IMG/VR virus record: IMGVR_UViG_3300035670_000243 | Span: 1 to 58,340 of that record | Length of the DNA: 58,340 nt | Reading direction: 5' to 3' (one strand) | Source of the DNA: a virus | Part shown: piece by piece, positions 1-58,340 of the stretch | Position numbering within the stretch: position 1 is the first letter of the stretch | Layout: every line of letters starts with the position of its first letter | Made by a program: the position numbers and the translations under genes | The notes under the pieces: model-generated | Told to the model about the DNA's origin: nothing | Databases searched by the model: none | Seen by the model: only the letters and a program-made list of their open reading frames with translations

Positions 1-236
1 TCGACAACGCTGCATCGACTGGGGTGCAGTTCGTGGGCAATTTGCGGTTGTACCGCGACGACGGGACTTCTCCAGTTGTGGCCTCTACCACGGGCGGCGG
101 CTCCATCACGCTTTACGCTGATAAGGTTTATGTTATAACTACGGGAGGTTCTGCGCTGACCCCAACCGAGTCGGCGAAGTTGATGAGCCTGCCCAGTAAT
201 GCTTTGACTACGCCGAACTTCTTGGCCCTTAAATAA
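1..236 (+). CDS. C-terminal end of a tail-fibre-like protein, continuing from the gene at 57014
   Basis: The frame starting at base 3 is open from the left edge to a TAA at 234-236, so this is the 3' end of a gene and not a short gene from the GTG at 24. The gene at 57014 leaves one spare base at 58340; joined to bases 1-2 it gives an ATC codon and the frame continues without a stop. The full protein would then be about 520 residues. The visible part is Thr/Gly/Ala-rich beta-type sequence ending in NFLALK, in keeping with a fibre or other virion surface protein. No family is recognised. Confidence 0.75.
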   Translation, partial: DNAASTGVQFVGNLRLYRDDGTSPVVASTTGGGSITLYADKVYVITTGGSALTPTESAKLMSLPSNALTTPNFLALK

Positions 237-244
237 GGTGTGAC

Positions 245-919
245 ATGGCTAACGTAAAGATCACCGACCTTTCAGCCGCAACCGCCCTTGGTGGCACTGA
301 GTTGTTTGAGTGCGTGCAGTCCTCGACTTCGGTGAAGGCGTCGGCTACGCAGATCCAGACGTTTGTGGGACAGTCACTCGCTGTTAGCAACGCAACAGGA
401 TCGTTTGATTCGATTACGGTTACGGCGGGTTCGATTCCGTACACGGCTGTTACTGGCAAGGTGTACGGATTCTTCTCGTCAAATCGTGATCAGCAGTACA
501 GCGCCAACGTCAACTCAGTTTTGAGTTTGGATGCTTCGGCTGACTTTAACGCTGGCGTGACGTTAGTTAGCAGCACCAACATTACCTTTGCAACAGCGGG
601 TATCTACGAGATCAACGCAGCGATTCAGTTTTCTAACACTGATAGTGCTGATCACGACGTAACCGTTTGGTTTCGCAAAGACGGTAATGACATCGTAGGT
701 TCTGCTTCAAAAGTCACTGTTGCTAAAGCAGCAGATGGCGGTGCTGCATTGTTGTCTATCTCTGGCATCGAAAGCTTCTCGATTAGCAGCTACATTCAGT
801 GCGTGGCTAATTTTGAAAGCTCGCTGGTGATTGCCAACTATGAAGCTGCCGTGGTTGGACCGCCTGCAATTCCGTCTATTCCGTCTGTTCGCATCTCTGC
901 CAAGAGGGTGGGTCTGTGA
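245..919 (+). CDS. Virion fibre-like protein
   Basis: A 224-residue protein with an AGGTGTGAC ribosome site directly before the ATG. It opens with MANVKITDLSAAT, an opening common in phage fibre or decoration proteins. The rest is rich in beta-strand-type sequence with alternating Val/Thr/Ser, and residues about 85-224 resemble the jelly-roll or C1q-like heads found at the end of phage fibres. I infer a surface-exposed structural role from composition and from its place in the late operon, 8 nt after the preceding fibre gene. The stop overlaps the start of the HNH gene by 4 nt. The exact fold and receptor are unknown. Confidence 0.6.
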   Translation: MANVKITDLSAATALGGTELFECVQSSTSVKASATQIQTFVGQSLAVSNATGSFDSITVTAGSIPYTAVTGKVYGFFSSNRDQQYSANVNSVLSLDASADFNAGVTLVSSTNITFATAGIYEINAAIQFSNTDSADHDVTVWFRKDGNDIVGSASKVTVAKAADGGAALLSISGIESFSISSYIQCVANFESSLVIANYEAAVVGPPAIPSIPSVRISAKRVGL

Positions 920-1443
920 AGATTGCAGTTGAGAAAACATGCAGTCATTGCAAAAAAGAACAGCCAATTTCTTGCTTTTATACTAGCGGGAAAAAAACCG
1001 ATGGCAGTGTTCAATACGCAAGTTGGTGCAAAAGCTGTATAAAGGAAAAGCAAGCGTCTTATCACAAAAAGACATGGGGTAAAGAAAAGCTCCATTATGT
1101 TGCTTTTAAACGAACAAAAACTGCTAGAAGTTATTTGGCGTACTTGCGCTCAAAAGCCAATCAGCGCAGATTAAATGAAGAAGTAATTTCTCTTGATGCT
1201 CTTGAAGTTATTTGGAACATTCAAGGTGGAAATTGCGCAATTACTGGATGGCCAATGACGATGGAACTGGCCAATGGTGTTGTTCAAACAAACTGCAGTA
1301 TTGACAGAATTGATTCTTCAAAAGGCTATGTGGTTGGCAATGTTCAACTTGTTTGCCGAGCTGTTAATGTTGCAAAAAGCGCTCTTTCAATGAGTGATTT
1401 TTTAAACTTATGTAAAGCGGTTGTAAGTAAAAATGGCTTATAA
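916..1443 (+). CDS. Free-standing HNH homing-type endonuclease
   Basis: A 175-residue protein. An N-terminal zinc finger is visible as C9-x2-C12 and C38-x2-C41, followed by a basic Lys/Arg-rich linker. The C-terminal half has the DRID...GYVVGNVQLVC...N signature (residues about 129-151) of phage HNH nucleases. The gene starts with GTG inside the stop of the upstream fibre gene and ends 11 nt into the next gene, so it is wedged between two structural genes with no spare DNA. Its sequence is clearly richer in A and T than its neighbours, which suggests recent arrival. Homing is the known behaviour of the family; activity here is inferred. Confidence 0.85.
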   Translation: MKIAVEKTCSHCKKEQPISCFYTSGKKTDGSVQYASWCKSCIKEKQASYHKKTWGKEKLHYVAFKRTKTARSYLAYLRSKANQRRLNEEVISLDALEVIWNIQGGNCAITGWPMTMELANGVVQTNCSIDRIDSSKGYVVGNVQLVCRAVNVAKSALSMSDFLNLCKAVVSKNGL

Positions 1444-1696
1444 AACTCCAGCATGGCAAAGATCTGAAGGCAAGTCTAAATCTGGCGGCTTGAACGAGGC
1501 CGGGCGACGGAGTGCAAAGCGCGAGGGGATGAATCTGAAGCCGCCGGTTAGTGCCGGGCAGGCGAAGAAGTCTCCCAAGGCAGCGGCACGCCGGAAGTCG
1601 TTCTGTGCGCGGATGTCTGGGATGCCGGGTCCGATGAAGGACGAGAAGGGCCGGCCCACTCGCAAGGCGTTGTCTTTGAGAAAGTGGGATTGCTGA
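1433..1696 (+). CDS. Small basic DUF6321-type phage protein
   Basis: An 87-residue, strongly basic protein that starts MAYKTPAWQRSEGKSKSGG and ends in KALSLRKWDC. The opening, the middle KSFCARMSGM segment and the C-terminal LRKWxC end match the small phage family I know as DUF6321, usually found among virion genes. Its biochemical role is unknown. Basic composition suggests binding to DNA or to another virion part. The start lies inside the 3' end of the HNH gene, so an insertion there must have left this gene translatable. Confidence 0.7.
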   Translation: MAYKTPAWQRSEGKSKSGGLNEAGRRSAKREGMNLKPPVSAGQAKKSPKAAARRKSFCARMSGMPGPMKDEKGRPTRKALSLRKWDC

Positions 1697-1827
1697 TGAG
1701 TGGCGGGCTGGGATTTTGGGACAGGGTATCTATTAATTTGTTAGTCATTAAGGCAAACTTAAACTTGTTGATGATCCGGATCAAACTGTTTGCGGCTAAG
1801 CCGCGAGGGTATCTAAATGGGCGTTAA
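1696..1827 (+). CDS. Possible 43-residue hydrophobic/basic peptide
   Basis: An ATG overlapping the TGA of the upstream gene (TGATG) opens a 44-codon frame running 11 nt into the next gene. The peptide starts MSGGLGFWDRV and has a hydrophobic stretch rich in Leu/Ile/Asn with Lys/Arg at the end. The coupling to both neighbours fits the style of this genome, but the DNA here also has an inverted repeat (GCGGC-TAA-GCCGC, 1792-1804), so the region may instead be an untranslated spacer. No family is recognised. Confidence 0.35.
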   Translation: MSGGLGFWDRVSINLLVIKANLNLLMIRIKLFAAKPRGYLNGR

Positions 1828-2938
1828 GTACGTAAAGGACTTTGATTTTTCACAGCTTGGAAATCCTAACGTCCAGCGGTACGCCAAGGGCGGCAAGGTT
1901 GAGAAGGTGATGGGCGAGTACAAGCGGGGTGAGCTGCACTCGGGCAGCAAAAAGGGCCCGGTTGTAAAGAGCCGCAAGCAGGCTGTTGCGATTGCGCTGT
2001 CTGAGGCGCGTAAGGCCGGCCAGAAGGTTGTGAAGAAGGCCGAGGGCGGGTACCAAGAGTCGCCGCCTGAGATGAAGTCTGAGAGCTTCAAGGAGGCTTT
2101 CCGCCGGGCGCGTAACGCGGGGCAGAAAGAATTCTCTTGGCGGGGTGAGCGATACACGACCAAACTGAAGGAAGAGGTGAAGCCTCGGGAAGAGGCAAAG
2201 GAGCGTGTCGCTGGCGAGCCCGGTTCAAAGGGTGGTCCGTCCAGCCGGCAGGGTCCGCGCCGCGTGGCTGAGGCGAAGAGCGAGAAGTCCGAGCGCCCGC
2301 GTTATTCTGGCGTGTACGGTGAGACTCGCGAGGCGCTTTCCAGCCTGTCTCCGGAGCAGAAGAAGGAGGCTCTGAAGACTGGCGTGGCGGGGGCGCTGTC
2401 AATGATTCCGGTTGCGCGTGCTGTGCGTGCTGCGCGAGGGGCTGCTTCGATGGGTCGCACTGGCGAAGTGGGGGTGCGCGGTATGACGCTGGCTCAGCGC
2501 GAGCGTGACGCTGCCGCAGCGGCGGAAGCCGCCAAGCGGGTGAAGCGCCTGAGGGATACGGCTCAGGCTCGCTCGCGACTTTCCAAGGGGGCTGCGTACG
2601 CCGAGGGCGGCGCTGTTAGCGCGTACGGCGACAAGAAGGGTCCGTATCGCGGTAGCCCCAAAAAGGCGCGGGAACTGGGCCGGCAGGACCGTCGCGAGCG
2701 TCTTGCTCGAGAAGCCATGGAGCGTGCTGAGAAGTACGCGCCTGGCCTCAGCCTTGACATGAAGGCGAAGGGCGGGATGGCCAAGCACGAAGATGTCAAG
2801 ATGGACAAGGCGGTGGTGCGCAAGGCTGTGCATAAGCACGAGAAGTCGATGCACCCCGGCAAGCCGCTGACCAAGCTTCGCAATGGCGGGGTTCCGTCGT
2901 ACGGTCGAAAGCCCATGTATGGCGGCGGAAAGTGCTAA
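1817..2938 (+). CDS. Basic virion-associated protein with DUF6496 domain
   Basis: A 373-residue, Lys/Arg/Gly-rich protein with a GAGGG ribosome site upstream of ATG 1817. Residues about 28-65 (KVMGEYKRGELHSGS and onward to ALSEARKAG) match the small phage domain known as DUF6496. The rest is low-complexity, with repeated AKGG/AEGG motifs and a YGRKPMYGGGKC end. These features are common in phage virion-associated proteins, but the function is unknown. It lies between small structural genes and a connector-like gene. Confidence 0.65.
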   Translation: MGVKYVKDFDFSQLGNPNVQRYAKGGKVEKVMGEYKRGELHSGSKKGPVVKSRKQAVAIALSEARKAGQKVVKKAEGGYQESPPEMKSESFKEAFRRARNAGQKEFSWRGERYTTKLKEEVKPREEAKERVAGEPGSKGGPSSRQGPRRVAEAKSEKSERPRYSGVYGETREALSSLSPEQKKEALKTGVAGALSMIPVARAVRAARGAASMGRTGEVGVRGMTLAQRERDAAAAAEAAKRVKRLRDTAQARSRLSKGAAYAEGGAVSAYGDKKGPYRGSPKKARELGRQDRRERLAREAMERAEKYAPGLSLDMKAKGGMAKHEDVKMDKAVVRKAVHKHEKSMHPGKPLTKLRNGGVPSYGRKPMYGGGKC

Positions 2939-3003
2939 AATAGCCTCCGTCCAGTCATTGGGGTCTGCTTGATACGGCGGGCCACTGCGCAAGAGGGACC
3001 CTA

Positions 3004-3999
3004 ATGGCAACTTCCGGAACGGTATCGACAACTCAATTTACGACTAGGCAGGTCATTGACCATGCCTACAGGCGTTGTCGGCTGGGTGCGCAACAGATCA
3101 CCTCAGAGATGATTGATGTTGCGAACGATCAGCTTTACCTTGTTCTGAGTAACCTTGCCAACCGTGGCGTTCAGCTGTGGTGTATTGAGAAACTAATCAT
3201 GCCGTTGTACGAGGGGAACGGCGCTGTGACGCTGCCTCTTGGGACGGTTGACGTTTTGAATACCAACTTGCGCACGTTGGCTCAGGTCTCTGGCGTGGAG
3301 ACTTCGACGGCGACGGAGTTTCAGGTATACGTTGCTGGCGGCGCTACGGCGACGACTGTGGGTGTATTGTGGAGCGCCGCTGCTGTTCCGTTTGTGGTGG
3401 AGCAATCTGCGGACGGCGTAAGTTGGAGCGCGGTTGCGACTGAACAAGACACGACTGCTCCGACGCAGGGCGCTGGCGAGTGGTTGTGGGTAGACTTTGA
3501 CGCTACGACGACGAACGTGTATTTCCGCGTTCGCGCTACGAGCGGTACGCTTTCGGTCTCGGACGTATATTTTGGGAACACGCCTACAGAAATCCCTATA
3601 GCGCGATTGAATCGCGATGACTATACGGCGCTGCCCAACAAATACTTCCTTGGCCGACCTTTGCAGTTCTGGTTTGATCGACAGATCGACCAGCCGGTGA
3701 TGCGTCTGTGGCCGGTTCCTAATTTGGCTGCGACGACGCAGCAGATTGTTTTGTGGCGGCACCGGTACATCCAAGACGTTGGGTCGATGACCCAAGAACT
3801 GGACATTCCGCAGCGTTGGTTTGACGCGATTGTTGCGCTTCTGGCTGCGAAGCTGGCGGAGGAAACTCCGGAAGTTGATTCGCAGTTGATGCCGATTCTG
3901 GATACGAAGGCTGCGAAGGCTTTGGCGGAAGCGGAGAGCGAAGAGCGCGATAATTCGCCGATTTACTGGGCCCCGTCCATTAATTGTTACACGAGGTAA
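3004..3999 (+). CDS. Head-tail connector-like virion protein
   Basis: A 331-residue protein. The N-terminal segment (about residues 14-80, VIDHAYRRCRLGAQQ and following helices) and the C-terminal segment (about 205-331, with the QRWFDAIVALLAAKLA helix) resemble adaptor or stopper proteins at the portal-tail junction, such as the P22 gp4-like group. Between them, residues about 100-195 form a Thr/Val/Ala-rich beta domain that looks like an inserted sandwich fold. The assignment is from general pattern and context, not a diagnostic motif. The ribosome site GAGGGA overlaps a possible hairpin (2961-3001). Confidence 0.5.
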   Translation: MATSGTVSTTQFTTRQVIDHAYRRCRLGAQQITSEMIDVANDQLYLVLSNLANRGVQLWCIEKLIMPLYEGNGAVTLPLGTVDVLNTNLRTLAQVSGVETSTATEFQVYVAGGATATTVGVLWSAAAVPFVVEQSADGVSWSAVATEQDTTAPTQGAGEWLWVDFDATTTNVYFRVRATSGTLSVSDVYFGNTPTEIPIARLNRDDYTALPNKYFLGRPLQFWFDRQIDQPVMRLWPVPNLAATTQQIVLWRHRYIQDVGSMTQELDIPQRWFDAIVALLAAKLAEETPEVDSQLMPILDTKAAKALAEAESEERDNSPIYWAPSINCYTR

Positions 4000-4001
4000 G
4001 T

Positions 4002-4226
4002 ATGGGATTGTTTCTCGACACTCGTGGGCTGACGTATGCAGCTATTGGCTGTTGTGATCGTTGCAAAATTAAGTATCCTTTAGGGGCTCTTGGTCCAGAC
4101 CCAAATGCGCCTGGTTTGAGGGTTTGCATAGAGTGTACTGACCAACTGGACCCTTACCGTCTTCCTGCGCGTCAGACAGAGCGAATTACTTTGCCGTTTG
4201 TGCGCCCTGATGTGCCGTTGGAGTAA
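4002..4226 (+). CDS. Small zinc-ribbon-like protein in the tail module
   Basis: A 74-residue protein. I take ATG 4002 (MGLFLDTRG), preceded by GAGG at 3993-3996, over the in-frame ATG at 3984, which lies inside the upstream gene. Cys pairs C-x2-C at about residues 18-21 and 43-46 suggest one bound metal ion. It follows the connector-like gene by 2 nt and precedes the S74 fibre gene by 6 nt, so it is probably cotranslated with both. Similar small two-CxxC proteins occur next to connector genes in other phages; the role is unknown. Confidence 0.6.
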   Translation: MGLFLDTRGLTYAAIGCCDRCKIKYPLGALGPDPNAPGLRVCIECTDQLDPYRLPARQTERITLPFVRPDVPLE

Positions 4227-4232
4227 AAGACT

Positions 4233-6590
4233 ATGACGACTATTCTGATCAAAAAGAGTGACACTCCTGGTGCAGTCCCCACCACGGCAAATCTGACGAA
4301 TGCTGCGGGCGGAGCGGAGATGGCAGTTAACACTGCCGACAAGCGCCTGTTCTCGATAAACAGCAGCAGCGCGATCATTGAGGTCGGTACCAACCCGTCG
4401 AGCTTAACTTGCGCGGATGCTTCGCTGACGATTGCGCGGATTGGAAGTCTCACCATCAGCAACAACCTCACCCTCTCCGGCGGCACAGCCAACGGCGTGC
4501 TGTATCTGGACGGCAGCAAGGTGGCGACGAGTGGGAGTGCGTTGGTATTCAACGGCACAAACCTTGGTATTGGCACTAACAGCCCGTCAAAGAGGATTGA
4601 CGCAAGAACTAGCGCGGCAGGAGAGGCTGCGTTAATTACTATAAGCAATGACGATACAAGCGGAACAACCGTTTCATCTATTGAGTTCGCATCTTCTGGC
4701 GTTGCAAAAGCATCTATTGCTGCTGCCGTTTATGGCGATGGATGGATGTCGTTTAGGAATAATAACAACACGGAAAAAATGCGGTTAACTGCGGGTGGAG
4801 ACCTTGGCATCGGGACGAGTTCGCCGGGGTCGCTTTGGTCTGGCGCAAATAAACTGGTAATTGGAGGAGGCTCTGGCGCGTCTGGACTCACCATTTACAC
4901 AGGAACTACTGACGCAGGAACCTTAGCGTTTGGCGATGGAACAACGGGTTCTGACCCCTACAGTGGGTACGTCCAATACAACCATAGTTCCAATTCGTTT
5001 TTGTTTGGCACTTCTGGAACCACCAAAGCCACGCTCGACTCCTCCGGCAACCTCGGCTTGGGCGTCACGCCGAGTGCGTTTGGTGCAGCACAAAAAGCCG
5101 TGCAAGTTCTAAACGGTTCGCTGTATGCGGATGCCAGCAGTGCTGGTGTTCAGTACAACTCGTTCTTTAATGGAACAAATGAGCGTTATATCGCCAACGG
5201 GAACGCCACTTCTTACTACCAAGCAAGCGGCCAGCATATCTGGCGCACCGCCCCCTCCGGCACCGCAGGCAACACCATCTCGTTCACGCAGGCGATGACG
5301 CTGCAAGGCACTTCTAACGTAGATTTGGGTCTTGGAACAACCTCCCCAAAAAATAATGCTGGCTACGCTACCTTCACGCTTAACAACGCAACCAACGGCG
5401 GCGTGGTTCAGTTTTGCCAAGCCGATACAACTATTGGTCAGTTGTTTTTTGACGGTAACGGCGGCACGTTAAAAACGGTTAGTAATACTGCTTTTATTTT
5501 CGGCACCAACAACACCGAACGCGCCCGCATCACGAGCGGGGGGGATTTTGGTATTGGGGTGACTTCACCGGGGGCAAAACTAGAAGCTTCTTCAGTCAAC
5601 AGCGGTGGCACTTTAGGTAGTGGTGAACAAGTAATCATCACTCGCAACACCGGAACTAGTAGCGGCGCTAGGGGCGCTGCGTGGCGCATGTGTTATGGGA
5701 CTTCAACAAGTCCATCGGCCCAGATTGATTTAATCAACGGATCTTCTAACCAAGAAGGTTCAATGTCGTTTGCAACAACAAACAGCAGCGGCACATTTGC
5801 CGAACGCGCCCGCATCACGAGCGGGGGGGATTTTGAATTACAAAACGGTGACCTGTTTGTTTCGGCAGGTTCTGGCACTTCCTATGCAACCAGACTGTTA
5901 ACGGAATATGCGTTTCCATACGTTAATTCGTATTTTGATTCAGTAGCAGGAGCGTCGTATAGCGGGCAATTGATATTCCGCAATAGTTCAGGCGGCGGAA
6001 GTATGACCGAACGCGCCCGCATCACGAGCGGGGGGGATTTTTACATTGGCAATTCAACAGGCGATGCAAGGCTTTTGGTATCAAAGGCTTCAGATCAAAC
6101 AGAAGCCGCCCCGCACGTAAGAATTGAAGGAAACGGATATTCTGGCTATCACTGGCTTGATGCTACTGCTTATTACATAGGTCAAAATAGCGGATCAAGA
6201 AGTTTGCGTGTTTACTCAAGCGCAGAAACCGCTGGTGTTGAATTGGCTGCTGGCGGGACATCGTGGGGGACGTTCTCTGACGAAAGACTGAAATACGACA
6301 TTGAGCCTGTAACAAACGCAATTGAATCTTTAGCAAATATCCGAACGGTCAAGTACCGACTAAAAGACGTTGACTCTCCAAAATCTAAAAAGAAGATTGG
6401 TGTTATTGCCCAAGACCTTGTTGGAGTTATTGACGAAGTTATTGACAGTTCAAAGCGTCCAGATGACGAAACGGATTACTTGAATGTCCGGTATTCGGAA
6501 CTAATCCCTGTGTTGGTCAAGGCCATCCAAGAACAGCAAGCAATGATTAACGAACTGAAAGCCGAAGTATCGGCATTGAAAGGAGCCTAA
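4233..6590 (+). CDS. Tail fibre/spike with C-terminal S74 self-cleaving chaperone domain
   Basis: A 785-residue protein. The body is Gly/Ser/Thr-rich with repeated ARITSGGDF-type motifs that are also exact DNA repeats. The last 104 residues, from SDERLKYDIEPV at 682 to the coiled-coil ELKAEVSALKGA end, are an intramolecular chaperone (peptidase S74) domain. In this family the domain trimerises, helps the fibre fold and then cuts itself off just before its first Ser; here S682 and K687 would be the catalytic pair, leaving a mature fibre of about 681 residues. It most likely contacts the host surface. The N-terminal attachment part is not recognised. Confidence 0.85.
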   Translation: MTTILIKKSDTPGAVPTTANLTNAAGGAEMAVNTADKRLFSINSSSAIIEVGTNPSSLTCADASLTIARIGSLTISNNLTLSGGTANGVLYLDGSKVATSGSALVFNGTNLGIGTNSPSKRIDARTSAAGEAALITISNDDTSGTTVSSIEFASSGVAKASIAAAVYGDGWMSFRNNNNTEKMRLTAGGDLGIGTSSPGSLWSGANKLVIGGGSGASGLTIYTGTTDAGTLAFGDGTTGSDPYSGYVQYNHSSNSFLFGTSGTTKATLDSSGNLGLGVTPSAFGAAQKAVQVLNGSLYADASSAGVQYNSFFNGTNERYIANGNATSYYQASGQHIWRTAPSGTAGNTISFTQAMTLQGTSNVDLGLGTTSPKNNAGYATFTLNNATNGGVVQFCQADTTIGQLFFDGNGGTLKTVSNTAFIFGTNNTERARITSGGDFGIGVTSPGAKLEASSVNSGGTLGSGEQVIITRNTGTSSGARGAAWRMCYGTSTSPSAQIDLINGSSNQEGSMSFATTNSSGTFAERARITSGGDFELQNGDLFVSAGSGTSYATRLLTEYAFPYVNSYFDSVAGASYSGQLIFRNSSGGGSMTERARITSGGDFYIGNSTGDARLLVSKASDQTEAAPHVRIEGNGYSGYHWLDATAYYIGQNSGSRSLRVYSSAETAGVELAAGGTSWGTFSDERLKYDIEPVTNAIESLANIRTVKYRLKDVDSPKSKKKIGVIAQDLVGVIDEVIDSSKRPDDETDYLNVRYSELIPVLVKAIQEQQAMINELKAEVSALKGA
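5515..6041 (+). repeat. Three exact 35-bp in-frame repeats within the fibre gene
   Basis: The same 35 bases, beginning CCGAACGCGCCCGC and ending GGGGGGGATTTT, occur at 5515-5549, 5800-5834 and 6007-6041. Spacings of 285 and 207 nt are multiples of three, so each copy encodes ERARITSGGDF in frame. Identity at DNA level, including silent positions and a run of seven G, points to recent duplication or gene conversion and gives sites for recombination between fibre modules. Confidence 0.9.
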
Positions 6591-6593
6591 ATC

Positions 6594-6746
6594 GTGGAAG
6601 TCGAACTGAAAGTGTCTATCGAAGAGGCCGTCGCCATCGTGAACCTGTTGGGTAGCCTCCAGACTAGTCAAGGCGCAGGGCCGCTGTGGCAGAAACTGAA
6701 GGCGCAAGTGGAGCCGCATCTACCGAAGCCCGAGAAAGACAAGTGA
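6594..6746 (+). CDS. Small hypothetical protein, 50 residues
   Basis: A GTG start 8 nt after a clear AGGAG (6581-6585) opens a 50-residue frame, MEVELKVSIEEAVAIVNLL to KPEKDK. It ends TGA overlapping the GTG of the next gene (GTGA). The sequence is amphipathic helix followed by a Pro/Lys-rich tail. It is the first gene after the fibre and leads into the membrane/lysis genes. No family is recognised, but the ribosome site and tight coupling make it likely real. Confidence 0.65.
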   Translation: MEVELKVSIEEAVAIVNLLGSLQTSQGAGPLWQKLKAQVEPHLPKPEKDK

Positions 6747-7006
6747 ACACCGGCTGGCTGATCGTGTTTGTGCTGCTGAACGCAGCCGACATCTACACCA
6801 CGCACACAGTGCTGAAGCAAGGCGGGCGGGAACTGAACCCGGTACTCGCCAAGTTGTTTGAGCAGTTTGACCCTATCGTTGTGATGGTAACTTTAAAGTT
6901 ACTGGCGGTGTGGGCGTTGTGGTATGTGGACGTTTACTGGATCACGGCGCTGGCCTGCTGCGTGTATCTGTACGTTGTCGTTAACAATTGGTACGAGATG
7001 AAGTAA
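6743..7006 (+). CDS. Integral membrane protein, DUF5658-like
   Basis: An 87-residue protein from GTG 6743, which overlaps the upstream stop; longer in-frame starts lie inside the upstream gene. Hydrophobic segments cover about residues 4-20, 46-62 and 64-80. The first is followed by a NAADIYTTHTVLKQGGRELNP stretch whose N-x2-D-x3-T...ExNP pattern resembles the DUF5658 membrane family. It sits directly before a one-segment membrane protein and a holin, so a role in lysis or membrane targeting is possible but not shown. Confidence 0.6.
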   Translation: MNTGWLIVFVLLNAADIYTTHTVLKQGGRELNPVLAKLFEQFDPIVVMVTLKLLAVWALWYVDVYWITALACCVYLYVVVNNWYEMK

Positions 7007-7227
7007 TGGACATCCAAGTGCTGTTTAACATTGTCGTGGGAGTGGCTGCGTTCTTCGGCGGGTGGATGTTAAGCAGCATCAGCCGAGCTATTGAACGTCT
7101 GGATAACGATGTGCGTGATATGCCACACGTTTATGTAACCCAGGCTGCCTATCAGCGTGATATTACCGAGATTAAAGAGATGCTAGGCAAGATCTTCGAC
7201 CGGCTTGAGACAAAGGCCGACAAATGA
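7006..7227 (+). CDS. Small membrane-anchored coiled-coil protein (lysis cassette)
   Basis: A 73-residue protein starting at ATG 7006 in a TAATG overlap with the upstream gene. Residues about 5-27 form one membrane segment (LFNIVVGVAAFFGGWML), followed by a soluble helical tail with heptad-like spacing ending in MLGKIFDRLETKADK. This layout is shared by small phage lysis accessory proteins. It overlaps the holin start by 4 nt. Whether it acts in lysis is inferred from position. Confidence 0.55.
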   Translation: MDIQVLFNIVVGVAAFFGGWMLSSISRAIERLDNDVRDMPHVYVTQAAYQRDITEIKEMLGKIFDRLETKADK

Positions 7228-7766
7228 TTCCTGCCGCGTTAGCCCCTATCCTCAAGCCCCTGCTGGCTAATGGCCTTGGCCTAGTGGCCAATGCTGTGCT
7301 GGCAAAGGGTAAGAAGGTTGTGGAAGACAAGTTGGGAGTAGAACTCAAGCCTGACATGTCTAGTGAAGATCTGGCGAAAGTGCAGATCGCGGCCATGGAG
7401 CATGAGGAAGAACTCATGCGGCTTCGTATCGAGGAGGACAAACTCGATCTTGCCGAGTTGGAGTTACGCCTCAAGGACGTTGACTCGGCTCGTGACCGCG
7501 AAACTGCCATTGCCACGAGCAAGGACGCTCCGCTGCTCAACAAGATCGTCACTCCTATCCTTGCGCTGGGCCTTCTAACAATGACCTTCACGCTGTTTGG
7601 CGTGGTCATGTTTGACAACAACCCGGTCGAGGCATCCCGCAAGGACATTCTCATCTACGTCCTTGGGGTACTGTCGGCCATCAGTACGCAAGTGGTGTCG
7701 TATTACTTTGGGTCTAGCCAAGGTTCCAAGGACAAGGGCGAGCAGCTTAAGGAGGCGATGAAATGA
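7224..7766 (+). CDS. Holin, coiled-coil plus two or three membrane segments
   Basis: A 180-residue protein. A hydrophobic N-terminal stretch (about 1-27) is followed by a charged coiled coil (about 47-95) and two clear membrane segments at about 107-130 and 142-162. The charged tail includes YYFGSSQGSKDKGEQLKEA; a segment of this kind is typical of phage holins of the 3-TM type. Holins open the inner membrane at the end of infection so the endolysin reaches the wall. It overlaps the peptidase gene after it by 4 nt, a standard holin-endolysin pairing. Confidence 0.8.
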   Translation: MIPAALAPILKPLLANGLGLVANAVLAKGKKVVEDKLGVELKPDMSSEDLAKVQIAAMEHEEELMRLRIEEDKLDLAELELRLKDVDSARDRETAIATSKDAPLLNKIVTPILALGLLTMTFTLFGVVMFDNNPVEASRKDILIYVLGVLSAISTQVVSYYFGSSQGSKDKGEQLKEAMK

Positions 7767-8101
7767 GCCTCGTAGCCGAACAAGCCGCCTTCTTGCTGGA
7801 TGTCTGCAAGTTGATTCAATACGCCACGGAGCAAGGCTTTGTGGTGACGGGCGGTGAATTAGCCCGCACGGTCGAACAGCAGCAGATTTACGTCAAGTCG
7901 GGTCGCAGCAAGACGATGAACAGCATCCATTTGAAGCGATGCGCCATCGACCTTAATTTCTTCAAAGACGGCAAGTTGACCTACGATATTAAGGAACTGA
8001 CCCCGGTTGGTAAATATTGGGAGTCATTGCACCCCAAAAACCAATGGGGCGGGTTCTGGAAGTCGTTTAAGGACGTACCGCACTTTCAACGCACGGTGTA
8101 A
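7763..8101 (+). CDS. M15-family peptidoglycan peptidase (endolysin)
   Basis: A 112-residue protein. The zinc site of VanY/L-alanyl-D-glutamate peptidases is visible as SIHLKRCAIDL (H56 and D63) plus H107 in DVPHFQ; the family cuts cross-linking or stem peptides of the cell wall. There is no signal peptide, so export would depend on the holin. Its length fits a bare catalytic domain without a wall-binding part. It lies 1 nt after the holin and just before an adaptor gene, so the lysis cassette is embedded inside the tail module and not placed at the end of the late operon. Confidence 0.85.
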   Translation: MSLVAEQAAFLLDVCKLIQYATEQGFVVTGGELARTVEQQQIYVKSGRSKTMNSIHLKRCAIDLNFFKDGKLTYDIKELTPVGKYWESLHPKNQWGGFWKSFKDVPHFQRTV

Positions 8102-8103
8102 CC

Positions 8104-8751
8104 ATGCCAGCATCAATGACTTTCACAAGCTTGCAGGCGGACATCCGCAACTACCTCGAGCGTGGTGGCGCGACGGACCCAATTGTCTACGAGCAGATCC
8201 CCCGGCTGATCACGCTTGCTGAGCGGCGGATTTCCCGTGAACTGAAGATCCAGGGATTCCAGACCGTCGTTAATACGACGATGCAATCTGGGGTGGCGGT
8301 CTACGCAAAGCCGGATCGCTGGCGCGATACGATCAGCATTAACATCGGCACTGGCAGCGGGAACAATGTTCATACCCCGGTCTTTGTAAGATCGTATGAA
8401 TACATCCGACAGTACTGGCCCAATGAAACACAGACTGATCAGCCTAAGTTTTATGCGGACTACGACTACAAGCACTGGATATTTGCTCCGACTCCGGGTG
8501 CAGACTATCCGATGGAAGTCATTTATTATCAGCTTCCGCCGTTGCTTGATGACACGAATCAAACCAACTGGCTGTCTGAATACGCGCCAAATCTGTTGCT
8601 GTATGGGTCGCTGGTTGAAGCAACTCCGTTCATCAAGGACGACGAGCGCGTACAGCTTTGGCAGTCTTACTACGACCGCGCTCTTGCTGCACTGAACGGC
8701 GAGGACTTGCAGAAGATTGTTGACCGGTCTACTAATCGCCGGGAGGCATAA
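8104..8751 (+). CDS. Head-to-tail adaptor (DUF6682 / gateway-like)
   Basis: A 215-residue protein starting 2 nt after the endolysin. The opening MTFTSLQADIRNYLERGG, the helix LITLAERRISREL and the later YYQLPPLLDD...NWLSEYAPNLLLYGSL region match phage adaptor proteins that join the portal ring to the tail, including proteins labelled DUF6682 or tail tubular A-like. It would sit in the neck as a dodecamer-type ring. The neighbouring fibre-like and nozzle-like genes support this. Confidence 0.7.
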   Translation: MPASMTFTSLQADIRNYLERGGATDPIVYEQIPRLITLAERRISRELKIQGFQTVVNTTMQSGVAVYAKPDRWRDTISINIGTGSGNNVHTPVFVRSYEYIRQYWPNETQTDQPKFYADYDYKHWIFAPTPGADYPMEVIYYQLPPLLDDTNQTNWLSEYAPNLLLYGSLVEATPFIKDDERVQLWQSYYDRALAALNGEDLQKIVDRSTNRREA

Positions 8752-8754
8752 GGC

Positions 8755-9951
8755 ATGACGACCTATGTTCAAACTTTTGGCGGCACAAACGTATACCCGA
8801 GCGACGTTTCGTATCGGTATGTGTCGCTCACTATCGACCAGGCGCTTGACTGGCCTTTAGAGGCAGCGCCTAGCGCGAACGTCGTAGCGTCCATCATGGA
8901 CGTTAATGCGACGACGACCAGTCTTGTCATTACGATGCCGGATGCGACCGAGGCCAGTACTGGTCTTACGGTGTTGTTTAACAACGTCGGGTCAAACACG
9001 TTCAGCGTTAACACAAACTCTGGCACGTTGATTTGTGCTCCGCAATCGAGCACGACGTTCCAGATTTACCTGACCGGTAATAGCACCGCAGGAGGTACTT
9101 GGCGCTCATTCCAATACGGGGCATCGGTTTCTGCAACGAACGCCGCCTCGCTGGCCGGGCTTGGTATCAAGGCAATTGCGACGACGCTTAACCAGTCAGC
9201 GCCTGTTAGCACGTTTAACAGCAACTACACGGCTGGCACGAGTGACCGCGCCAAGGCGCTGGTGTGGACCGGCGGCGCCGGCACGCTGTCGTTTGACCCG
9301 GTGGTGTCGCTGGGGAACGATTGGTTTGTAAACATCCGCAACGGCGGCACGGGTGATTTGACTCTTGACCCAAACAGTGGAGAGTTAATTAACGACGGGA
9401 CGACGTTGGTTCTTTCTCCCGGCGACAGTGCGACGGTAGTTACAAACGGCGTGCAGTTCTGGACGATTGGATTCGGACAGTCTGCTGTATACGCATTCAG
9501 TCTGTTGCAGATTGACGTTTCGGGAAGCGGTAACTACACGCTGTCGATTTCCGAGCTGAACCGAACGGCGTACATCTTTACGGGAACCCTGACGGGTAAT
9601 CGAGATATTGTTGTCCCGACGACGATTCAGCAGTACTGGATCAGTAACCAGACGTCTGGTCCGTACACGCTTGGCGTGAGAACGGCAGCGCAACCAAGCC
9701 CTGGCGTTAACGTCCCGTCTGCGGGCCGGGCAATTTTGTACTGCGATGGAACTGACGTTGTAGACGCTGACACGGCAACGATTGGTATTCCTGTTGCGGT
9801 AAGCCAAGGCGGTACTGGTGCAACGACTGCTAGCGCAGCCCGGACGAACTTGGGGGCTACCTCGATTGGTAATGCGGTATTCACGGCTGCGTCAACCTCT
9901 GCCGCTCAGATTGCGCTCGGCCTTGACCCGATTCAGGGCGGAACTTACTGA
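8755..9951 (+). CDS. Tail/fibre structural protein with GGTGATT motif
   Basis: A 398-residue beta-rich protein with a GGAGG ribosome site ahead of ATG 8755. Residues about 347-370 contain VSQGGTGATTASAARTNLG, a motif found in many phage tail fibres and short appendages, close to the C terminus. The rest is Thr/Asn/Gly-rich with no catalytic signature. It overlaps the nozzle-like gene by the TGATG junction, and its likely place is on or next to the tail tip. Confidence 0.65.
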   Translation: MTTYVQTFGGTNVYPSDVSYRYVSLTIDQALDWPLEAAPSANVVASIMDVNATTTSLVITMPDATEASTGLTVLFNNVGSNTFSVNTNSGTLICAPQSSTTFQIYLTGNSTAGGTWRSFQYGASVSATNAASLAGLGIKAIATTLNQSAPVSTFNSNYTAGTSDRAKALVWTGGAGTLSFDPVVSLGNDWFVNIRNGGTGDLTLDPNSGELINDGTTLVLSPGDSATVVTNGVQFWTIGFGQSAVYAFSLLQIDVSGSGNYTLSISELNRTAYIFTGTLTGNRDIVVPTTIQQYWISNQTSGPYTLGVRTAAQPSPGVNVPSAGRAILYCDGTDVVDADTATIGIPVAVSQGGTGATTASAARTNLGATSIGNAVFTAASTSAAQIALGLDPIQGGTY

Positions 9952-11561
9952 TGCCTTTGCAGCCGGTCATTGTTCGTTCTGAACCGGGCATCAAGCGGGA
10001 CGGAACGAAATTCGATGGTAACTTTTATGTAGACGGACAGTGGGTCCGTTTTCAGCGTGGGTTACCTAGAAAGATTGGCGGATACCGGGCGCTGCAAGAC
10101 CGGCTGGATGGCATTGCTCGAGGCATGCACATCCACAATCACAACGCCTATACGTATGTACACATTGGTACAGCGGACGGCGTGTTCCGATTCCGCCTTG
10201 ATTCAAACGGTTTGTCCAGCATTGTGACGAACCGGACCAATCCGGCTTATGTATCTAACATCAATTCGATGTATCAGTTTGATGTTGCGTACAACACCAC
10301 GACGAATCAAAACGAAATATTGGCTCACGTTGCGCCAAACCTTGCGGACATTTCCTCCGACTCAAACGGGGCGCTGTACCGTGGGTATGACAACGGAACG
10401 GCTACGCTAGATCTTGAGCCTGGGGTTGCAGCATCTGGTGGAATCGTTGCCTTGGCTCCGTATGTATTTGGTTATGGGTCTGACGGGTTTATTCAGTGGA
10501 GCCGCGCTGGGTATACGGATGACTGGGCGAACGGCGATGCTGGCGCAGCCCGTATTACCAGCCAGAAGATTGTAAAGGGGCTTCCGCTTCGAGCCGGCGC
10601 TGGTAATGCCCCGTCTGGATTGTTCTGGTCTATTGACTCTGTGCTGCGCGCTACATATACCGGCAATAGTGCGGTATTTCAATTTGATACGATTACCTCG
10701 CAGTCAAGCATTCTCTCTTCTCAGAGTGTGATTGAGTACGACGGTATCTACTACTGGTGCGGTGTTGATCGATTCTTGATGTTCAACGGTGTTGTACGGG
10801 AAGTCCCGAACAGCCTTAACTTGAACTGGTTCTACGACAATCTGAACTACGCTCAGCGCCAGAAAGTGTTCGCGTTCAAGGTTCCCCGCTGGGGCGAGAT
10901 CTGGTGGTGCTACCCGAGGGGTGATGCCACGGAGTGCAGCCACGCGGTCATTTATAACGTCCGTGAGAATACGTGGTATGACACGGAACTGCCTGGAGGT
11001 GGCCGCTCTGCGGGCGCTTACGCTCAGGTCTTTAGTTCGCCGCTGGTGGTGGGTGTTGTTGATACCGAGTTGACGCAGTACCGAGGCGTAGAGAGCAGCG
11101 AGCGGCGCATTACGGAAGATGGTGATTACAGAATCATCAACGACCCGAAGGGCTACGTTGTTTGGCAGCATGAGTACAAGACGGACGAGATCAATGGCGA
11201 TCAGATTCGTCCTATTCAATCGTACTTTGAGACGGCAGACATATCTCTGGTTGCCTCTCAAGAGCCGCAGAACATGGCGATTAGGGTTGAGTTTATGGAG
11301 CCCGACTTTGTACAGTCCGGTAATATGACTGTGCAGGTTACGGGCCGGGCGAATGCGAAATCTGCTGAAATAACCAGTGACCCGCAGACGATTTACGCAA
11401 CCCCGAACACGAAGCAAGAGCAGTTGGTGTACTTCCGTGAGATCCGTCGCGAGATGCGTTTCCGGTTTGAGAGCAACACGGTTGGTGGCAACTACCAGAT
11501 GGGCCAGACGATAGCCCATATTGAGCCGGCTACGGGCACGGTGCTTGGGGAAAACCCGTGA
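9951..11561 (+). CDS. Tail nozzle/hub protein, beta-propeller type
   Basis: A 536-residue protein. The N terminus reads like the EPGIKRDGTKFDGNFYVDGQ type that starts several phage nozzle or DNA-stabilisation proteins, and the long middle region carries repeated beta-strand blocks with WSRAG, RFLMFNG and WCYPRG segments, as expected for a propeller. The functional analogue would be P22 gp10 or T7 gp12, which close the tail channel. The call rests on pattern and on the adaptor gene two places upstream. It overlaps the next gene by 4 nt (GTGA). Confidence 0.6.
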   Translation: MPLQPVIVRSEPGIKRDGTKFDGNFYVDGQWVRFQRGLPRKIGGYRALQDRLDGIARGMHIHNHNAYTYVHIGTADGVFRFRLDSNGLSSIVTNRTNPAYVSNINSMYQFDVAYNTTTNQNEILAHVAPNLADISSDSNGALYRGYDNGTATLDLEPGVAASGGIVALAPYVFGYGSDGFIQWSRAGYTDDWANGDAGAARITSQKIVKGLPLRAGAGNAPSGLFWSIDSVLRATYTGNSAVFQFDTITSQSSILSSQSVIEYDGIYYWCGVDRFLMFNGVVREVPNSLNLNWFYDNLNYAQRQKVFAFKVPRWGEIWWCYPRGDATECSHAVIYNVRENTWYDTELPGGGRSAGAYAQVFSSPLVVGVVDTELTQYRGVESSERRITEDGDYRIINDPKGYVVWQHEYKTDEINGDQIRPIQSYFETADISLVASQEPQNMAIRVEFMEPDFVQSGNMTVQVTGRANAKSAEITSDPQTIYATPNTKQEQLVYFREIRREMRFRFESNTVGGNYQMGQTIAHIEPATGTVLGENP

Positions 11562-11797
11562 CGACTCATCGGATAGTTGACCCTCGCGGGATGGATATAC
11601 AGTACTGGGCTGACACCCTGTGCCTTGACCTAGACGATTATGCGGTGATCCCGCAGCTGTATAATAAAGACGAATGGCAGAACTGGGCTGCTGGCCTGAT
11701 CAGTATTAATGGTATTTCCCAGTTGAACCCTCCGTCGCCCTACCAGTTTGACGACTGGCAAGAGTGGGCATATCGTTTTTATCAGGTCTTGAATTAG
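11558..11797 (+). CDS. Small hypothetical protein in the tail module
   Basis: A 79-residue acidic protein, translationally coupled to the nozzle gene through a GTGA overlap. It is rich in Trp and Tyr and shows two similar short blocks, EWQNWAAGL and DWQEWAYRF, about 29 residues apart, which may be a small internal repeat. No family is recognised. Its conserved-looking position between the nozzle and the large internal protein suggests a virion or assembly role. Confidence 0.6.
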   Translation: MTTHRIVDPRGMDIQYWADTLCLDLDDYAVIPQLYNKDEWQNWAAGLISINGISQLNPPSPYQFDDWQEWAYRFYQVLN

Positions 11798-11804
11798 GTG
11801 AACA

Positions 11805-14800
11805 ATGGCTAGGTTTTACACTTACGGTGAAGTTCCTACCGCAGAATCTGAGGAAGGCTCTGAAGAAGGCGAGCGCAGTAGAGTATTAAGAATGGCTGCG
11901 GAGCGCGAGGCTGCACGCCAGCGCCAAGCAGAACTTCTTGAGATGCAGCGGCGGCAAGAGGAAATTGCTGCCCAGCGGGCTGCGGATGAAAGCCGTCGTG
12001 TTGCTGCTGAGCGCCTTGCTGAAGAGCGTGCTCGTGAAGACCTGATGAGGCAGGAGCAGGCTCGGCGTGCGGAAGAAGCGCGTGCGGCTGAGGCTGCTAG
12101 GGCGGAGGCTGCTAGGGCTCAGGCTGCAAGAGAGCAAGCGGCACGAGAAGAGGCGGCGCGTGCGCAGGCTGCTCGTGAGGAGTCGGCTCGAGCCGAAGCC
12201 GTTGGGGCTCAGGCTGCGCGTGAGCGAGCCGCTCGTGCAGAAGCCGCCCGGCAAGAGCAGATTCGTCAGGAGCAGATTCGCCAGGAACAGGCTAGGCAGG
12301 CAGAGGCGGCTCGTATTGCTGCCGAGCAAGAAGCCGCCCGTGTTGCGGCGGAGCGCGAGGCTGCGCGTATTGCTGCGGAACAAGAATCGGCTCGTGTTGC
12401 GGCGGAAGAAAACGCAAGGAAGCAGGCGGCGTCTGCTTCTTCTCCGTTGAGTGACGCTGTTGTGTCTGATGAGCCTGTTGTTGACAGGGGTGGCTCAAGT
12501 CCTTCCACCGCGCCAACCGAGATGAGCTGGATTGACAGGATGAAGCTTTTCGGAGCGCAGCCCTCGCTTGTTCCTAACCTGACCCAGCCCGGCACTGGCG
12601 GTGCGGACATTGCTGCCGCAGATCGATACAAGAAAGAAAAGCAATCCGCTGTTAGCGACTATGAGCAAAAGATCAATTCTTTAAGAACGGCTAATCAGCT
12701 TACGCCTGAAATTGAAAATGGGCTAAAAGAAAACCTCAAGCAAACGCTTGATTCCCTTTCTGGTCAAGAGTCGGCTTATCTTAATAGTTTGCCTCAGCGT
12801 CAGGTTCTTTCTGATTTGTTGAAGAGCAATCGGTTTGAAGAGGCTTATAAGTATGCCTCCGAAAACGGAATGCAAACTCTGTTGACGCAGACCAACGAGC
12901 TTAAAAACCTTAGGGGTGCTTTCACCAAGGAAGAGGCTCGTCAGTTTATTAATGCCATGCCGTCCGACTTTATGAAGGGCGCTTATGGAGATAGATATAA
13001 ATTTGATGAGGCTTGGAAGTTTGACCCGAAGGGAGCCGAGGAACGCGGTGCATTAGCGTTTGTAACCGGGTTTGACGAGTCTGGAAAAGCGATAACGTCA
13101 GACACTGGTTACCCGATGCTTGACCGAGTTCTTCAGGCTCAAGAGGTCAAGAAAGATCCTGGCATATTTAAGGACATCTTTAACGCTGCCGCGATTGCTG
13201 CTGCCATATTTGGCGGTGCGCAACTTGCCGGCGCGCTGGGTGGCGGTGCTGGAACTGGAGCGGGTGCGGGTGCGGGTGCGGGGGCTGGTGCTGGCACAGC
13301 AGCGGGTACAACCGCAGCAGGGGCTGGGGCAGGGGCCGGAGCTGGGGCAGCGGCTGGGGCGGGAACCACAAGCGGAGGGCTTGCTGGAGCAGTAAAGGCA
13401 ATTGGTGGAATTCCCGCTAGCATTGGAAACACAGTTGCAAACGCAGTTGGCCTAAGCATTACAAACCCTTTGTCTCAAGCCGCTCTTGGTAATGCAATTA
13501 TTACCGGAGGTATAACCGCTGCTAAAGGTGGTGACATAGAAGATGTTCTAAAGTCTGCTCTATTGGCTGCTGGAATTACTTATGTTTCAGCGCCAGTTAT
13601 GGACGGGCTGAAAGATGCGGCTAAAGCGGTCGGTACAAAGATGGGGCTTACCAGTGGCGCAGCCACTACAGCGGCAGGTCAAGCTGCTACCGATGCCCTA
13701 ACGGATGTGGCGGTTGATGACATTCTTAAAGAAGTTGTTGTTACTGCAACTAGGCCGGGGCTGGAAAGCCTTGTTGGCGTTGGAGCCGCTGCTGTTCCGA
13801 CAAAAACAACCGCTGATATTCCAGAAAAGACTTCTGAGGGCGCTCTTGATGAAATTACGGTAACTGGTAAAAAGGCCCCGATTAATACCTCTACTTCTCC
13901 GCTTTCTACGGTTGTTTCCAAAGTTGCTTCGGAGCCCACTCCGGAGCCGGAAGAGCCTGCGAAAAAAGAAGAGGCTCCTTTGCAGACGTTTAACATCGAG
14001 GCTAGCCGACTGCCATCGCTAGATGTGATGGTCAACGTCCCTGCATTGTCTAGCATGCTGGCTGATGCGGGTTATCAGAAGCCTGTGTTTGATACAACTC
14101 CGGTCGAGCAACTTCCGGAAGTGGTCGTACGAGCAGAGGCTCCGAAGCCGATTGATCTCGGGGACTCCGCTATTCCGCTGATTACCCAAGGGTTCACTCA
14201 ACCGAACGTCGAGCCGACTACCGGTGAAATCAAAGAGACGCCGAAGACGGAACAGGAGCTGGACAAGATCCAAGGTGCGCTCAGCACCGGGGCTGCGATT
14301 CCTTCCGGCTCTAGCATGTTTGATAAGTTTGAAAAGTTTGTATCAGGCGCTCAAAAGGTTAATGACTTAATCAAAGTCCTCGGCCTGTTGGGCGCGTTGG
14401 GTGCGGGCGGTAAAACAAAGACCCCGACTCCGGTTGGGCCCGCTCCTGCTGGCGGTCTTAGCGCACTCCCGAAATATAACTTTGAGCGCACTCAGCTCAA
14501 CCCAAACATTGACTACTACAACTACGGGTTTGGTCCTGAGGCAAAGTTCTTCTCAGATACGCTGTCTCCTGCCCCTGCTACGGGGATGGTCAATCCAAAG
14601 GATCAGCCTGTGTTTGCAGAAGGCGGATTAACGGGGTACTCCAAAGGCGGGTCTAATAGTTCTCGCTATGTGGACGGGCCGGGGTCTGGCCGAGAGGACA
14701 AGATCCCTGCTCTGCTGAGCGACGGGGAGTACGTCATTGACGCCGAAACTCTGGCTCTTTTGGGAGATGGTTCGACCAAGGAGGGGGCCCGGCAAATGGA

Positions 14801-14909
14801 TAAATTCCGTGCTAATATCCGCAAGCACAAGGGTCGTGCCCTATCGCGTGGCCAGATTAGTCCGGACGCAAAATCGCCCGATAAGTATATGGGCGGAGGG
14901 TTAGCCTAA
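11805..14909 (+). CDS. Large internal/structural virion protein with long coiled coil and Gly-Ala tract
   Basis: A 1034-residue protein. Residues about 20-215 are an almost unbroken Ala/Glu/Arg helix with repeats of AAREEAARAQAA type, predicted coiled coil. A middle helical region follows, then a Gly-Ala tract at about 478-530. The C terminus (about 950-1034) has FAEGGLTGYSKGG and GREDKIPALLSDGEYVID, a tail domain seen in many phage structural proteins. Size, position and the next three large genes suggest an ejection or internal core protein, or a long tail part. Unlike a tape measure it has no long membrane-type segments or frameshift partner. Confidence 0.6.
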   Translation: MARFYTYGEVPTAESEEGSEEGERSRVLRMAAEREAARQRQAELLEMQRRQEEIAAQRAADESRRVAAERLAEERAREDLMRQEQARRAEEARAAEAARAEAARAQAAREQAAREEAARAQAAREESARAEAVGAQAARERAARAEAARQEQIRQEQIRQEQARQAEAARIAAEQEAARVAAEREAARIAAEQESARVAAEENARKQAASASSPLSDAVVSDEPVVDRGGSSPSTAPTEMSWIDRMKLFGAQPSLVPNLTQPGTGGADIAAADRYKKEKQSAVSDYEQKINSLRTANQLTPEIENGLKENLKQTLDSLSGQESAYLNSLPQRQVLSDLLKSNRFEEAYKYASENGMQTLLTQTNELKNLRGAFTKEEARQFINAMPSDFMKGAYGDRYKFDEAWKFDPKGAEERGALAFVTGFDESGKAITSDTGYPMLDRVLQAQEVKKDPGIFKDIFNAAAIAAAIFGGAQLAGALGGGAGTGAGAGAGAGAGAGTAAGTTAAGAGAGAGAGAAAGAGTTSGGLAGAVKAIGGIPASIGNTVANAVGLSITNPLSQAALGNAIITGGITAAKGGDIEDVLKSALLAAGITYVSAPVMDGLKDAAKAVGTKMGLTSGAATTAAGQAATDALTDVAVDDILKEVVVTATRPGLESLVGVGAAAVPTKTTADIPEKTSEGALDEITVTGKKAPINTSTSPLSTVVSKVASEPTPEPEEPAKKEEAPLQTFNIEASRLPSLDVMVNVPALSSMLADAGYQKPVFDTTPVEQLPEVVVRAEAPKPIDLGDSAIPLITQGFTQPNVEPTTGEIKETPKTEQELDKIQGALSTGAAIPSGSSMFDKFEKFVSGAQKVNDLIKVLGLLGALGAGGKTKTPTPVGPAPAGGLSALPKYNFERTQLNPNIDYYNYGFGPEAKFFSDTLSPAPATGMVNPKDQPVFAEGGLTGYSKGGSNSSRYVDGPGSGREDKIPALLSDGEYVIDAETLALLGDGSTKEGARQMDKFRANIRKHKGRALSRGQISPDAKSPDKYMGGGLA
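13240..13377 (+). repeat. Gly-Ala codon repeat tract
   Basis: A low-complexity GC-rich stretch of GGTGCG/GGGGCT-type hexamers encodes alternating Gly and Ala for about 45 residues. Codons vary (GGT, GGG, GGC, GCG, GCT, GCA), so this is kept as a protein-level repeat and is not a pure DNA slippage product, though length changes between relatives are likely. Confidence 0.85.
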
Positions 14910-16681
14910 TGAGTGTGACAGACTTCCTTTTTGAGGGGAGCGCCCCGACTCCTTCAACAACGACTGGAACCAGTACGGTTCAGCTGCCGGAGTGGTATAC
15001 CCAGTACACCACGGATATGTTGGGCCGCGCTCAGGCCGTTGCAAACCTCCCCTACGCTCAGTACCAAGGGCCGCGAATCGCGCAATTTACCCCTACTGAG
15101 AGAGCCGGATTTGAGGCTACCAAAACCGCTGCCGGGGCGTATCAGCCCTTCTTGCAGCAGGCCGGCACCACATTAGGGCAGGCAGGCGCTATAAGCGGTC
15201 TGGGCGCGGCCGAACCGGCGTTTACCCGCGCTGCGGGCATGCTGGGCGGAGCAGCCGCTCAGCCTATGATCTCGCAAGGGCTGGGGATGAGCGCCGCTGG
15301 GGCGGCGGCTCCGGCGCTTTCTGCCGCTGAGTCAATCCGGTCTGCTCTTGCAGCCGAGCCTGGCTTCTCCCAAGCCGCCGGCATGTCTGGAGTGTCCGCT
15401 GCCCAGCCCGCCTTTAGCAGGGCTGCGGGGGTTTCTGGTGCCGAGGCTATGCGTCCGTTTGCGGATCGTGGCATTGGCGCGGTAACTCGAGCAGGTGAGA
15501 CTGCGGTTACCCCGCTTGCCGAAAGGTATTTCCAGCAGGCGGTTGGCGCTTCCCCTATGGCAGCGGCTGAGCCGTACATGAAGCAGGCCTCACGTACTTT
15601 CCCCGAAGCGGCGAAAGAGTACATGAGCCCGTACATTGAAGACGTCGTTAAGAAAATTGCTGATGTTGGCGTGCGCCAGCTTCAGGAAAAGTACTTGCCC
15701 GCCGTAGGTCAGGAGTTCATTGGCGCTGGCCAGTTCGGTCCCGGTCCGGGCAGCACCCGCATGGGCGAGTTTGGCGCTCGCGCTTTGCGTGACGTACAAG
15801 AGGCGGTGCTAGGCGAGCAGGCCAAGGCGTTGCAAGCCGGCTACGGGCAGGCTGCGGACATCTTTGGTCAGGATGTGGGTCGCGCAGCACAGTTGGCTGG
15901 CACTGCTGGTCAGTTGGGCGGGGCTCAGCAGCAGGCGCTTTTGGAGGCTGGCACGAAGGTCGGTCAGTTCTCTACGGAAGATCTCAACCGTCTTCTGCAA
16001 AGTGGAGTCAGCGTTGCGGATATCGGGGCCAAGATGGGCCAGTTGTCCGCTGCCGATGCCGAGCGTCTTATCTCAATCGGCCAGCAAACCGGCCAACTTA
16101 CGGCTCAAGATGCAGCGCGGCTCGCAGATATTGCGCAGGCGCGTGGGCAACTTACCGGCCAAGACGCTGCTCGCCTCGCGGAGATTGGGCAAGTTCGCGG
16201 CACGCTTACCGGCCAAGATGCTTCCAGAATCCTTGAGGGCGCTCAACTTACCGGGCAGCTTACACAGCAAGATGCTGCAAACCTCGCTCGGATTGCTGAG
16301 GCTCGAGGCCAGTTGTCCCAGCAGGATGCTGCGAATCTTCAGGCTCTTGCGTCCAAGTATTTGGGCATGGGAGAAGGGGCGCAGACGCTAGGCTTGCGTG
16401 GTGGTCAAGCCATTACCGGCGTTGGTGAAACCGAGCGCAAGATGCAGCAGGCTAACTTGGATCTGGCATACCAAGACTTCTTGCGTCAGCAGGGTTATCC
16501 GGAAGATCGGGTCAAGTTCCTTGCGAGCGTCCTGAGTGGTGTGGAGCTACCGCAAACGACGATTACCCAAACAAGCACAATGCCTGCGCAGCCTGGTAGC
16601 CCGTCAGCCATAGAGCAGGCTCTGTCTGGTGCTGAAGGTCTTGGAACCATATTCGACCTGATCAAAAAGTATTTCCCGTAA
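14909..16681 (+). CDS. Internal virion / ejection-type protein with 18-residue repeats
   Basis: A 590-residue Ala/Gly/Gln-rich protein beginning in a TAATG overlap. The N-terminal WYTQYTTDMLGRAQAVA segment is of a type seen in phage internal proteins. Residues about 90-180 hold repeated PAFSRAAGVSG-like blocks, and residues about 377-484 are six tandem 18-residue units of the form GQLTxQDAxRLxxIxQxR. All units look helical and amphipathic, suitable for a tube or bundle that crosses the periplasm. No enzyme motif is seen. An ejection role is inferred from composition and neighbours. Confidence 0.6.
   Translation: MSVTDFLFEGSAPTPSTTTGTSTVQLPEWYTQYTTDMLGRAQAVANLPYAQYQGPRIAQFTPTERAGFEATKTAAGAYQPFLQQAGTTLGQAGAISGLGAAEPAFTRAAGMLGGAAAQPMISQGLGMSAAGAAAPALSAAESIRSALAAEPGFSQAAGMSGVSAAQPAFSRAAGVSGAEAMRPFADRGIGAVTRAGETAVTPLAERYFQQAVGASPMAAAEPYMKQASRTFPEAAKEYMSPYIEDVVKKIADVGVRQLQEKYLPAVGQEFIGAGQFGPGPGSTRMGEFGARALRDVQEAVLGEQAKALQAGYGQAADIFGQDVGRAAQLAGTAGQLGGAQQQALLEAGTKVGQFSTEDLNRLLQSGVSVADIGAKMGQLSAADAERLISIGQQTGQLTAQDAARLADIAQARGQLTGQDAARLAEIGQVRGTLTGQDASRILEGAQLTGQLTQQDAANLARIAEARGQLSQQDAANLQALASKYLGMGEGAQTLGLRGGQAITGVGETERKMQQANLDLAYQDFLRQQGYPEDRVKFLASVLSGVELPQTTITQTSTMPAQPGSPSAIEQALSGAEGLGTIFDLIKKYFP
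16037..16360 (+). repeat. Six tandem 54-bp units (18 residues each)
   Basis: Six consecutive units each encode GQL(T/S)xQDAxxL followed by seven or eight variable residues; a degenerate unit precedes them (FSTEDLNRLLQSG). Units differ at the DNA level, so the array is older than the exact repeats in the fibre gene. The constant spacing of 18 residues suggests a repeated helix-turn unit. Confidence 0.85.
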
Positions 16682-16698
16682 AAGCTGAGGGATAAAGA

Positions 16699-17691
16699 AT
16701 GGGCGTCTTTGACGAAGAAGAGTTGTTCAAGTACAGCGAGCAAGAAGCTGCTCGTGATTCGGAAGAGTCCCCTCTTTCTTCCGCAGCCTTTGACTATCAG
16801 GCTGATTACCTTAAAAAGGTAAGAGAGCGCGAGAAGGCAAGTAAGAATTTGATTGATCAGGTTGAAGCGGCAAAGAACAAACTTCTTGCCCCTGCCTCTG
16901 AGCCGTCTGGCCGCGAAGTTCTGCGAGGGATTGCTCAAAAACTTACTGCTCCTAAGGAAAGCACTGACCCTCGCTTTTTTGAGCGCCGCAATCTTTATAC
17001 TTTCTTAAGAGATGTTGGCCAATACGGCACTGAGCAGGAGCAAAAGCAGAAAGAGACCGAAGCCGCAAAGCAAGAGCAGCTCAAGGCTCTTGAGGACCTT
17101 GCTTCAAAGTACAAGTATCAAGGTGCTAAGGAGTCTGAAGAGGCCGCGTTTAGGGCTTTGAAAGAATTTAGTAAGCCTCCTAAAGAAAATAAGTTAGTTG
17201 CAGATGCTCAGAAGATTTTGGATTTGGAATCCATTATCAACAACCCTGACGCATCTCCAACAGCAAAAAGCGCGGCAGAGCGTCAGCTCAAGATGCTGAC
17301 TGAGGGTAAGTCTGAACAAGACAGCACTCGACTTGGACAGTTAAAACGCGCCTTGGAAATGTCTAGAAGTAAAGACCCTCGGGAGAGACAAGACGGCATT
17401 CGTTTGTTTAATGCTCTAAAAGGGTCTGGGGGCGGAGGCCAACTTACTCTTACCCAGCAAAGAGCAGATTCTGAAATCTTATCTGCAAGGGATTTGATTA
17501 AGGGCGTTCCTCAAGCGCAAATTGATATGGCTTTTAGGAAAGGGCAGTATAGAACTGCTCGGGAAAATGACATTGTAAAAGCATACACATTGGCTCAACG
17601 CAAAACCCTTGCTGAGATGATGGACGAGGGTGCTGTTGGGCAGAGTGGTAACGAAGAAGACGAAAGCGTTATCAACGAAGAAATGCCGTAA
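16699..17691 (+). CDS. Hypothetical virion-associated coiled-coil protein
   Basis: A 330-residue, charged, mostly helical protein with GAGGGATAAAGA before its ATG. Lys/Glu/Gln-rich helices occupy residues about 30-160 and heptad-like patterns suggest coiled coil. The C-terminal end is acidic (NEEDESVINEEMP). It lies between two proteins of likely ejection type, with spacings of 17 and 11 nt, so it is probably in the same virion compartment. No family is recognised. Confidence 0.55.
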   Translation: MGVFDEEELFKYSEQEAARDSEESPLSSAAFDYQADYLKKVREREKASKNLIDQVEAAKNKLLAPASEPSGREVLRGIAQKLTAPKESTDPRFFERRNLYTFLRDVGQYGTEQEQKQKETEAAKQEQLKALEDLASKYKYQGAKESEEAAFRALKEFSKPPKENKLVADAQKILDLESIINNPDASPTAKSAAERQLKMLTEGKSEQDSTRLGQLKRALEMSRSKDPRERQDGIRLFNALKGSGGGGQLTLTQQRADSEILSARDLIKGVPQAQIDMAFRKGQYRTARENDIVKAYTLAQRKTLAEMMDEGAVGQSGNEEDESVINEEMP

Positions 17692-17702
17692 GAGGGCTGC
17701 AC

Positions 17703-20700
17703 ATGCCTGTTTACAATGTTATTGGTCCAGACGGCAAGAAGTTCCGTGTTAACTCCAAAGAGGGGCAGACACAGGAAGATGCCAATCGATACATCTTCGG
17801 CAAGTACTACGCTGATACGCCGGTTGATGCCGCTAAGGTTTCTTCTCTGGCAACGGTTATTCCAACTCCTGCGCCGCAGCCCAAGCCGAAAGAGCGGTCA
17901 TACATTCCTGCGCCATCAATTGCAGAGAAGGCGTTGCAGCCTATTACGAGTTACCCCGAGGCGCTTCAGCGGGCGGCGGGTGAGAGCTATGAGTTTGCAA
18001 GAGAAGGCGTAGCAAAACTCCAAGAACCTGGCGTAATGCCGAAACTAAAAGGCGTTGGAAAAATCGGGCTTGGCATGCTCGGGGTTGCAACTGCTCCGGT
18101 TGAGGCGGCGATTGAAACTGTAGCCGGAAAGCCAATCGAAGAGGCTACCGGCATCCCGTCCGAGGGGACTGAGTTGATTCTTGGTATGGCGCTGCCGTTT
18201 GGCGGCAAGACCAAGGCTGTAAAAAAAGCTGCCAAGACAATTGAGGAGAAGACAGGCGTAGATGTTCTTGAGGCAACCGCTGCTGGACAGGCAGAGAAGG
18301 CTGCTCGAGAGCAGGTGATCAAGTCAACGCAGGCGGCTCCGACCGTAGAGCAGTTAAAGCCGGGGATTGCAGCTAAGCCGATTCAAATTTATCAGGATTA
18401 TGTCGGTCGTCCCGCGCTTGAGTTTATGAAGAAGAGCCCCTTGGCTACGACAACTGGGGCTGTGACTGGCGTGTTCGGGATGGAGAATCTGCCAGAAGAC
18501 GCGACTGTTCAAGACAAGGCTCAGGCATTTGCGCTCGGCGCTCTTGCCGGATTTGGCGGTGCTAAAGGATTGAAGTACGTAGCCGGAAAAGTTCCGGCAG
18601 GGAACGATGAGAACATTGCAGACAAGTTTGCGCGTGGGCTTATTGACAACTATGGCCTCCCGCAGGACTACCTTGACGTTAAGCAAAACGCCAAGATGTT
18701 CAAGAACCAGATGTCATCTGACTTCTTGGATCTGACTCGCGATGTAGCAAAGTTGAGCGACGATGAGCGCAAGGCGATGTACTACATCATGCAGGGAGAG
18801 CAACTACCGATTGAGTCCGTCGCAGCCCTGAGTGATAAGGCTAGAGACACCATTACCAAGTACGGTCAAAAGATGGTGGACGTTGGTCTATTAAGCCCAA
18901 AAACATTTCAGAAAAACGCCGCGACTTACTTGCGTCGTGAGTACGCCAGCAAGTTAAAGCCGGAAGGGTACCTTACTCGGGCAGCGAATAACCTAAGGCT
19001 TATTGGCTCAAGCCTAAAGCCGCGTGGAGTGATCATTGAGATATCTCCCAAGAACCTTGAGAAATACAAGGCTGAGGGATGGGAAAAGTTTGGCGAGGCA
19101 AAAAGCGGAAACAAGATCCGCGTGCGTCGTCAATTAACTGCTGAAGAGCGAAAGGCAAAGGGCGAAATTGACGACGCTGCTTATGCTATTTCTCGTACTG
19201 GGCAACTGATGTCTAACGATATCGCCACGTACAAGATGTACGACGATATCTCAAAGATGGATCAGTATGTCAGCGACCAACCTGTTGAAGGTTGGATTCA
19301 GTTGTCTAGCGACAAGATTCCTAAAACAAACATTGCTCGTTACGGGAACCTTGCAGGAAAGTATGTTTCTCCAGAGGTTGCTCGTGACTTGCAGGGCCTT
19401 GAGCTTACGAGAGGCCTTAACAGGAATCCTATTGTTAGTGCTTACCGCCAGGCGCTGGCTGCATGGAAAGCCGGCAAGACTGCGTTGAACCCTGCTGTTC
19501 ATATGAACAACGTGGTATCAAACGTGATGCTGTATGACCTGTCTGGGTCTGATTGGCGATCATTGGCAAGTGCTGCAAACGAACTTCGCAAAGGAGACAA
19601 GAGCGACCTGTACAAGCAGGCTGAGAAGCTCGGGGTATTCGATGCCGGGTTCTCCTCTCAAGAGTTGGGGCGCGAGGGAAAGAATGTACTTGACGCCATC
19701 GAGGCGTCACGCCCTGCGGACAACGCAGTAGATGCTGCGCTCAAGATTGCAAGTGCCGGGTGGAAGAAGACAGGCGGAAAGATCATTGACGCCTATCAGG
19801 GCGAAGACAGCATCTTCCGCTTTGGAATTTTCTTGGATCGCATCCGCGCTGGCATGTCGCCAGAAGATGCGGCTAAAGAATCTAAGAAGTGGTTGATCGA
19901 TTACGAGATCAATGCGCCTGCTATTCAGGCCATGCGTAACACGACGCATCCGTTCATTGCCTACAGCTACCGCGCTATCCCGCTGCTGGCGGAGTCCGCA
20001 GCCTTGCGCCCGTGGAAGTATGCTAAGTGGGCTGCGCTTGGATACGGTCTTAACGAATACGGCGAGCAAGAGTCGCCGGGTCGTGATGTCGAGAAAGAGC
20101 GGCGCATGCTGCCGGAGTACCAGAAGGGAACTATGTTTGGCGTTCCGGGTGCTCCGCCGACGATGATCAAGCTGCCGTCAGAAGAGCCTGTGCCAGATGC
20201 GGAGACTGGAGAAGTCCCACCGTCCATGTACTTGGACGTTCAGCGGTTCATCCCCGGCGGCGATGTGTTTGCAACCACCGAGGCTGCGGGGCGTCGTATT
20301 GAATACTTGCCCCAGTTCTTGCAGCCTGGCGGTCCGCTGTTTGATGCCTTCTCTGTTCTTTACGAAGGGCGAGATCCGTTTACCGGAAAAGATCTTCCGG
20401 GGATGAACATTGGCGCGACCGAAGGTGAGGTTCGTGCAAACAACGCTGCTATCAAGGCAAGCAAGTTCATCACGACTTTGCTGCCAAACTTGCCCGGAAT
20501 ACCCGGCGCTCCGGCTACGGAGAAATTCAAGAAGGCAGAGGCTGGCGCTGAGTCTTTGACGCAGCCGCAGATCAGCACGACTCAGGCTGTGCTGCAAACA
20601 TTTGGTATCAAGGTTACGCCAGTCGATGTTGAGAAACTTTCAATTCAACAACTTTTATCTATGAAGAAAGATGTTGATAACGTAGCCAAGGATTACACCT

Positions 20701-21365
20701 CTGTTATTCGCAGGCATGAACAGGGCTTGGCTAATGACGAGGAGTTATCTGAAGCCTCGGCTGCGTTTGATTCCCGTTTGAAGAACATTTTCGACAAGTA
20801 TCAGAAGCGCGAAGAAGGCCCTGCTAAAGAAGAGCCAGAGGCTGCTGCACCTGCTCCTGCGGAGGCCGCAGCCCCTGAGCCAGAGGCTCCGGCTCAGGAC
20901 AACCGAGTTATGTTTACCGGCCCGGACGGCAAAGTTTACCGTGTCAAAGTGAAGCCGGGGCAGACTGAGGCCGATGTTCAAAAATACATCATGCAAAAGT
21001 ACTACCCCCAAAATAAGGCCCAAGGCGGGCTGGTTACTCCTGGAAACATTGATGTATCCAAGCTCCCCGCTGTACGCAATCCAGATGGTACTTACAGTAC
21101 TGTTCGGTCTATGGGCGTTAACATTGACGGTAAAGAAGTGCTTATCCCAACGGTCATTAATGGCAGGGTTGTTTCTGAGAAGGAAGCAATTGATGCTTAC
21201 TTGAAAACAGGAAAGCACCTAGGAATTTTTTCTAGTCCCGAAGCCTCTACTGCTTACGCCCAGCGCCTTCACGAGCAGGAGGCACAGCGAATTAAGAAAG
21301 CCAAAGGCGGCGTGGTTTATACCCCAGCAGAAGAAGTCTTGCTAAGAAGATACGCAAGCAGGTAG
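17703..21365 (+). CDS. Giant internal virion protein with duplicated terminal module
   Basis: A 1220-residue protein with AGAGGG ahead of ATG 17703. Residues about 1-37 (VYNVIGPDGKKFRVNSKEGQ and following to GKYYAD) recur near the C terminus at about 1073-1109 (FTGPDGKVYRVKVKPGQ to QKYYPQ). Hydrophobic helices lie at about 110-170. The central 600-750 region (NPAVHMNNVVSNVMLYDLSG and surrounding helices) resembles a domain of large polyvalent or ejection proteins. Residues about 1120-1195 carry the NPDGTYSTVRSMGVNIDGKE...TGKHLGIF...A domain shared by several phage virion proteins. It may enter the cell with the DNA; no catalytic site was identified. Confidence 0.6.
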   Translation: MPVYNVIGPDGKKFRVNSKEGQTQEDANRYIFGKYYADTPVDAAKVSSLATVIPTPAPQPKPKERSYIPAPSIAEKALQPITSYPEALQRAAGESYEFAREGVAKLQEPGVMPKLKGVGKIGLGMLGVATAPVEAAIETVAGKPIEEATGIPSEGTELILGMALPFGGKTKAVKKAAKTIEEKTGVDVLEATAAGQAEKAAREQVIKSTQAAPTVEQLKPGIAAKPIQIYQDYVGRPALEFMKKSPLATTTGAVTGVFGMENLPEDATVQDKAQAFALGALAGFGGAKGLKYVAGKVPAGNDENIADKFARGLIDNYGLPQDYLDVKQNAKMFKNQMSSDFLDLTRDVAKLSDDERKAMYYIMQGEQLPIESVAALSDKARDTITKYGQKMVDVGLLSPKTFQKNAATYLRREYASKLKPEGYLTRAANNLRLIGSSLKPRGVIIEISPKNLEKYKAEGWEKFGEAKSGNKIRVRRQLTAEERKAKGEIDDAAYAISRTGQLMSNDIATYKMYDDISKMDQYVSDQPVEGWIQLSSDKIPKTNIARYGNLAGKYVSPEVARDLQGLELTRGLNRNPIVSAYRQALAAWKAGKTALNPAVHMNNVVSNVMLYDLSGSDWRSLASAANELRKGDKSDLYKQAEKLGVFDAGFSSQELGREGKNVLDAIEASRPADNAVDAALKIASAGWKKTGGKIIDAYQGEDSIFRFGIFLDRIRAGMSPEDAAKESKKWLIDYEINAPAIQAMRNTTHPFIAYSYRAIPLLAESAALRPWKYAKWAALGYGLNEYGEQESPGRDVEKERRMLPEYQKGTMFGVPGAPPTMIKLPSEEPVPDAETGEVPPSMYLDVQRFIPGGDVFATTEAAGRRIEYLPQFLQPGGPLFDAFSVLYEGRDPFTGKDLPGMNIGATEGEVRANNAAIKASKFITTLLPNLPGIPGAPATEKFKKAEAGAESLTQPQISTTQAVLQTFGIKVTPVDVEKLSIQQLLSMKKDVDNVAKDYTSVIRRHEQGLANDEELSEASAAFDSRLKNIFDKYQKREEGPAKEEPEAAAPAPAEAAAPEPEAPAQDNRVMFTGPDGKVYRVKVKPGQTEADVQKYIMQKYYPQNKAQGGLVTPGNIDVSKLPAVRNPDGTYSTVRSMGVNIDGKEVLIPTVINGRVVSEKEAIDAYLKTGKHLGIFSSPEASTAYAQRLHEQEAQRIKKAKGGVVYTPAEEVLLRRYASR

Positions 21366-21375
21366 AGTCAAGCCC

Positions 21376-21603
21376 ATGAAAAAGAAGGACAAGTACACGC
21401 CTGTCCAGATCGAGGACGGCAAGTGGTATCGCGTTCGTGGGTATACGCACACGGAGTGTTGCGACTGTGCGCTGGTTCACAGGGAAGAGTTCCGGATGGT
21501 CGATGGACATTTGGAGTGGAGAGCCACCCGAGATGACAAGGCCACCGACAAGCGCCGCAAAGAACTTGGAATAAAGGTGGATCGTGCCAAAGAGAATATC
21601 TGA
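21376..21603 (+). CDS. Small hypothetical protein with paired Cys
   Basis: A 75-residue basic protein starting 10 nt after the giant virion gene. A short TECCDCALVHREEF segment could bind a metal, followed by a charged C-terminal helix rich in Lys and Arg. Similar proteins with a WYRVRGYxHxECCDCxLVH pattern are common in phages but uncharacterised. It overlaps the phosphoesterase gene by 20 nt. Confidence 0.65.
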   Translation: MKKKDKYTPVQIEDGKWYRVRGYTHTECCDCALVHREEFRMVDGHLEWRATRDDKATDKRRKELGIKVDRAKENI

Positions 21604-22579
21604 CGAAGAGTTCATATCAACTTGGATCAGACTTAAAAAACCTAGTGAAATAGCAAAAGAATTGGGGGTGGCGCAAAGGCCGATGATGTCTCGTCGCCGC
21701 AATCTTGAAGCCAAATACGGCATCGTGCTTCCCGCAGTGAACAAGAATAACTCTCAGAGTGAGAAAACTCTGAAGGGTAACAGGGCGTCTAAGACTGCTG
21801 AGGACCGAGCCCGGCGGTACGAATCAGAGATGCTCGATACGCTGCAAGACGGCGTGGTAATGATTGCCTCGGATGCGCACTACTGGCCCGGCATCGTGAG
21901 CCTCGCGCATGAAGCGTTTTGCAGGTTAGCTAAGCAACTTAGTCCGCAAATCATTGTGCTAAACGGCGACATCTTAGACGGCGCTCGTATCAGCCGGCAT
22001 GCTCGCATCATGTGGGAAAAGCAGCCTGAACTGAAGGAAGAGATCCACGCGGTACAAGATCGGTGCGCGGAGATCGAGCGGGCTGCGGGTAAGGCGAGGC
22101 TCATCAGGACAATCGGTAATCACGATGCTAGGTTTGAGAACTACCTATCCGGCAGAGTCGGTGAACTTGAAGAGATGACGGGCACTACGCTGCTCGATTA
22201 CCTGCCACGCTGGCGAGCGGGCTGGTGCTTGCACCTGAACAGGGGAGAGGACGGGTGGCTTACGATCCGTCACCGCCCTGTATCCGGCGGGATACACGCC
22301 TCCTACAACAGCACCCTAAAGGCTGGGGTCTCTTACGTGCACGGGCATCTTCACAAGCTTCAGGTCACGCCGTGGGCGGACTATCGAGGTCGGCGGTATG
22401 GCGTAGATACCGGCACTCTTGCTGAGCCCTACGGTCCGCAGTTCAACTACACCGAAGCCGGCCCGCTTAACTGGGCGTCAGGCTTTGCCGTCATCACCTT
22501 CAAGGGCGGCAAGATGCTTCAGCCAGAGTTGTGCGTTGTGGAGCACGGCAAGGCATGGTTCCGAGGGAAGGAAGTATGA
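21584..22579 (+). CDS. Calcineurin-like metallophosphoesterase with N-terminal HTH
   Basis: A 331-residue protein from GTG 21584. Residues about 7-45 look like a helix-turn-helix (KPSEIAKELGVAQRPMMSRR). The catalytic domain shows the two-metal signature in order: D97-x-H99, G128-D129, G178-N179-H180-D181, and G254-H255-L256-H257. Family members cut phosphodiesters in DNA, RNA or nucleotides. The full motif set suggests an active enzyme, but the substrate cannot be read from sequence. The HTH suggests a DNA target. It lies at the far end of the late operon, so it may act late on DNA or be carried in the particle. Confidence 0.85.
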   Translation: MPKRISDEEFISTWIRLKKPSEIAKELGVAQRPMMSRRRNLEAKYGIVLPAVNKNNSQSEKTLKGNRASKTAEDRARRYESEMLDTLQDGVVMIASDAHYWPGIVSLAHEAFCRLAKQLSPQIIVLNGDILDGARISRHARIMWEKQPELKEEIHAVQDRCAEIERAAGKARLIRTIGNHDARFENYLSGRVGELEEMTGTTLLDYLPRWRAGWCLHLNRGEDGWLTIRHRPVSGGIHASYNSTLKAGVSYVHGHLHKLQVTPWADYRGRRYGVDTGTLAEPYGPQFNYTEAGPLNWASGFAVITFKGGKMLQPELCVVEHGKAWFRGKEV

Positions 22580-22770
22580 ACCGCTGCCCGCAGTGCAAGC
22601 ACTTCATCAAGACTTACGAGGACGAGGGGTGGTGCTCAAACGGCAAGTACTCTGGCTTCATGGAAGTCAACTTCAACGAAGAGCGTTGCAAAGGGGAAGG
22701 GTTCGTTAGGGGAAACGAACCCCCTCGGACTCAGCCTTCTGAGCCTGAAGCGAATCCACGTACGCTGTGA
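22576..22770 (+). CDS. Small zinc-ribbon-like protein
   Basis: A 64-residue protein from ATG 22576, which overlaps the phosphoesterase stop (ATGA); an upstream in-frame start lies inside that gene. C4 and C7 (NRCPQCKHF) pair with C19 and C34 for a possible metal site. The C-terminal tail is Pro/Glu-rich. It is the last plus-strand gene of the late arm and its last 65 nt overlap the 3' end of the convergent minus-strand gene. Confidence 0.6.
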   Translation: MNRCPQCKHFIKTYEDEGWCSNGKYSGFMEVNFNEERCKGEGFVRGNEPPRTQPSEPEANPRTL

Positions 22771-23050
22771 TGATCGCTTCAATTAACTCATCGTATTGAG
22801 TAGGCGTGAACTCGAGGAAGTTGTACACCCCGATAGCCTCGATGAAGTAACCGCCGGCAGCGGCAGCATCGTTGATAGCGGCCTGTTCGTTTGGTGACTT
22901 GTCGATCATGTAATCATCCACGCACTTTAGTGAGCAGAACCTGGCTTGCTTGCGCGTTGCCCCCGGCGGCGGGGAGTACATGAACCCCCTCGCTTCCCGA
23001 TGACACATCGGACACAAACCGAAACTCCGTAATCTCCGTGTACTGGCCAT
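22706..23050 (-). CDS. DUF6511-like zinc-binding protein
   Basis: A 114-residue protein. I choose ATG 23050 because it has AAGG upstream and precedes the CPMCHREARGF motif; a longer TTG form to 23101 is less likely. C-x2-C near residue 13 and FCSLKC near residue 36 form the metal site typical of a small phage family I know as DUF6511, found next to helicase or nuclease genes. It overlaps the helicase 3' end by 137 nt in another frame, and its own 3' end overlaps the convergent plus-strand gene by 65 nt. Confidence 0.65.
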   Translation of the reverse strand: MASTRRLRSFGLCPMCHREARGFMYSPPPGATRKQARFCSLKCVDDYMIDKSPNEQAAINDAAAAGGYFIEAIGVYNFLEFTPTQYDELIEAIITAYVDSLQAQKAESEGVRFP

Positions 23051-24593
23051 TCTTCTGAACCTTGATTTCGGTGGGTTTGAGTAATGCGTCTGCATTACCA
23101 AGGGCGTCTGCGGTCGAGGCCGGCAGGATGCCGGGTCCCTTCATGCGCTTGCGCCACCACTTGACTGCCTTGTCTTTGGGGTAGCCCTTGTGATCGAAGC
23201 AGACCCACTCCCGAAATACTTCCATTCCGGATCTATATTCCACGCGCATGGAGTCCGGCTTCCCCGGCTTATGGTGCCGGCGGTAGAAGACGGCATTGAC
23301 CTTTCTCCACTCAGCCGGGGCGTCCACGCTCATGATGGGCAGCGTCGTCGCCGTAGAGGCGATCTCAGGCTCTCTAGGGGGCCAGACATACCCACAGTCG
23401 GGGCACTCCATGGAGCCCGCAAAAACGATGCTCTTGCATTCTGGGCAGGTCTTGGTCGGAGCCTCCCCGGCCTCGTCACTCTTGCGCGGCTTCTTGGGAT
23501 TGACCTTATCCACCGGCCCGTGCCGGGCAACGTTACCCGCAAAGTCCAGCACCAAGCAGTCCGCCTTGCCTGGCGAGTTACGCATCCCCCGTCCCATGAT
23601 CTGTATATACAAGCCGGTTGAGCAAGTAGGTCTCAGCACCGCAAGGAGGTCCACATTCGGGGCGTTGAACCCGGTCGTCAATACTCCCATAGATGCGATA
23701 GCCCGCAGCCTGCCGGCCTTGAAGTCGCGGATGATCTCATCCCGCTCTACCCTTGGGGTGTCGCCAAAAATGGTCGCACAGTCGATGCTGTGCTTCCCCA
23801 GCAGCGAAGCAATGTGGGTGGCGTGACTCACGCCAGAGCAGAAGATCAGCCACGAGCGGCGGTCCTTTCCGTATTCCAAGATCTCCTCTACGACGGCAGC
23901 GTTGATGTCGTCCTTGTCAACGGCTTTCTCGAGTTCCCCTTGGATGTACTCGCCGCCCCGCATACCAACTCCGCTCACCCCCAGCTGCGTCTTGGGTTGC
24001 TTCGATATCAACTTGGTCAGGAACCCCTCGCGCACCATGTTGGAAAGCGGAGCCTCGTACGAGACCGAATCGAACAGCGCATCCTTGCCTTCGTACAGCA
24101 AGCCAGAGTCCAACCGATATGGTGTAGCAGTTAACCCAATCACCCGCATGTCCGGGTTCATCACCTTCAGGTTGTTCAGAAACTTCTGATACATCGTGTT
24201 TGTCTTGCGCGGGATAAGATGCGCTTCGTCGATCAAAACGATATCGACCTTAACGAACTTCGATGCCTTGGCGTGAACGGACTGTATACCGCAGAACACA
24301 ATCGAAGGTTCGTACTCGCGCTTGTTGAGCCCCGCTGAGTTGATGCCGGCCGGGGCTTCGGGCCAGAGGCTTTTCAGTTCGTCGTAGTTCTGCTTGATCA
24401 ACTCGCGAACGTGCGTTACCACCAGAATCTTCGTATCCGCCCACTGGCTGAGAACCAGCCGGCAGAACTCCGCAATCACCAAGCTCTTCCCAGTGCCTGT
24501 TGACAGGACGATGACGGGGTTGCCGTCATTCTCCTGCATGTAGCGCATGGTGGCTTCGATGGATTCCTCTTGGTAGTAACGCAGTTTAATCAC
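22914..24593 (-). CDS. SF2 DEAH-box helicase with C-terminal zinc ribbon
   Basis: A 559-residue protein. The motifs appear in order: Q-motif-like YYQEES near residue 8, Walker A STGTGKS (31-37), DEAH (122-125), TAT (155-157) and QIMGRGMR (331-338). A zinc ribbon follows (C383, C386, C397, C400). The layout is that of phage DNA helicases of the UvsW/type III restriction helicase group, which unwind or remodel branched DNA during replication and recombination. The last 37 residues share DNA with the next gene in a different frame. It overlaps the upstream small gene by 4 nt. Confidence 0.9.
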   Translation of the reverse strand: MIKLRYYQEESIEATMRYMQENDGNPVIVLSTGTGKSLVIAEFCRLVLSQWADTKILVVTHVRELIKQNYDELKSLWPEAPAGINSAGLNKREYEPSIVFCGIQSVHAKASKFVKVDIVLIDEAHLIPRKTNTMYQKFLNNLKVMNPDMRVIGLTATPYRLDSGLLYEGKDALFDSVSYEAPLSNMVREGFLTKLISKQPKTQLGVSGVGMRGGEYIQGELEKAVDKDDINAAVVEEILEYGKDRRSWLIFCSGVSHATHIASLLGKHSIDCATIFGDTPRVERDEIIRDFKAGRLRAIASMGVLTTGFNAPNVDLLAVLRPTCSTGLYIQIMGRGMRNSPGKADCLVLDFAGNVARHGPVDKVNPKKPRKSDEAGEAPTKTCPECKSIVFAGSMECPDCGYVWPPREPEIASTATTLPIMSVDAPAEWRKVNAVFYRRHHKPGKPDSMRVEYRSGMEVFREWVCFDHKGYPKDKAVKWWRKRMKGPGILPASTADALGNADALLKPTEIKVQKNGQYTEITEFRFVSDVSSGSEGVHVLPAAGGNAQASQVLLTKVRG

Positions 24594-24808
24594 GAGTCAA
24601 GCTCCTGTTTCGGTAGTGATTTCATTATTTCTGTTGCAACGTGCTTCACATGTTCAAGCTCTTTGGTAGAGAACGACATGATCAGGCTATATGCGTACAA
24701 GTCGAGTGCTTTCAAAATAATCAGCAGATCCTCTCCAGTCAGCAGCATCGTTGACTGGACGTCATCATCCGATACTTCATCTGGATCTATGCTGCGGTGT
24801 CTGTCCAT
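24590..24808 (-). CDS. Small acidic hypothetical protein in replication operon
   Basis: A 72-residue protein whose TGA overlaps the helicase ATG. The sequence is acidic at the N terminus (DPDEVSDDD) with two amphipathic helices after it. Its start lies 22 nt inside the nuclease gene upstream. The double overlap means it is translated as part of the nuclease-helicase unit. No family is recognised. Confidence 0.65.
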   Translation of the reverse strand: MDRHRSIDPDEVSDDDVQSTMLLTGEDLLIILKALDLYAYSLIMSFSTKELEHVKHVATEIMKSLPKQELDS

Positions 24809-25737
24809 ACCGATCCATCCTTCATCAGATACTCAACCCAATTAGGACCCGAGTTTATCTGCTCTCCGGGGATCAGATCAGGTACAAACAAGTGGTGTTC
24901 GCAGCCACGCTTCTGCACTTCCAGATCCAAGCTCTTGTTATGCCACTCACATTTCCACCCGCCAGTCGGAAGCGGCGTACTGTGCAGACAGGTTCTGCAC
25001 GATTTCTGTCGCGGCATGTCTTCGCCGTGGCACATCTGACTAAAGGTGCAGTACTTGCACTCGTGCCATGCGGGGTCGTTCGACAGTTTGCCGGGAGGCT
25101 TCGGAGCGAAGATGACGCGCTTTGCCTTCTCGATGAACATCTCGGCTTCGCTCTGTACGTACAATGTACACACACTGGTCAGGTCGCGAACGCCGGGCGA
25201 GGCTGCGGTAAGGTAGTGCTTCTTAGTTCCGAAGTAGTGCATGTAGATCTGGGCCTGCGCGTAGTACACGTAGTCCCAGTTCTTCAGCGCAGTGGACTCA
25301 TCCGTGAAGCGCAACTTCTGCAACTTCTTAAACTTGTTTTCGTTAACAACTTTGCATTCCCAGACGTAGAGTTCGTCCGGGTCTTGCAAAAGCCCGTCGA
25401 TAAGCCCATCGCAGTTGCCGCGAAAGTGCCCGCCGATTGCCTCAAAAGAATGCTGGACACCGGGTTCCTTTTCCGTAGAAAGATTAACGCCAGGCACAAG
25501 GCGAAGCATGTCTGCGACTACCTGTTCGCCCCGATGTCCATCATTGATTCGACGCAGCCCGCCGGCCTCGATAAACCCTCGCCTTACCCAGCGAAAGTTG
25601 AACCAGAGCTTACGCTCGCATGAGTCCCCAACCGCAGATGCACCAAGGTATCCGCGAGGGCTGTTCTCTTGCAGGGACTCCATCGCGGCATCGACTGCAC
25701 GCAATGTGAGATCTTCAGTGTCTGGAATCTTGACCAT
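24787..25737 (-). CDS. PD-(D/E)XK exonuclease, Cas4/RecB-like
   Basis: A 316-residue protein. ATG 25737 is chosen because GGGAGGGG lies just before it; the longer frame would run into the upstream gene. The nuclease core is visible as GNCDGLIDG (D110) and VWECKV (E127-x-K129). C40 near the N terminus and a Cys-rich C-terminal half (CKYCTFSQMC and CRTCLH) suggest an iron-sulphur or zinc site as in Cas4-like enzymes. Such phage nucleases make ssDNA for recombination, fitting the Sak4-like ATPase and ssDNA-binding gene upstream. Translation is probably controlled by the structured leader at 25738-25828. Confidence 0.8.
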   Translation of the reverse strand: MVKIPDTEDLTLRAVDAAMESLQENSPRGYLGASAVGDSCERKLWFNFRWVRRGFIEAGGLRRINDGHRGEQVVADMLRLVPGVNLSTEKEPGVQHSFEAIGGHFRGNCDGLIDGLLQDPDELYVWECKVVNENKFKKLQKLRFTDESTALKNWDYVYYAQAQIYMHYFGTKKHYLTAASPGVRDLTSVCTLYVQSEAEMFIEKAKRVIFAPKPPGKLSNDPAWHECKYCTFSQMCHGEDMPRQKSCRTCLHSTPLPTGGWKCEWHNKSLDLEVQKRGCEHHLFVPDLIPGEQINSGPNWVEYLMKDGSVWTDTAA

Positions 25738-25828
25738 ATCCCCTCCCAAAAAGGGAGGCGCGACACCCGGTCGGTGGGTGGGGAGAGAGCAACTGGGGGT
25801 TGCTAACCGGATGCCGCGCCTCTTTATG
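25738..25828 (-). ncRNA. Candidate cis-regulatory RNA leader before the nuclease gene
   Basis: Read on the minus strand, 25822-25806 pairs with 25771-25755 as a continuous 17-bp stem; two of its pairs are G-U on this strand but would be A-C mismatches on the plus strand, which fixes the direction. Inside it is a 6-bp hairpin (AGCAAC-CCCCA-GUUGCU, 25804-25788) and a C-rich joining strand. The 3' arm ends in CCUC, shared with CCUCCC (25758-25753), which can instead pair with the ribosome site GGGAGG (25747-25742) across UUUUU. The two folds exclude each other. It begins 6 nt after the upstream stop. Not recognised as a known riboswitch. Confidence 0.6.
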
Positions 25829-26314
25829 TTACTTCTTGTGACGTTCCCACGGCTTCGGAGCAGAGCCCGAAGCGGCAGCAACAGGAGCAGCCTGAGGGGC
25901 AGCGGCTGCGGGAGCGGTCCCGCTCAAGGGGTAGTACGCAGCGCGTGCGTCCAGACCACCCATCTTGTTCTCCTTGTGGGTAATAGTGACCTTCATCGGC
26001 TTGAAATGCAACTGCTCGGTGTCCTCAAACACGGACAGACCGACCGCGTTGCAGATGTTGCCCAAGGTCTTCTTCGCGATCTTGACAGTCGCCTCGCTCT
26101 TGTTGAAGAGATTGAGACGCTCCCAGAACCGACTGCCCGCGTACTTCGGGCCCATCACCTCCAGCTCCAGCCAGATGTACTGGCCGTCGCCTGCCTTCGT
26201 GTCGCGAAGGTCCGACTGCACGATCTGCATCGTGTAGTCCCCAGCCGGCAGAATCTCGCGGGTGTTCTGCGTGAGATCGCCCGCGTCTGCTACGTTGAAA
26301 CTTACCTTAGCCAT
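25829..26314 (-). CDS. DUF669 ssDNA-binding-type protein
   Basis: A 161-residue protein. The body (EILPAGDYTMQI, then RFWERLNLFNKSEATVKIAK and LGNICNAVGL) matches DUF669, a phage family found in recombination modules and thought to serve as a single-stranded DNA-binding protein. The C-terminal 35 residues are an Ala/Pro linker ending PKPWERHKK, possibly a protein-binding tip like those of SSB proteins although not acidic. It lies 5 nt after the Sak4-like gene, and the structured leader of the nuclease gene follows it. Confidence 0.8.
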   Translation of the reverse strand: MAKVSFNVADAGDLTQNTREILPAGDYTMQIVQSDLRDTKAGDGQYIWLELEVMGPKYAGSRFWERLNLFNKSEATVKIAKKTLGNICNAVGLSVFEDTEQLHFKPMKVTITHKENKMGGLDARAAYYPLSGTAPAAAAPQAAPVAAASGSAPKPWERHKK

Positions 26315-26319
26315 TTTAA

Positions 26320-27084
26320 TTAACCTCCAGTGACGTTGTTCATTGCCGTGCCCAGTGCATCGGCAAACTTTTGATACTCAAGCGGGAGCATGTCGGGCAG
26401 CGGCCAGCGAGACTTCGCCTGCCAACCTGGACGCTCTTGGGTGTACAACACCCGGTTCCCGTTACCCACAGCGCGAGTGATCTTCTGGTTGAAACCCACA
26501 TCACTCTTGACAGTCGAGTACTGCTGATTGGCAAACATCAGAATGTCGCACCACTCAGCAATCAAGCTTGAGCTGCCGTGATGCAGGTCCAACTGATAGC
26601 GGTCATACGGGTCAGCAAGTGGGTCATCGAAACGCTTCACTTGCGTGTGAGCGAGTACGATCACCTGCATACCCTGCTCGTTGCGCAGGTAATCAAACGC
26701 ATCAAGAATCTGCCGCCAGTAATCCGACGCAGCCTTGTAGCCGCGACCGTAGCCGATGGCGTCGATGGTCTTGACGTTGTTATCTTCCGCAACCTTCTTG
26801 TGGATCAACTGCTCGGCCCAGTCCGCAGAGTCAAGCACCACGGTGCCAAACTCATGCGACTCCGATGCCAGGGCTGCGATGCTCTCCATGATGTCTTCAA
26901 ACTTCTGACATCGCGGGAACGCATCCACGTTGATTGCATCCAAGCCCTCTTCGGTCTGGATGAACACCGGCTTCGGGGCTTGCGCCGCGAACGTGGACTT
27001 GCCGATGCCGTGCGTGCCGTACACCACGATGCGTGGCGGACGGGCAACGCCTGTCTTTCTCAAACTACTCAGTGATATCGCCAT
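26320..27084 (-). CDS. Sak4-like RecA-fold ATPase (single-strand annealing/recombination)
   Basis: A 254-residue protein. Start ATG 27084 has AAGGAG 9 nt upstream; the longer TTG form would place that site inside the gene. Walker A is GTHGIGKST (23-31), and VVLDSADWAEQL near residue 85 is the Walker B region; QVIVLAHTQVKRF is the sensor strand. This is the AAA_24/Sak4 group of small RecA-like phage proteins, which pair homologous DNA together with an SSB-type partner. The DUF669 gene directly after it supports this. Confidence 0.8.
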   Translation of the reverse strand: MAISLSSLRKTGVARPPRIVVYGTHGIGKSTFAAQAPKPVFIQTEEGLDAINVDAFPRCQKFEDIMESIAALASESHEFGTVVLDSADWAEQLIHKKVAEDNNVKTIDAIGYGRGYKAASDYWRQILDAFDYLRNEQGMQVIVLAHTQVKRFDDPLADPYDRYQLDLHHGSSSLIAEWCDILMFANQQYSTVKSDVGFNQKITRAVGNGNRVLYTQERPGWQAKSRWPLPDMLPLEYQKFADALGTAMNNVTGG

Positions 27085-27088
27085 CTCA

Positions 27089-27472
27089 TTAAACTCCTTG
27101 GACAATGGTTACTGCGGTCTTGGCGGGTTTGACGGTGAGTGCAGCAGAAAGGATCTTGTAGAACTGCGGCTCGTTATTGGAAAGGTACTTGACCCCGGCA
27201 TCGTCAAGCTCGCGCTTCATCTTCACAGGATGCAGACTGTCGGGGATCTTCGCTGCAATCTTTGCATCGAAGATGTCCCAATCAATCTTGCGGTTGAGCT
27301 TGCCGGTGATGGTGATCTTGAACGCTCCGACCTGATGGGTCTGAGAGCCTTCCTCTCTCGAGCCGAGAAGAGCGATCAACTCTTCCTCGAGGGCTACTCG
27401 CTTTTCGGTAGCCTTCTTCTCTTCGATCTTCGCTGCAAACAACTCTTCTGCAATTTCAATTTCAGTTTTCAT
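27089..27472 (-). CDS. Hypothetical replication-operon protein with coiled coil
   Basis: A 127-residue protein starting at ATG 27472 (MKTEIEIAEEL), with AAGGAA ahead of it; the frame extends further upstream but through the promoter region. Residues about 5-40 form a charged helix, followed by a beta-rich region (FKITITGKLNRKIDW) and a C-terminal YLSNNEPQFYKILSAALTVKPAK motif. This type of protein is often the first gene before a Sak4/DUF669 pair. Its function is unknown. Confidence 0.65.
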   Translation of the reverse strand: MKTEIEIAEELFAAKIEEKKATEKRVALEEELIALLGSREEGSQTHQVGAFKITITGKLNRKIDWDIFDAKIAAKIPDSLHPVKMKRELDDAGVKYLSNNEPQFYKILSAALTVKPAKTAVTIVQGV

Positions 27473-27583
27473 TTCAGGTTTCCTTGGTGTGTCGTTAATG
27501 CCGACAGAGAGAGCGTACACCCCCTTGTGACGGAATGCAAGGGGTGGCATGATGTCACCATCAAAGGAGCACGGAGACGCCCG
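27473..27583. promoter_or_regulatory. Divergent promoter/operator region between replication operon and HTH regulator
   Basis: The 111-bp gap separates the minus-strand replication operon from the plus-strand regulator. An inverted repeat CCCCTTG (27521-27527) / CAAGGGG (27538-27544) lies in its middle. A weak plus-strand promoter fits as TTGTGA (27525-27530), 17 bp, CATGAT (27548-27553), and the repeat would overlap its -35 and spacer, as expected for an operator bound by the regulator at 27584. The minus-strand promoter is not clear. Promoter positions are tentative. Confidence 0.45.
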
Positions 27584-27946
27584 ATGAATGAGTTCTTACG
27601 ATACATTCGCGATAATGACTTGACGCATCAGCAGTTCGCTGCTATGTGCGGGGTTGACCGATCCACTGTCACAAAGTGGATCAAAGGATCAAGATCCCCC
27701 TCGCCCAAGGCGGTGCAGGTTATCAGCAAAAAAACCAAGGGTGAGGTTGCGAGCACTGAGCCCAGCGCGACAGACCCCTACCACAAAAGGCTGATGCTTG
27801 CGCTTCTCAAGAATGGACTGACCATTCGCGATGGCGCAGCAAGGCTGCGGATTAGTCGCAACACTCTGGCGCATTACGTCAAGGGCAAGGCAGAGCCCAG
27901 CGTCAAAACACGCGAGCGAATCTACAAATCTCTGGGGGTCAAATGA
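27584..27946 (+). CDS. Transcriptional regulator with two helix-turn-helix domains
   Basis: A 120-residue protein; ATG 27584 follows GGAG (27572-27575) by 8 nt, and the longer frame runs back through the operator and an opposing gene. HTH 1 is about residues 14-35 (THQQFAAMCGVDRSTVTKWI), HTH 2 about 80-101 (TIRDGAARLRISRNTLAHYV). Both are of the XRE/Cro kind; two in one short chain suggests a pseudo-dimer binding as a single chain or bridging two sites. It faces the replication operon across a short gap with an inverted repeat, so it probably times that operon and itself. It overlaps rusA by 4 nt. No integrase is seen, so it need not be a lysogeny repressor. Confidence 0.8.
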   Translation: MNEFLRYIRDNDLTHQQFAAMCGVDRSTVTKWIKGSRSPSPKAVQVISKKTKGEVASTEPSATDPYHKRLMLALLKNGLTIRDGAARLRISRNTLAHYVKGKAEPSVKTRERIYKSLGVK

Positions 27947-28320
27947 TTGATATTGTCATTTACGGTAAGCCCGTAGGGAAAGCACGCCCACGGTTTGGTC
28001 GCAGCCGCTCTGGGAAGGCGGTAGCGTATACCCCATTCAAGACCAAGAAGTACGAGCAGGAAGTCAAGACCCTCGCGCAAGTTGCCATGTTCGGCAAGTC
28101 CATGCTAGAAGGTCCAGTACGGGTCACGGTCACGGCGTACTTTTCGCACAAGACGAAAACGGGATATCACACATCACGCCCCGATCTTGACAACATCATC
28201 AAGGCAATCCTCGACGGGTTGAACGGCATCGTATTTCACGATGACGCAGCCGTTGCAGAAATCATTGCCTCGAAAAAGTACGGGGAAGATAGGGTGGAGG
28301 TTCAAGTCCAAAATGTCTGA
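27943..28320 (+). CDS. rusA: RusA-family Holliday junction resolvase
   Basis: A 125-residue protein of normal RusA length. The motif RPDLDNIIKAILDGLNG (D81, D83, D91) and the following FHDDAAV (D100, D101) provide the acidic metal-binding residues. RusA dimers cut four-way DNA junctions, clearing branched DNA before packaging or after recombination. It overlaps both neighbours (4 nt with the regulator, 8 nt with the primase gene). Confidence 0.9.
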   Translation: MIDIVIYGKPVGKARPRFGRSRSGKAVAYTPFKTKKYEQEVKTLAQVAMFGKSMLEGPVRVTVTAYFSHKTKTGYHTSRPDLDNIIKAILDGLNGIVFHDDAAVAEIIASKKYGEDRVEVQVQNV

Positions 28321-30550
28321 CAACTTCATGCACAAATTTGGCGCGAAGCTGAAAGATGGCGGCTATCGCGTAATCCCCATCATGCCGGGCACCAAGCGCC
28401 CAGGCAGGTGGGACGGCAGCAAGTGGGGGGAACTCTCGCGCTGGAACGATATTGATGCACAACTTGTGCACATTGATATCTGGTCTAACTGGACAGGCTG
28501 CGGTGTCGGCATTCTGACTGGCGAAGTCGTTGCCATCGACATCGACATCCTAGAACCAGACATCGCCGTCATGGTCGGAGAGGTGTTCTCAAGCATCCTC
28601 GGGCGGACCGATATGATCCGTATCGGGAAGTCCCCCAAGGCGCTGTACCTGTACAGAACCAACGAACCGTTCAGCAAGATATCCATGCACCCCATCGAGG
28701 TGCTCGGACTCGGCCAGCAGTTCGTGGCATACGCCATCCACCCGGATACCGGCGAACCATATCGCTGGCCAGTCTCCTCACCGCACGAGACCCCCGTTGG
28801 TGCGCTGCCGCTCGTGACCAAAGAACAGGTGCTGCACGCTTGCGAGGAAGCGTACAAAGTCCTGCCGCCCAACCTTCGCAAGAAGGTGCTGCGCACTGTC
28901 ATCCCAGACAAGGAAGCGAAGGCCTCGCAAGATGGGCTCGTCGGCACCTTTGCTGCGGTCGAAGATGCCCTGCGCTACGTTCCAAACCCAGACCTTTCTT
29001 GGGATGACTGGAACCGAATCGGCATGGCCATCTACTGCGCTACAGAAGCCAAGGGATTCACCATCTTCGATCAGTGGTCGCAATCCTCCGGCAAGTACAA
29101 TCAAACCGAAACCAGCCAGCGGTGGGATCACTACAGCAAGTCGCCGCCCACAAAGATCGGTGCCGGCACACTGTACTTCTTGGCTCAGCAAGGCGGCTGG
29201 GTACCGCCGCCGCACATCGATCTCAACCCGGTCAAGACGGCGAAGGTCGATCTTACCGGGCTCGACAAGATGGCGAAGAAGGTTGTCAGAAGTACGCGAG
29301 AGAATTTCCCACACGAGTGGTTCCAAAGCCCGTCGCTGGTCGGTCGCGTTACCCGCTGGATCAACTCCACCGCGCAGCAACCGCAGCCGACGTTCGCGTT
29401 GATGAACACGCTGTGCATGTTCGGCGCACTCTTCGGACGGCGCTACGCAATGGCTCGACTGAATACGCGCTGCAATATTTTCGTGATCGCCGTCGCAAAG
29501 CCAGGCGCAGGCAAGGATCATTCGCGTCAGCGCATCAAAGAACTGATGGCAAAGTGCGGGCTCGGGCAGTTGATCTGCGGCGACCGGTTCAGCTCCGGTG
29601 TTGCAATCCTGCGGACACTCCACGACTACCCATCCCGCATCTCTCACCTCGATGAGATGGGGCTGTACCTGCAAACGCTGACGTCAAAGAACGCAGCCTC
29701 GCACCAGCGCGACATCATCAAGACCCTGCTCGAGGTGTACTCCTCCAGCAGCGGCGTGTACCACGGGCAAGAATACGCAGACTCCAAAGACCGGCAGCGT
29801 CTCGACATCAATCAGCCAAACTTCAACTTCTTTGGAACGACAACTCCGAGAACGCTGATCCCCGCGCTGAACCACGACATGGTGGATAACGGAACGCTCA
29901 GCCGAATACTTCTCGTGCCGCCGTTCGATGACTACCCGGATGCCCAGATCCCCGAAGTCACTGAAGTCCCGCAGGATGTCATCGAAGATATCCAGCACTC
30001 GGCACAGATTATCCCCTCAGGCATCGGTAACATGACCAACATACCGGGCATCCCCAACTCAGCAGTCGTTCCGATTGTTGTCGAGTGGGAAGAGGAAGCC
30101 TTCGCTGAGTACAGCAAGATGCGTGAGTGGCAAATCAACCAAGCACGCAAGGACGATGCCTTGTGGGTTCGCTACACCGAGATCACCGTGAAGATTGGAA
30201 TGATCGAAGCCATCGCACGAGATCCGGTGAGCCCCATCTTGACGCTCGACATCTTCAAGATGGCTAACGATCTGACCCGCTGGTCGTTCAACTACACCTC
30301 GGATCTGATCGTCAAGGAAATCTCAGAGAACGAAATCGAAGCCTCGCACAAAAAGGTACTCAACATCATTCGCAAGTCTGGCGATGCCGGCATGAGCACC
30401 ACACAAATCACCAAGGTCTGCCAAGGAATGAAGGCGCGAGATCGAAACGAAATCCTGCAAACCCTTGTCGAGTCCGGAGACCTGCTGGAAGAAGTAATCA
30501 AGGGTGGACCGGGACGGGATCGCCGGGTCTATCGCGCAAGGCTCAGATAA
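28313..30550 (+). CDS. Primase-polymerase fused to DUF3987-type helicase ATPase
   Basis: A 745-residue protein from ATG 28313, inside the 3' end of rusA. Residues about 10-165 are a Prim-Pol domain with AIDIDIL (D76, D78) as the metal pair. Residues about 215-300 resemble PriCT-2. Residues about 340-620 form an ATPase with Walker A-like KPGAGKDHS (396-404) and HLDEMG (445-450), as in DUF3987. A winged-helix-like tail ends the protein. The combination can prime and unwind DNA at an origin. I see no separate replicative DNA polymerase in the window, so elongation probably uses the host enzyme or this Prim-Pol. Confidence 0.85.
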   Translation: MSDNFMHKFGAKLKDGGYRVIPIMPGTKRPGRWDGSKWGELSRWNDIDAQLVHIDIWSNWTGCGVGILTGEVVAIDIDILEPDIAVMVGEVFSSILGRTDMIRIGKSPKALYLYRTNEPFSKISMHPIEVLGLGQQFVAYAIHPDTGEPYRWPVSSPHETPVGALPLVTKEQVLHACEEAYKVLPPNLRKKVLRTVIPDKEAKASQDGLVGTFAAVEDALRYVPNPDLSWDDWNRIGMAIYCATEAKGFTIFDQWSQSSGKYNQTETSQRWDHYSKSPPTKIGAGTLYFLAQQGGWVPPPHIDLNPVKTAKVDLTGLDKMAKKVVRSTRENFPHEWFQSPSLVGRVTRWINSTAQQPQPTFALMNTLCMFGALFGRRYAMARLNTRCNIFVIAVAKPGAGKDHSRQRIKELMAKCGLGQLICGDRFSSGVAILRTLHDYPSRISHLDEMGLYLQTLTSKNAASHQRDIIKTLLEVYSSSSGVYHGQEYADSKDRQRLDINQPNFNFFGTTTPRTLIPALNHDMVDNGTLSRILLVPPFDDYPDAQIPEVTEVPQDVIEDIQHSAQIIPSGIGNMTNIPGIPNSAVVPIVVEWEEEAFAEYSKMREWQINQARKDDALWVRYTEITVKIGMIEAIARDPVSPILTLDIFKMANDLTRWSFNYTSDLIVKEISENEIEASHKKVLNIIRKSGDAGMSTTQITKVCQGMKARDRNEILQTLVESGDLLEEVIKGGPGRDRRVYRARLR

Positions 30551-30575
30551 AAAAGCCCCGGCACGAAGCCGGGGC
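30549..30575 (-). terminator. Intrinsic terminator of the long minus-strand operon
   Basis: GCCCCGGC (30555-30562) and GCCGGGGC (30568-30575) form an 8-bp GC stem with a 5-nt loop. On the minus strand it is followed by six U (30554-30549), a standard rho-independent terminator for the operon ending at 30623. The U run overlaps the stop codon of the convergent primase gene. There is no U run on the plus side. Confidence 0.85.
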
Positions 30576-30622
30576 AAGTCTCACAACTAACAGGAGATAA
30601 CATGAGATAGCACGGGGGGATC

Positions 30623-30964
30623 TTATCCCCTCGGGTCCTTGTTCGCAAGCCAAGAGACATACCACAACGTCTTGTTGGCATCCTGCTCAACGGCATCCTT
30701 GTGCCCGAGCCTCCAGAGATACGCCACTGCCGTACCCTTCAGAAACCCCCTCCACTCATCCTCAGTCAGCATCGACTTGATGGCATCGATGCACTCGATG
30801 TCACCCTTCTTGTAATGGCTTGGGTTTACGGGATCGCTTCTTTCGCTTGGCGTGGCTGATTCGCGCCATTCTCTGATAGTGCTCTCGAGATCTGCGTTTC
30901 TTGTCTCCTGTAGCAGAGCTTCCACCTCGCTTGCCGATAGTGGATAAGTACTGTTTGACGGCAT
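30623..30964 (-). CDS. DUF3310 phage protein
   Basis: A 113-residue protein, last gene of the long minus operon. The second ATG (30964) stands 9 nt after GGAGG; the first at 30970 stands only 3 nt away. Residues about 45-110 (VNPSHYKKGDIECIDAIKS, then FLKGTAVAYLWRLGHKD) match DUF3310, very common in phages of many kinds and of unproven function, sometimes labelled a nucleotide kinase. It is followed by the terminator. Confidence 0.85.
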   Translation of the reverse strand: MPSNSTYPLSASEVEALLQETRNADLESTIREWRESATPSERSDPVNPSHYKKGDIECIDAIKSMLTEDEWRGFLKGTAVAYLWRLGHKDAVEQDANKTLWYVSWLANKDPRG

Positions 30965-30969
30965 CCTCA

Positions 30970-32346
30970 TTAACCTCCATTACTGAAACTCCCTAATACT
31001 TCTACAACTCGTTCGATCACATTATCCCACGGAGCCACCATGTTGCTGCGAGGGAATATCTGAACGCTCGGGTACCACAGGCTGCGACCCTCTCGGGTGT
31101 TGCCCCAGTACCACAACTTGTTGGCGTCCATCAAAAGAACCGGAACACCCAGAGCGCCCGCCAGGTGGACAGTGGAACTGCTGATCGAAACCACCACATC
31201 GCACTGCTCGCACAGCGCAGCCAGCCCCTCAAAATCGCCCCAGAGGTCCACAGAGGCGGTCACCACGTTCGTCCCATGCGCACGGTTGAACTCGTCCATC
31301 GCCCGCTTATCGCTGCCGTATTGCAGGTTTAGGATGTTGTAGTCGCCCTTTAAGATCGGCATCAACTGCTCAAGGTTGACGCTCTTGTGCGGGCCAATCT
31401 TGATCGCCGTACTGATCCACGAGATACCCACCGTCAGCTTGTTCGGGTCAAGCCCCAAATCCTGGCGGTACTTCTCAACCAGTTCCAAATCTGCCTTCAG
31501 GTACCGCCTGGCTGCGTGCACCGGAATGTCATCCAGCTCCTGAATAAATGTGCTCCCGATACTGGCGAACGGAATCTGCGTTTCATGTAACGCAGCCTCC
31601 ACCTGGTCGAGGTTCGACATGAAGTTGATGTCCGGCATCGACCGCTTGAAAAGGGGAATCAATCTCGAGTCCAGCATCGCCGTCACGTAGTTAGCCTGCT
31701 TTCGAATCGCCGGCAGTAAAGACCCGTAGATAATCTGATCCCCAATCCCCTGCTCGCCCCAAACCAGTACCGACTTCGACGGACTGCCAGAAAACCACTG
31801 CGGTTTCTCTGTCACCAGCTTGCGGCTCTTGAACCGCTCGCTCAACCACCGCTTCTCGTACAACGGCCAGCCCGTCTTGAAGTCGTTCATCTGCAACGAC
31901 AACAACCCCAAGATCCAGTTCGCATTCGGATCGTTCGGGGAAATCTCATTCGCACGGCGGAAGTCCGCGAGCGCATCCTCGTACCGGCGCATCTCCCAGT
32001 TCGCAGCCCCTCGCTGAATCACCGCGTGCAAGTACGTTGGATTAATCTCCAACACCCTGTTGAACTCCACGATGGCATCGTCGTACCGCTGCTGCGAGGC
32101 GACCACAATCCCAAGGTTCACCAGATCATCCTCATCCGGCTTCATCCGCTTGAGCGCAGATCGGTAATATCTCTCGGCTTCCTGAAACTGACCCTTGATC
32201 TGACAAAGCCTGGCCTTCGCACGGTACGCAATCGGATCAGCCGGTGCCATCGCAATCGCCAGATTGCACAGGTCCATAGCCTCTTCGTATTTCTTCGCCT
32301 GAAACCGCTGCTCGATCTGCTTGATGATCTCTTTGTGGTTTTTCAT
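30970..32346 (-). CDS. TPR protein with glycosyltransferase-like C-terminal domain
   Basis: A 458-residue protein starting at ATG 32346 in an ATGA overlap with the upstream gene. Residues about 1-170 hold four to five tetratricopeptide repeats (for example NLGIVVASQQRYDDAIVEF). Residues about 200-458 resemble GT9/heptosyltransferase-like folds: VLVWGEQGIGDQIIYGS and near the end VVSISSSTVHLAGALGVPVL, the usual sugar-nucleotide strand. With two glycosyltransferases and a methyltransferase upstream it probably decorates a surface glycan, protein or modified DNA base; the acceptor is unknown. Confidence 0.7.
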   Translation of the reverse strand: MKNHKEIIKQIEQRFQAKKYEEAMDLCNLAIAMAPADPIAYRAKARLCQIKGQFQEAERYYRSALKRMKPDEDDLVNLGIVVASQQRYDDAIVEFNRVLEINPTYLHAVIQRGAANWEMRRYEDALADFRRANEISPNDPNANWILGLLSLQMNDFKTGWPLYEKRWLSERFKSRKLVTEKPQWFSGSPSKSVLVWGEQGIGDQIIYGSLLPAIRKQANYVTAMLDSRLIPLFKRSMPDINFMSNLDQVEAALHETQIPFASIGSTFIQELDDIPVHAARRYLKADLELVEKYRQDLGLDPNKLTVGISWISTAIKIGPHKSVNLEQLMPILKGDYNILNLQYGSDKRAMDEFNRAHGTNVVTASVDLWGDFEGLAALCEQCDVVVSISSSTVHLAGALGVPVLLMDANKLWYWGNTREGRSLWYPSVQIFPRSNMVAPWDNVIERVVEVLGSFSNGG

Positions 32347-33014
32347 ATGATGGATGCCACCGCCATCCACTCCTTCCCAAACTCAACGTCGCACCAGTCC
32401 TTGAACCAAGGACCACCCCTCGTGAAGTGAACCGCTACCGGGTCGGGCTCATCCGTCCTCGTGTACCACCCCTCAAGATAGTTGTACGACACCGGCAAGT
32501 GACCAATCACATCATCACTAAGCCACTCAAACCTGTGAAGATAACTCGGCGTTGCCACATTCACAATCTCTGGCGTTAGTCGCTTAACTTGTTCATGCTC
32601 ACAGTTGATGAACATGAATGAACTCCAGTTCTTGCGAGGGTAAAGATGCTGCGGTCGATGATCCATTTTGATCGCTTCGGTAGGCCGGTAGTCGTGCGGT
32701 ACAACGAAGCACGCTTTTGTCCGGTCGGCATAGTCAAGCAGTCCCGCAATATCCCGCCGGAACAAAAAATCGCAGTCGCAAAACAAGGCCCAGCCGGTAT
32801 ACCCCGCGAGGTGTGGAGTCAGAAACCGCGTAATGCTGAACTCCGTAGATGCAAGCGCATCGACACCACGCCAATAGATACCCTGCTCGCGCAACTCGTT
32901 CTGCTTTATCGGAACGATGTCTAAGGGGATCGAACTCGTCAGCTTCAGCGACTGCTCGCAAACTTGATACGCCACATCTTCGCGACTGTCGTACCCAATA
33001 AATACTTTAAGCAT
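32343..33014 (-). CDS. Glycosyltransferase, DxD type
   Basis: A 223-residue protein. It starts MLKVFIGYDSREDVAYQV, the usual first strand of GT8/GT-A-like phage glycosyltransferases, and has FCDCDFLF with D80-x-D82 as the metal-binding DxD. The C-terminal VHFTRGGPWF region fits the acceptor side. It should move a sugar from a nucleotide donor to an unknown acceptor. It overlaps the genes on both sides (8 nt and 4 nt). Confidence 0.75.
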   Translation of the reverse strand: MLKVFIGYDSREDVAYQVCEQSLKLTSSIPLDIVPIKQNELREQGIYWRGVDALASTEFSITRFLTPHLAGYTGWALFCDCDFLFRRDIAGLLDYADRTKACFVVPHDYRPTEAIKMDHRPQHLYPRKNWSSFMFINCEHEQVKRLTPEIVNVATPSYLHRFEWLSDDVIGHLPVSYNYLEGWYTRTDEPDPVAVHFTRGGPWFKDWCDVEFGKEWMAVASII

Positions 33015-33678
33015 TTAAGAAAGCCTCTTTACGCGCCGGCCCCTTGTAGTGCAGCACCTTCGGCACTTGATCCGGTAACCGCCTGTCAGGCAGACAGGCA
33101 TACTCGCTTTCCTCAACCTCGCCCACCAACTCCGGCAGTAGCATGTTCGAGTACACCTTCAGCGCCTCTTGATCCCCATACCACTTGCGTAGCGGCTCAT
33201 CCATGAACCCCATCAGAATCGCCATGCACTTCCACGCATGGTAGTTACTGGTAATCGTCATGCACCCAAGGTACGGGTACAACGTACCGAGCGGAATGCC
33301 GTGGTACTTCTTGAATACCCCGCCACGCTGCTCCCCGTTGAAGCCCGCCTCGCGATCAAACGAGCGGCGGCAGAACACCACCTCGCGTTCGCCCAATACC
33401 GCAGCCGGTAAGAACGGAAGTACGAACAGCATGTCCGTGTCAATGTACGCCGCCGGCTGTGTGATCTTCGCATCCGCAAATGCCCGCGTCCGCCAGTACA
33501 TGATCTGCTCGTAGTTACCCTGCGAGTACTTGTAATCGTCAACGCCAGGCACCTGCGGAGTAGCATCGTCCGTGCACATCGTAACCTGCGAGTCAGGCAT
33601 CACCGCCTTCAGCGACTGCACCATCTTCGTCGGGAACGTAATGTCAGCACCAACGTGAAAGAATACAAAGCGACTCAC
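33007..33678 (-). CDS. Second glycosyltransferase-like protein, DxD type
   Basis: A 223-residue protein from GTG 33678, which overlaps the upstream stop (GTGA) and has GGAGGTGG ahead of it. AYIDTDMLF places a DxD at residues 80-82, the same position and total length as the preceding protein, so the two may be diverged copies. The C terminus KVLHYKGPARKEAFL ends with the His common to GT-A enzymes. The substrate is unknown. Confidence 0.65.
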   Translation of the reverse strand: MSRFVFFHVGADITFPTKMVQSLKAVMPDSQVTMCTDDATPQVPGVDDYKYSQGNYEQIMYWRTRAFADAKITQPAAYIDTDMLFVLPFLPAAVLGEREVVFCRRSFDREAGFNGEQRGGVFKKYHGIPLGTLYPYLGCMTITSNYHAWKCMAILMGFMDEPLRKWYGDQEALKVYSNMLLPELVGEVEESEYACLPDRRLPDQVPKVLHYKGPARKEAFLNA

Positions 33679-33977
33679 TCCACCACCTCCAGCGGATCTT
33701 TCACAACAACAATCGACGACTCCGCAGAATGCGTGCCGTACTTCACCAGTAACTCCGCAGCCCTCTCGAGAGTCTGCTTGCGTACCAATACCGCCAGCTT
33801 GCACAAGATCTGCGGGTGAGTCTTCGGGGTCAACGGGCCAGACTGGTCGTACTCTTCAGCGACCTTCTCAACAAACGCCCAGTTGAAAATGTCCAACTCC
33901 CCAGTCGGACCAATCTTGCACCACACCTTGTCCTTGTCCTCAACCTCGATCTTCTCCATGTAATCAAACTCGCTCAT
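33675..33977 (-). CDS. Hypothetical protein in the glycan/methyl cluster
   Basis: A 100-residue protein joined to both neighbours by 4-nt overlaps. It is acidic in the first half and helical in the second (ILCKLAVLVRKQTLERAAELL). No motif is recognised. Its place between a methyltransferase and a glycosyltransferase suggests that it belongs to the same pathway, but nothing in the sequence proves this. Confidence 0.6.
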   Translation of the reverse strand: MSEFDYMEKIEVEDKDKVWCKIGPTGELDIFNWAFVEKVAEEYDQSGPLTPKTHPQILCKLAVLVRKQTLERAAELLVKYGTHSAESSIVVVKDPLEVVE

Positions 33978-34684
33978 TTGACATCCTTCCGTATGACCAA
34001 CATTTGTGGGTAGTAACTAAACTCTTTGACCGGCCCTCGCGCATCAACTACACGCATCAGCGTGTCCATCAAGTCCAAGATGCTGCGCCGGTCGTTCACT
34101 GCGTTCGGATCAAAGTGGCTGCGGAACTGCTCAGTGTACGCCTTATTATAGGTACACCGCAGATCCTCAATTACGTAGTACCCGCCAGGTCTAACCCAGT
34201 CCCAGCAGTTCTCAAACATCGCAACGATCTGCTCCGAAATGTGCGAAGCATCGTCAATAAAAATGTCAAAGCAAAAGTCCGGCGCATCCATCTTCGCCGG
34301 ATCGCCAATCACAATGTTCACGTTATGCAAGTTCTCGCATAACCCCGCGCACTCCGGGCGGATGTCGTAGCCGTAAATCGTAGAGCTTGGCAAGTAGTTC
34401 GCGAATGCCCGCAGGCTCGCACCGCAAGCAACCCCGGCTTCGGCAATCATAAAGTCACAGTCCGCTCGAGGGAGATCCTCTGCGCAAATCAGCCGGTCGA
34501 TAAGACGCTCGTACACATCAGTGTATCGATGCTTGATCGTACCCTTGTCGCTGCCGTATAGATCGCACAGCCCGGTCAGCGTCATCTCACGTAGGTTCAC
34601 CTCGCCCGTGTTCGGCAAGTACTCCTCTGGCTTTACGGTATCCAGATACCGACGAACGCCGCCCCTCGACATCGGATCAGTCAT
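33974..34684 (-). CDS. Class I SAM-dependent methyltransferase
   Basis: A 236-residue protein. Motif I-like EAGVACGASLRAF (about 82-94) is followed by YGYDIRPE for the ribose-binding acid, then FIDDASHISEQI and WVRPGGYYVIEDL. This spacing matches small O-methyltransferases of sugar or antibiotic pathways. It leads the glycosyltransferase cluster, so a sugar hydroxyl is a plausible acceptor. It overlaps its neighbours by 8 nt and 4 nt. Confidence 0.75.
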   Translation of the reverse strand: MTDPMSRGGVRRYLDTVKPEEYLPNTGEVNLREMTLTGLCDLYGSDKGTIKHRYTDVYERLIDRLICAEDLPRADCDFMIAEAGVACGASLRAFANYLPSSTIYGYDIRPECAGLCENLHNVNIVIGDPAKMDAPDFCFDIFIDDASHISEQIVAMFENCWDWVRPGGYYVIEDLRCTYNKAYTEQFRSHFDPNAVNDRRSILDLMDTLMRVVDARGPVKEFSYYPQMLVIRKDVK

Positions 34685-34874
34685 GCTTCCTCCTGCGCGT
34701 GAAATACATGAACGCCATCCCAGCGACTACGCCGGCAGAGAACTGCCACGGCAGGACGATCACTAGCCAGATCGCAATCCCAAGCGGAATCGCAACCAAC
34801 ACAAACATCACAAACAACACAAACACAATGCCGCGTATTGTCGGCGGCGCTGCTCCCATGGCTGGCATGTTCAT
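34677..34874 (-). CDS. Small membrane protein, two segments
   Basis: A 65-residue protein with hydrophobic segments at about 14-34 and 38-56, and a basic C-terminal FTRRRKHD that should lie in the cytoplasm. It overlaps the genes on both sides. No family is recognised; in a phage early operon it might alter the host membrane. Confidence 0.6.
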   Translation of the reverse strand: MNMPAMGAAPPTIRGIVFVLFVMFVLVAIPLGIAIWLVIVLPWQFSAGVVAGMAFMYFTRRRKHD

Positions 34875-35083
34875 ACCCTCATAGCTGCGGCGACAAGCGT
34901 GGCGAACTTTTCGATCTCCTCCAGCGAGGCCCAGGCGGGGATGAAGTAGTCCTCCGACAGGTCTACTTTGTCGAGCAGGCCTGCTTGGCGGGCAAGTTCG
35001 ATCACTTCACGGCTAGGCAAGCGGTCATTTGTGGCCGGTTGCATTACCTTTGTCCGGTTAAGCGGTCGTTTATGGCCGGTCAT
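34871..35083 (-). CDS. Small hypothetical protein, early-module paralogue 1
   Basis: A 70-residue protein with 4-nt overlaps on both sides. The second half reads REVIELARQAGLL...LEEIEKFATLVAAAMRV, a helix-spacer-helix module repeated in two nearby genes (35281 and 35637). Many phage operons contain this module; its function is unknown. Confidence 0.6.
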   Translation of the reverse strand: MTGHKRPLNRTKVMQPATNDRLPSREVIELARQAGLLDKVDLSEDYFIPAWASLEEIEKFATLVAAAMRV

Positions 35084-35259
35084 GGCTGCGGCTCCTCAAA
35101 CTTGAACCACTCGCATACTTGGTTCATAACTTCACGCCGAATCTCTTCGATCATTGCGTCCTCACTCGGCGCATCGGTGTATTTGAATGCGCGACGCACA
35201 CCAATCGCCACGCCGTCATCCACGGCCATCTGCAATACCTTGTAAGTATCTGGCTTCAT
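35080..35259 (-). CDS. Small hypothetical protein, 59 residues
   Basis: A 59-residue frame from ATG 35259, preceded by AGGAATG, and ending in an ATGA overlap with the next gene. It begins MKPDTYKVLQMAVDDGVAIG and ends WFKFEEPQP. The helical sequence with alternating charges and the strong coupling support a real gene. No family is recognised. Confidence 0.6.
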   Translation of the reverse strand: MKPDTYKVLQMAVDDGVAIGVRRAFKYTDAPSEDAMIEEIRREVMNQVCEWFKFEEPQP

Positions 35260-35280
35260 TGTTCATTCCTTATTGGCCGG

Positions 35281-35640
35281 TCATGGCTTGTTGACTCCCT
35301 GTGCTAGAGCAAGGAACTTCTCCAGTTTTTGCACGGTGATTTCCGTGCTACTCGTTCCGAATACGATCCCGGCTTTCTCGGCAAGTTTGACCACGTTATA
35401 TAACTCACCACCTTCCAGCGACCGGGCGCACTCCGCGCAGTGTGTTTTCTTACGCAGCCTTGGGTAGAGGTTGCAGTAATCGCAAGTCAGTTCCTTGTCC
35501 ATCCACTGCCAGCCGAAGCACAGTCGCATCATGGCGCGGTGGAATGCGTGAGGTTTACGGGTCACTCCAAACTGCTGGACACCCTCTGCGCCCGGCAGTA
35601 GCCAACGGCCAAGTTCTTTCTTCTGATGCACAGATGTCAT
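35281..35640 (-). CDS. Hypothetical zinc-finger protein carrying the early-module paralogue
   Basis: A 119-residue protein from ATG 35640 (GGGGAG upstream; ATGA overlap). The N-terminal two-thirds has C-x2-C pairs (CDYCNLYPRLRKKTHCAEC) for a zinc site. The last 45 residues (YNVVKLAEKAGIVF...KLEKFLALAQG) match the helix-spacer-helix module of the genes at 34871 and 35637. The fusion of a zinc finger to that module is unusual within this set. Confidence 0.6.
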   Translation of the reverse strand: MTSVHQKKELGRWLLPGAEGVQQFGVTRKPHAFHRAMMRLCFGWQWMDKELTCDYCNLYPRLRKKTHCAECARSLEGGELYNVVKLAEKAGIVFGTSSTEITVQKLEKFLALAQGVNKP

Positions 35641-35897
35641 TTGCTTTCTCCCCTCGCACGGATGGCGGTGGCGCATCGCTCAAGTGTTGGAATATGCGTC
35701 AATTCTGTTGGGTCTTGCGGCACCGGAATATCCTCACACACCTTCGCACACGCCTCTCGCTCACGCTCGGCAACGAGGGCGGCGAAGCGTTCAAGATGTT
35801 TGTTGATGTGAATTCCATCGACGCTTACCGCCCAGATGTCAAAGTTCACCTCAAACCCCGCCTCCCGCGCCATTCGGATGATGTCTTTGCTAATCAT
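35637..35897 (-). CDS. Small conserved phage protein, early-module paralogue 3
   Basis: An 86-residue protein from ATG 35897, coupled on both sides. It reads KDIIRMAREAGFE...LERFAALVAERERE, then ACAKVCEDI and a C-terminal LERCATAIRARG. This arrangement is very common in phage early operons and is uncharacterised. The first part is the paralogous module. Confidence 0.65.
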   Translation of the reverse strand: MISKDIIRMAREAGFEVNFDIWAVSVDGIHINKHLERFAALVAEREREACAKVCEDIPVPQDPTELTHIPTLERCATAIRARGESK

Positions 35898-36082
35898 GGC
35901 TTCTTCTCCACCACTTCGCACACGCCGATCTCAATGATCTTGTCGATGCAGCACTTCATGCAGAACGTCTTCGACCATCCGTCCGTGCTGACGAGGACAG
36001 TACCGACAATCGTGCCGTGTACTGGGCAGTCGTATTCCGGCTGTTTGATAATTAGGCTTTCGATATTTGATTGTGTGGTCAT
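35894..36082 (-). CDS. Small Cys-containing hypothetical protein
   Basis: A 62-residue protein from ATG 36082 with GGAGGATAAACAA upstream. Cys/His residues in YDCPVHGTI and FCMKCC could bind zinc. It overlaps the next gene by 4 nt. No family is recognised. Confidence 0.6.
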   Translation of the reverse strand: MTTQSNIESLIIKQPEYDCPVHGTIVGTVLVSTDGWSKTFCMKCCIDKIIEIGVCEVVEKKP

Positions 36083-36086
36083 TTGT

Positions 36087-36305
36087 TTATCCTCCAATTC
36101 CTACATCACCAGTCTCGGGATCAATTCGGATTCGCTGTTTGCCGTCGTGACCGTAGTATTTAATGGGGTTCTGTTCTAATGCAGCGCGGAGGGCGACAGT
36201 TACAGCCCAATCCTCTGGGTACATGTCCATCTGCCCGATTGACTCCAAAACCTTTAGCGCCTCCTCGGCTGCTTTGCGTAGGTCGGTGATGTCGTCGCGG
36301 TTCAT
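36087..36305 (-). CDS. Small conserved phage protein
   Basis: A 72-residue protein from ATG 36305 (TAGGAG upstream; ATGA overlap with the previous gene). The LRKAAEEALKVLESIG helix followed by a WAVTVALRAALEQ helix is a pattern seen in many phage early proteins of unknown role. The longer frame upstream is rejected because it covers another gene. Confidence 0.6.
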   Translation of the reverse strand: MNRDDITDLRKAAEEALKVLESIGQMDMYPEDWAVTVALRAALEQNPIKYYGHDGKQRIRIDPETGDVGIGG

Positions 36306-36454
36306 TTCTCTACTCCTAGGGCTTTGCATAGATCGTAGTACGCAATCCCAAACCAAAGAAAAAACATAACGCCAATCATGTACGGCAGAATCCATATTGG
36401 AGAAGTCACAATTATTAGTACGGCGGCAACCCTCTTCCAGAAGTCTCGGGTCAT
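36302..36454 (-). CDS. Very small membrane protein
   Basis: A 50-residue protein from ATG 36454. Almost the whole chain from residue 10 to 42 is hydrophobic (VAAVLIIVTSPIWILPYMIG and onward), with a basic start and a short charged end. Overlaps of 4 nt join it to both neighbours. One or two membrane passes; function unknown. Confidence 0.6.
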   Translation of the reverse strand: MTRDFWKRVAAVLIIVTSPIWILPYMIGVMFFLWFGIAYYDLCKALGVEK

Positions 36455-36648
36455 GGCTCTTGCACCCACCGCGCATCCGCAGCCTTCAGTGTCTTCACTT
36501 CCTGCTCCAGCTCCGCAATTCGCTTGAGGTAGTACCATATCCGCTCGCGCATCTCCCGTATCTCCTGGCGGTACTCCGTTTCAGTGTGACTCCTTGCGTC
36601 CCACTCCCGCTGCCACGCCCCCGGCGGGCTTTCTCTGTCGATTTGCAT
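36451..36648 (-). CDS. Small coiled-coil protein
   Basis: A 65-residue protein with CAGGAGAACGAGAC before its ATG. Residues about 25-57 (EYRQEIREMRERI and LKRIAELEQEVKTL) have clear heptads. It overlaps the following membrane gene by 4 nt and the preceding gene by 68 nt. No family is recognised. Confidence 0.6.
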   Translation of the reverse strand: MQIDRESPPGAWQREWDARSHTETEYRQEIREMRERIWYYLKRIAELEQEVKTLKAADARWVQEP

Positions 36649-36766
36649 GTCTCGTTCTCCTGTAGATTCTTACCGTCTTGCCAGTGTCACTACAAAATGA
36701 ATTCATCCAAACCTTTTTCGAGTCCCGCTCCAGCACCGACTCGCAGTGCGAGCAGTAGTACTTCAT
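36581..36766 (-). CDS. Small Cys-pair protein overlapping the coiled-coil gene
   Basis: A 61-residue protein from ATG 36766 (ATGA overlap with the methylase gene; GGCGGAG upstream). It starts MKYYCSHCESVLERDSKKVW with a C-x2-C pair and a further Cys at about residue 25, a small zinc-knuckle form found in phages. The C-terminal 23 residues share DNA with the coiled-coil gene in another frame, so the real end could matter to both. Confidence 0.5.
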   Translation of the reverse strand: MKYYCSHCESVLERDSKKVWMNSFCSDTGKTVRIYRRTRHANRQRKPAGGVAAGVGRKESH

Positions 36767-37332
36767 CCCCACTGCTCCGCCATTGCAGATGCAATCCCAG
36801 CGTACGTCTCGCTGCGCTTCTTCCAACGGTCAGCAGAGGGCGGCATCTTGTGAATGCGAGCTTCTCTTCCCTCGACAATGTTGGTCGGCTTTAGCAGCGG
36901 AAGATTCTTCAACCAAAGACACGTTGCCTTGGTCTCGCCATGCCCAAACTGCCACGGCTGAATGATCTGGTCGGGCTTCCTGATGCGGCTGCTGATAATG
37001 CTTACCGGATTCTCAAGCGCAATGCGCGGTATCGGCGCATCCAAAAGGAACCTTACAAACTCCAGGGCCTCCTCCTGCTCGACTCGCTTCTCCTTAAACC
37101 AACGCGCTCCGCTCACTGCAAGATGAGTACAAGGCGGGTGCGCAATCATTAAGTCCCACGGCAGTTCAGCCCATGGCTTGCCGCGCCCGAGAACATTGCG
37201 CACATCGTCCTGGTAGTGATGCTCGCTGCCATCGTCCGCCGGCAACAAGTCACATGACCATGCGTCATGCCCTCGCTCGCGAAACGCACGGCGAACCGCA
37301 CCAGAATACTCACATGCAATTAGAACCTTCAC
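36763..37332 (-). CDS. Short C5-cytosine-methyltransferase-like protein
   Basis: A 189-residue protein from GTG 37332 (GTGA overlap). It keeps, in order, VLIACEYSGAVRRAF (SAM-binding motif I-like), HPPCTHLAVSG (the catalytic Pro-Cys), ALENP (motif VI) and RSETYAGIASAMAEQWG (motif X). These are hallmarks of m5C DNA methylases, but at 189 residues it lacks room for a usual target-recognition domain. It may modify phage DNA against host restriction with low specificity, or act on nucleotides. Activity is inferred. Confidence 0.65.
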   Translation of the reverse strand: MKVLIACEYSGAVRRAFRERGHDAWSCDLLPADDGSEHHYQDDVRNVLGRGKPWAELPWDLMIAHPPCTHLAVSGARWFKEKRVEQEEALEFVRFLLDAPIPRIALENPVSIISSRIRKPDQIIQPWQFGHGETKATCLWLKNLPLLKPTNIVEGREARIHKMPPSADRWKKRSETYAGIASAMAEQWG

Positions 37333-37502
37333 GATGCAATCACCCACCCGCACAGCATCCCAATAAAAAACATCACCACGCACACCACAATCTCACCCAC
37401 CAGCGCCTCACGCTGGCGCATCTCAAACTCCTCGCTCATCCGATCCATCTTGTCTTCCAGCTTCCGTATCTGTGCTCGCAGCCGGTCTTGTGAGTACTCC
37501 AT
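37329..37502 (-). CDS. Coiled-coil protein with C-terminal membrane anchor
   Basis: A 57-residue protein; I choose ATG 37502 (MEYSQDRLRAQIRKLEDKM), though the ribosome site is weak and a longer start is possible. Residues about 5-33 are coiled coil and about 36-55 a membrane segment (IVVCVVMFFIGMLCGWVIA), leaving the coil in the cytoplasm or periplasm depending on topology. No family is recognised. Confidence 0.5.
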   Translation of the reverse strand: MEYSQDRLRAQIRKLEDKMDRMSEEFEMRQREALVGEIVVCVVMFFIGMLCGWVIAS

Positions 37503-37571
37503 ATTCACCAGTAAAACCCCCCAGTGCGGCGGCGTGAACACCCCCAGCTCGGCGGCGGTACGTGATTCCAG

Positions 37572-37778
37572 TCAAGTTTCGCCTTGTGCTTTAGTCTTCG
37601 TATCAATCGGTTCAACCAGTTCATTTGGATCAGTCCTCGATAGTTCACTTTCGAGTAAGCGTATTTCTCTTTGCTTCTCGCGGATCAACTCCCAGATACG
37701 TTCGACTTTCCGTTGCCTTGGGCTTCCATCGCCCAACCGTCCATCGTCCGGTACGTCGCCCCTCTTCCACTGCATCAC
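37572..37778 (-). CDS. Possible coiled-coil protein overlapping its upstream neighbour
   Basis: A 68-residue frame. The middle is a charged helix (ERIWELIREKQREIRLLESEL) that looks protein-like. AGGTG stands close to the first ATG. It shares 134 nt in another frame with the gene at 37645-37983; both look plausible, so either this is a true long overlap or one of the two stops earlier in vivo. Confidence 0.4.
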   Translation of the reverse strand: MMQWKRGDVPDDGRLGDGSPRQRKVERIWELIREKQREIRLLESELSRTDPNELVEPIDTKTKAQGET

Positions 37779-37983
37779 CTAACTCCCGTATCAGTTTGCG
37801 AGCGTGTAACAATCGCATCCGCTCACCCTTGCGCTCCATCCATCGCAGCACCTCCTCCACGCGAGGCGCTCGCGTCTTACTCAAGCGCATGAAGTGACAC
37901 CGCCCACGGTGCTCCACGTGACATCGCGGACAGGTAATCCGCTCCTTCGGTGCCAACCCCCAACGCTCGCGAAAGTCGTTCAT
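37645..37983 (-). CDS. Small basic zinc-knuckle protein
   Basis: A 112-residue, Arg-rich protein from ATG 37983 (ATGA overlap). ITCPRCHVEHRGRCHF near residue 17 suggests a C-x2-C-x2-H type metal site. The rest is basic helix (EEVLRWMERKGERMRLLHARK). It could bind nucleic acid. The last 45 residues share DNA with another candidate gene and may be less constrained. Confidence 0.5.
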   Translation of the reverse strand: MNDFRERWGLAPKERITCPRCHVEHRGRCHFMRLSKTRAPRVEEVLRWMERKGERMRLLHARKLIRELGDAVEEGRRTGRWTVGRWKPKATESRTYLGVDPREAKRNTLTRK

Positions 37984-38330
37984 TCGTACGACAACTCCCA
38001 CTGCCTCGCCTGCTCGTCATCGTGCGCGTTCATATCCCGCGTGAATCGCACCGCATCCTCGATCTGAATCAGCGCGTCAATCGACTTCCCACCCACGTTC
38101 CAAATCTTTACCTGCTCAAGCGGAATGTCGCGGCACTTCCAGTCATACACCGTCGCCACGACATCACCCTCGCCAGTGTCAAACAACACCACCCATTCCG
38201 CCCGCGTCTTGTCATCCGCTGCCGTCAAGGGCTTACCAAACGTCTGACGCAGCTCCTCATAAGTCGCCTCCACCAAACCCACAAAATGAGTGCCGTTCGC
38301 TACCCGAAAATTATTCATCACCTGGTACAT
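37980..38330 (-). CDS. Hypothetical protein, first gene after an internal promoter
   Basis: A 116-residue protein from ATG 38330 with AGGAGAGAGCA upstream. The sequence starts MYQVMNNFRVANGTHFVG and continues as mixed alpha/beta with VVLFDTGEGDVVATVYDW. No family is recognised. The 90-nt gap before it holds a good sigma-70-like promoter and a palindrome, so this gene and those after it can be expressed apart from the rest of the operon. Confidence 0.6.
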   Translation of the reverse strand: MYQVMNNFRVANGTHFVGLVEATYEELRQTFGKPLTAADDKTRAEWVVLFDTGEGDVVATVYDWKCRDIPLEQVKIWNVGGKSIDALIQIEDAVRFTRDMNAHDDEQARQWELSYE

Positions 38331-38375
38331 TGCTCTCTCCTGAAAGTAAGCAGATAAATTCACCAGTCCCAACCA

Positions 38376-38420
38376 ATAATACCCAACCGGCTTGAGTAGT
38401 CAATCCCAATTTGGGACTAC
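38376..38420 (-). promoter_or_regulatory. Internal minus-strand promoter with overlapping palindrome
   Basis: On the minus strand TTGACT (38403-38398), 16 bp, TATTAT (38381-38376) matches sigma-70 at 10 of 12 bases. Just upstream lies CCCAATTTGGG (38405-38415), a perfect odd palindrome, flanked by GTAGT (38396-38400) and ACTAC (38416-38420). The arrangement suggests a regulated promoter inside the early operon; the stem might alternatively act as an mRNA hairpin after the upstream gene. Confidence 0.5.
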
Positions 38421-39062
38421 CTACTGCGGTGTCAGTTGCAAACACCGCTGCGAAACCATCAGCGCCGTCTTCCCACCCGCTCGCGGGTACACCAGCAAGT
38501 GCTGGCTGAAAGTGTCGCTTAGTAACATCGAAGCGTTCGCGACCCCCTTCTCCAACCCCTCGAAATCGTCCAGCACCACCAGCGCGTCCGGGTTCAACTT
38601 CTTCATCAACCCCGCATCCTCGCGGCTCAAACGACCGTCGATGTAAAACATGTCCACGCTGACGGCTGCGGAGTACAACTCCTCAAACATCTGCGTCGAG
38701 GTTGTCTTCGGGTGCTGGATTACCTGCGCCCCACATACCGGCCCGATCTGAATGGCGTTCGATGAGTCGCAGGTGTAAATCGTCAAGTGATCCTCACCCC
38801 GCGACAGATTCCCCGCAGCCATTGCTCGAGTGCTCCGCCCGATATAAGTCCCCACCTCCGCAATAACCGAAGGCTCGAAATACTCCACAATTGCCCGCAG
38901 CTCCGCCGCATCCTGCGAACTGATAGACCCCGTGCGGTACTCCGCCTGCTCGACCAACTTGCCCTCGCTCGTGCCAGAGTAGTAAGACCGAATCCCATCG
39001 GGTGCAATCGCTGCCCAAATCGCCGGTGAAAGTGTCATCCGGTTCATGCGTAACGGGTTCAT
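38421..39062 (-). CDS. Second class I SAM methyltransferase
   Basis: A 213-residue protein overlapping the upstream gene by 4 nt. Motif I-like VIAEVGTYIGRSTRAMA (about 67-83) is followed by YTCDSSNA, MFYIDGRLSRED and ALVVLDDFEG, the strand order of class I methyltransferases. It resembles the one at 33974 only in general fold. The substrate is not evident; a sugar or small molecule is more likely than DNA because no DPPY or PC motif is present. Confidence 0.7.
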   Translation of the reverse strand: MNPLRMNRMTLSPAIWAAIAPDGIRSYYSGTSEGKLVEQAEYRTGSISSQDAAELRAIVEYFEPSVIAEVGTYIGRSTRAMAAGNLSRGEDHLTIYTCDSSNAIQIGPVCGAQVIQHPKTTSTQMFEELYSAAVSVDMFYIDGRLSREDAGLMKKLNPDALVVLDDFEGLEKGVANASMLLSDTFSQHLLVYPRAGGKTALMVSQRCLQLTPQ

Positions 39063-39271
39063 TCGTCATCCTCCATCTCAAAGTTAGTTGATTCGCACTT
39101 CGGGCATACATGCCCCCGAAAAGTTGGGATCCACTCTCCGCCAATCCCATAATCCGCGTACTCGCGTTCGTCGATATACAACGGCTCTTGAAACCTGGCA
39201 TCGCACTTCTTGCATACGTACGTTGCCGGCCCGAATAGGCGGAGGCTCAAGTCGTCTTGCAGTTGTCTCAT
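39059..39271 (-). CDS. Small zinc-ribbon protein
   Basis: A 70-residue protein with C-x2-C at YVCKKCDARF and HVCPKCEST, a two-knuckle zinc ribbon, and an acidic tail (EMEDDE). It is coupled to both neighbours by 4-nt overlaps. Such ribbons in phage early operons often bind nucleic acid or host polymerase, but this is inference. Confidence 0.65.
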   Translation of the reverse strand: MRQLQDDLSLRLFGPATYVCKKCDARFQEPLYIDEREYADYGIGGEWIPTFRGHVCPKCESTNFEMEDDE

Positions 39272-39456
39272 TGGAATACCCTCTCTGCGCGGCGCTTGGC
39301 GTTGATCTTCGCTGCCCGTATGTCATCCGCATGCATCCCCTGCGCGAGTTCTTGCGCGAGCGCAATCGCTCGTTCCGCATGCGCGTCGGTCGGTGCCGTG
39401 ATCGCGAGGAATAACGCAAGCGTCAGTGCCTCGCGAGGGGTTCGGGGTTGTCTCAT
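39268..39456 (-). CDS. Small conserved phage protein
   Basis: A 62-residue protein from ATG 39456 (ATGA overlap); the longer upstream frame covers another gene. It consists of two helices (PREALTLALFLAITAP and ERAIALAQELAQGM) followed by a basic end. This pattern occurs in many phage early operons with no known role. Confidence 0.6.
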   Translation of the reverse strand: MRQPRTPREALTLALFLAITAPTDAHAERAIALAQELAQGMHADDIRAAKINAKRRAERVFQ

Positions 39457-39743
39457 TTCGCGTTCTCCACGGCGGCGATAGCCGCGTCTATGTTGTAATA
39501 TTTTTCGCACGTTGCCGACGCAATCAGACCAACGCCGGGGTCGTCCCCGAAGGATTCTTCGGAGCGGTATACGCACACGTTAAAGTCATCGAACGTCGGG
39601 TAACCCATTCCACCCATGTCGGTAATCACCATGTACCGCCCGTCCTCGAGCGTCTGCGTCAAAGCCTGGAATCGTCCGTCATCGTAGGCATCGAACTCTG
39701 GCAGTTCTGCGCGGATGTTGTAGTCGCGGTCGCTGATGCTCAT
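39453..39743 (-). CDS. Hypothetical protein
   Basis: A 96-residue acidic protein with mixed alpha/beta sequence (DGRYMVITDMGGMGYPTFDDF). It overlaps both neighbours by 4 nt. No family is recognised. Confidence 0.6.
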   Translation of the reverse strand: MSISDRDYNIRAELPEFDAYDDGRFQALTQTLEDGRYMVITDMGGMGYPTFDDFNVCVYRSEESFGDDPGVGLIASATCEKYYNIDAAIAAVENAK

Positions 39744-40048
39744 GGCTGACCCCCCGTTGCCTTGGCAATCACCGCCAGAATCTCACGCTCCACGCGGTAC
39801 GCGTCCGTGCCGTCCGCATCCGGGTTGTTCAGCAGCGCGAGCACCTCGTGCAGCATCGCGAGCATGTCCGGTGCGGCTGCGATCAGACGAGCGTTTGCCT
39901 TGATCGTAGGCGCGTTCCAACCGGTCTCGCGGGTGCCATCCACGGACGCAACCCGGACATACCAAGTCGCGATTCCGTTATCGAACTCTGGGGCAGCGAT
40001 TTCGTTCCCGTTAACGATCCACGGGCCGGGGGTGAATTTTACGTCCAC
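39740..40048 (-). CDS. Conserved phage protein with FTPGPW...ARLIAAAP signature
   Basis: A 102-residue protein. It starts DVKFTPGPWIVNG and later has NARLIAAAPDMLAMLHEVL, a pairing found in a very common phage early protein of unknown function. The gene at 40121 has the same two blocks, so the pair arose by duplication. Confidence 0.7.
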   Translation of the reverse strand: MDVKFTPGPWIVNGNEIAAPEFDNGIATWYVRVASVDGTRETGWNAPTIKANARLIAAAPDMLAMLHEVLALLNNPDADGTDAYRVEREILAVIAKATGGQP

Positions 40049-40080
40049 TGCTGTTCTCCTGTTGTGGTTGGTCTCTTCAG

Positions 40081-40114
40081 TGGCAGCATCACTGCCAGAC
40101 CGGCTTGCGCCGGT
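40081..40114 (-). other. Two adjacent hairpins between paralogous early genes
   Basis: TGGCAG-CATCA-CTGCCA (40081-40097) and ACCGGC-TTGC-GCCGGT (40099-40114) are two perfect 6-bp stems one base apart in the 72-nt gap between two paralogous genes. Neither is followed by a U run, so they are not standard terminators. They may be mRNA processing or stability elements. This is one of few real gaps in the operon. Confidence 0.5.
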
Positions 40115-40120
40115 TTCGAC

Positions 40121-40429
40121 CTAGGCTGCATCGCCACAAGCATCCGCGACGGCGTTGCGAATGCGATTCCAGAGCGCGTCATCCAACTCGCCATGCGAGC
40201 CAAGCACTTGCTTGAGGCATGCGAAAAGCTCCGGTGCACTCGCAATCAAACGAGCGTTCGCGGCATCCTCGGCATCGTTCCAACCGCGAGTCACGCTGCA
40301 GATCGGGTACAGAGTCGTGATGCCCTTGTCCAAACGCATGCGGGCATAAGGCGTATCCTCATTCGCAAACACGCTGCCCTCGCCGTTCCCCGTGCCAACG
40401 TGCCACGGGCCCTTTGTATGCTTGCTCAT
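40121..40429 (-). CDS. Conserved phage protein, paralogue of the 39740 gene
   Basis: A 102-residue protein of the same length as its neighbour. HTKGPWHVGTGNG near the start and ANARLIASAPELFACL later match the same two blocks. The middle differs. It overlaps the upstream gene by 4 nt. Function unknown. Confidence 0.7.
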   Translation of the reverse strand: MSKHTKGPWHVGTGNGEGSVFANEDTPYARMRLDKGITTLYPICSVTRGWNDAEDAANARLIASAPELFACLKQVLGSHGELDDALWNRIRNAVADACGDAA

Positions 40430-40779
40430 TTTGTCACCTCGCTAACCAAGTTAATGTTGTAGATGCTTTTGATCAACCTAACCCAGCATTCGCGGGTGGA
40501 TTCATCGAACGTCTTCCACATCTCGTCCGCGAACAAATGCAGCACGATCAAAATCTCTGCGTCCTCTTCCCACCAGTTCGGCTTCGGTGCGTAGGCTTTG
40601 ATCTTGCGCGTCCACGCCGGCATCTCCGCTGCCCTTTCGGGAGAGATCCAGCACCCACCGTGCGAGGGAGTCTGTACGCGGTAGATGCCATCGGCCCACC
40701 GCTCGACGTATTCAATCGGCCCCCATGGCGAATCATCGTTCACGCGGGGCGGGTTCGGGTTCAGTTCGTTCGGGTTCAT
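40426..40779 (-). CDS. Hypothetical protein with PSHGG domain (DUF7007-like)
   Basis: A 117-residue protein from ATG 40779, with CGGAGCGAAC upstream. GIYRVQTPSHGGCWISPERA followed by MPAW is the core of a small phage domain I know as DUF7007. The rest is helical. The role is unknown. The upstream gap (40780-40875) is a possible promoter region. Confidence 0.6.
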   Translation of the reverse strand: MNPNELNPNPPRVNDDSPWGPIEYVERWADGIYRVQTPSHGGCWISPERAAEMPAWTRKIKAYAPKPNWWEEDAEILIVLHLFADEMWKTFDESTRECWVRLIKSIYNINLVSEVTK

Positions 40780-40875
40780 GGTTCGTTCGCTCCGGTTCAG
40801 TGGTTCAGTGTTCAATCGGCGGAGGGAGTGTTGCACAAGCGGGTTGCGCATGTCAACACCCCCTTGCCGGTGGGG
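40780..40875 (-). promoter_or_regulatory. Possible minus-strand promoter region with direct and inverted repeats
   Basis: A perfect TTGACA lies on the minus strand at 40856-40851 with GTGTTG just around it and CAACAC (40833-40828) 17 bp further, which would be a poor -10 but makes an inverted repeat with GTGTTG. Short GTTCGGTTCAG-type repeats fill 40755-40815. I read it as a weak or activator-dependent promoter; evidence is limited. Confidence 0.3.
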
Positions 40876-41232
40876 TTAGGTGATGAAGTTCTTAGCGAGT
40901 TCTCGTCCCTCTTTCGTCAGCACCCAAACCTCTGGGTTGCTTTCGCTGAGGAAAATTAACTTAGCGTCAACAAGCCCTTGGATGGCCTCTTGACGTAGGG
41001 CTTTCGTGACGAACTTCGACATTTCACTGTCCGCCACGTAAGCGCGGTGATGTGCAGTTGAAAGCGCATCGTATTGTGCATACGCCACCAGCAAACACCG
41101 CAGTTGCTTCTCAGCCCCTTTGAACTTCCCCTCAAGACTCCCGCTCTTTTGCAGTTGAATTTCCCAGAGCGTTGTAAACAAAGGGTCTGAAAGGAAAGCG
41201 GCGGCATCAATCCCGAAACCGTTCTTTTCCAT
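40876..41232 (-). CDS. Hypothetical early protein, possible winged helix
   Basis: A 118-residue protein from ATG 41232. The C-terminal half (FVTKALRQEAIQGLVDAKLI and VWVLTKEGRELAKNF) has the helix-strand-wing pattern of a winged-helix protein. It lies 5 nt after the first gene of the operon. No specific family is recognised. Confidence 0.6.
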   Translation of the reverse strand: MEKNGFGIDAAAFLSDPLFTTLWEIQLQKSGSLEGKFKGAEKQLRCLLVAYAQYDALSTAHHRAYVADSEMSKFVTKALRQEAIQGLVDAKLIFLSESNPEVWVLTKEGRELAKNFIT

Positions 41233-41237
41233 GTGAG

Positions 41238-41534
41238 TTACCCCTGCAATTCCGCAATCCGCGCTCGCAGCTTTTGGTTCTCCGCCTCCAGCATCTTCAG
41301 TTGCGTTGTCAGTTTCATCACCGGATCGATTGCTTCGATCTTTGCCCAATACTTTCCGTTTTCCTTCAACACCAGGCCTTTCGTGACCCACCGTTCCAGC
41401 GACTGACGCGCACTCGCTCGCTCGCCCTTCACGCGATCCCCAAACATGGCTTTCGCCTTCTCGTGCACCTCTTTAACCGTTGCCGGTGCCTCAAACGAGG
41501 CCAGCGCATCCAGATATAACGTAACGTTTGACAT
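41238..41534 (-). CDS. First gene of the long early operon, winged-helix plus coiled-coil protein
   Basis: A 98-residue protein from ATG 41534 with GGAGGTTAATTGT upstream. Residues about 5-60 (APATVKEVHEKAKAMFG, then ASARQSLERWVTKGLVL) look like a winged helix, and residues about 70-97 are a coiled coil (LKMLEAENQKLRARI). As the first gene behind a promoter with operator-like palindromes it may regulate its own operon. Confidence 0.6.
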   Translation of the reverse strand: MSNVTLYLDALASFEAPATVKEVHEKAKAMFGDRVKGERASARQSLERWVTKGLVLKENGKYWAKIEAIDPVMKLTTQLKMLEAENQKLRARIAELQG

Positions 41535-41578
41535 ACAATTAACCTCCGATTGTTTAATTTGATGCACCATTGGTCTGT

Positions 41579-41620
41579 GATGCATTGCATCCTTTTAGCA
41601 TTACATTGCCGCAATGTAAA
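41579..41620 (-). promoter_or_regulatory. Main early promoter with two operator-like palindromes
   Basis: On the minus strand TTTACA (41620-41615), 17 bp, TAAAAG (41597-41592) is a moderate sigma-70 match. TTACATTG-CCG-CAATGTAA (41601-41619) is a perfect 8-bp-arm palindrome covering the -35 and spacer. GATGCATTGCATC (41579-41591) is a second perfect palindrome immediately after the -10. The strong GGAGG of the first early gene follows. The positions fit repression of the long early operon by one or two dimeric regulators. Confidence 0.6.
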
Positions 41621-41626
41621 GCATAC

Positions 41627-42120
41627 GATTGCGGATTCGTCCGTCTGTGAATTTGAGACTCTATCGTCTCTAAATGTACGCCATGTTTAGTGTTTTGTTT
41701 GCTGGCGTTTTGAATTAATTTTGGATTTTTTTTAATTAATTTTAGAACGATTAACGGGGGTTAAGTTGTTGATATCAAAGGAAGTTTTCCTCGAAACTGA
41801 ATTTTTTCTTTAATTTTTCAAAAGTAAGGAAAAGAGAGGGGATATAGGGGGTTCGCAGCCGGTAGGGGTAGGGGGTGTTGCAGGAAAACAACAGGTGAGG
41901 GTATATAATAATAAAAAAAAAAAAAAAAAAATTAATATATACTAGTCTTTGGCCCTTTGAAATCAATAGGTTACGAGCGTTTGTTAAATTCTGATGTGAA
42001 AAGAAGAAATAAAATTAAGTTTTTGCACAACTTTGGTGCGCTTTAGCGGCTTGTGCATCCCCTTCTGGCTGCGGTAATTTATGGAGCATCGGCAGGCTAT
42101 ATAGCGGAGGCTGCGTAAAC
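41627..42120. other. AT-rich non-coding region, origin/promoter candidate
   Basis: About 490 bp with no convincing gene and base composition very unlike the rest. It contains GAGAC-TCTATC-GTCTC (around 41665), several TTAATTAATTTT blocks, a G-quadruplex motif (four G runs of 4-5, 41838-41875), TTGCAG (41878-41883) with TATATAAT (41902-41909) as a plus-strand promoter guess, and 19 A in a row (41913-41931). It lies between the divergent early and terminase arms. An unwinding region for replication or a strong promoter zone are the likeliest uses. Confidence 0.55.
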
Positions 42121-42231
42121 GTGAGCGAGAAGGCATTGCAGGCGAGTAAGGGGGAGACCCTAGGGGTGGGTATCGGGTCGGGGAGGAGCCGGTATAAGGG
42201 CTCTAAAGCGAAGCCTGGAGGTGATGTAGTG

Positions 42232-42660
42232 ATGCATAACACCAATGCTGTATCCCCGATAAATAACAATCGCAAACATCCAGACCCTACACTCGCTGCG
42301 ACTATCGCCACCATGTCATTTTCCGGGTTCACCATGGCACAGGTGTGCAGTTCGCTGCGCATTTCGGAGTCCACGGTGCGCGAGTATTACGACTACGAAT
42401 TCAAAAACGGACAGTCCAACATGGTGTCCGAAATTGCCGGTTCCCTCGCGCAGCGTGCAAAAGCTGGCAGTGACACCGCTGCGATTTTCCTGTTAAAAAC
42501 TAGGGGAGCCGGCAAGTTTACAGAGCGTAATGGCGTGGAATTAACCGGCAAGGACGGCGGCCCGATTGAAATTGCGCAGCGCACGGAAATATTGCAAACG
42601 GTAAACGGTCTGCTATCGAAAGGAATCACGATAGACGGCGAGGCGGAGCCGTTGGACTGA
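42232..42660 (+). CDS. Small terminase subunit candidate (TerS-like)
   Basis: A 142-residue protein if it starts at ATG 42232, which has GGAGGTGAT 8-10 nt upstream; a GTG at 42121 would add 37 low-complexity residues. Residues about 20-60 form a helix-turn-helix (TMAQVCSSLRISESTVREYY), and FLLKTRGAGKFTERNG with a C-terminal helix resembles small terminase subunits. TerS recognises phage DNA and directs TerL. It is separated from terL by three minus-strand genes. Confidence 0.65.
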   Translation: MHNTNAVSPINNNRKHPDPTLAATIATMSFSGFTMAQVCSSLRISESTVREYYDYEFKNGQSNMVSEIAGSLAQRAKAGSDTAAIFLLKTRGAGKFTERNGVELTGKDGGPIEIAQRTEILQTVNGLLSKGITIDGEAEPLD

Positions 42661-42663
42661 CGC

Positions 42664-42688
42664 AAAAAAAAGGGGCGCATAGCGCCCC
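42664..42688 (-). terminator. Intrinsic terminator for the three-gene minus cluster
   Basis: GGGGCGC (42672-42678) and GCGCCCC (42682-42688) form a 7-bp stem with a 3-nt loop. On the minus strand it is followed by eight U (42671-42664). It ends the 42711-43896 cluster and lies just beyond the stop of the convergent terS gene. Confidence 0.85.
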
Positions 42689-42710
42689 AAAGGGTTGCAC
42701 ACTGAAATTG

Positions 42711-42896
42711 TTAGGAATTCGCGATTCTGTCGGCAATCCAGTCGGAGGCAATTTTAGCGGCCTCTGCGCGTGTATCGCACTCGCCTATATATCCCTCGCC
42801 ATTTTGGTCTGTCGCCAATACGTAAACGGCGGCGGAGTTATCGAATCGCGCCCACACTTGATACCCTTTTCGTTCGGCAATTTTGAAAGATTCCAT
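42711..42896 (-). CDS. Small hypothetical protein
   Basis: A 61-residue protein with GGGGAACATC before its ATG. Beta strands (YQVWARFDNSAAVYVLATD) are followed by an EAAKIASDWIADRI helix, a compact fold. No family is recognised. The terminator follows 22 nt after its stop. Confidence 0.6.
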   Translation of the reverse strand: MESFKIAERKGYQVWARFDNSAAVYVLATDQNGEGYIGECDTRAEAAKIASDWIADRIANS

Positions 42897-42910
42897 GATG
42901 TTCCCCTAGG

Positions 42911-43684
42911 TTATGCGGCCATCTGAACAACGAATCCAGACCGGTCACGCCGTGCGCGACCCTTTGCCTTTAGTCCGACTACTACGTTCGGGTCGTCTAG
43001 GAACCGCAGGTCTGACTCGTCCCCGTTGATCACGCGACGACCTAAAAAGGTTTCGGGGAGCCCACCGTAGAACACGGCCGCAAAATTGACGGCCGACCCG
43101 TAGTTTTTTAGCGCCTTGACAATGACCGGCGCAAACTCTGGACGGTGGGAATAGGAAAAAGTAACGCGATAGTTTGGAATGCGCGTGATCTTGCGGGTCG
43201 GAATTTTGGTGTAATCGTAAAACTGAATTTCGGGGAATGCCGCGAAAATGTTGGGGTATTCGACGCCAGCGCGCACGCATGGGATATTCTCGAATGCGAT
43301 ATCGCTAGTGCCATTTGGGCGCACTACGGGAGTCAGACCCGCACGCGCTGCGCGTTTTTTGAAATTCTCAATTTCACGCACCATGCGTGCCATGAATGCG
43401 TCGCGTGACTCGTGAAACAATCGCGTACGCTCAAGCCGTGCTCGCTGGATTGCGTTGTCGGGCAATGTGTCACCATTGGGAGCGCGAAACGTCGCGTTAC
43501 CCTTTGCCATGCCGCCACGGCCGGCCGTTTTCAAACATCCTTCTTTGCATCCTGCAAGATCCGCCAGCGCGCAGATATTGACGCCGGCAAGATCATAGGG
43601 CGCAAGATACATGACAGCAGTCATGTACCCCTGCGCGTTACCCTTAACGGTTTTCGGGTCGTTTTCGATTGTGAATAGGTTCAT
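42911..43684 (-). CDS. Conserved phage protein with GCKEGCLKTAGRG motif
   Basis: A 257-residue protein from ATG 43684 (ATGA overlap). MNLFTIENDPKTVKGNAQGY, then a three-Cys CALADLAGCKEGCLKTAGRG segment (about 35-54) and IQRARLERTRLF make up a family I have seen in many phages without a known function. The conserved Cys could bind a metal or act in catalysis. The C-terminal half includes TRKITRIPNYRVTFSYSHRP and a beta-rich end. The longer upstream frame covers the previous gene and is rejected. Confidence 0.65.
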   Translation of the reverse strand: MNLFTIENDPKTVKGNAQGYMTAVMYLAPYDLAGVNICALADLAGCKEGCLKTAGRGGMAKGNATFRAPNGDTLPDNAIQRARLERTRLFHESRDAFMARMVREIENFKKRAARAGLTPVVRPNGTSDIAFENIPCVRAGVEYPNIFAAFPEIQFYDYTKIPTRKITRIPNYRVTFSYSHRPEFAPVIVKALKNYGSAVNFAAVFYGGLPETFLGRRVINGDESDLRFLDDPNVVVGLKAKGRARRDRSGFVVQMAA

Positions 43685-43896
43685 GCCGCTACCCTCACGC
43701 GAGCGCCAACGATGCGCGAGCATTCGCGCAGGATTTTCTGAATGGTCGGGTCGGTCGGCGAATAGTCCGCCATTGAATAGCCAAGGATGGCCAGCGACTC
43801 GCGAGCAAGCGAAACATGGTCGCGATGCGAGCACGCAATGTGCCGCGCTACGTTAGTGACAGCGGTTACAGTGTGTAGGCTTTTTGTGAGTGTCAT
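43681..43896 (-). CDS. Small hypothetical protein
   Basis: A 71-residue protein, first in its cluster, with AGGAAATAGCACAC upstream of its ATG. Two helices (VSLARESLAILGY and TIQKILRECSRIV) are evident. It overlaps the following gene by 4 nt. No family is recognised. Confidence 0.6.
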   Translation of the reverse strand: MTLTKSLHTVTAVTNVARHIACSHRDHVSLARESLAILGYSMADYSPTDPTIQKILRECSRIVGARVRVAA

Positions 43897-44305
43897 GTGT
43901 GCTATTTCCTGCGGTTAGTTATCGGACAGGTGACAGAATGCACACAATCCGCGTCGCTGTCAAGCATTCCGCTACCGAGACCACTACGCGGACAGACTGC
44001 ACACAGGTATTGACAACGCACGCGCAAGTAATAACCGCGCACACGCACGCATACGCGCACGTACACGCGCGCGCCTGGCGTGCACGCACGCACGCGCACG
44101 CGATCTAATCGCGCAAATACCCTAGGGACCCCTATAAATCGCGCACGCGCACGCACGAAAAACGCGCACGGGGGAGCACCAAAACCAGGGGCGGGGTGAC
44201 GGGTCCCATCTACACAATTCACCCTCCCCACCCCACCCCAACTCTCACATGCACTACCCCCTTGCGCTATTTACACTAGGGTCCCATCTGGTATGCTCGG
44301 CGTAT
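43897..44305. other. Non-coding gap with CG/CA alternating tract
   Basis: A 409-bp gap between the minus cluster and the terL arm. A TTGACA lies on the minus strand at 43963-43958, 17 bp before CATTCT, as a possible promoter for the cluster. From 44018 to 44105 and again near 44140-44170 the sequence is nearly all alternating pyrimidine-purine CG/CA steps (CACGCGCACACGCACGC and similar), which can adopt left-handed Z-DNA. I see no gene here. Confidence 0.5.
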
Positions 44306-44455
44306 ATGAAAAAGCCCGGACTGTACGAGAACATTCACGCGAAGCGCGAGCGCATTAAAGCTGGGTCCCCGGAGCGCATGAGAAAGCCGGGGTCCCTTGG
44401 AGCGCCGACTGCGAAGGCATTCCGTGACTCAGCTAAAACTGCCAAGCGCAAGTAG
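44306..44455 (+). CDS. Small basic phage protein next to terL
   Basis: A 49-residue, Lys/Arg-rich protein from ATG 44306: MKKPGLYENIHAKRERIKAG, then MRKPGSLGAPTAKAFRDSAKTAKRK. Very similar short proteins are widespread in phage structural regions, often by the terminase or portal. The role is unknown. No good ribosome site is visible. It overlaps the start of terL by 32 nt. Confidence 0.65.
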   Translation: MKKPGLYENIHAKRERIKAGSPERMRKPGSLGAPTAKAFRDSAKTAKRK

Positions 44456-47400
44456 CCAGTCACCGGGGACCCCTCCCCCTCCCCCGGCTGCGATTGACTT
44501 TAACGATCCTTTGATTAGGGAGCTGAACAAGCTTCCGACGGAGGATTTGATAGCGTATGAGAACCGGTTGAGGTGGGTGAATCAGCGTCACAAGCACCAG
44601 AAGCCGCCGAAGGGTGAGTGGACGGTGTGGTTGTTACTGGCGGGACGCGGAGCGGGTAAAGCGCTTTGTGTGGATACGCCTGTTGCGACGGCAACGGGCT
44701 GGACGCGCATGGGTGATCTTCGAGATGGCGATGTGGTGTTTGACGAGCAAGGAGCTGCGTGCACTGTAGTGAAATCGCATGAGCCGTATATTCCTGCTGC
44801 GATGTATCGGTTGACGTTTTCGGATGGCTCAACGATTGATGCGGACGCAGAGCATTTGTGGACGACTTTGACGCATCGTGCGCGAAAGCAGATGACGCGG
44901 CATGGGATTTCCAGGGTTCCGGACGATTGGGCGACATACCGGCATGTGTTGACTGATTGCCACGGCAACGTCACTGGGGAGGTTGGGGCTGAGACGTTGA
45001 CGACTGAGCAGTTGATTGGGTCTTTTACGCACAGTAGCAGGGGTGATTTAAACCACTGCATTCCGACCGCACAGCCGTTAAATCTTCCTGAGAAGGATCT
45101 GCTGATTGACCCATATTTGTTGGGTGTGTGGCTAGGTGATGGCGCATCTAAGGACCAAGTGATTTGGTCACACATTGACGATTTGCCGTTTGCTGAGGCG
45201 CATATTCAGTCGCTGGGTTACGAAACGTCGAGAAAGCACGATCAGGGTAATACGTGGAGTTTGCGCATTCAGGGGCTTGCCGCGCAGCTTAAAGAACTAG
45301 GCGTTTTTAAAAACAAGCATGTTCCAAGCCAATATCTTCGTGCGTCGATTGAGCAGCGTTTAGCGTTGTTGCGCGGGTTAATGGACACCGATGGGTATCA
45401 GTCTTCAAAGGCTGCGGAGTTTTGCAATACCAATCGCGCATTGGCTGAAGCGGTGTATGAGTTAGCGGTGTCATTGGGTGAGAAGCCGACTTTTAAAGAA
45501 AGCCGCGCCATGTTGTACGGTCGTGATTGTGGTGAGAAATATCGCGTGACATGGCGGTGGAATCGGTTTAACCCGTTCTCGTTGCCGCGCAAAGTGAATC
45601 AATTAGCAGCCCCCGAAGCGCAAGCGTTCAAGCACGGGCATCGGATGATTGTGTCGATTGAGCGCATTCAGCCATCCACTGTGCGGTGCATTACGGTGGA
45701 TAGTGCTTCGCGGTTGTATTTGGCCGGGGAGGCCATGATTCCAACGCACAATACACGCGCAGCAGCGGAATGGGTGTGGTGGCAGGCGTACAAAACGCCG
45801 GAGACGCGCTGGTTGGTGTGTGCACCAACGGCAGCGGACATTCGCGATACGTGTTTTGAGGGTGATTCTGGGTTAATTCAGGTGATGCCGGAGCGTGTTG
45901 TATCGGAATACAACCGGTCGCTATCGGAAATTATTCTGAAGAACGGCTCGCTAATCAAAGGCATTTCAGCGGAGACTCCCGACCGGCTGCGCGGTGGTCA
46001 ATGGCATGGTGCTTGGTGTCACCCTGCTGGAACTCCGGTCTTGATGGCAGACGGTAGCGAGAAGCCCATCGAGAAGATCCAAGTAGGTGATGTAGTTCAA
46101 ACGCGATTTGGGCCGCACGCAGTCACGGCATCGGGCTTGAGCCAGAACCCCGCACCGCTGTACCGTATCAGTTATGGCACGACGAACTTGACATGTACCG
46201 CAGATCATCCGATACTGATTGCAGGCCGGGGATGGGTCCCGGCTGAAAGCGTCAGAGTAGGAGATGAGCTATGGATACCATTGAGTTTGGCGGGAAAATA
46301 TGGCGTAAGCGCAAAGACGGGTACTACCGAAACGGTAAGAAGCAGTACCTTCATCGACACGTTTACGAGCAAAGCCACGGAGCTATTCCGCCCGGCTACG
46401 TTGTGCATCACGCCGATCACGACCCGGCTAACAACGACATTACGAACTTGGTGCTTATGCGTCGTTCTGAGCATCACAGCTATCATTCAGCAGGCAGACC
46501 AACGTCTGATAAGCAGAAGCAAGCTGCTTCAGCAACTTTTGTGCGCATGTGGCAAGAGTTGGAGTTGGATTCAAAAGCTTGCGTGCAGTGCGGTACGCAG
46601 TTTGAAAGCAAATCCATGCACAAAACTCGTGAGTTCTGTTCTGCAAAGTGCATGGAGAAGTGGAGAGCAAATGCTTTCCAGCCTGAAGAGCGCAAGTGCG
46701 AAGAGTGTAAAAGCCCTTACGAAGCCGTTAAGCGAACTCAGAAGTATTGCTGCGAGTCTTGCAATCAGAAAGCCGCTACTCGCCGGTATCGGGCGGATCG
46801 ACCCATTACAGTTCAGTCCTGTAATACCTGCGGAAAACAGTACGAAACCAAGCGCGCAAACGCAAGGTTCTGCTCAAGGCCCTGCGCCGTTCGCTATCAC
46901 GGCAAAAATCAGCGCCGTCGAAAGGTTAAAGACGCGGGAGCCGGTTTATAACCTGACAGTTGATCAGGTAAACGAGTACGTTGCAGGCGGAGTCGTGGTG
47001 CATAATTGCGATGAGTTAGCAGCTTGGCAGTACGATCAGGAGGCGTGGGACATGATTATGTTCGCGCTTCGATTGGGGAAACGTCCGAGGATTGTAGCGA
47101 CGACGACTCCGAAGCCGAAGGCGTTGATTCGTGACTTGATTGCGCGTGATGGGGCGGATGTGCACGTTACGAGGGCGAGCACGTACGAGAACATTGCGAA
47201 TTTGGCTCCGACTTTTCAGCAGCAGTTGTTGAAATTTGAGGGCACGACGCTTGGAAGACAGGAAATCCACGCGGAGGTGTTAAATCCTGAGGAGCAGGGG
47301 ATTATCAAGCGCAATTGGGTGAAGCTCTGGCCGGCGAAGAAGCCGTTACCGGCGCTTGAGCACATTGTGATGAGCTTGGACACGGCATTTACGGAGCAGA

Positions 47401-48032
47401 CGAGGGACAAAAAGACGTCCGATTCGGACCCGAGTGCGTGTGTGGTGTTGGGATTGTTCTACGAGAACGAGAAACCGAACATTATTTTGCTGGATTGTTG
47501 GGAAGACCGGCTGGGGATGCCGGAGTTGATCAAGAAGGTGAAGCGGGAGATGGAGGTTTACTACGGGGAGGACGATCAGAAGCCGATTATCAAGCCGATG
47601 TACGGTCCTTCGCGGATGATTAACACGGGTCGGAAGCCCGATACGATAGTGATTGAGGACAAGGGCAGCGGGATTTCTCTCCGTCAGATGCTCTCTAGGG
47701 AGGGGATTCTGGCGCATGCGTATAACCCTGGGAAGGCATCTAAGTTGACCCGATTGCACATGGTGAGTCACTTATTTGCCAGTGGGATGGTGTGGTTTGT
47801 GGAGAGTGAGAAGCGTTCCGGGCAGGTTAGATCATGGGCGGAGCCGCTTTTGTACCAATTGTGTTCGTTTTCGGGGGAGGGGACGATCAAACACGATGAT
47901 TTGATGGATGCTTGCACGCAGGGATTACGTTTCCTAGCGGACAGGGATATGATAAGCGTGAGTAAACCTAAGCCGGTACAGCCGCGACTAATTGTGAACG
48001 AGCGTCCGAGGGGAAATCCATATGGCATCTGA
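44424..48032 (+). CDS. terL: Large terminase subunit carrying two inteins
   Basis: A 1202-residue precursor from GTG 44424 (GAAGG 6 nt upstream; the TTG at 44397 is less likely), giving about 508 residues after both inteins leave. The extein shows Walker A GRGAGKT, split between K and T by intein 1, and Walker B GAWCDELAAW, split between W and C by intein 2, then ATTTPKPKALIRDL and a nuclease domain with SLDTAF, VIEDKGSG and KHDDLMDAC. TerL is the ATP-driven motor and nuclease that packs DNA through the portal. Neither ATP motif exists until splicing occurs, so packaging depends on both inteins. The stop overlaps the portal start by 11 nt. Confidence 0.95.
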   Translation: MTQLKLPSASSQSPGTPPPPPAAIDFNDPLIRELNKLPTEDLIAYENRLRWVNQRHKHQKPPKGEWTVWLLLAGRGAGKALCVDTPVATATGWTRMGDLRDGDVVFDEQGAACTVVKSHEPYIPAAMYRLTFSDGSTIDADAEHLWTTLTHRARKQMTRHGISRVPDDWATYRHVLTDCHGNVTGEVGAETLTTEQLIGSFTHSSRGDLNHCIPTAQPLNLPEKDLLIDPYLLGVWLGDGASKDQVIWSHIDDLPFAEAHIQSLGYETSRKHDQGNTWSLRIQGLAAQLKELGVFKNKHVPSQYLRASIEQRLALLRGLMDTDGYQSSKAAEFCNTNRALAEAVYELAVSLGEKPTFKESRAMLYGRDCGEKYRVTWRWNRFNPFSLPRKVNQLAAPEAQAFKHGHRMIVSIERIQPSTVRCITVDSASRLYLAGEAMIPTHNTRAAAEWVWWQAYKTPETRWLVCAPTAADIRDTCFEGDSGLIQVMPERVVSEYNRSLSEIILKNGSLIKGISAETPDRLRGGQWHGAWCHPAGTPVLMADGSEKPIEKIQVGDVVQTRFGPHAVTASGLSQNPAPLYRISYGTTNLTCTADHPILIAGRGWVPAESVRVGDELWIPLSLAGKYGVSAKTGTTETVRSSTFIDTFTSKATELFRPATLCITPITTRLTTTLRTWCLCVVLSITAIIQQADQRLISRSKLLQQLLCACGKSWSWIQKLACSAVRSLKANPCTKLVSSVLQSAWRSGEQMLSSLKSASAKSVKALTKPLSELRSIAASLAIRKPLLAGIGRIDPLQFSPVIPAENSTKPSAQTQGSAQGPAPFAITAKISAVERLKTREPVYNLTVDQVNEYVAGGVVVHNCDELAAWQYDQEAWDMIMFALRLGKRPRIVATTTPKPKALIRDLIARDGADVHVTRASTYENIANLAPTFQQQLLKFEGTTLGRQEIHAEVLNPEEQGIIKRNWVKLWPAKKPLPALEHIVMSLDTAFTEQTRDKKTSDSDPSACVVLGLFYENEKPNIILLDCWEDRLGMPELIKKVKREMEVYYGEDDQKPIIKPMYGPSRMINTGRKPDTIVIEDKGSGISLRQMLSREGILAHAYNPGKASKLTRLHMVSHLFASGMVWFVESEKRSGQVRSWAEPLLYQLCSFSGEGTIKHDDLMDACTQGLRFLADRDMISVSKPKPVQPRLIVNERPRGNPYGI
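44661..45752 (+). mobile_element. Intein 1: class 3-like, in TerL Walker A, with LAGLIDADG endonuclease
   Basis: A 364-residue intein from A1 (ALCVDTPVATATGW) to MIPTHN with Thr as the next extein residue; removing it restores GRGAGKT. It lacks Cys at position 1 but has the class 3 triad: W67 in block B (AEHLW), C343 in block F (RCITVD) and T362 in block G (PTHN). Endonuclease motifs are LLGVWLGDGA (153-162) and LLRGLMDTDG (236-245). Taking the Cys at residue 3 as the first residue would leave two extra extein residues inside Walker A. Homing would target the uninterrupted Walker A codons of other terL genes. Confidence 0.9.
46017..47006 (+). mobile_element. Intein 2: class 1-like, in TerL Walker B, hosting an out-of-frame HNH gene
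   Basis: A 330-residue insertion from C1 (CHPAGTPVLMADGSEKPI) to GGVVVHN, followed by Cys as the first extein residue; removal joins GAW to CDELAAW. Block B TADHPIL has T61 and H64; block F is VYNLTVDQVNEYVAGG. The splicing parts are about residues 1-88 and about 295-330. The roughly 227 residues between them, in the terL frame, are Ser/Leu/Ala-rich and match no endonuclease. This DNA encodes an HNH protein in another frame. The splice residues look complete, so splicing is expected, with a long linker of unknown fold in place of the usual endonuclease. Confidence 0.9.
46271..46951 (+). CDS. HNH endonuclease nested out of frame inside intein 2 of terL
   Basis: A 226-residue protein read in a different frame from terL. 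It has its own AGGAG (46259-46263) 7 nt before ATG 46271. The HNH core is LHRHVYEQSHGAIPPGYVVH then HADHDPANNDITNLVLM (about 27-63), followed by three repeated Cys modules: C104/C107 with C123/C127, C143/C146 with C160/C164, and C184/C187 with C201/C205. It begins just after the intein block containing VGDELWIP and its stop falls in the codons of block F (VYN), so it fills exactly the endonuclease slot. It probably drives homing of intein 2. Both frames are intact. Confidence 0.9.
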   Translation: MDTIEFGGKIWRKRKDGYYRNGKKQYLHRHVYEQSHGAIPPGYVVHHADHDPANNDITNLVLMRRSEHHSYHSAGRPTSDKQKQAASATFVRMWQELELDSKACVQCGTQFESKSMHKTREFCSAKCMEKWRANAFQPEERKCEECKSPYEAVKRTQKYCCESCNQKAATRRYRADRPITVQSCNTCGKQYETKRANARFCSRPCAVRYHGKNQRRRKVKDAGAGL

Positions 48033-50541
48033 GCCGAATGATTTGGATGAAGCGAAGGAAGACCTTGGTGAGATGTTTGAACTCCCTGATGAGGTGTCTG
48101 AGATTGAGGACACTGAGGACGGCGGGGCGATTGTTCGTTTTGAAGAGGAGTCCGAGGAGTCTGTTGAGTTGGAGTTTTACTCTAACTTAGCGGAGACGCT
48201 GCCTGAGGGGGAGATGGACGACTTGGCCCAGAGTTTGTTGGGTTTGGTGTCCAAGGACAAGGAAGCGCGTAAGAAGCGTGATGAGCAGTATGAAGAGGGA
48301 ATCCGGCGTACGGGACTTGGAGATGATGCACCAGGCGGCGCTCAATTTCAGGGTGCAAGTCGGGTTGTGCACCCCATGCTTACTGAGGTTTGCGTGGACT
48401 TCTCTGCCCGAGCTATTAAGGAGCTTTTCCCGGCTGCGGGTCCGGTAAAGGACTACATTGTTGGGGAGCCGACTGCGGACAAGGTGACGAAGGCATCGCG
48501 CAAGAGCCAGTACATGAACTGGCAGTTGACGCAGCAGATGCCGGAGTTCCGTGCGGAGTTGGAGCAATTACTGACTCAGGTCCCGCTGGGTGGTGCGCAG
48601 TATTTGAAGTTGAGTTGGGACTCTGGCAAGCGCCGTCCGGTTCCGCTGTTCATTGGTATTGACGACATTTACCTGCCGTACGCGGCAACGAACTTTTATT
48701 CGGCCGAGCGCAAGACGCACGTTCAGTACGTGACGGAGATTGAGTACCGGCAGCGGATTCGCTCTGGGATGTATCGGGATGTTGACTTGGCTCCGACGAC
48801 GATGGAGCCGGATGTCTCGAAGGCTGAGAAGGCAAACAACAAGATCGAGGGTCGCGACAGCAGCGCGTACGACGTTGACGGGCTGCGCACGATCTTTGAA
48901 ATCTATGTCATTTCTGACATAGAAGACGAGTACGGGCTGGCTCCGTACATTGTTTCTCTGGACAAGACGACGGGTAAGGTTCTCAGCATCTATCGCAACT
49001 GGCGTGAGGAAGACGACACGCTTGAGGAGATGCAGTGGATCATTGAGTTCCCGTTTGTTCCGTGGCGTGGTGCGTACCCGATTGGCATTCCGCAGATGAT
49101 TGGCGGATTGTCTGCTGCGGCTACGGGTGCTCTTCGGGCGCTGTTGGATTCTGCGCACATTGCGAACTTTCCTGGAATGCTGAAGCTGAAGGGCGGTCGT
49201 GAGGGCGGGCAGTCTGAGCGCATTGATCCGACCGAGGTTAAGGAGATTGAGGGCGGCGCGTTTTCGGATGACATCCGAAAGATTGCGATGCCGTTGCCGT
49301 TCAACCAGCCTTCTGAGACGTTGTTCCGATTGCTGGGCTTTTTGATTGAGTCTGGCAAGGGCGTGGTTCGCACCACGATGGAGAACATCACCGACAGCAA
49401 CGCCAACGTCCCGGTTGGTACGCAGCTCTCGCGTATTGAGCAGGGGATGATGGTATTCAGTGCGATTCATGCGCGATTGCATGATGCGATGGGTCGCACG
49501 CTGAAGGTTCTGCATCGTTTGAACGCGATGTACTTGGAGGACGAAGAGGTCAAGGAAGAGCTTGGCGAGTTGATTGTTCGCCGTTCTGACTTTGAAGGTC
49601 CGATGGATGTGGTTCCGGTTTCGGACCCGAACATTTTCAGCGAAGCCCAGCGTTACGCTCAGGTTCAGGCTCTTGCTCAGCGTGCGATTGCTTTGCCGCA
49701 GATTTACGATTTGCGCAAAGTTGAAGAGCGCATCCTTGATCAGTTGAAGATTCCGAATGCCAAGGATTTGTTGGTTCCTGCTCCGAAGCCGAAGGAGATG
49801 AATGCCGTTAATGAAAACATTGCTGCAACTCTTGGGCGTCCACTATCGGCGTTCCCGGAACAGGATCACCTTGCGCACATCCAGGTCCACTTGGACTATC
49901 TCACTAGCCCCGTACTGGGTGGCGGTTTCCTCATGTCGGGGACATACATTCCTGTCATTCTTAACCATCTCAAAGAGCATATCGCTCTTTGGTATGCGAA
50001 TCATGTCTTTGAAGTTGCCTCTAGCGCGATGGGTCGGGACATTTCGGAAGTCCAGCGCGAAAAGGGCAGTTCGGAATTGAAGCGCAGCTTTGACCAGATG
50101 CTGGCTGCGGCATCTCAGCGCGTAGTTCCGGATGCGGCAAAGGCGTTCAGCGCGATCCCGCAGATCGTTCAGCAAGCGATGCAGGTCATGCAGCAGATGC
50201 AGGGCATGGGACCGCAAGATCCGAAGACGGCGGCGCAGATGGCAGAGACGCAGCGCAAGGCTGCTGCGGATCAAGGGTTGCTTCAGGTCAAGCAGGCCGA
50301 GTTGCAGCTTGAGGCGCAGAAGGTGCAGTCTGGTTCGCAAGAGCAGACAGCGAAGATGCAGCAGGCAGCGCAGCGTGAAGTGCTCAAGCAGGATCGCTTG
50401 GACGAGCGTCAGGCTGCTGAGCTTCAGGTCAAGATGCTTACGAACCGCGAGGACAACCAGACGGCGAAGGACATCGCTGCTGCGGAAGTTCTCACGGGTG
50501 AAAAGGTTGGTGTTTCAACGGGCACGGGTATTAACCCGTAG
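48022..50541 (+). CDS. Portal protein
   Basis: An 839-residue protein starting 11 nt inside terL. After an acidic N terminus (about 1-60) comes the portal core with DDAPGGAQFQGASRVVHPML, the EYGLAPYIVSLDK region and GALRALLDSAHIANFPG. The C-terminal 130 residues are a Gln/Ala-rich coiled coil (KAAADQGLLQVKQAELQLEA), as in other large podovirus portals with a barrel. It forms the dodecameric DNA channel and motor dock. Length and gene order next to terL support the call. Confidence 0.85.
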   Translation: MASEPNDLDEAKEDLGEMFELPDEVSEIEDTEDGGAIVRFEEESEESVELEFYSNLAETLPEGEMDDLAQSLLGLVSKDKEARKKRDEQYEEGIRRTGLGDDAPGGAQFQGASRVVHPMLTEVCVDFSARAIKELFPAAGPVKDYIVGEPTADKVTKASRKSQYMNWQLTQQMPEFRAELEQLLTQVPLGGAQYLKLSWDSGKRRPVPLFIGIDDIYLPYAATNFYSAERKTHVQYVTEIEYRQRIRSGMYRDVDLAPTTMEPDVSKAEKANNKIEGRDSSAYDVDGLRTIFEIYVISDIEDEYGLAPYIVSLDKTTGKVLSIYRNWREEDDTLEEMQWIIEFPFVPWRGAYPIGIPQMIGGLSAAATGALRALLDSAHIANFPGMLKLKGGREGGQSERIDPTEVKEIEGGAFSDDIRKIAMPLPFNQPSETLFRLLGFLIESGKGVVRTTMENITDSNANVPVGTQLSRIEQGMMVFSAIHARLHDAMGRTLKVLHRLNAMYLEDEEVKEELGELIVRRSDFEGPMDVVPVSDPNIFSEAQRYAQVQALAQRAIALPQIYDLRKVEERILDQLKIPNAKDLLVPAPKPKEMNAVNENIAATLGRPLSAFPEQDHLAHIQVHLDYLTSPVLGGGFLMSGTYIPVILNHLKEHIALWYANHVFEVASSAMGRDISEVQREKGSSELKRSFDQMLAAASQRVVPDAAKAFSAIPQIVQQAMQVMQQMQGMGPQDPKTAAQMAETQRKAAADQGLLQVKQAELQLEAQKVQSGSQEQTAKMQQAAQREVLKQDRLDERQAAELQVKMLTNREDNQTAKDIAAAEVLTGEKVGVSTGTGINP

Positions 50542-50550
50542 GAGTGATAT

Positions 50551-50721
50551 ATGGCAAACGATTACGTGAATCAGCACAAGATGCTGGCGATGGGCGCTAA
50601 GGTTGACGGGCAGAAGATGCCGGGCAGCGCCCCGAAGGGTTTGGACATGGGTTCAAAGGGAGTCAAGGGCGATCCCAAGGCAACGCCCGCCATCATTAGC
50701 AAGGGTAAACAAAACGCATGA
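50551..50721 (+). CDS. Small basic protein between portal and co-chaperonin
   Basis: A 56-residue protein from ATG 50551 with GGAGTGATAT upstream. It is rich in Gly and Lys (GSKGVKGDPKATPAIISKG) and probably unstructured. It overlaps the next gene by 4 nt. No family is recognised; short basic proteins here may help head assembly. Confidence 0.6.
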   Translation: MANDYVNQHKMLAMGAKVDGQKMPGSAPKGLDMGSKGVKGDPKATPAIISKGKQNA

Positions 50722-50915
50722 TTGAACGCATCATTGACGAATTGGAGTTGGCCAAGGCTCGCGTTGCACACGATGCGATGAAGCGGCAACTGGAAGGTAA
50801 GGATGCTTCGTTTGAATATGGCAAGGCAGTGGGCACTTACGCCGGGTTGCAGGCCGCGTTAACTTACATTGATCGTCTTCTCAAGCAGGAAGAAGAAGAC
50901 GGAGAGGATTTCTAA
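50718..50915 (+). CDS. Small helical hypothetical protein
   Basis: A 65-residue protein coupled to the gene before it (ATGA) and starting the co-chaperonin right after its stop. Two helices (IIDELELAKARVAHDAMK and YAGLQAALTYIDRLL) and an acidic end. No family is recognised. Confidence 0.65.
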   Translation: MIERIIDELELAKARVAHDAMKRQLEGKDASFEYGKAVGTYAGLQAALTYIDRLLKQEEEDGEDF

Positions 50916-51314
50916 ATGTCAGCATTGGATGAGGCTTTTCCTAGTGTAGAGCCGGGATTGGTTCCGTTTGGATCTCGAGTTCTGGTGCAGATTCGTTCAG
51001 CAAAGAAGACTTCTGCTGGCGGAATTATTCTGCACAACGAGACTCGTGAGACTGAGATCTGGAATACCCAGATCGCAAAGGTAGTCACTCTTGGACCGTT
51101 GGCGTTCAAGAATCGCAATACGATGGAGTCCTGGCCGGAAGGTAATTGGTGCAAGCCTGGCGAATTTGTCCGGGTGCCCAAGTACGGCGGAGATCGTTGG
51201 AAGGTACCGCATGGTAAGGACGGGGAAGAAGAAGCCCTGTTCGTGATCTTCAACGATCTGGACATCGTTGGTGGTGTGGTGGGTGACCCCCTCGCCATTA
51301 AAGCGTTCATTTGA
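50916..51314 (+). CDS. GroES-like co-chaperonin
   Basis: A 132-residue protein. FGSRVLVQIRSAKKTSAGGI is the GroES opening strand and mobile-loop region; VVTLGPLAF, GEFVRVPKYGG and FVIFNDLDIVG match the later strands of the ten-stranded barrel. Phage co-chaperonins such as T4 gp31 replace host GroES so that GroEL can fold the capsid protein. Its place between portal and scaffold/capsid genes fits that. Confidence 0.8.
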   Translation: MSALDEAFPSVEPGLVPFGSRVLVQIRSAKKTSAGGIILHNETRETEIWNTQIAKVVTLGPLAFKNRNTMESWPEGNWCKPGEFVRVPKYGGDRWKVPHGKDGEEEALFVIFNDLDIVGGVVGDPLAIKAFI

Positions 51315-51337
51315 CACTAACGTCGAAGAGGTGACTT

Positions 51338-52336
51338 ATGTCTGAAAAAGACCAGTTAGTTGAAAACGACGAGACTCCCGAGACCGAGGAGTACGTCATT
51401 ACCGAAACGCCGCCTGAGGAGGCCAGTGCTGAAGCTGTTGAGGCAGAGGTTGCGGCTGAAGATGAAGACGAGGGCGATGAGCGTCTTGCCGATGCGGATT
51501 CTTCTGAAGATGAAGAGTCTCCGAAGGGCAAGCGTGCGCTGACTCCGGAAGAGAAGCGTGCCCAGCGGCAGAACCGCAAGTTCCGTCGTAAGGCTGCGAT
51601 TGAGCACAAGGAGCGCGAGTTGGCGTTCTTGCGTGCGGAGAACGAAGAGTTCAAGCGCCGCTTGGCCAGCGTCGAACAGCAGACTAGCAAGTTTAATGTC
51701 AACGCGGTGGACCAGAAGCTGAGCGAGGCGCTGAACGAAGCGCAACTTGCTGAGCGGATCATGGCGAAGGCCATCGAGCAGGGCCAAGGTGAAGACGTCA
51801 CCAAGGCGTTGCAGATCCGCGATCAGGCTCTCGAGCGTGCTCGTCTGCTTCGGGCGGAGAAGGAGCAGGCGGAAAAGCCGCGCCAATCAGAGAAGCCCGG
51901 CAAGGACCCGCGAGTGGCTGCGTACGCTAAGGAATGGGTAGAAGCCAACAACTGGTACGACCCGTCTGGCAAGGATGAAGACTCAGCGATTGTGAAGGTC
52001 ATCGACCAGCGTCTGGCTTCGGAAGGGTTCGACCCGGCTACGGAAGATTATTGGATTGAGTTGGACAACCGGGTGGCTCGGCGGCTTCCCCATCGTTACG
52101 GAGAGGAACCCAGCATGGAAACGGAAAAGCCTGCCCCCAAGGCAGCGGCTACTCGTAAAGGTCCGCCGGTTGGCGGGAAGCGTGAATACGCTGCCCCGTC
52201 TACCCGCAAAGAGGTGTATATCAGCCCTGAGCGCAAGCAGGCGCTCATCGACGCAGGCGTCTGGGATAACCCGGACTTGCGTCAACGCTACATTAAGCGT
52301 TATGCTGAATATGATCGTAACAATTCTTCTCGCTAA
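51338..52336 (+). CDS. Scaffold protein candidate
   Basis: A 332-residue protein. The first 65 residues are extremely acidic (EEASAEAVEAEVAAEDEDEG), followed by a long coiled coil (about 75-190, including ERELAFLRAENEEFKRRL) and a Pro-rich C-terminal third. Location just before the capsid genes, coiled coil and charge are typical for internal scaffold proteins that shape the prohead. No protease signature is seen. Assignment is from pattern and place. Confidence 0.7.
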   Translation: MSEKDQLVENDETPETEEYVITETPPEEASAEAVEAEVAAEDEDEGDERLADADSSEDEESPKGKRALTPEEKRAQRQNRKFRRKAAIEHKERELAFLRAENEEFKRRLASVEQQTSKFNVNAVDQKLSEALNEAQLAERIMAKAIEQGQGEDVTKALQIRDQALERARLLRAEKEQAEKPRQSEKPGKDPRVAAYAKEWVEANNWYDPSGKDEDSAIVKVIDQRLASEGFDPATEDYWIELDNRVARRLPHRYGEEPSMETEKPAPKAAATRKGPPVGGKREYAAPSTRKEVYISPERKQALIDAGVWDNPDLRQRYIKRYAEYDRNNSSR

Positions 52337-52353
52337 ATAAGGGAGCGAGTTAT

Positions 52354-52887
52354 ATGAGCGACGAAAGACTGAAGAAAGTTCTTGGCGAAGGGCGTGAAAC
52401 CAGAGCTGCGTATGATCGCGCAGCAACTGAGAGTCGTGAACTCTCTGATGACGCACGAGTCGAGATGTTTCGACAGCAATTTATTCAGGCCGCGTTGCCT
52501 GATTTGCCGAAACTTCCGGGTTACCACACTTGCTGGTTGACCACCACGAACCCACGAGATTCGATCCACGCACGCATTCGGCTGGGATATGAGCCGATTA
52601 AACCCGAAGATGTTCCCGGCTGGGAATATGCTTCGATCAAGACTGGCGAATGGCAGGGGTTCATTGGAGTCAACGAGATGCTTGCTTTCAAGCTTCCGAT
52701 TTCGCTGTACAAGAAGTACATGCACGCGGTGCACTACGATGCACCCAATCAGGAAGAAGAGCGGCTGCTCAGCAGTAACGAGGCCATGCGCGAGCAGGCC
52801 GAGCGTGCTGGGTCTAAGTTGGTCGAAGGTGACGGCATGTCGGCAATTCGGGAATCCGCCAAGGTACGCGCTCCGCAAGAGTGGTAA
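52354..52887 (+). CDS. Hypothetical head-module protein
   Basis: A 177-residue protein, 17 nt after the scaffold gene. The middle contains CWLTTTNPRDSIHARIRLGY and a GFIGVNEMLAFKLP segment; the ends are charged helices. Homologues sit between scaffold and capsid genes in related phages, but the role is unknown. Confidence 0.6.
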   Translation: MSDERLKKVLGEGRETRAAYDRAATESRELSDDARVEMFRQQFIQAALPDLPKLPGYHTCWLTTTNPRDSIHARIRLGYEPIKPEDVPGWEYASIKTGEWQGFIGVNEMLAFKLPISLYKKYMHAVHYDAPNQEEERLLSSNEAMREQAERAGSKLVEGDGMSAIRESAKVRAPQEW

Positions 52888-52918
52888 TTGGCAGTCACGT
52901 TTTATGAGGATTTAACAA

Positions 52919-53482
52919 ATGCCTTCGACCAGTGCACCGTTTGGCCTGCGTCCGGCTTTTCATCCGAGTGGGCTTATTCGTCCGGTCGCGATGACTATTG
53001 AGTCGGGCTACAACGCCAACATTCTTCAATTCCAGCCGGTCAAGATCGGCGCTAGCGGTACTGTTGAAGCCGCTGCCGCCACCGAGGCCGCTATCGTAGG
53101 TACGTTCATGGGCGTCGAATTCACCGACTCCGATGGCCGTCGCCGCGTAAGCAACAAGTGGACGGCTTCGACCGCCGCCACGGACATCGTTGCTTATGTC
53201 ACCACCGACCCGGCGATTGTGTACGAGATCCAGGCGAACGACTCGCTTGTGGTCACGGACATCGGCGCTCAGGCCGACTTCGCAAGCGTCACTGCTGGCA
53301 GCACCGTGACTGGCCTTTCTGCGGCCATGCTCGATGTTGCTCAGAAGACGACCTCGGGCAACGAAATCCTTCGCATCGTGAATCTCGCTCCCGAGATCAA
53401 CAATGCTTGGGGTGACGCTTACACCATCGTTCAGGTCCAGATCAGCGAGCACCAGTTCGTCGCTGATAAGGCTGCATTCTAA
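52919..53482 (+). CDS. Head decoration or minor capsid protein candidate
   Basis: A 187-residue, beta-rich protein directly before the major capsid gene. It starts MPSTSAPFGLRPAFHPSG and has repeated beta segments such as ADIVAYVTTDPAIVYEIQ-like stretches. Its size and placement match capsid decoration proteins. The name is an inference. Confidence 0.6.
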   Translation: MPSTSAPFGLRPAFHPSGLIRPVAMTIESGYNANILQFQPVKIGASGTVEAAAATEAAIVGTFMGVEFTDSDGRRRVSNKWTASTAATDIVAYVTTDPAIVYEIQANDSLVVTDIGAQADFASVTAGSTVTGLSAAMLDVAQKTTSGNEILRIVNLAPEINNAWGDAYTIVQVQISEHQFVADKAAF

Positions 53483-53495
53483 GGAGGACTAGAAC

Positions 53496-54410
53496 ATGGC
53501 AGTCCCAATGCGTAGTACTGACTTTCGTTCCATTGTTGAGCCGATTCTCAATGAGGCTTTCGATGGCGTTTATGACCAGCGTGCTGACGAGTGGAAGCAA
53601 GTCTTCGTTCAGCAGCAGGGCATTCCCCGCAACTACCACGAAGAGCCGGTGCTCTACGGGTTCGGCGCTGCTCCGGAACTTCCGGACGGCATGCCGGTCA
53701 CGTATCAGGCCGGTGGCGTGCTCTTCCTCCAGCGTTATGTCTACAAGGTCTACGGCCTTGCATTCGCGCTGACGAAGGTGCTCGTGGAAGATGGTGACCA
53801 CATCCGTATCGGCCAGACCTACGCCAAGCACTTGGCGCAGTCGCTGATCGAGACGAAGGAAACCCTCTGCGCCAACGTGCTCAACCGCGCCTTCACCCCC
53901 GGCTACAACGGTGGCGACGGCGTGACGCTGATCAACACGGCTCACCCGATTGCTTCGGGCTCGTTCAGCAACCAGCTGGCCAGCGCAGCCGCGCTGTCCC
54001 AGACGTCGCTCGAGCAGATGCTCATTCAGATCCGCAACGCTGTTGACAACAACGGCAAGCGTATCCGTCTGAACCCGGAGAAGCTGGTTGTGTCGCCGTC
54101 GAACGTGTTCCAGGCTGAGGTGCTCCTCAAGAGCGTCCTCCGCACCGGCACGGCCGACAACGACATCAACCCGGTGAAGTCGATGGGCCTCCTCGCTGGC
54201 GGTCAGGCTAACCTCTCGCGTCTTACCTCAACCACCGCTTGGTGGGTGAAGACGGACGCGCCGGAAGGCCTCAAGCTGATGATGCGTCGTGGTCTGGAGA
54301 AGTCCATGGAAGGCGACTTCGAGACTGACAGCACCCGCTTTAAATCGACAGAGCGATATGCCGTTGGATTTACGGATCCACGCACTTTGTTCGGCACGCC
54401 GGGCGTTTGA
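53496..54410 (+). CDS. Major capsid protein
   Basis: A 304-residue protein with AAGGAGGACT upstream. DFRSIVEPILNEAFDGVY at the N terminus, the ALTKVLVEDGDH segment, and the RLNPEKLVVSPSNVFQAEVL region followed by a beta-rich P-domain-like end (DFETDSTRFKSTERYAVGFT) fit an HK97-fold capsid subunit. It is strongly G/C-biased at third positions compared with flanking genes, typical for a highly expressed gene. The next gene is an inserted endonuclease. Confidence 0.85.
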   Translation: MAVPMRSTDFRSIVEPILNEAFDGVYDQRADEWKQVFVQQQGIPRNYHEEPVLYGFGAAPELPDGMPVTYQAGGVLFLQRYVYKVYGLAFALTKVLVEDGDHIRIGQTYAKHLAQSLIETKETLCANVLNRAFTPGYNGGDGVTLINTAHPIASGSFSNQLASAAALSQTSLEQMLIQIRNAVDNNGKRIRLNPEKLVVSPSNVFQAEVLLKSVLRTGTADNDINPVKSMGLLAGGQANLSRLTSTTAWWVKTDAPEGLKLMMRRGLEKSMEGDFETDSTRFKSTERYAVGFTDPRTLFGTPGV

Positions 54411-54437
54411 GCCTTGATTTGTAAGGGATTTTTTCTC

Positions 54438-54467
54438 TAGACAAATCCTTGCCCGGCTCTGTATGAT
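54438..54467 (+). promoter_or_regulatory. Sigma-70-like promoter before the GIY-YIG gene
   Basis: TAGACA (54438-54443), 18 bp, TATGAT (54462-54467) matches the consensus at 10 of 12 bases. It lies 29 nt before the ATG at 54497. Homing endonuclease genes often bring their own promoter; this one would allow expression apart from the late operon. Confidence 0.5.
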
Positions 54468-54496
54468 GGTATCCTACTTTGAAACAGGAGACTATC

Positions 54497-55432
54497 ATGC
54501 AGCAGCCGGGCAAGTTTTATGTGTACGTTTATCTTGATCCCCGTCCGGGGAAAGGGCTTCAGCCCATCTACGTTGGCAAAGGCACCGTAGACTTAGACCG
54601 CGCCAGTTATCACTGGGAACGCCGGTGCGTTAATCCGTTTTTGCAGAGCGTTCTGGACAAAATCCGGGCAGCGGGGCTTGTTCCGCAAATTACGATTGCC
54701 GCGTACATGGAAGACGAAGAAGACGCTTTTGCTATGGAGCGTGATTTGATTGCTCAGTACGGGCGGCGAGACTTGCGCACTGGTTCTCTTTGCAATTTAA
54801 CCGGAGGCGGTCAAGGCACGGCAGGGCTTAAATACAGCGAAGAACGCTTACGCAAAAAGCGAGAGCAATGCTCAACGCCAGAGTGGCGAGAAATGATGAC
54901 CAAGATCATAAAGAAGGCGTGGCAAAACCCAGAGCATAGAAAGCGGATTCTTGACTCTCAAAGCAAATTAAAAAACGACCCCGCCTACCGCGCCCGTCTT
55001 CGCGAAGCCATTCTGAAAAGCCGCACTGAGCAAGTTCGCAACAAGATCAGCGTAGCCATGCGCACGAACTGGGAGTCGGACGAGTACCGTTCCAAGCAGG
55101 CTGCGTCTCGAGCGGAGGCGCATGCTCGTCCGGAGGAGAAGCAGCGCAAGAGCGAGGCTTCTAAAAAGGTATGGACAAAGCATGGCGATAAGATTAGATT
55201 AGCCATCAAGGCCGCGAAATCGACTCCGGAGCGCCGTGCTGAGGCTTCTAAGAAGTCTAGGGCATATTACGAGAGTGAAGACGCTCGTAAGAAAGCAGGG
55301 GAGTATGCGAAGGCGCACAATACGCCAGAGGTTCGCGCAGCGAAAGCTGAGTTGTTGAGGAAGCGTTGGGCAGATCCTGAGTTTAGAGAGAAGATGCTAG
55401 CGAAGAGGAAGTCCAAAGCAAAGGCGATTTGA
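54497..55432 (+). CDS. GIY-YIG homing endonuclease with NUMOD3-like repeats
   Basis: A 311-residue protein from ATG 54497, 6 nt after AGGAG. FYVYVYLDP and PIYVGKG (about 7-29) are the two strands of the GIY-YIG active site, with ERDLIAQYG as the helix carrying the catalytic Glu. The rest is basic with repeated short blocks (STPEWREMM, NPEHRKRI, TPERRAEASKK, TPEVRAAKA), which fit NUMOD3-type DNA-binding repeats. It lies between the capsid and a fibre-like gene as an inserted mobile gene. Confidence 0.9.
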   Translation: MQQPGKFYVYVYLDPRPGKGLQPIYVGKGTVDLDRASYHWERRCVNPFLQSVLDKIRAAGLVPQITIAAYMEDEEDAFAMERDLIAQYGRRDLRTGSLCNLTGGGQGTAGLKYSEERLRKKREQCSTPEWREMMTKIIKKAWQNPEHRKRILDSQSKLKNDPAYRARLREAILKSRTEQVRNKISVAMRTNWESDEYRSKQAASRAEAHARPEEKQRKSEASKKVWTKHGDKIRLAIKAAKSTPERRAEASKKSRAYYESEDARKKAGEYAKAHNTPEVRAAKAELLRKRWADPEFREKMLAKRKSKAKAI

Positions 55433-55447
55433 TTCTAGGCGTAACCA

Positions 55448-55490
55448 GCCCATTAGACCGGCCTAGCGGACGATGCACAGACTAATGGGC
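55448..55490 (+). other. 9-bp inverted repeat between the GIY-YIG gene and a virion gene
   Basis: GCCCATTAG (55448-55456) and CTAATGGGC (55482-55490) are perfect inverted copies separated by 25 nt, ending 23 nt before the next ATG. There is no U run after it, so it is not a standard terminator. It may be an mRNA stem that protects or isolates the transcript, or part of the mobile gene's edge. Confidence 0.5.
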
Positions 55491-55513
55491 GACTCGTGCA
55501 TGAGGATATTGCA

Positions 55514-55753
55514 ATGGCGAACACGCGATTTTCTGGTCCGGTAAACTCGGACAACGGCTTCTCCGGTACGGTTCTTACGGTGGCGTCTGCCACGATCACG
55601 AACCTGGTTTCGACTTCGTTGACGATTGGCACGACCAAGCTGACGAGTGGCAGCGCGGTGTCGGGCTTGGTGTCGGCGCAGTTGGGTTACATCCCTGTGA
55701 TGGTGGGTTCGACCACTGCGTACATTGGTTTGTACCGTAGCATCACGCTGTAA
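55514..55753 (+). CDS. Small virion protein, MANTRFSGPV family
   Basis: A 79-residue protein from ATG 55514 with GAGGATATTGCA upstream. It starts MANTRFSGPVNSDNGFSGT, a form common directly after capsid genes in phages, followed by Thr/Ser/Leu beta-type sequence. Probably a decoration or head-surface part; the function is unproven. Confidence 0.6.
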   Translation: MANTRFSGPVNSDNGFSGTVLTVASATITNLVSTSLTIGTTKLTSGSAVSGLVSAQLGYIPVMVGSTTAYIGLYRSITL

Positions 55754-55790
55754 GTGGGTGGGGCTTAGCTCTGACCTTTAGGAGGCTGCG

Positions 55791-56120
55791 ATGCGCCCTG
55801 TTTATTTTACGGTAACTGGGACAGAGGTTTCTCTGCCCTGCCCGATGGACCGGTACATTTCCCCGACCAACATATCGCTTGCGGTATTGATTAGCGGTAC
55901 GGAGAACTGCACTGTTCAGTACACGTTTGACGATGTGTACGCTTCTGGGTACGACCCGGCGACTGGGGACTGGCGCAATCATCCGAGTTTGACTTCGCTG
56001 ACGGCGTCGGCTGACTCGAACATTGCGTACCCGGTTTCTGCGATCCGGATCATTTCCAATTCTGGTACGGGCAGCGCCAAGCTGACTATCTTGCAGTCTG
56101 GCGGTGGAGGTATCTCGTGA
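55791..56120 (+). CDS. Hypothetical virion protein
   Basis: A 109-residue protein with TAGGAGGCTGCG before its ATG. The mostly beta sequence (VYFTVTGTEVSLPCPMD, YTFDDVYASGYDP) suggests a beta sandwich. Its end overlaps the next gene (GTGA). No family is recognised, but its position after the capsid suggests a particle component. Confidence 0.6.
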   Translation: MRPVYFTVTGTEVSLPCPMDRYISPTNISLAVLISGTENCTVQYTFDDVYASGYDPATGDWRNHPSLTSLTASADSNIAYPVSAIRIISNSGTGSAKLTILQSGGGGIS

Positions 56121-56674
56121 TTTCAAGAGATATTACTGGCTCTGTATCCAATGGATCAGAGCAACTTTTCAATCTTTTGGCTTTGGTGTCAAACCCGAAG
56201 CTTTACGAAGAAAAGATCAAAGAGCTTCAAGACGCTGTTGCGAAGAACCAGAAGTACGTAGACGCTGTGGGTCACGTAGATGAAGTTTTGCGCTTGCGGA
56301 AAGAGGCGGCTGACGCAGCCAAGGCAGCGAAAGACAAGGCAGACGAGTTGAACAGGCTTGCTGCGGAGGCTCTTCGCAAGGCCCAGGCTGAAGCGTCTGC
56401 GGTAGTGTCTGCTGCTCGAGACTCTGCAAACAAGTTGAACAATGAAGCGAAGCAGGCTGTTGACAAGGCGAATGCCCTTGTGAAGAAGGCTGAGTCGCGC
56501 AACTTGGATGTAGACGTTCGCGAGGTTCGTCTCGAAAAGATTGAGAGCGAACTGAAGGCCAAGGAGGCTGCGCTTGTGAAGGCGCTTGCCGAGGCTGAGG
56601 CAGCGAAGAGCGCGGCGTTGAAGGCCAAAGAAGAAGTTCTTGCCAAGCACAAAGCCTTTCTTCAGGGATTGTAA
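56117..56674 (+). CDS. Long coiled-coil protein
   Basis: A 185-residue protein from GTG 56117. Residues about 25-180 are a nearly continuous charged helix with heptads, Ala/Lys/Glu-rich (EEKIKELQDAVAKNQKYV and onward). No enzyme motif is present. The next gene starts right after its stop codon. Likely a fibrous structural or assembly factor. Confidence 0.6.
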   Translation: MISRDITGSVSNGSEQLFNLLALVSNPKLYEEKIKELQDAVAKNQKYVDAVGHVDEVLRLRKEAADAAKAAKDKADELNRLAAEALRKAQAEASAVVSAARDSANKLNNEAKQAVDKANALVKKAESRNLDVDVREVRLEKIESELKAKEAALVKALAEAEAAKSAALKAKEEVLAKHKAFLQGL

Positions 56675-57010
56675 ATGACTGGCATAGTTGATTTCCGTAC
56701 TTCGTTACTTGATGAAATCGGGAATCCTATCAACTCTGGAAATCCGCTACCCACTACGGGTGGGGGCGGAGGAGGTGGTGGCGGCGTTTTTGATTTTTAT
56801 GCGCTTAACGACTTCCTTGATGGCGACCCTTTATATCTTGGTAAAGCGAAATCTGATGGGACTTGGCTGGTGCAGAAATACACTGGCAGCACGGGCGAGA
56901 TGCGTTATGCAAACCTGTCAAACAACGCTGGGGTAACGACCTATGCGACGGCGTGGACAAACAAAACTACGCTGACCTATGGGTTGTTCCAAACGTTGAC
57001 TGGGGTCTAG
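56675..57010 (+). CDS. Hypothetical virion protein with poly-Gly linker
   Basis: A 111-residue protein. A Gly9 linker at about residues 29-37 separates a short N-terminal part from a beta-rich C-terminal part (DGTWLVQKYTGSTGEMRYA), which may be a small fibre-like head. It lies 3 nt before the final fibre gene. No family is recognised. Confidence 0.6.
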   Translation: MTGIVDFRTSLLDEIGNPINSGNPLPTTGGGGGGGGGVFDFYALNDFLDGDPLYLGKAKSDGTWLVQKYTGSTGEMRYANLSNNAGVTTYATAWTNKTTLTYGLFQTLTGV

Positions 57011-57013
57011 TAA

Positions 57014-58340
57014 ATGACCGCACAAACTGTCACCACCGTTGTCAACTATGACAGCGCCGCCATCAGCGGCTTGAACAACGGCGAGTCGATAACGATTAAC
57101 GGCGGCTCGGTCACTGTAAATGCCGACGTTCGCTGGAACCAGCAGGCTGCGGTGTTTGGCGCGGTTACGCTGTCATCGTCCCTTGGCGGGTCGTTCTTGC
57201 TCGACGGAACCGAGATTTGGGAAGTGCCGTTTAGCGCATCGTCTGGCAACGTGCCGACGCAGGCTGCACTTGGCAGCAACGGAGTTACGGGTGGCACATC
57301 GGGCGCGACGGGTGAATTGACTCGCGTCTGGGCGACTGGTTCGCTTACTCCTGAAGCGGCAGGCGGATCGATGCCCGCGACGGGCTTCATCAAACTGCGG
57401 TCAAAGACTGGCACCTTCCAGAACGGTGAGACGATCACGCTGCCGGGTGGCGCTACAGTCACGGCGTCTGGTGCTGGCAAGCGGTCGTGGATTCATGTAG
57501 TCGGTTTAGGCGTCACCACGGGTACTGGTGGCCGTCTGACTATTCCGCGCCTTGGCACGTTTGAGGCTACGGGCGACTGGTACGAGATTGGCGAGACAGA
57601 CGGCACAGACGATCAGACCTTCCAATTCCCGGTGGCCGACCAATGCCCAGCGATCTGGATTGAGACTGCTGCATCGTCGGGCGTCTATGAAATCTGGTTG
57701 AACGCTGGCGCTCGATGGCTGGACGGCGCAGTGGCAACGGGTGATGCTCGCGGTAAATACTTTGGAATGGACGCCACCACGGGCGTTATCACCATCGCCG
57801 CACGCACTGGCAACACGGCTGGATTGAAACCCGCCAGCGGCTGCAAGGTCAGAATTCCCAACATCATCATGTCGCAGGCGACATCGGCCAACTACGCGGC
57901 GAACAACATTCCAACGAGCAGCACGTTCCGATACGGCTTCACGACCACCGCTGCCGGTTCGGTCATCATGGATCATGTGTCTTGCAACTGGTTGCCAGCC
58001 ACATCAGCAGCGTTTGAAATTGACATCAGCGATAGCGGCTTTGGTGGCATTCTTGGGGCATTCAGCAATACCGGAACTACGGTGACGCTGAACAATGTCG
58101 GCGTTGGAGTTGTTGACACGGTTGCCCACACCCCGCTGGCAATTTCCACTAGTTATGGCGGTGGATCGCTCACGGATGTGCGCGTGGTGCGGCGAATTAC
58201 TGGCGCCAACTTGACTAACATCGTTTTGACCGACACTGCTGACTTTACGCTTACACGTTGTCGGTCGGATGTATTCGGTGCGGCGACTACTAACGCGCCA
58301 ACGGCTACCGCCTCGCTTTTTGAAACCACCCGTGCCATCA
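57014..58340 (+). CDS. Tail-fibre-like protein, 5' part; continues at position 1
   Basis: At least 442 residues, open to the right edge. It is Thr/Gly/Ala-rich and strongly beta-type, with repeated NGGSVTV, GGATVTASG and TGDW segments and a middle region resembling parallel-beta or jelly-roll fibre parts. A one-base remainder at 58340 joins in frame with bases 1-2 and the open frame 3-236, giving about 520 residues. It is probably an appendage or surface protein of the particle. No family is recognised. Confidence 0.65.
   Translation, partial: MTAQTVTTVVNYDSAAISGLNNGESITINGGSVTVNADVRWNQQAAVFGAVTLSSSLGGSFLLDGTEIWEVPFSASSGNVPTQAALGSNGVTGGTSGATGELTRVWATGSLTPEAAGGSMPATGFIKLRSKTGTFQNGETITLPGGATVTASGAGKRSWIHVVGLGVTTGTGGRLTIPRLGTFEATGDWYEIGETDGTDDQTFQFPVADQCPAIWIETAASSGVYEIWLNAGARWLDGAVATGDARGKYFGMDATTGVITIAARTGNTAGLKPASGCKVRIPNIIMSQATSANYAANNIPTSSTFRYGFTTTAAGSVIMDHVSCNWLPATSAAFEIDISDSGFGGILGAFSNTGTTVTLNNVGVGVVDTVAHTPLAISTSYGGGSLTDVRVVRRITGANLTNIVLTDTADFTLTRCRSDVFGAATTNAPTATASLFETTRAI

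Follow-up and report, generated by a model that had tools for sequence, protein, structure and literature searches.

A covarying RNA hairpin behind the single-strand DNA-binding protein gene of a phage recombination operon: a candidate insulator of a Cas4-domain nuclease

An RNA hairpin element lies between the gene for a single-strand DNA-binding protein (SSB) and the gene for a Cas4-domain exonuclease, on the minus strand of the viral DNA analysed here (IMG/VR record IMGVR_UViG_3300035670_000243, positions 1 to 58,340; this whole stretch of 58,340 nt is called the window). Its long stem, P1, is a conserved, strand-specific minus-strand RNA structure whose pairing is kept by compensating changes among the sequences compared, and across the same sequences the position of the element follows the SSB stop codon and not the nuclease. 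As judged from these comparisons, it may well act as an intercistronic hairpin of a phage recombination operon, insulating the Cas4 nuclease and keeping its expression low compared with that of SSB, a reading in which our confidence is evenly balanced. No publication describing the element appeared among those listed in searches of the open-access PMC library.

Operon setting and architecture of the element

Matches to Pfam and PHROG give an operon order of Sak4, SSB, Cas4 and helicase, all on the minus strand. The AAA/Sak4-like single-strand annealing protein (26320..27105; Pfam AAA_24, E 5.9e-51; PHROG 124 Sak4-like, E 3.7e-43) is followed by the DUF669 family SSB (25829..26314; Pfam DUF669, E 1.3e-15; PHROG single strand DNA binding protein, E 1e-27), by the Cas4-domain exonuclease (24787..25737; PHROG 1990, E 1e-67) and, downstream of the nuclease, by the helicase (22914..24593; PHROG 16, E 2.7e-97). 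Passages of a study of phage HK620 (PMC5928155) identify the DUF669 protein adjoining its sak4 gene as the SSB and describe the final six residues of that protein as essential. At the SSB C terminus in the window (25829-25860, minus strand), a KPWER(H)KK tail is strongly kept in most relatives. Elsewhere, on the plus strand, the 1211-aa open reading frame for the terminase large subunit (44397-48032) has intein-like parts: Hint/intein splicing matches cover residues 541-871, a LAGLIDADG match covers 319-369, and 95-146 match Hint weakly; by sequence, the gene possibly carries two inteins.

The element occupies the gap between the SSB stop codon (25831-25829) and the nuclease start codon (25737-25735). 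The original prediction had placed a 17-bp minus-strand stem, an inner 6-bp hairpin and a C-rich joining strand here, and all three are exactly where it put them. The 5' arm of P1 (25806..25822) begins 6 nt past the SSB stop codon, with its conserved GCGCG core 9 nt past it; read on the minus strand, 25822-25806 (GAGGCGCGGCATCCGGT) pairs with the 3' arm at 25771-25755 (ACCGGGTGTCGCGCCTC) through 17 pairs, two of them G-U. Inside P1 are the hairpin P2 (25788..25804; 25804-25799 paired with 25793-25788), which varies in sequence and length among relatives, and the C-rich, G-poor joining strand (25772..25787), whose last 14 nt ahead of the 3' arm average 49% C and 9% G across 46 relatives. Further 3' come CCTCCC (25758-25753), TTTTT, GGGAGG (25747-25742) and the ATG, so that the ribosome site can be closed by an alternative hairpin, P3 (25742..25758). 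The CCTC foot of the P1 3' arm overlaps the 5' strand of P3, and the two pairings compete, as had been proposed. The earlier description tied the whole to the nuclease gene, but it belongs equally to the gap after SSB.

The minus-strand fold of 25725-25831 reaches -45 kcal/mol (z -3.36; none of 200 shuffles as good), whereas the plus strand of the same region is ordinary (z +0.11). The P1 stem is absent from the output of a general inverted-repeat scan of the window, presumably because that scan ignores G-U pairs.

P1 is a conserved minus-strand RNA tied to the SSB stop codon

Relatives were collected from several directions. A nuclease search of viral contigs gave 80 loci, in 74 of which leaders were read, the other six being truncated or having alignments that did not run from residue 1; a DNA pattern of the stem gave 89 stretches, an SSB query 25 loci and an SSB alignment query 77 loci. 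Leaders with a recognisable upstream SSB end number 48, of which 28 are distinct, the window copy among them, and a separate covariation set aligns 22 distinct leaders. Running a P1-only covariance model on 77 selected sources yielded 46 distinct rows, on the same strand as the genes. Within the window, with both strands scored, this model finds a single site. Among 71 further pattern loci there are 26 strong matches (at least 58 bits), the remaining matches being opposite-strand echoes or weak (at most 31 bits); another 18 pattern loci, judged by eye, comprise 14 behind an SSB-like end and 4 that are not (L392, L394, L401, L403).

Cellular genomes gave at least 118 pattern loci, and the 100 searched with the model held no convincing copy (best score 21.9 bits). 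An 801-base region compared with annotated phages by DNA similarity had no match, and relatives of the nuclease in plasmid records amount to 7 of 72,556.

The pairing of P1 is maintained throughout the viral set. Over 28 distinct leaders and 15 core pairs, the 420 cells comprise 348 Watson-Crick, 70 G-U, no A-C and 2 other combinations; the 46 distinct rows, in an alignment fitted to the covariance model with nearly gap-free arms, give 553 Watson-Crick, 119 G-U, 3 A-C and 12 other combinations with 3 gaps (690 cells). In the 22-leader set, 99.4% of 330 cells are paired and 7 of 15 pairs show two-sided changes; all five measures of covariation beat 500 shuffles (none as good) and every slid control. 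The core changes in step, with GCGCGGC/GUCGCGC giving way to GCACGGC/GUCGUGC and GCAUGGC/GUCAUGC. On an SSB tree that covers 43 of the 46 elements (three had too little SSB sequence), parsimony counts 20 two-sided and 41 one-sided changes that retain pairing; those that break it number 13 two-sided and 6 one-sided, and some of these are gap states of L331. Such compensating changes in relatives make the stem more than a chance arrangement.

The same counts bear on whether the unit of conservation is RNA or DNA. A G-U pair on the minus strand is an A-C mismatch on the plus strand, and the asymmetry between the two therefore fixes the strand and disfavours a DNA site. An inverted repeat acting at the DNA level, as a binding site, origin or recombination site, could account for conserved ten-base arms in opposite orientation, but a DNA site would not favour 119 G-U over 3 A-C, and the distance between the arms ranges from 11 to 50 nt in relatives; this reading, already largely refuted by the G-U/A-C count, seems extremely improbable.

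Conservation extends beyond pairing in places. The two strands of the P1 foot change together (59 and 9 of 10000 swaps as good, in a test that ignores relatedness), and a GGC/GUC step inside P1 is near-constant. A G-U pair also stands at a fixed place in the P1 core in 39 of 46 rows, A-U and G-C occurring there in relatives. The sequence conservation of P1 exceeds what an insulating hairpin needs, and something may therefore recognise P1. A protein operator, at which SSB or a host protein would bind P1 or the C-rich strand and repress the nuclease or SSB itself, would draw on this surplus conservation, as well as on the retention of a C-rich, G-poor strand in most members, even those that lack a ribosome site; the joining strand nevertheless varies in both sequence and length, and from these sequences we regard an operator as improbable.

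The element accompanies SSB and not the nuclease. In all but one of the 46 rows the P1 core lies 6-9 nt past the SSB stop codon; in L174 the distance is 4 nt. What follows is more variable: a different gene comes next after the element in L001, L002, L020-L023 and L366, and in L013, L173, L174 and L177 the next gene has the same start as the 73-aa open reading frame of L013. In L001, where the interposed product has 264 aa, the nuclease is still 98% identical to that of the window.

The interposed gene of L001 (124-918, start MKRFLSLGAGVQSS) lies precisely between element and nuclease, as do its counterparts in L002, L020-L023 and L366; the L001 copy has no Pfam or NCBIfam match, and the gene looks as if it was gained or lost at the junction of element and nuclease. 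The 73-aa gene of L013 (2292-2513) occupies the same junction, has a stop codon that overlaps the nuclease start, and is without a Pfam match. A further candidate arrangement, fusion of SSB and nuclease by frameshifting or read-through, was considered since the window reading frame 24787-25881 stays open through the leader, but leaders run from 79 to 97 nt; distinct leaders differ in length modulo 3, so the open nuclease frame in the window is a matter of chance.

These features also bear on the suggestion, made in the original prediction, that the leader resembles a riboswitch. In riboswitches with a site-masking expression platform, the ribosome site is concealed by one of several alternative stems, and here, too, two pairings can compete over that site in most members. 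The element differs in having no conserved aptamer core, no Rfam match and no constant downstream gene. The inner region of the 22-leader alignment (columns 26-62) holds no invariant column, and the window matches no Rfam 15 family at the gathering score; with relaxed thresholds the highest-ranking hit, at E 2.3, is an unrelated family. Lack of an invariant column, together with tracking of SSB, makes the element a poor fit to an aptamer serving the nuclease gene. The place behind SSB is kept with an unrelated next gene, and one clade keeps P1 although its ribosome site and P3 are lost. On this sequence evidence a ligand-binding riboswitch is very unlikely.

Possible masking of the nuclease ribosome site

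Start-site folding of the P3 kind, defined as a folding energy of no more than -5 kcal/mol for the 22 nt ending at the start codon, occurs in 33 of 46 rows, compared with 3 of 41 other window reading frames that have a mechanically found ribosome site. A predicted hairpin over the ribosome site, as proposed, is present in most relatives, but it is weak in others and absent in 5 of 46 (L332, L336, L342, L356, L358), which have neither ribosome site nor P3. These five form a single clade on the tree, so the loss counts once; the Sak4 and SSB genes at the same loci do have ribosome sites. Nuclease genes without a recognisable ribosome site were likewise seen at L391, L393, L396, L400 and L402, and at loci of this kind the nuclease AUG lies about 11-13 nt past a strong hairpin. 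Swapping of P3 strands is unconvincing (423 of 10000 swaps as good with 21 tails and 1805 of 10000 with 32, relatedness ignored), in a test that has little power because the ribosome itself constrains the ribosome site.

A second pairing, between the C-rich strand and the ribosome site, had also been proposed and did not survive comparison. As a conserved pseudoknot it was rejected on inspection, since the C-run persists in most of the clade that lacks the site and, in L034 and its relatives, does not match the site, which reads GAGAG there.

A single pyrimidine strand is contested by the P1 foot and the ribosome site. In folding calculations on the 41 rows that have a ribosome site, opening that site costs 2.1 kcal/mol on average when P1 is free; if a ribosome is assumed to cover the stop codon plus 12 nt past it, the mean cost is 8.0 kcal/mol, and the rise is at least 2 in 39 of 41. 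With feet exchanged among relatives, the ribosome site is less accessible than with the natural P1 feet (0 of 5000 shuffles as good, 26 of 35 rows, relatedness ignored). The effect of ribosome cover on the P1 foot is a possibility drawn from the folding of related sequences. Where a member has such a site, a ribosome that has reached the end of the SSB gene would cover the P1 foot, which would free the anti-ribosome-site strand and lower nuclease translation further. It is tentatively conceivable, on this modelling, that the element works as a ligand-free switch in which the SSB ribosome halted at the stop codon lets the freed strand mask the nuclease site, with nuclease made mainly when SSB translation is low.

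Known cases of coupling offer a useful comparison. In rpmI-rplT and in MS2 coat-lysis coupling, as treated in passages of a review (PMC12548453), an upstream-gene ribosome likewise alters pairing over a downstream ribosome site; in those cases the second gene becomes accessible once the first is translated, whereas the effect computed here has the opposite sign. The same passages report that predicted structure just past an upstream stop codon correlates negatively with translational coupling.

Comparable junctions and the proposed function

Hairpins behind SSB are not confined to close relatives of the window. Nineteen annotated phages were picked by hand for host spread, seven from the 50 listed of 409 matches and twelve from 40 of 336; for three of the nineteen (L299, L302, L304) position was the sole basis for naming the SSB gene. 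Folding of the first 60 nt behind SSB gives z below -2 in 17 of these 19, against 17 of 94 other genes, and where gaps are at least 30 nt a strong hairpin follows SSB in 16 of 17 cases compared with 8 of 34 for other genes (Mann-Whitney P 2.6e-6). Viral contigs with more distant nucleases likewise have unrelated strong hairpins at this junction. With the element, the hairpins behind SSB in other phages share position only and not sequence.

These hairpins are often terminator-like, and the original prediction had raised termination for the window as well. A partial intrinsic terminator or attenuator after SSB would suit the window copy, which ends in CCTTTTT behind a G+C-rich stem of 17 bp in a leader folding at -45 kcal/mol, and in which a scan gives a short terminator-like site at 25768-25756. 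Among the other phages, the tail is legible in 16, of which 9 have at least four T within 8 nt past the stem; a terminator behind SSB is entered in two records. Against this, the U tract is not conserved within the element, a run of four or more T being present in only 5 of 46 members, the window copy included, and the terminator scan of the window found 4 sites where shuffles gave 4.9, no excess. Terminators of Acinetobacter phage Loki and Stenotrophomonas phage Bhz54 occupy the same junction and the same position behind the SSB stop codon; their sequences look unrelated to that of the element, and they carry a T tract, which most members here lack. As an account of the conserved element, termination is unlikely.

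A site of processing or mRNA stability deserves somewhat more weight, though it remains doubtful. Here P1 and P2 would be cut by RNase III or would block 3' exonucleases, such that the SSB message outlives that of the nuclease, on the pattern of the puf operon of Rhodobacter. Every member has a long GC-rich stem immediately after the SSB stop codon, and its conservation is strand-specific; both are consistent with such a role, and passages on puf (PMC10253847) report that deletion of the stabilising hairpin at the pufBA 3' end alters the ratio of products. Competition for the ribosome site and the fixed spacing from stop codon to core would be left unexplained.

Among known systems, the element would by analogy work most like the intercistronic hairpin of puf in Rhodobacter. 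Both lie between two operon genes, immediately after the one whose product is needed in greater amount (here with the core 6-9 nt past its stop codon, as above), and both would set a ratio. For puf the effect on mRNA stability is shown by experiment, whereas for the present element it would be putative; the puf passages in PMC10253847 contain no description of ribosome-site competition.

Another system invites comparison through its protein. The T4 gene 32 leader lies upstream of the SSB gene and serves autoregulation, regulating SSB itself. It is likewise an RNA structure beside a phage SSB gene; the present element is downstream of SSB instead.

Insulation and throttling of the next gene, which we infer to be the effect of P1, would bring these observations together. 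The hairpin would sit at the exit of a ribosome stopping on the SSB gene and would separate SSB expression from that of the gene that follows, yielding much SSB and little nuclease. Three means would then lead to one result: a ribosome site masked by P3 in most members that have such a site, loss of the site in one clade, and terminator-like hairpins in more distant phages. The common denominator across phages would be less nuclease than SSB.

The element adds to the known repertoire a covarying phage RNA outside the Rfam 15 families, with a precise place in an operon. Recurrence of unrelated hairpins behind SSB in phages with the Sak4-SSB-Cas4 arrangement suggests a general need for SSB in excess of exonuclease. 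If the version in which the element reads SSB translation is true, it would represent a simple switch that needs no ligand and whose sign is the reverse of that in known coupling, and the protector of single strands would precede the nuclease that resects ends.

What the first reader, a model, noticed from the sequence alone, without database searches (positions are those of the whole stretch)
46271..46951. Complete HNH endonuclease gene nested out of frame in the endonuclease slot of a TerL intein
Seen: intein 2 has intact splicing blocks at both ends, and the DNA between them encodes a 226-residue HNH protein in a different frame, with its own AGGAG 7 nt before ATG. The ORF starts just after VGDELWIP and its stop lies in the block F codons VYN. 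The terL frame stays open for all 227 codons; in random sequence of even composition that has a chance of roughly (61/64)^227, near 2 in 100,000. Known: inteins normally carry their endonuclease in frame, and free-standing endonucleases lie beside fractured genes with split inteins. An intein and a nuclease sharing the same DNA in two frames is, as far as I can judge, rare or undescribed. Inference: the nuclease mobilises the intein, and translation is split between the long precursor and an internal start.
Basis: partly seen in the sequence, partly recalled or inferred. Interest (0 to 1): 0.95.

Follow-up and report, generated by a model that had tools for sequence, protein, structure and literature searches.

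The report
Phage intein hiding an out-of-frame nuclease
A self-splicing insert in a phage DNA-packaging gene carries, in the same stretch of DNA but in a shifted reading frame, a complete second gene for a DNA-cutting enzyme that probably spreads the insert, and well over 100 different phage sequences share this unannotated layout.

Summary
At 46017-47006 the terL gene carries a class-1 intein with intact splicing blocks. Its endonuclease slot encodes, in the host+2 frame, a 226-aa HNH_3 protein at 46271-46951.

The comparative evidence settles it. Among related loci I found 118 non-redundant cases of the same nesting, 117 in the same phase, mostly in TerL. They come from cultured phages (TJE1, Highwayman), metagenomic phages and MAG contigs. 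Free-standing relatives are riddled with stops in that frame.

Selection acts on HNH in its own frame (dN/dS 0.06-0.26) and on the splicing blocks in the terL frame. The terL frame across HNH DNA is merely kept open (dN/dS about 0.85-2 in most pairs). Starts carry Shine-Dalgarno sequences far above background. At the same site, sister phages have an empty site, a 126-127-aa mini-intein, or the two-frame intein.

Best reading: a two-frame homing intein whose nuclease is translated by internal initiation. I found no description of it. The nearest is an out-of-frame HNH element in phage methylases that lacks any intein domain (PMC11855218). Splicing, HNH translation and cutting remain untested.

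The parts
44397..48032 (+). terL ORF (large terminase) interrupted by two inteins; the true start codon was not determined
   Evidence: Single open frame of 1211 aa; Terminase_6N and Terminase_6C matches
44661..45752 (+). Intein 1 at Walker A (GAGK|TRAAAE), 364 aa, ordinary layout with an in-frame LAGLIDADG endonuclease; Ala1 and T+1 suggest a class-3 type
   Evidence: LAGLIDADG_3 match; exact empty site in relatives sets the 5' border 6 nt upstream of the Cys
46017..47006 (+). Intein 2 at Walker B (GAW|CDELAA), 330 aa in the terL frame, class-1 motifs
   Evidence: Cys1, TADH block B, block F VYNLTV, HN|C; Intein_splicing PF14890 36.4 bits against cut-off 35.8; exact empty site (gap 0) in relatives; model pLDDT above 90 for the two Hint halves, PDB hits to GyrA, DnaB and RecA inteins
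46017..46274 (+). N-terminal Hint half of intein 2 (terL frame)
   Evidence: HMM match of 102.6 bits; dN 0.04, dS 0.5 against L007
46259..46263 (+). Shine-Dalgarno AGGAG for HNH, inside the Hint codons for V-G-D
   Evidence: 7 nt before ATG; SD of 4 nt or more at 29 of 55 HNH starts against 71 of 829 other ATGs
46271..46951 (+). HNH_3 endonuclease gene, host+2 frame, 226 aa, with zinc-binding Cys pairs after the HNH core
   Evidence: PF13392 2.1e-16; dN/dS 0.13 against L007; model mean pLDDT 89.6
46275..46934 (+). Same DNA in the terL frame: open but apparently unstructured linker in the intein's endonuclease slot
   Evidence: pLDDT below 50 over residues 101-158 and 208-290; dN/dS about 1.2 against L007
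46935..47006 (+). C-terminal Hint half (blocks F and G); supplies the HNH stop codon
   Evidence: HMM match of 47.1 bits; TAA within TAT AAC; 41 of 117 family members end at the same Tyr-Asn/Asp codon pair

Best explanation
This is a two-frame homing intein. The terL frame is translated through the whole element, giving a precursor in which the two Hint halves fold together, splice out of TerL at Walker B and discard a roughly 190-residue unstructured linker. Ribosomes also start internally at a Shine-Dalgarno and ATG made from the last codons of the N-terminal Hint half. They translate the same DNA in the host+2 frame into a separate HNH zinc-finger endonuclease, and stop at a codon formed by block F. 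The nuclease cuts intein-free terL at the Walker B site of a co-infecting phage, and repair copies intein plus nuclease gene together. Shown by sequence: both frames open, intact blocks, selection on HNH in its frame and on Hint in the other, SD enrichment, recurrence, empty and mini-intein alleles. Inferred: splicing, internal translation, cutting and homing.
For: Recurrence: 118 non-redundant nested cases, 117 in one phase, 5 broken. Stops in the host frame over HNH DNA: 0 in 11,471 codons of the first 62 nested cases against 90.6 expected from synonymous shuffles; 128 in 3,836 codons of other HNH relatives against 122.9 expected (the nested set is defined by openness, so the 118:5 ratio against 0 of 25 no-Hint HNHs open is the fair test). 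dN/dS: HNH frame 0.06-0.26; host frame over the same DNA mostly 0.85-2; Hint parts 0.06-0.32. SD: 29 of 55 against 71 of 829, p = 2e-15. Same site: empty (gap 0) in about 80 TerL relatives, 126-127-aa mini-intein in L098-L100, two-frame intein in the window, L007-L010 and L097. Window against L018: 84-92% identity for about 300 nt past the insert, mostly 95-100% further on, as co-conversion predicts. HNH tree: Walker-B site 2 changes against 19.9 shuffled; Hint-HNH Mantel r = 0.81 within that site. Structures: HNH frame pLDDT 89.6; terL frame ordered only in the Hint halves.
Against: No experiment: neither protein has been observed. SD is weak or absent in about half of the starts under the strict rule. 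The homing site has not been shown to be cut. The low identity near the insert could also be ordinary recombination. Most loci are metagenomic contigs and were collected by similarity to the HNH, so the frequencies are not unbiased.
Confidence: 0.85

Rival explanations
1. The HNH is reached by -1 programmed frameshifting from the terL frame, giving a HintN-HNH fusion rather than a separately initiated protein.
For: HNH is almost always in the -1 (host+2) phase (117 of 118); the window has GGGAAAA at 46292 in the right register.
Against: Slippery heptamers are not enriched at the junction (10 of 2359 positions against 10 of 3875 in the Hint body); SDs are enriched at the ATG; a stop codon (TGA 46265-46267) lies just before the ATG in the HNH frame; the phase is explained by the other frame being closed (725 stops in 11,471 codons).
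Confidence: 0.07
2. The open terL frame over the HNH gene is coincidence: the element is a nuclease gene that happens not to contain stops, and the intein is a relic.
For: At this locus alone, the chance of an open frame given the HNH protein is 0.4-6%.
Against: 118 open against 5 broken with Hint on both sides, against 0 of 25 without Hint; Hint halves under strong purifying selection with invariant Cys1, Thr, His and Asn.
Confidence: 0.02
3. The insert is removed at RNA level (group I intron carrying an HNH gene) and the Hint resemblance is misleading.
For: HNH genes are common in phage group I introns.
Against: No Rfam intron match in 44000-48500 even at E up to 1; insert of 990 nt (3 x 330) with intact intein blocks and an open frame; PDB fold matches to inteins; HNH-less mini-inteins at the same site.
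Confidence: 0.02
4. The nested HNH no longer homes and is kept for another use, such as helping DNA packaging, which would explain its concentration in terL.
For: HNH proteins beside terminases act in packaging in some phages (HK97, cited in PMC10448857); the hosts are overwhelmingly TerL.
Against: Patchy presence: TerL relatives of up to 96% identity lack it altogether; also found in a portal gene; HNH clusters by insertion site.
Confidence: 0.06

Closest known systems
Out-of-frame HNH insertion ('ShiLan domain') in phage DNA methylases, Arsenault, Gosselin and Gogarten 2025 (PMC11855218)
   Different: Authors found no intein splicing domain and no RBS and proposed that the insert stays in the methylase; here Hint blocks flank the HNH, an SD is present, and the host is mainly TerL
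Inteins with an in-frame HNH endonuclease, e.g. cyanophage CL131 dCTP deaminase (PMC6293099)
   Same: Hint domain plus HNH_3 nuclease as one mobile unit; self-excision shown in E. coli for CL131
   Different: In CL131 the HNH is in frame and made as part of the intein; here it is a separate protein in another frame
Fractured genes with split inteins and free-standing endonucleases (Dassa et al. 2009, from general knowledge; not read here)
   Same: Nuclease gene placed between the two Hint halves and made separately
   Different: Host gene is not split here; Vibrio phage 1.238.A and Lactobacillus phage CL2 show the split version with the same HNH family
Mini-intein at the same TerL Walker B site (L098-L100)
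   Same: Same insertion site, 61-65% identity to the window's intein over the shared parts
   Different: 126-127 aa, no HNH gene
TerL inteins of mycobacteriophages (Kelley et al. 2016, PMC5050341)
   Same: Inteins in phage TerL
   Different: No HNH or out-of-frame nuclease in TerL turned up in a term search of that paper

Membership tests
Class-1 intein | Cys1, block B TxxH, block F, block G His-Asn followed by Cys/Ser/Thr+1 | tested here: met
   C1, T61, H64, Y311, N330 invariant in the alignments; HN|C junction
Class-1 intein | Precise insertion in a conserved host site, with empty alleles | tested here: met
   Gap of exactly 0 in relatives, 990 nt in the window
Class-1 intein | Protein splicing | not testable with these tools
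   Needs expression
Conventional large intein with in-frame endonuclease | Endonuclease domain in the same reading frame as the host | tested here: not met
   HNH in host+2; no fully Hint-flanked HNH was in frame (0 of 123; one in-frame case had the N half only)
HNH_3 homing endonuclease | HNH_3 domain | tested here: met
   PF13392, E 2.1e-16; all 32 members tested match
HNH_3 homing endonuclease | Site-specific cleavage of the empty allele | not testable with these tools
   Indirect support only: site clustering and co-conversion-like tract
Split intein / fractured gene | Host gene broken into two ORFs | tested here: not met
   Single open frame of 1211 aa
ShiLan-type out-of-frame HNH insertion | Out-of-frame HNH with stop-free host frame | tested here: met
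ShiLan-type out-of-frame HNH insertion | No detectable splicing domain | tested here: not met
   Hint halves detected
Group I intron with HNH gene | Group I ribozyme core | tested here: not met
   No Rfam match in 44000-48500 at E up to 1

The most novel reading that the evidence does not exclude
Two-frame inteins are a large, repeatedly formed class of mobile element in tailed phages, in which intein and nuclease are fully overlapping genes. The phase is pre-wired by conserved Hint codons that supply the Shine-Dalgarno, start and stop of the nuclease gene. Because only openness ties the host frame together, the class is also the stepping stone from contiguous inteins to split inteins with free-standing nucleases (fractured genes).
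Probability: 0.5. Interest if true: 0.92.

Novelty: new variant of a known kind. Interest (0 to 1): 0.86.

Why it matters
It reveals a hidden set of full-length overlapping genes in one of the best-known phage genes. In the three cultured or named phages examined with the open layout (TJE1, Highwayman, LS06-2018-MD07) only terL is annotated over it. It shows how an intein can carry a nuclease without tethering it to splicing, gives the phage methylase 'hidden HNH' finding a splicing counterpart, and offers a testable route to natural split inteins. The layout also gives clean natural material for studying dual coding, since one frame is constrained as protein and the other only to stay open.

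Tried and rejected
First Python run timed out, redone. Wrong frame in one Pfam request. -1 frameshifting: slippery heptamers not enriched. Group I intron: no Rfam hit. Assembly error: rejected by recurrence in independent assemblies, including GenBank phage genomes. Alignments A2 and A3 were too diverse for the genome scan; A7 worked. Foldseek of the HNH model gave no significant whole-chain match; the PDB sequence profile's best hit is a solved HNH homing endonuclease, 1u3e, at E = 0.009, supporting but weak. Gorbalenya 1998 was not held. Supplementary data of PMC11855218 could not be read, so its survey may include a Hint-containing case I could not see.

Full report
WHAT IS THERE. The terL gene of this viral record (44397-48032, +) carries two inteins. 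Intein 1 (44661-45752) sits at Walker A and is conventional, with an in-frame LAGLIDADG endonuclease. Intein 2 (46017-47006, 330 aa) sits at Walker B, between GAW and CDELAA, with Cys1, a TADH block B, block F VYNLTV and HN|C. Inside it, in the host+2 frame, lies a 226-codon HNH ORF, 46271-46951. It matches Pfam HNH_3 at 2e-16 and carries zinc-finger-like Cys pairs. The AGGAG at 46259-46263 lies in the Hint codons for V-G-D. The ATG is made from CTA TGG and the TAA from TAT AAC. These points match the finding, except that the ATG lies inside rather than after VGDELWIP.

CHANCE AT THIS LOCUS. The quoted 2 in 100,000 is too small, because the DNA is coding in another frame. Holding the HNH protein fixed, the terL frame holds 2.3-2.9 stops on average and is open in 1.5-5.7% of synonymous shuffles (0.4% if codon order is shuffled), while the third frame holds about 16. 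On its own the locus would be only suggestive.

RECURRENCE. tblastn of the HNH against phage records hit several terL genes. In Tetrasphaera phage TJE1, Acinetobacter phage Highwayman and Rhodobacteraceae phage LS06-2018-MD07 the HNH lies out of frame inside an intein of terL, at a different TerL site; only terL is annotated over it. Scans of viral contigs and of bacterial genome contigs followed by profile classification gave 118 non-redundant HNHs with Hint halves on both sides and the host frame open. Of these, 117 are in the host+2 phase and one (L199) in the opposite phase. Five had both halves but a broken host frame, none of the fully Hint-flanked cases was in frame, and 25 had no Hint nearby. 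Sites include TerL Walker B (21) and the C-terminal nuclease region of TerL (about 70), plus a portal gene (L195) and hosts without a Pfam match outside the intein (L191, L219). L128, L132 and L148 hold two such inteins in one terL. A frameshift error in one assembly cannot explain this.

CONTROL FOR THE OPEN FRAME. In the first 62 non-redundant nested cases the host frame has 0 stops in 11,471 codons against 90.6 expected from synonymous shuffles. In 20 other HNH relatives, mostly free-standing, it has 128 in 3,836 codons against 122.9 expected. The nested class is defined by openness, so the fair comparison is 118 open to 5 broken among Hint-flanked HNHs against 0 of 25 open among HNHs without Hint.

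WHICH FRAME IS UNDER SELECTION. In pairs of nested inteins at 62-98% identity, the HNH frame gives dN/dS of 0.06-0.26. The same DNA read in the terL frame mostly gives 0.85-2. The Hint N-terminal half in the terL frame gives 0.06-0.32. Window against L007: HNH 0.13, host frame over the same DNA 1.2, HintN 0.07. So the host frame over HNH is kept open but not kept as a protein. AlphaFold agrees: HNH frame mean pLDDT 89.6 with no residue below 50; the intein in the terL frame scores above 90 in the two Hint halves and mostly below 50 in residues 101-290, with PDB matches to GyrA, DnaB and RecA inteins.

HOW THE NUCLEASE IS MADE. Taking the nearest ATG to the HNH match without regard to SD, 29 of 55 have an SD of four or more bases, against 71 of 829 other ATGs in the same inteins (p = 2e-15). 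Slippery heptamers are not enriched. In 41 of 117 cases the HNH stop is made by the block-F Tyr-Asn/Asp codons, and in another 32 it lies exactly 12 nt further on, within the block-F codons. The mini-inteins L098-L100 already carry the TAA in that frame. I infer that the phase bias has two causes: the third frame is closed (725 stops in 11,471 codons), and Hint codons offer ready start and stop signals.

MOBILITY. About 80 TerL relatives (83-96% identical) were fetched as contiguous matches; the 30-odd aligned in detail have an exactly empty site. L098-L100 have a 126-127-aa mini-intein there. The window, L007-L010 and L097 have the two-frame form. The window's downstream terL is mostly 95-100% identical to L018 beyond about 300 nt from the insert, but only 84-92% within it and 86-89% between the two inteins, as expected of co-conversion; ordinary recombination is not excluded. 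HNHs at Walker B cluster (2 changes on the tree against 19.9 in shuffles), and Hint and HNH distances correlate (Mantel r = 0.81 within that site). Free-standing versus nested needs 14 changes on the tree, so the layout has probably formed or dissolved repeatedly; that tree is a FastTree with many weak branches.

LINK TO SPLIT INTEINS. In Vibrio phage 1.238.A the terL frame ends after HintN, the HNH ORF follows, and the C-half has its own ATG behind GGAGG inside the HNH 3' end. Lactobacillus phage CL2 and three other contigs (L170, L175, L207) look similar, and L269 also has a broken host frame. These look like fractured genes; the direction of change is inferred, not shown.

NOVELTY. The closest work is the out-of-frame HNH in phage methylases, for which the authors found no splicing domain and no RBS (PMC11855218). 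In-frame HNH inteins are known (PMC6293099). Nothing found describes a contiguous intein with an out-of-frame nuclease gene. The library lacks most subscription papers, so this is not proof of absence. I file it as a new variant of a known kind: an intein by every sequence feature tested, but failing the in-frame-endonuclease criterion of conventional large inteins.

LIMITS. No expression data; splicing, HNH synthesis, cutting and homing are inferred. Counts come from similarity searches seeded with nested HNHs, so they show that the layout is widespread but not what fraction of TerL inteins have it.

Noticed in passing
window 44661-45752: A second, conventional intein in the same terL at Walker A with an in-frame LAGLIDADG endonuclease; starts with Ala and is followed by Thr, suggesting a class-3 intein. 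Two inteins with different nuclease layouts sit 264 nt apart.
   Followed up: partly
L002 2495-3458; L160 1955-2771; L170; L175; L207: Split versions: terL N-half with HintN, overlapping or adjacent HNH gene, then a C-half ORF starting inside the HNH 3' end (strong SD in Vibrio phage 1.238.A); natural trans-splicing TerL candidates.
   Followed up: partly
L199 3520-4401 (and L200): Only nested case found in the opposite phase; the host frame is open where the usual one is closed, so it is probably an independent origin.
   Followed up: partly
L128, L132, L148: terL genes with two two-frame inteins each, at Walker B and near the C-terminal nuclease motif.
   Followed up: no
L195 619-3126: Two-frame intein in a phage portal protein gene (Phage_portal_3) rather than terL.
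   Followed up: partly
L006 2495-3136 and L003: Acinetobacter phage BP10 carries a free-standing HNH upstream of terS, related to the one nested in terL of Acinetobacter phage Highwayman: a possible source-and-capture pair.
   Followed up: no
window 44030-44110: Run of alternating CG/CA-rich dinucleotides upstream of terL (cgcacgcacgcatacgcgcacg...), unusual composition, possibly regulatory or Z-DNA-prone.
   Followed up: no
window 42911-43834 (-): Gene product 88 family protein (PF17338) on the minus strand just upstream of the terL region.
   Followed up: no

Follow-up and report, generated by a model that had tools for sequence, protein, structure and literature searches.

A virus large terminase gene interrupted by two inteins, one containing a predicted HNH endonuclease gene in an overlapping reading frame

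Results

The terL gene and its two inteins

The window (the whole stretch of DNA analysed, a virus record of 58,340 bases) contains a large terminase ORF that is broken twice by inteins. This 1211-aa ORF on the plus strand (44397-48032) was identified as terL by matches to Pfam Terminase_6N/6C plus intein/Hint families (Table 1). Close intein-free relatives show uninterrupted sites and thereby fix the limits of both inteins: Walker A reads AGRGAGKT in 79 of 79 matches, and relatives with an empty second site read GAWCDE or GCWTDE across the insertion point. An earlier sequence-only reading had placed the two inteins at the limits given in Table 1, the first between K and T of Walker A (GRGAGK/T) and the second within Walker B (GAW/CDE), which is borne out by the ORF, the relatives and the profile matches. 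Its further claim that two different splicing chemistries meet at codons of the ATP site also agrees with our assignments, as intein 1 belongs to class 3 and intein 2 to class 1. Neither intein is a chance match, the former resembling solved DnaB class 3 inteins and the latter gp41-1 and RecA-type inteins in both profile and fold. Upstream of terL, a gene on the opposite strand (42911-43834, -) matches phrog_1617, which is of unknown function (1.5e-59).

Table 1. Features of the terL locus in window coordinates.
Feature	Position	Strand	Evidence
TerL N-extein, ending in Walker A GRGAGK (start codon uncertain)	44397..44660	+	ORF, Pfam, alignment to intein-free relatives
Intein 1, 364 aa, class 3, in-frame LAGLIDADG domain	44661..45752	+	phmmer, PF14528, nine relatives
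TerL middle extein, after Walker A (from TRAAAEW) to Walker B GAW	45753..46016	+	78-97% aa identity to intein-free relatives
Intein 2, 330 aa, class 1 (Cys1 ... His-Asn, +1 Cys)	46017..47006	+	Profile and fold matches; mini-inteins at same codon
Intein 2 N-terminal splicing blocks, residues 1-86	46017..46274	+	AlphaFold pLDDT ~92; dN/dS 0.07-0.14
Shine-Dalgarno-like AGGAG, 7 nt before HNH ATG	46259..46263	+	Sequence
Putative hidden HNH homing endonuclease ORF, 226 aa + TAA, out of frame with intein	46271..46951	+	PF13392, dN/dS, AlphaFold, I-HmuI likeness
Intein 2 C-terminal splicing blocks, residues 290-330	46884..47006	+	pLDDT 80-91; TIGR01443 intein_Cterm
HNH stop TAA, from TAT-AAC (Tyr-Asn codons of intein block F)	46949..46951	+	Sequence
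TerL C-extein, rest of Walker B (CDE) and nuclease domain	47007..48032	+	Terminase_6N/6C; intein-free relatives up to 98% aa identity

Intein 1 has Ala at position 1, with no nucleophile there, and carries W67 (block B), C343 (block F), T362 (block G) and a +1 Thr, which is the class 3 combination of missing Cys/Ser1, W, C, T and +1 Thr. The WCT motif and the mechanism of class 3 inteins have been described for DnaB (PMC7664689), and phmmer aligned intein 1 to the mycobacterial DnaB class 3 inteins 6rix, 6riy and 6bs8 (1e-17). A LAGLIDADG_3 domain (PF14528) was matched in frame (27.8 bits versus a cut-off of 22.5), a motif by which intein 1 qualifies as a LAGLIDADG homing intein with predicted cleavage activity. 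Nine relatives (59-76% identity) occupy the same codon of other terL genes; their residue 1 varies (Q, L, G, A), and W, C and T are kept. No other intein was seen in six of the nine, and three (L175, L177 and L178) additionally carry a Walker B intein. A class 1 intein starting at Cys3 was considered and rejected, because GRGAGKT in intein-free relatives has no additional residues and this Cys is missing from L180. DnaB of M. smegmatis is another protein known to carry two inteins (PMC6195587).

In intein 2, the catalytic Cys1, the block B Thr-His, the block G His-Asn and the +1 Cys are all intact, and C1, T61, H64, H329 and N330 are invariant in the intein alignment; splicing by the class 1 route is predicted from these residues. 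Its AlphaFold model matches Hint/intein structures in Foldseek, with residues 1-90 and 290-330 modelled at pLDDT 80-93. The approximately 200 residues between these blocks (the filler) show no similarity to anything and mostly have pLDDT values of 27-47, and not one stop interrupts the 330 codons of the intein frame. Split inteins have a broken frame and a separately started IntC, neither of which is seen in intein 2. No IntC start codon occurs in the window in the intein frame before the last residues, and cis-splicing is therefore the simplest reading for intein 2.

A predicted HNH endonuclease gene in the second frame of intein 2

The sequence-only reading gave the limits of intein 2 correctly but overlooked a gene in a second frame between its splicing blocks. 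This ORF is read one base earlier than the intein (-1; HNH codon position 1 corresponds to intein codon position 3) and matches HNH_3 (PF13392, 2e-16). Residues H46, H47, N55 and H68 and the Cys pairs are invariant in the family alignment, consistent with an HNH_3 homing endonuclease possessing an HNH motif, zinc-binding C-terminal modules and predicted nuclease activity. The AlphaFold model of the ORF has a mean pLDDT of 86.8 and gave a weak Foldseek match to I-HmuI (1u3e), a likeness also found in a separate search. A Trp codon at the HNH start was discarded as a signal, being a trivial consequence of ATG followed by G in this frame (ATGG read as TGG). An NCBIfam match spanning intein 2 from end to end prompted the idea that cellular Rv2578c-type radical SAM inteins might also hide an HNH gene; this was rejected, since the 15 intein-bearing loci among 198 actinobacterial genomes had no HNH in any frame. 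The four Rv2578c-type inteins that were inspected contain an in-frame LAGLIDADG-like domain.

Selection on the two frames was estimated from three diverged copies (the window, L068 and L061; 76-81% nt identity). The HNH frame had a dN/dS of 0.13-0.20 and the flanking splicing blocks one of 0.06-0.15, against 0.87-1.15 for the intein frame on the same bases as the HNH gene. This contrast indicates that selection acts on the HNH enzyme and on the splicing blocks as proteins, with the filler kept open but otherwise unconstrained. The intein frame is open in all six closest copies (76-81% nt identity).

Site occupancy among terL relatives

Among 80 close terL relatives (L013-L092), site 2 is empty in 72, holds a mini-intein of 126-127 aa without HNH in three (L025, L074 and L075) and a 330-aa hidden-HNH intein in five (L061, L065, L066, L068 and L070). 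The two intein forms differ by 609-612 nt, and this extra stretch sits between blocks B and F, where endonuclease domains are normally found. Intein 1 was found in none of the 80, and with only 8 of 80 carrying anything at site 2, packaging requires neither intein. A comparison across related phages, as the sequence-only reading had proposed, revealed terL genes with zero, one and two inteins, a distribution in keeping with mobile elements. Inteins that lie close together can interfere with one another's homing (PMC10643990).

Two Walker B alleles exist at the +1 residue of site 2, GAWCDE and GCWTDE, and inteins were seen with Cys only, suggesting that Thr alleles may be resistant. At empty sites this residue is Thr in 39 relatives and Cys in 33. 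The sequence-only reading had explained the choice of ATP-site codons by homing and by the intolerance of such codons to resistance changes; the first part is supported, and the second is not, given the two residues at site 2.

Recurrence of the hidden-HNH layout

The HNH family was searched in viral contigs, phage records, and bacterial and archaeal genomes, and profile HMMs of the intein N- and C-blocks were applied in three frames around each HNH relative. At 71 non-redundant loci both intein blocks lie in frame HNH+1 with no stop between them, and two loci (L155 and L172) have the other relative frame (host = HNH+2). The loci with this layout come from a diverse range of phages and prophages. 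An HNH gene in frame with its intein was found in none of the surveyed HNH relatives. About 11 further loci (L003, L117, L129, L138, L163, L169, L197, L202, L203, L205 and L206) are flanked by blocks on one or both sides, but their frame is closed, and they resemble split inteins. L187 was rejected as a split intein, as it has an upstream single-base frameshift instead and its HNH overlap is open. Where hosts were tested, they comprised several terminase families, at Walker B or at a nuclease-domain site, and one portal protein (Phage_portal_3; L164:619-3126). A hidden-HNH intein was also observed in a terminase on an archaeal-binned contig (L208, Thermoplasmatales archaeon MAG), which may be viral or may have been binned wrongly.

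Synonymous recoding of the hidden loci with their own codon usage predicted 201 stops in the host frame versus 0 observed, a comparison that is partly circular because the hidden class was defined by its open frame; free-standing HNH controls had 133 stops versus 140 expected. With a median chance of an open frame of ~4% per locus, chance alone does not fit the ~73 of 84 flanked loci that are open. L155:3001-3564 and L172:3001-3525 have no stops versus 12 and 8 expected (chance 3e-7 and 1e-4) and are an independent case of the hidden-HNH layout. Shine-Dalgarno-like motifs of at least 4 nt precede the HNH start at 47 of 67 hidden loci, compared with 23 of 159 control positions. Furthermore, the HNH stop falls inside the intein block F/G match at 64 of the 71 hidden loci, and among the examples listed it is made up of the T of one codon and the AA or GA of an Asn, Asp or Glu codon.

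In Vibrio phage 1.238.A (L003:2992-3961), TerL contains a LAGLIDADG intein at the Walker A region and a split intein around an HNH gene, whose IntC begins at an ATG (3644) within the HNH 3' end, preceded by GGAGG. In the HNH tree, which has many weak branches, this split locus groups with the hidden loci L185 and L118 (94-96% SH-aLRT), which is only suggestive of a hidden-to-split direction.

Discussion

Proposed mechanism and alternative explanations

We consider it very probable that intein 2 represents a nested mobile element with dual coding: a mini-intein inserted at Walker B, with a -1-frame HNH gene between its blocks B and F, the whole homing as a unit. Ribosomes translating terL would read through in the intein frame and produce an unstructured linker of ~200 residues, around which the halves of the splicing domain would fold and splice in cis by the class 1 route. 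Other ribosomes would start at the internal AGGAG...ATG and release a free HNH enzyme ending at the stop codon that the block F codons supply. This enzyme would then cut intein-free terL copies, into which the entire unit would be copied. By comparison, intein 1 at Walker A would follow the ordinary class 3 plan, with its LAGLIDADG endonuclease in frame. The computed basis of the nested-element reading comprises dual open frames, constraint on the HNH gene, a near-neutral filler, recurrence across lineages, and empty, mini-intein and hidden-HNH states of one site; internal initiation, cis-splicing, DNA cleavage and homing we infer. Counting against it, the disordered filler exceeds the typical loop of a mini-intein.

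A broader proposal, to which we lean slightly, is that this HNH family usually spreads within inteins by out-of-frame nesting, a habit that has so far gone unrecognized. Selection would only keep the intein frame open and block F would provide the HNH stop, and closure of the frame together with a new start before IntC would yield a natural split intein. The two relative frames would then reflect at least two origins.

The sequence-only reading had suggested that splicing of both inteins times packaging, and a timer or stress sensor of this kind would be compatible with the nested element. The position of both inteins in the ATP site and the reversible inhibition of a class 3 intein of the DnaB helicase by oxidation (PMC6195587) speak for such a role, but most terL relatives lack inteins, and the occurrence of zero, one or two is the pattern of mobile elements. 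A regulatory effect is possible by analogy, and as an explanation of the locus we regard it as unlikely.

Programmed frameshifting near 46271 could generate an IntN-HNH fusion in place of internal initiation. The HNH frame in the window is open only from 46268, which would confine the slip to that spot; however, most hidden loci have a start codon and a Shine-Dalgarno-like motif, and the HNH proteins have N-termini equivalent to those in free-standing relatives (for example L006 and L007), making frameshifting quite unlikely. It is very improbable that intein 2 is a dead or decaying composite with an accidental overlap: the unconstrained filler would fit decay, but purifying selection acts on splicing blocks and HNH gene alike, the catalytic residues of intein 2 are intact and the HNH motif residues are invariant. 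Although group I introns often host HNH genes, we give almost no credence to an RNA-level intron whose removal would leave an mRNA encoding a mini-intein, as positions 44000-48600 have no Rfam intron match (group I or II), the 612-nt insert is almost entirely ORF, and more than 70 loci preserve an open intein frame across the insert, for which an intron would have no use.

Significance

Inteins are normally described as having an endonuclease in frame, as having lost it (mini-inteins), or as being split around a free-standing gene. The nested-element reading, if true, would add a fourth, widespread layout, in which an overlapping frame encodes the endonuclease, and many phage inteins with no recognizable endonuclease would in fact be armed. 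The enzyme could be made without splicing and in amounts differing from those of the host protein, and a plausible route would lead from cis inteins to split inteins. The locus is also a clear example of dual coding in nature: one frame is under constraint as protein, the other almost only against stops. Gene callers overlook such loci, as in Tetrasphaera phage TJE1, Acinetobacter phage Highwayman and Rhodobacteraceae phage LS06-2018-MD07 (L002, L004 and L005), where only the large terminase is annotated and the HNH gene is unannotated.

Comparison with known systems

A search of open-licence papers found no report of an out-of-frame endonuclease within an intein, and in that literature the arrangement appears undescribed. 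Inteins with in-frame endonucleases (LAGLIDADG; PI-SceI, intein 1) share with intein 2 the blocks A, B, F and G and an insertion between B and F. Intein 2 differs from the PI-SceI type in that its endonuclease is a separate out-of-frame HNH gene, and the enzyme would therefore lie outside the spliced-out polypeptide. The 'fractured genes' that Dassa is said to have described in 2009 reportedly contain split inteins whose two halves flank a free-standing endonuclease. They share with intein 2 an HNH-type gene between IntN and IntC, and L003 has such a layout; in intein 2, by contrast, the intein frame is continuous and IntC lacks its own start, so splicing would have to occur in cis.

The TerL inteins of mycobacteriophages likewise belong to classes 1 and 3 and occupy ATPase-motif sites, and the passages considered here mention no out-of-frame endonuclease (PMC5050341). 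Unlike the inteins covered in those passages, hidden-HNH loci also use the nuclease-domain site and a portal protein.

The closest published case is the ShiLan/Pacc40 insertion, in which an out-of-frame HNH (the ShiLan domain) lies in a phage DNA methylase (PMC11855218). As in intein 2, a conserved phage gene with an open frame of its own conceals the HNH in another frame. The printed positions further suggest the same relative frame and a stop composed of T and the AA of an Asn codon. The ShiLan authors found neither splicing domains nor a detectable Shine-Dalgarno motif, and the insertion is thought to stay in the protein, whereas the HNH gene of intein 2 is flanked by intact splicing blocks and preceded by a Shine-Dalgarno-like motif.
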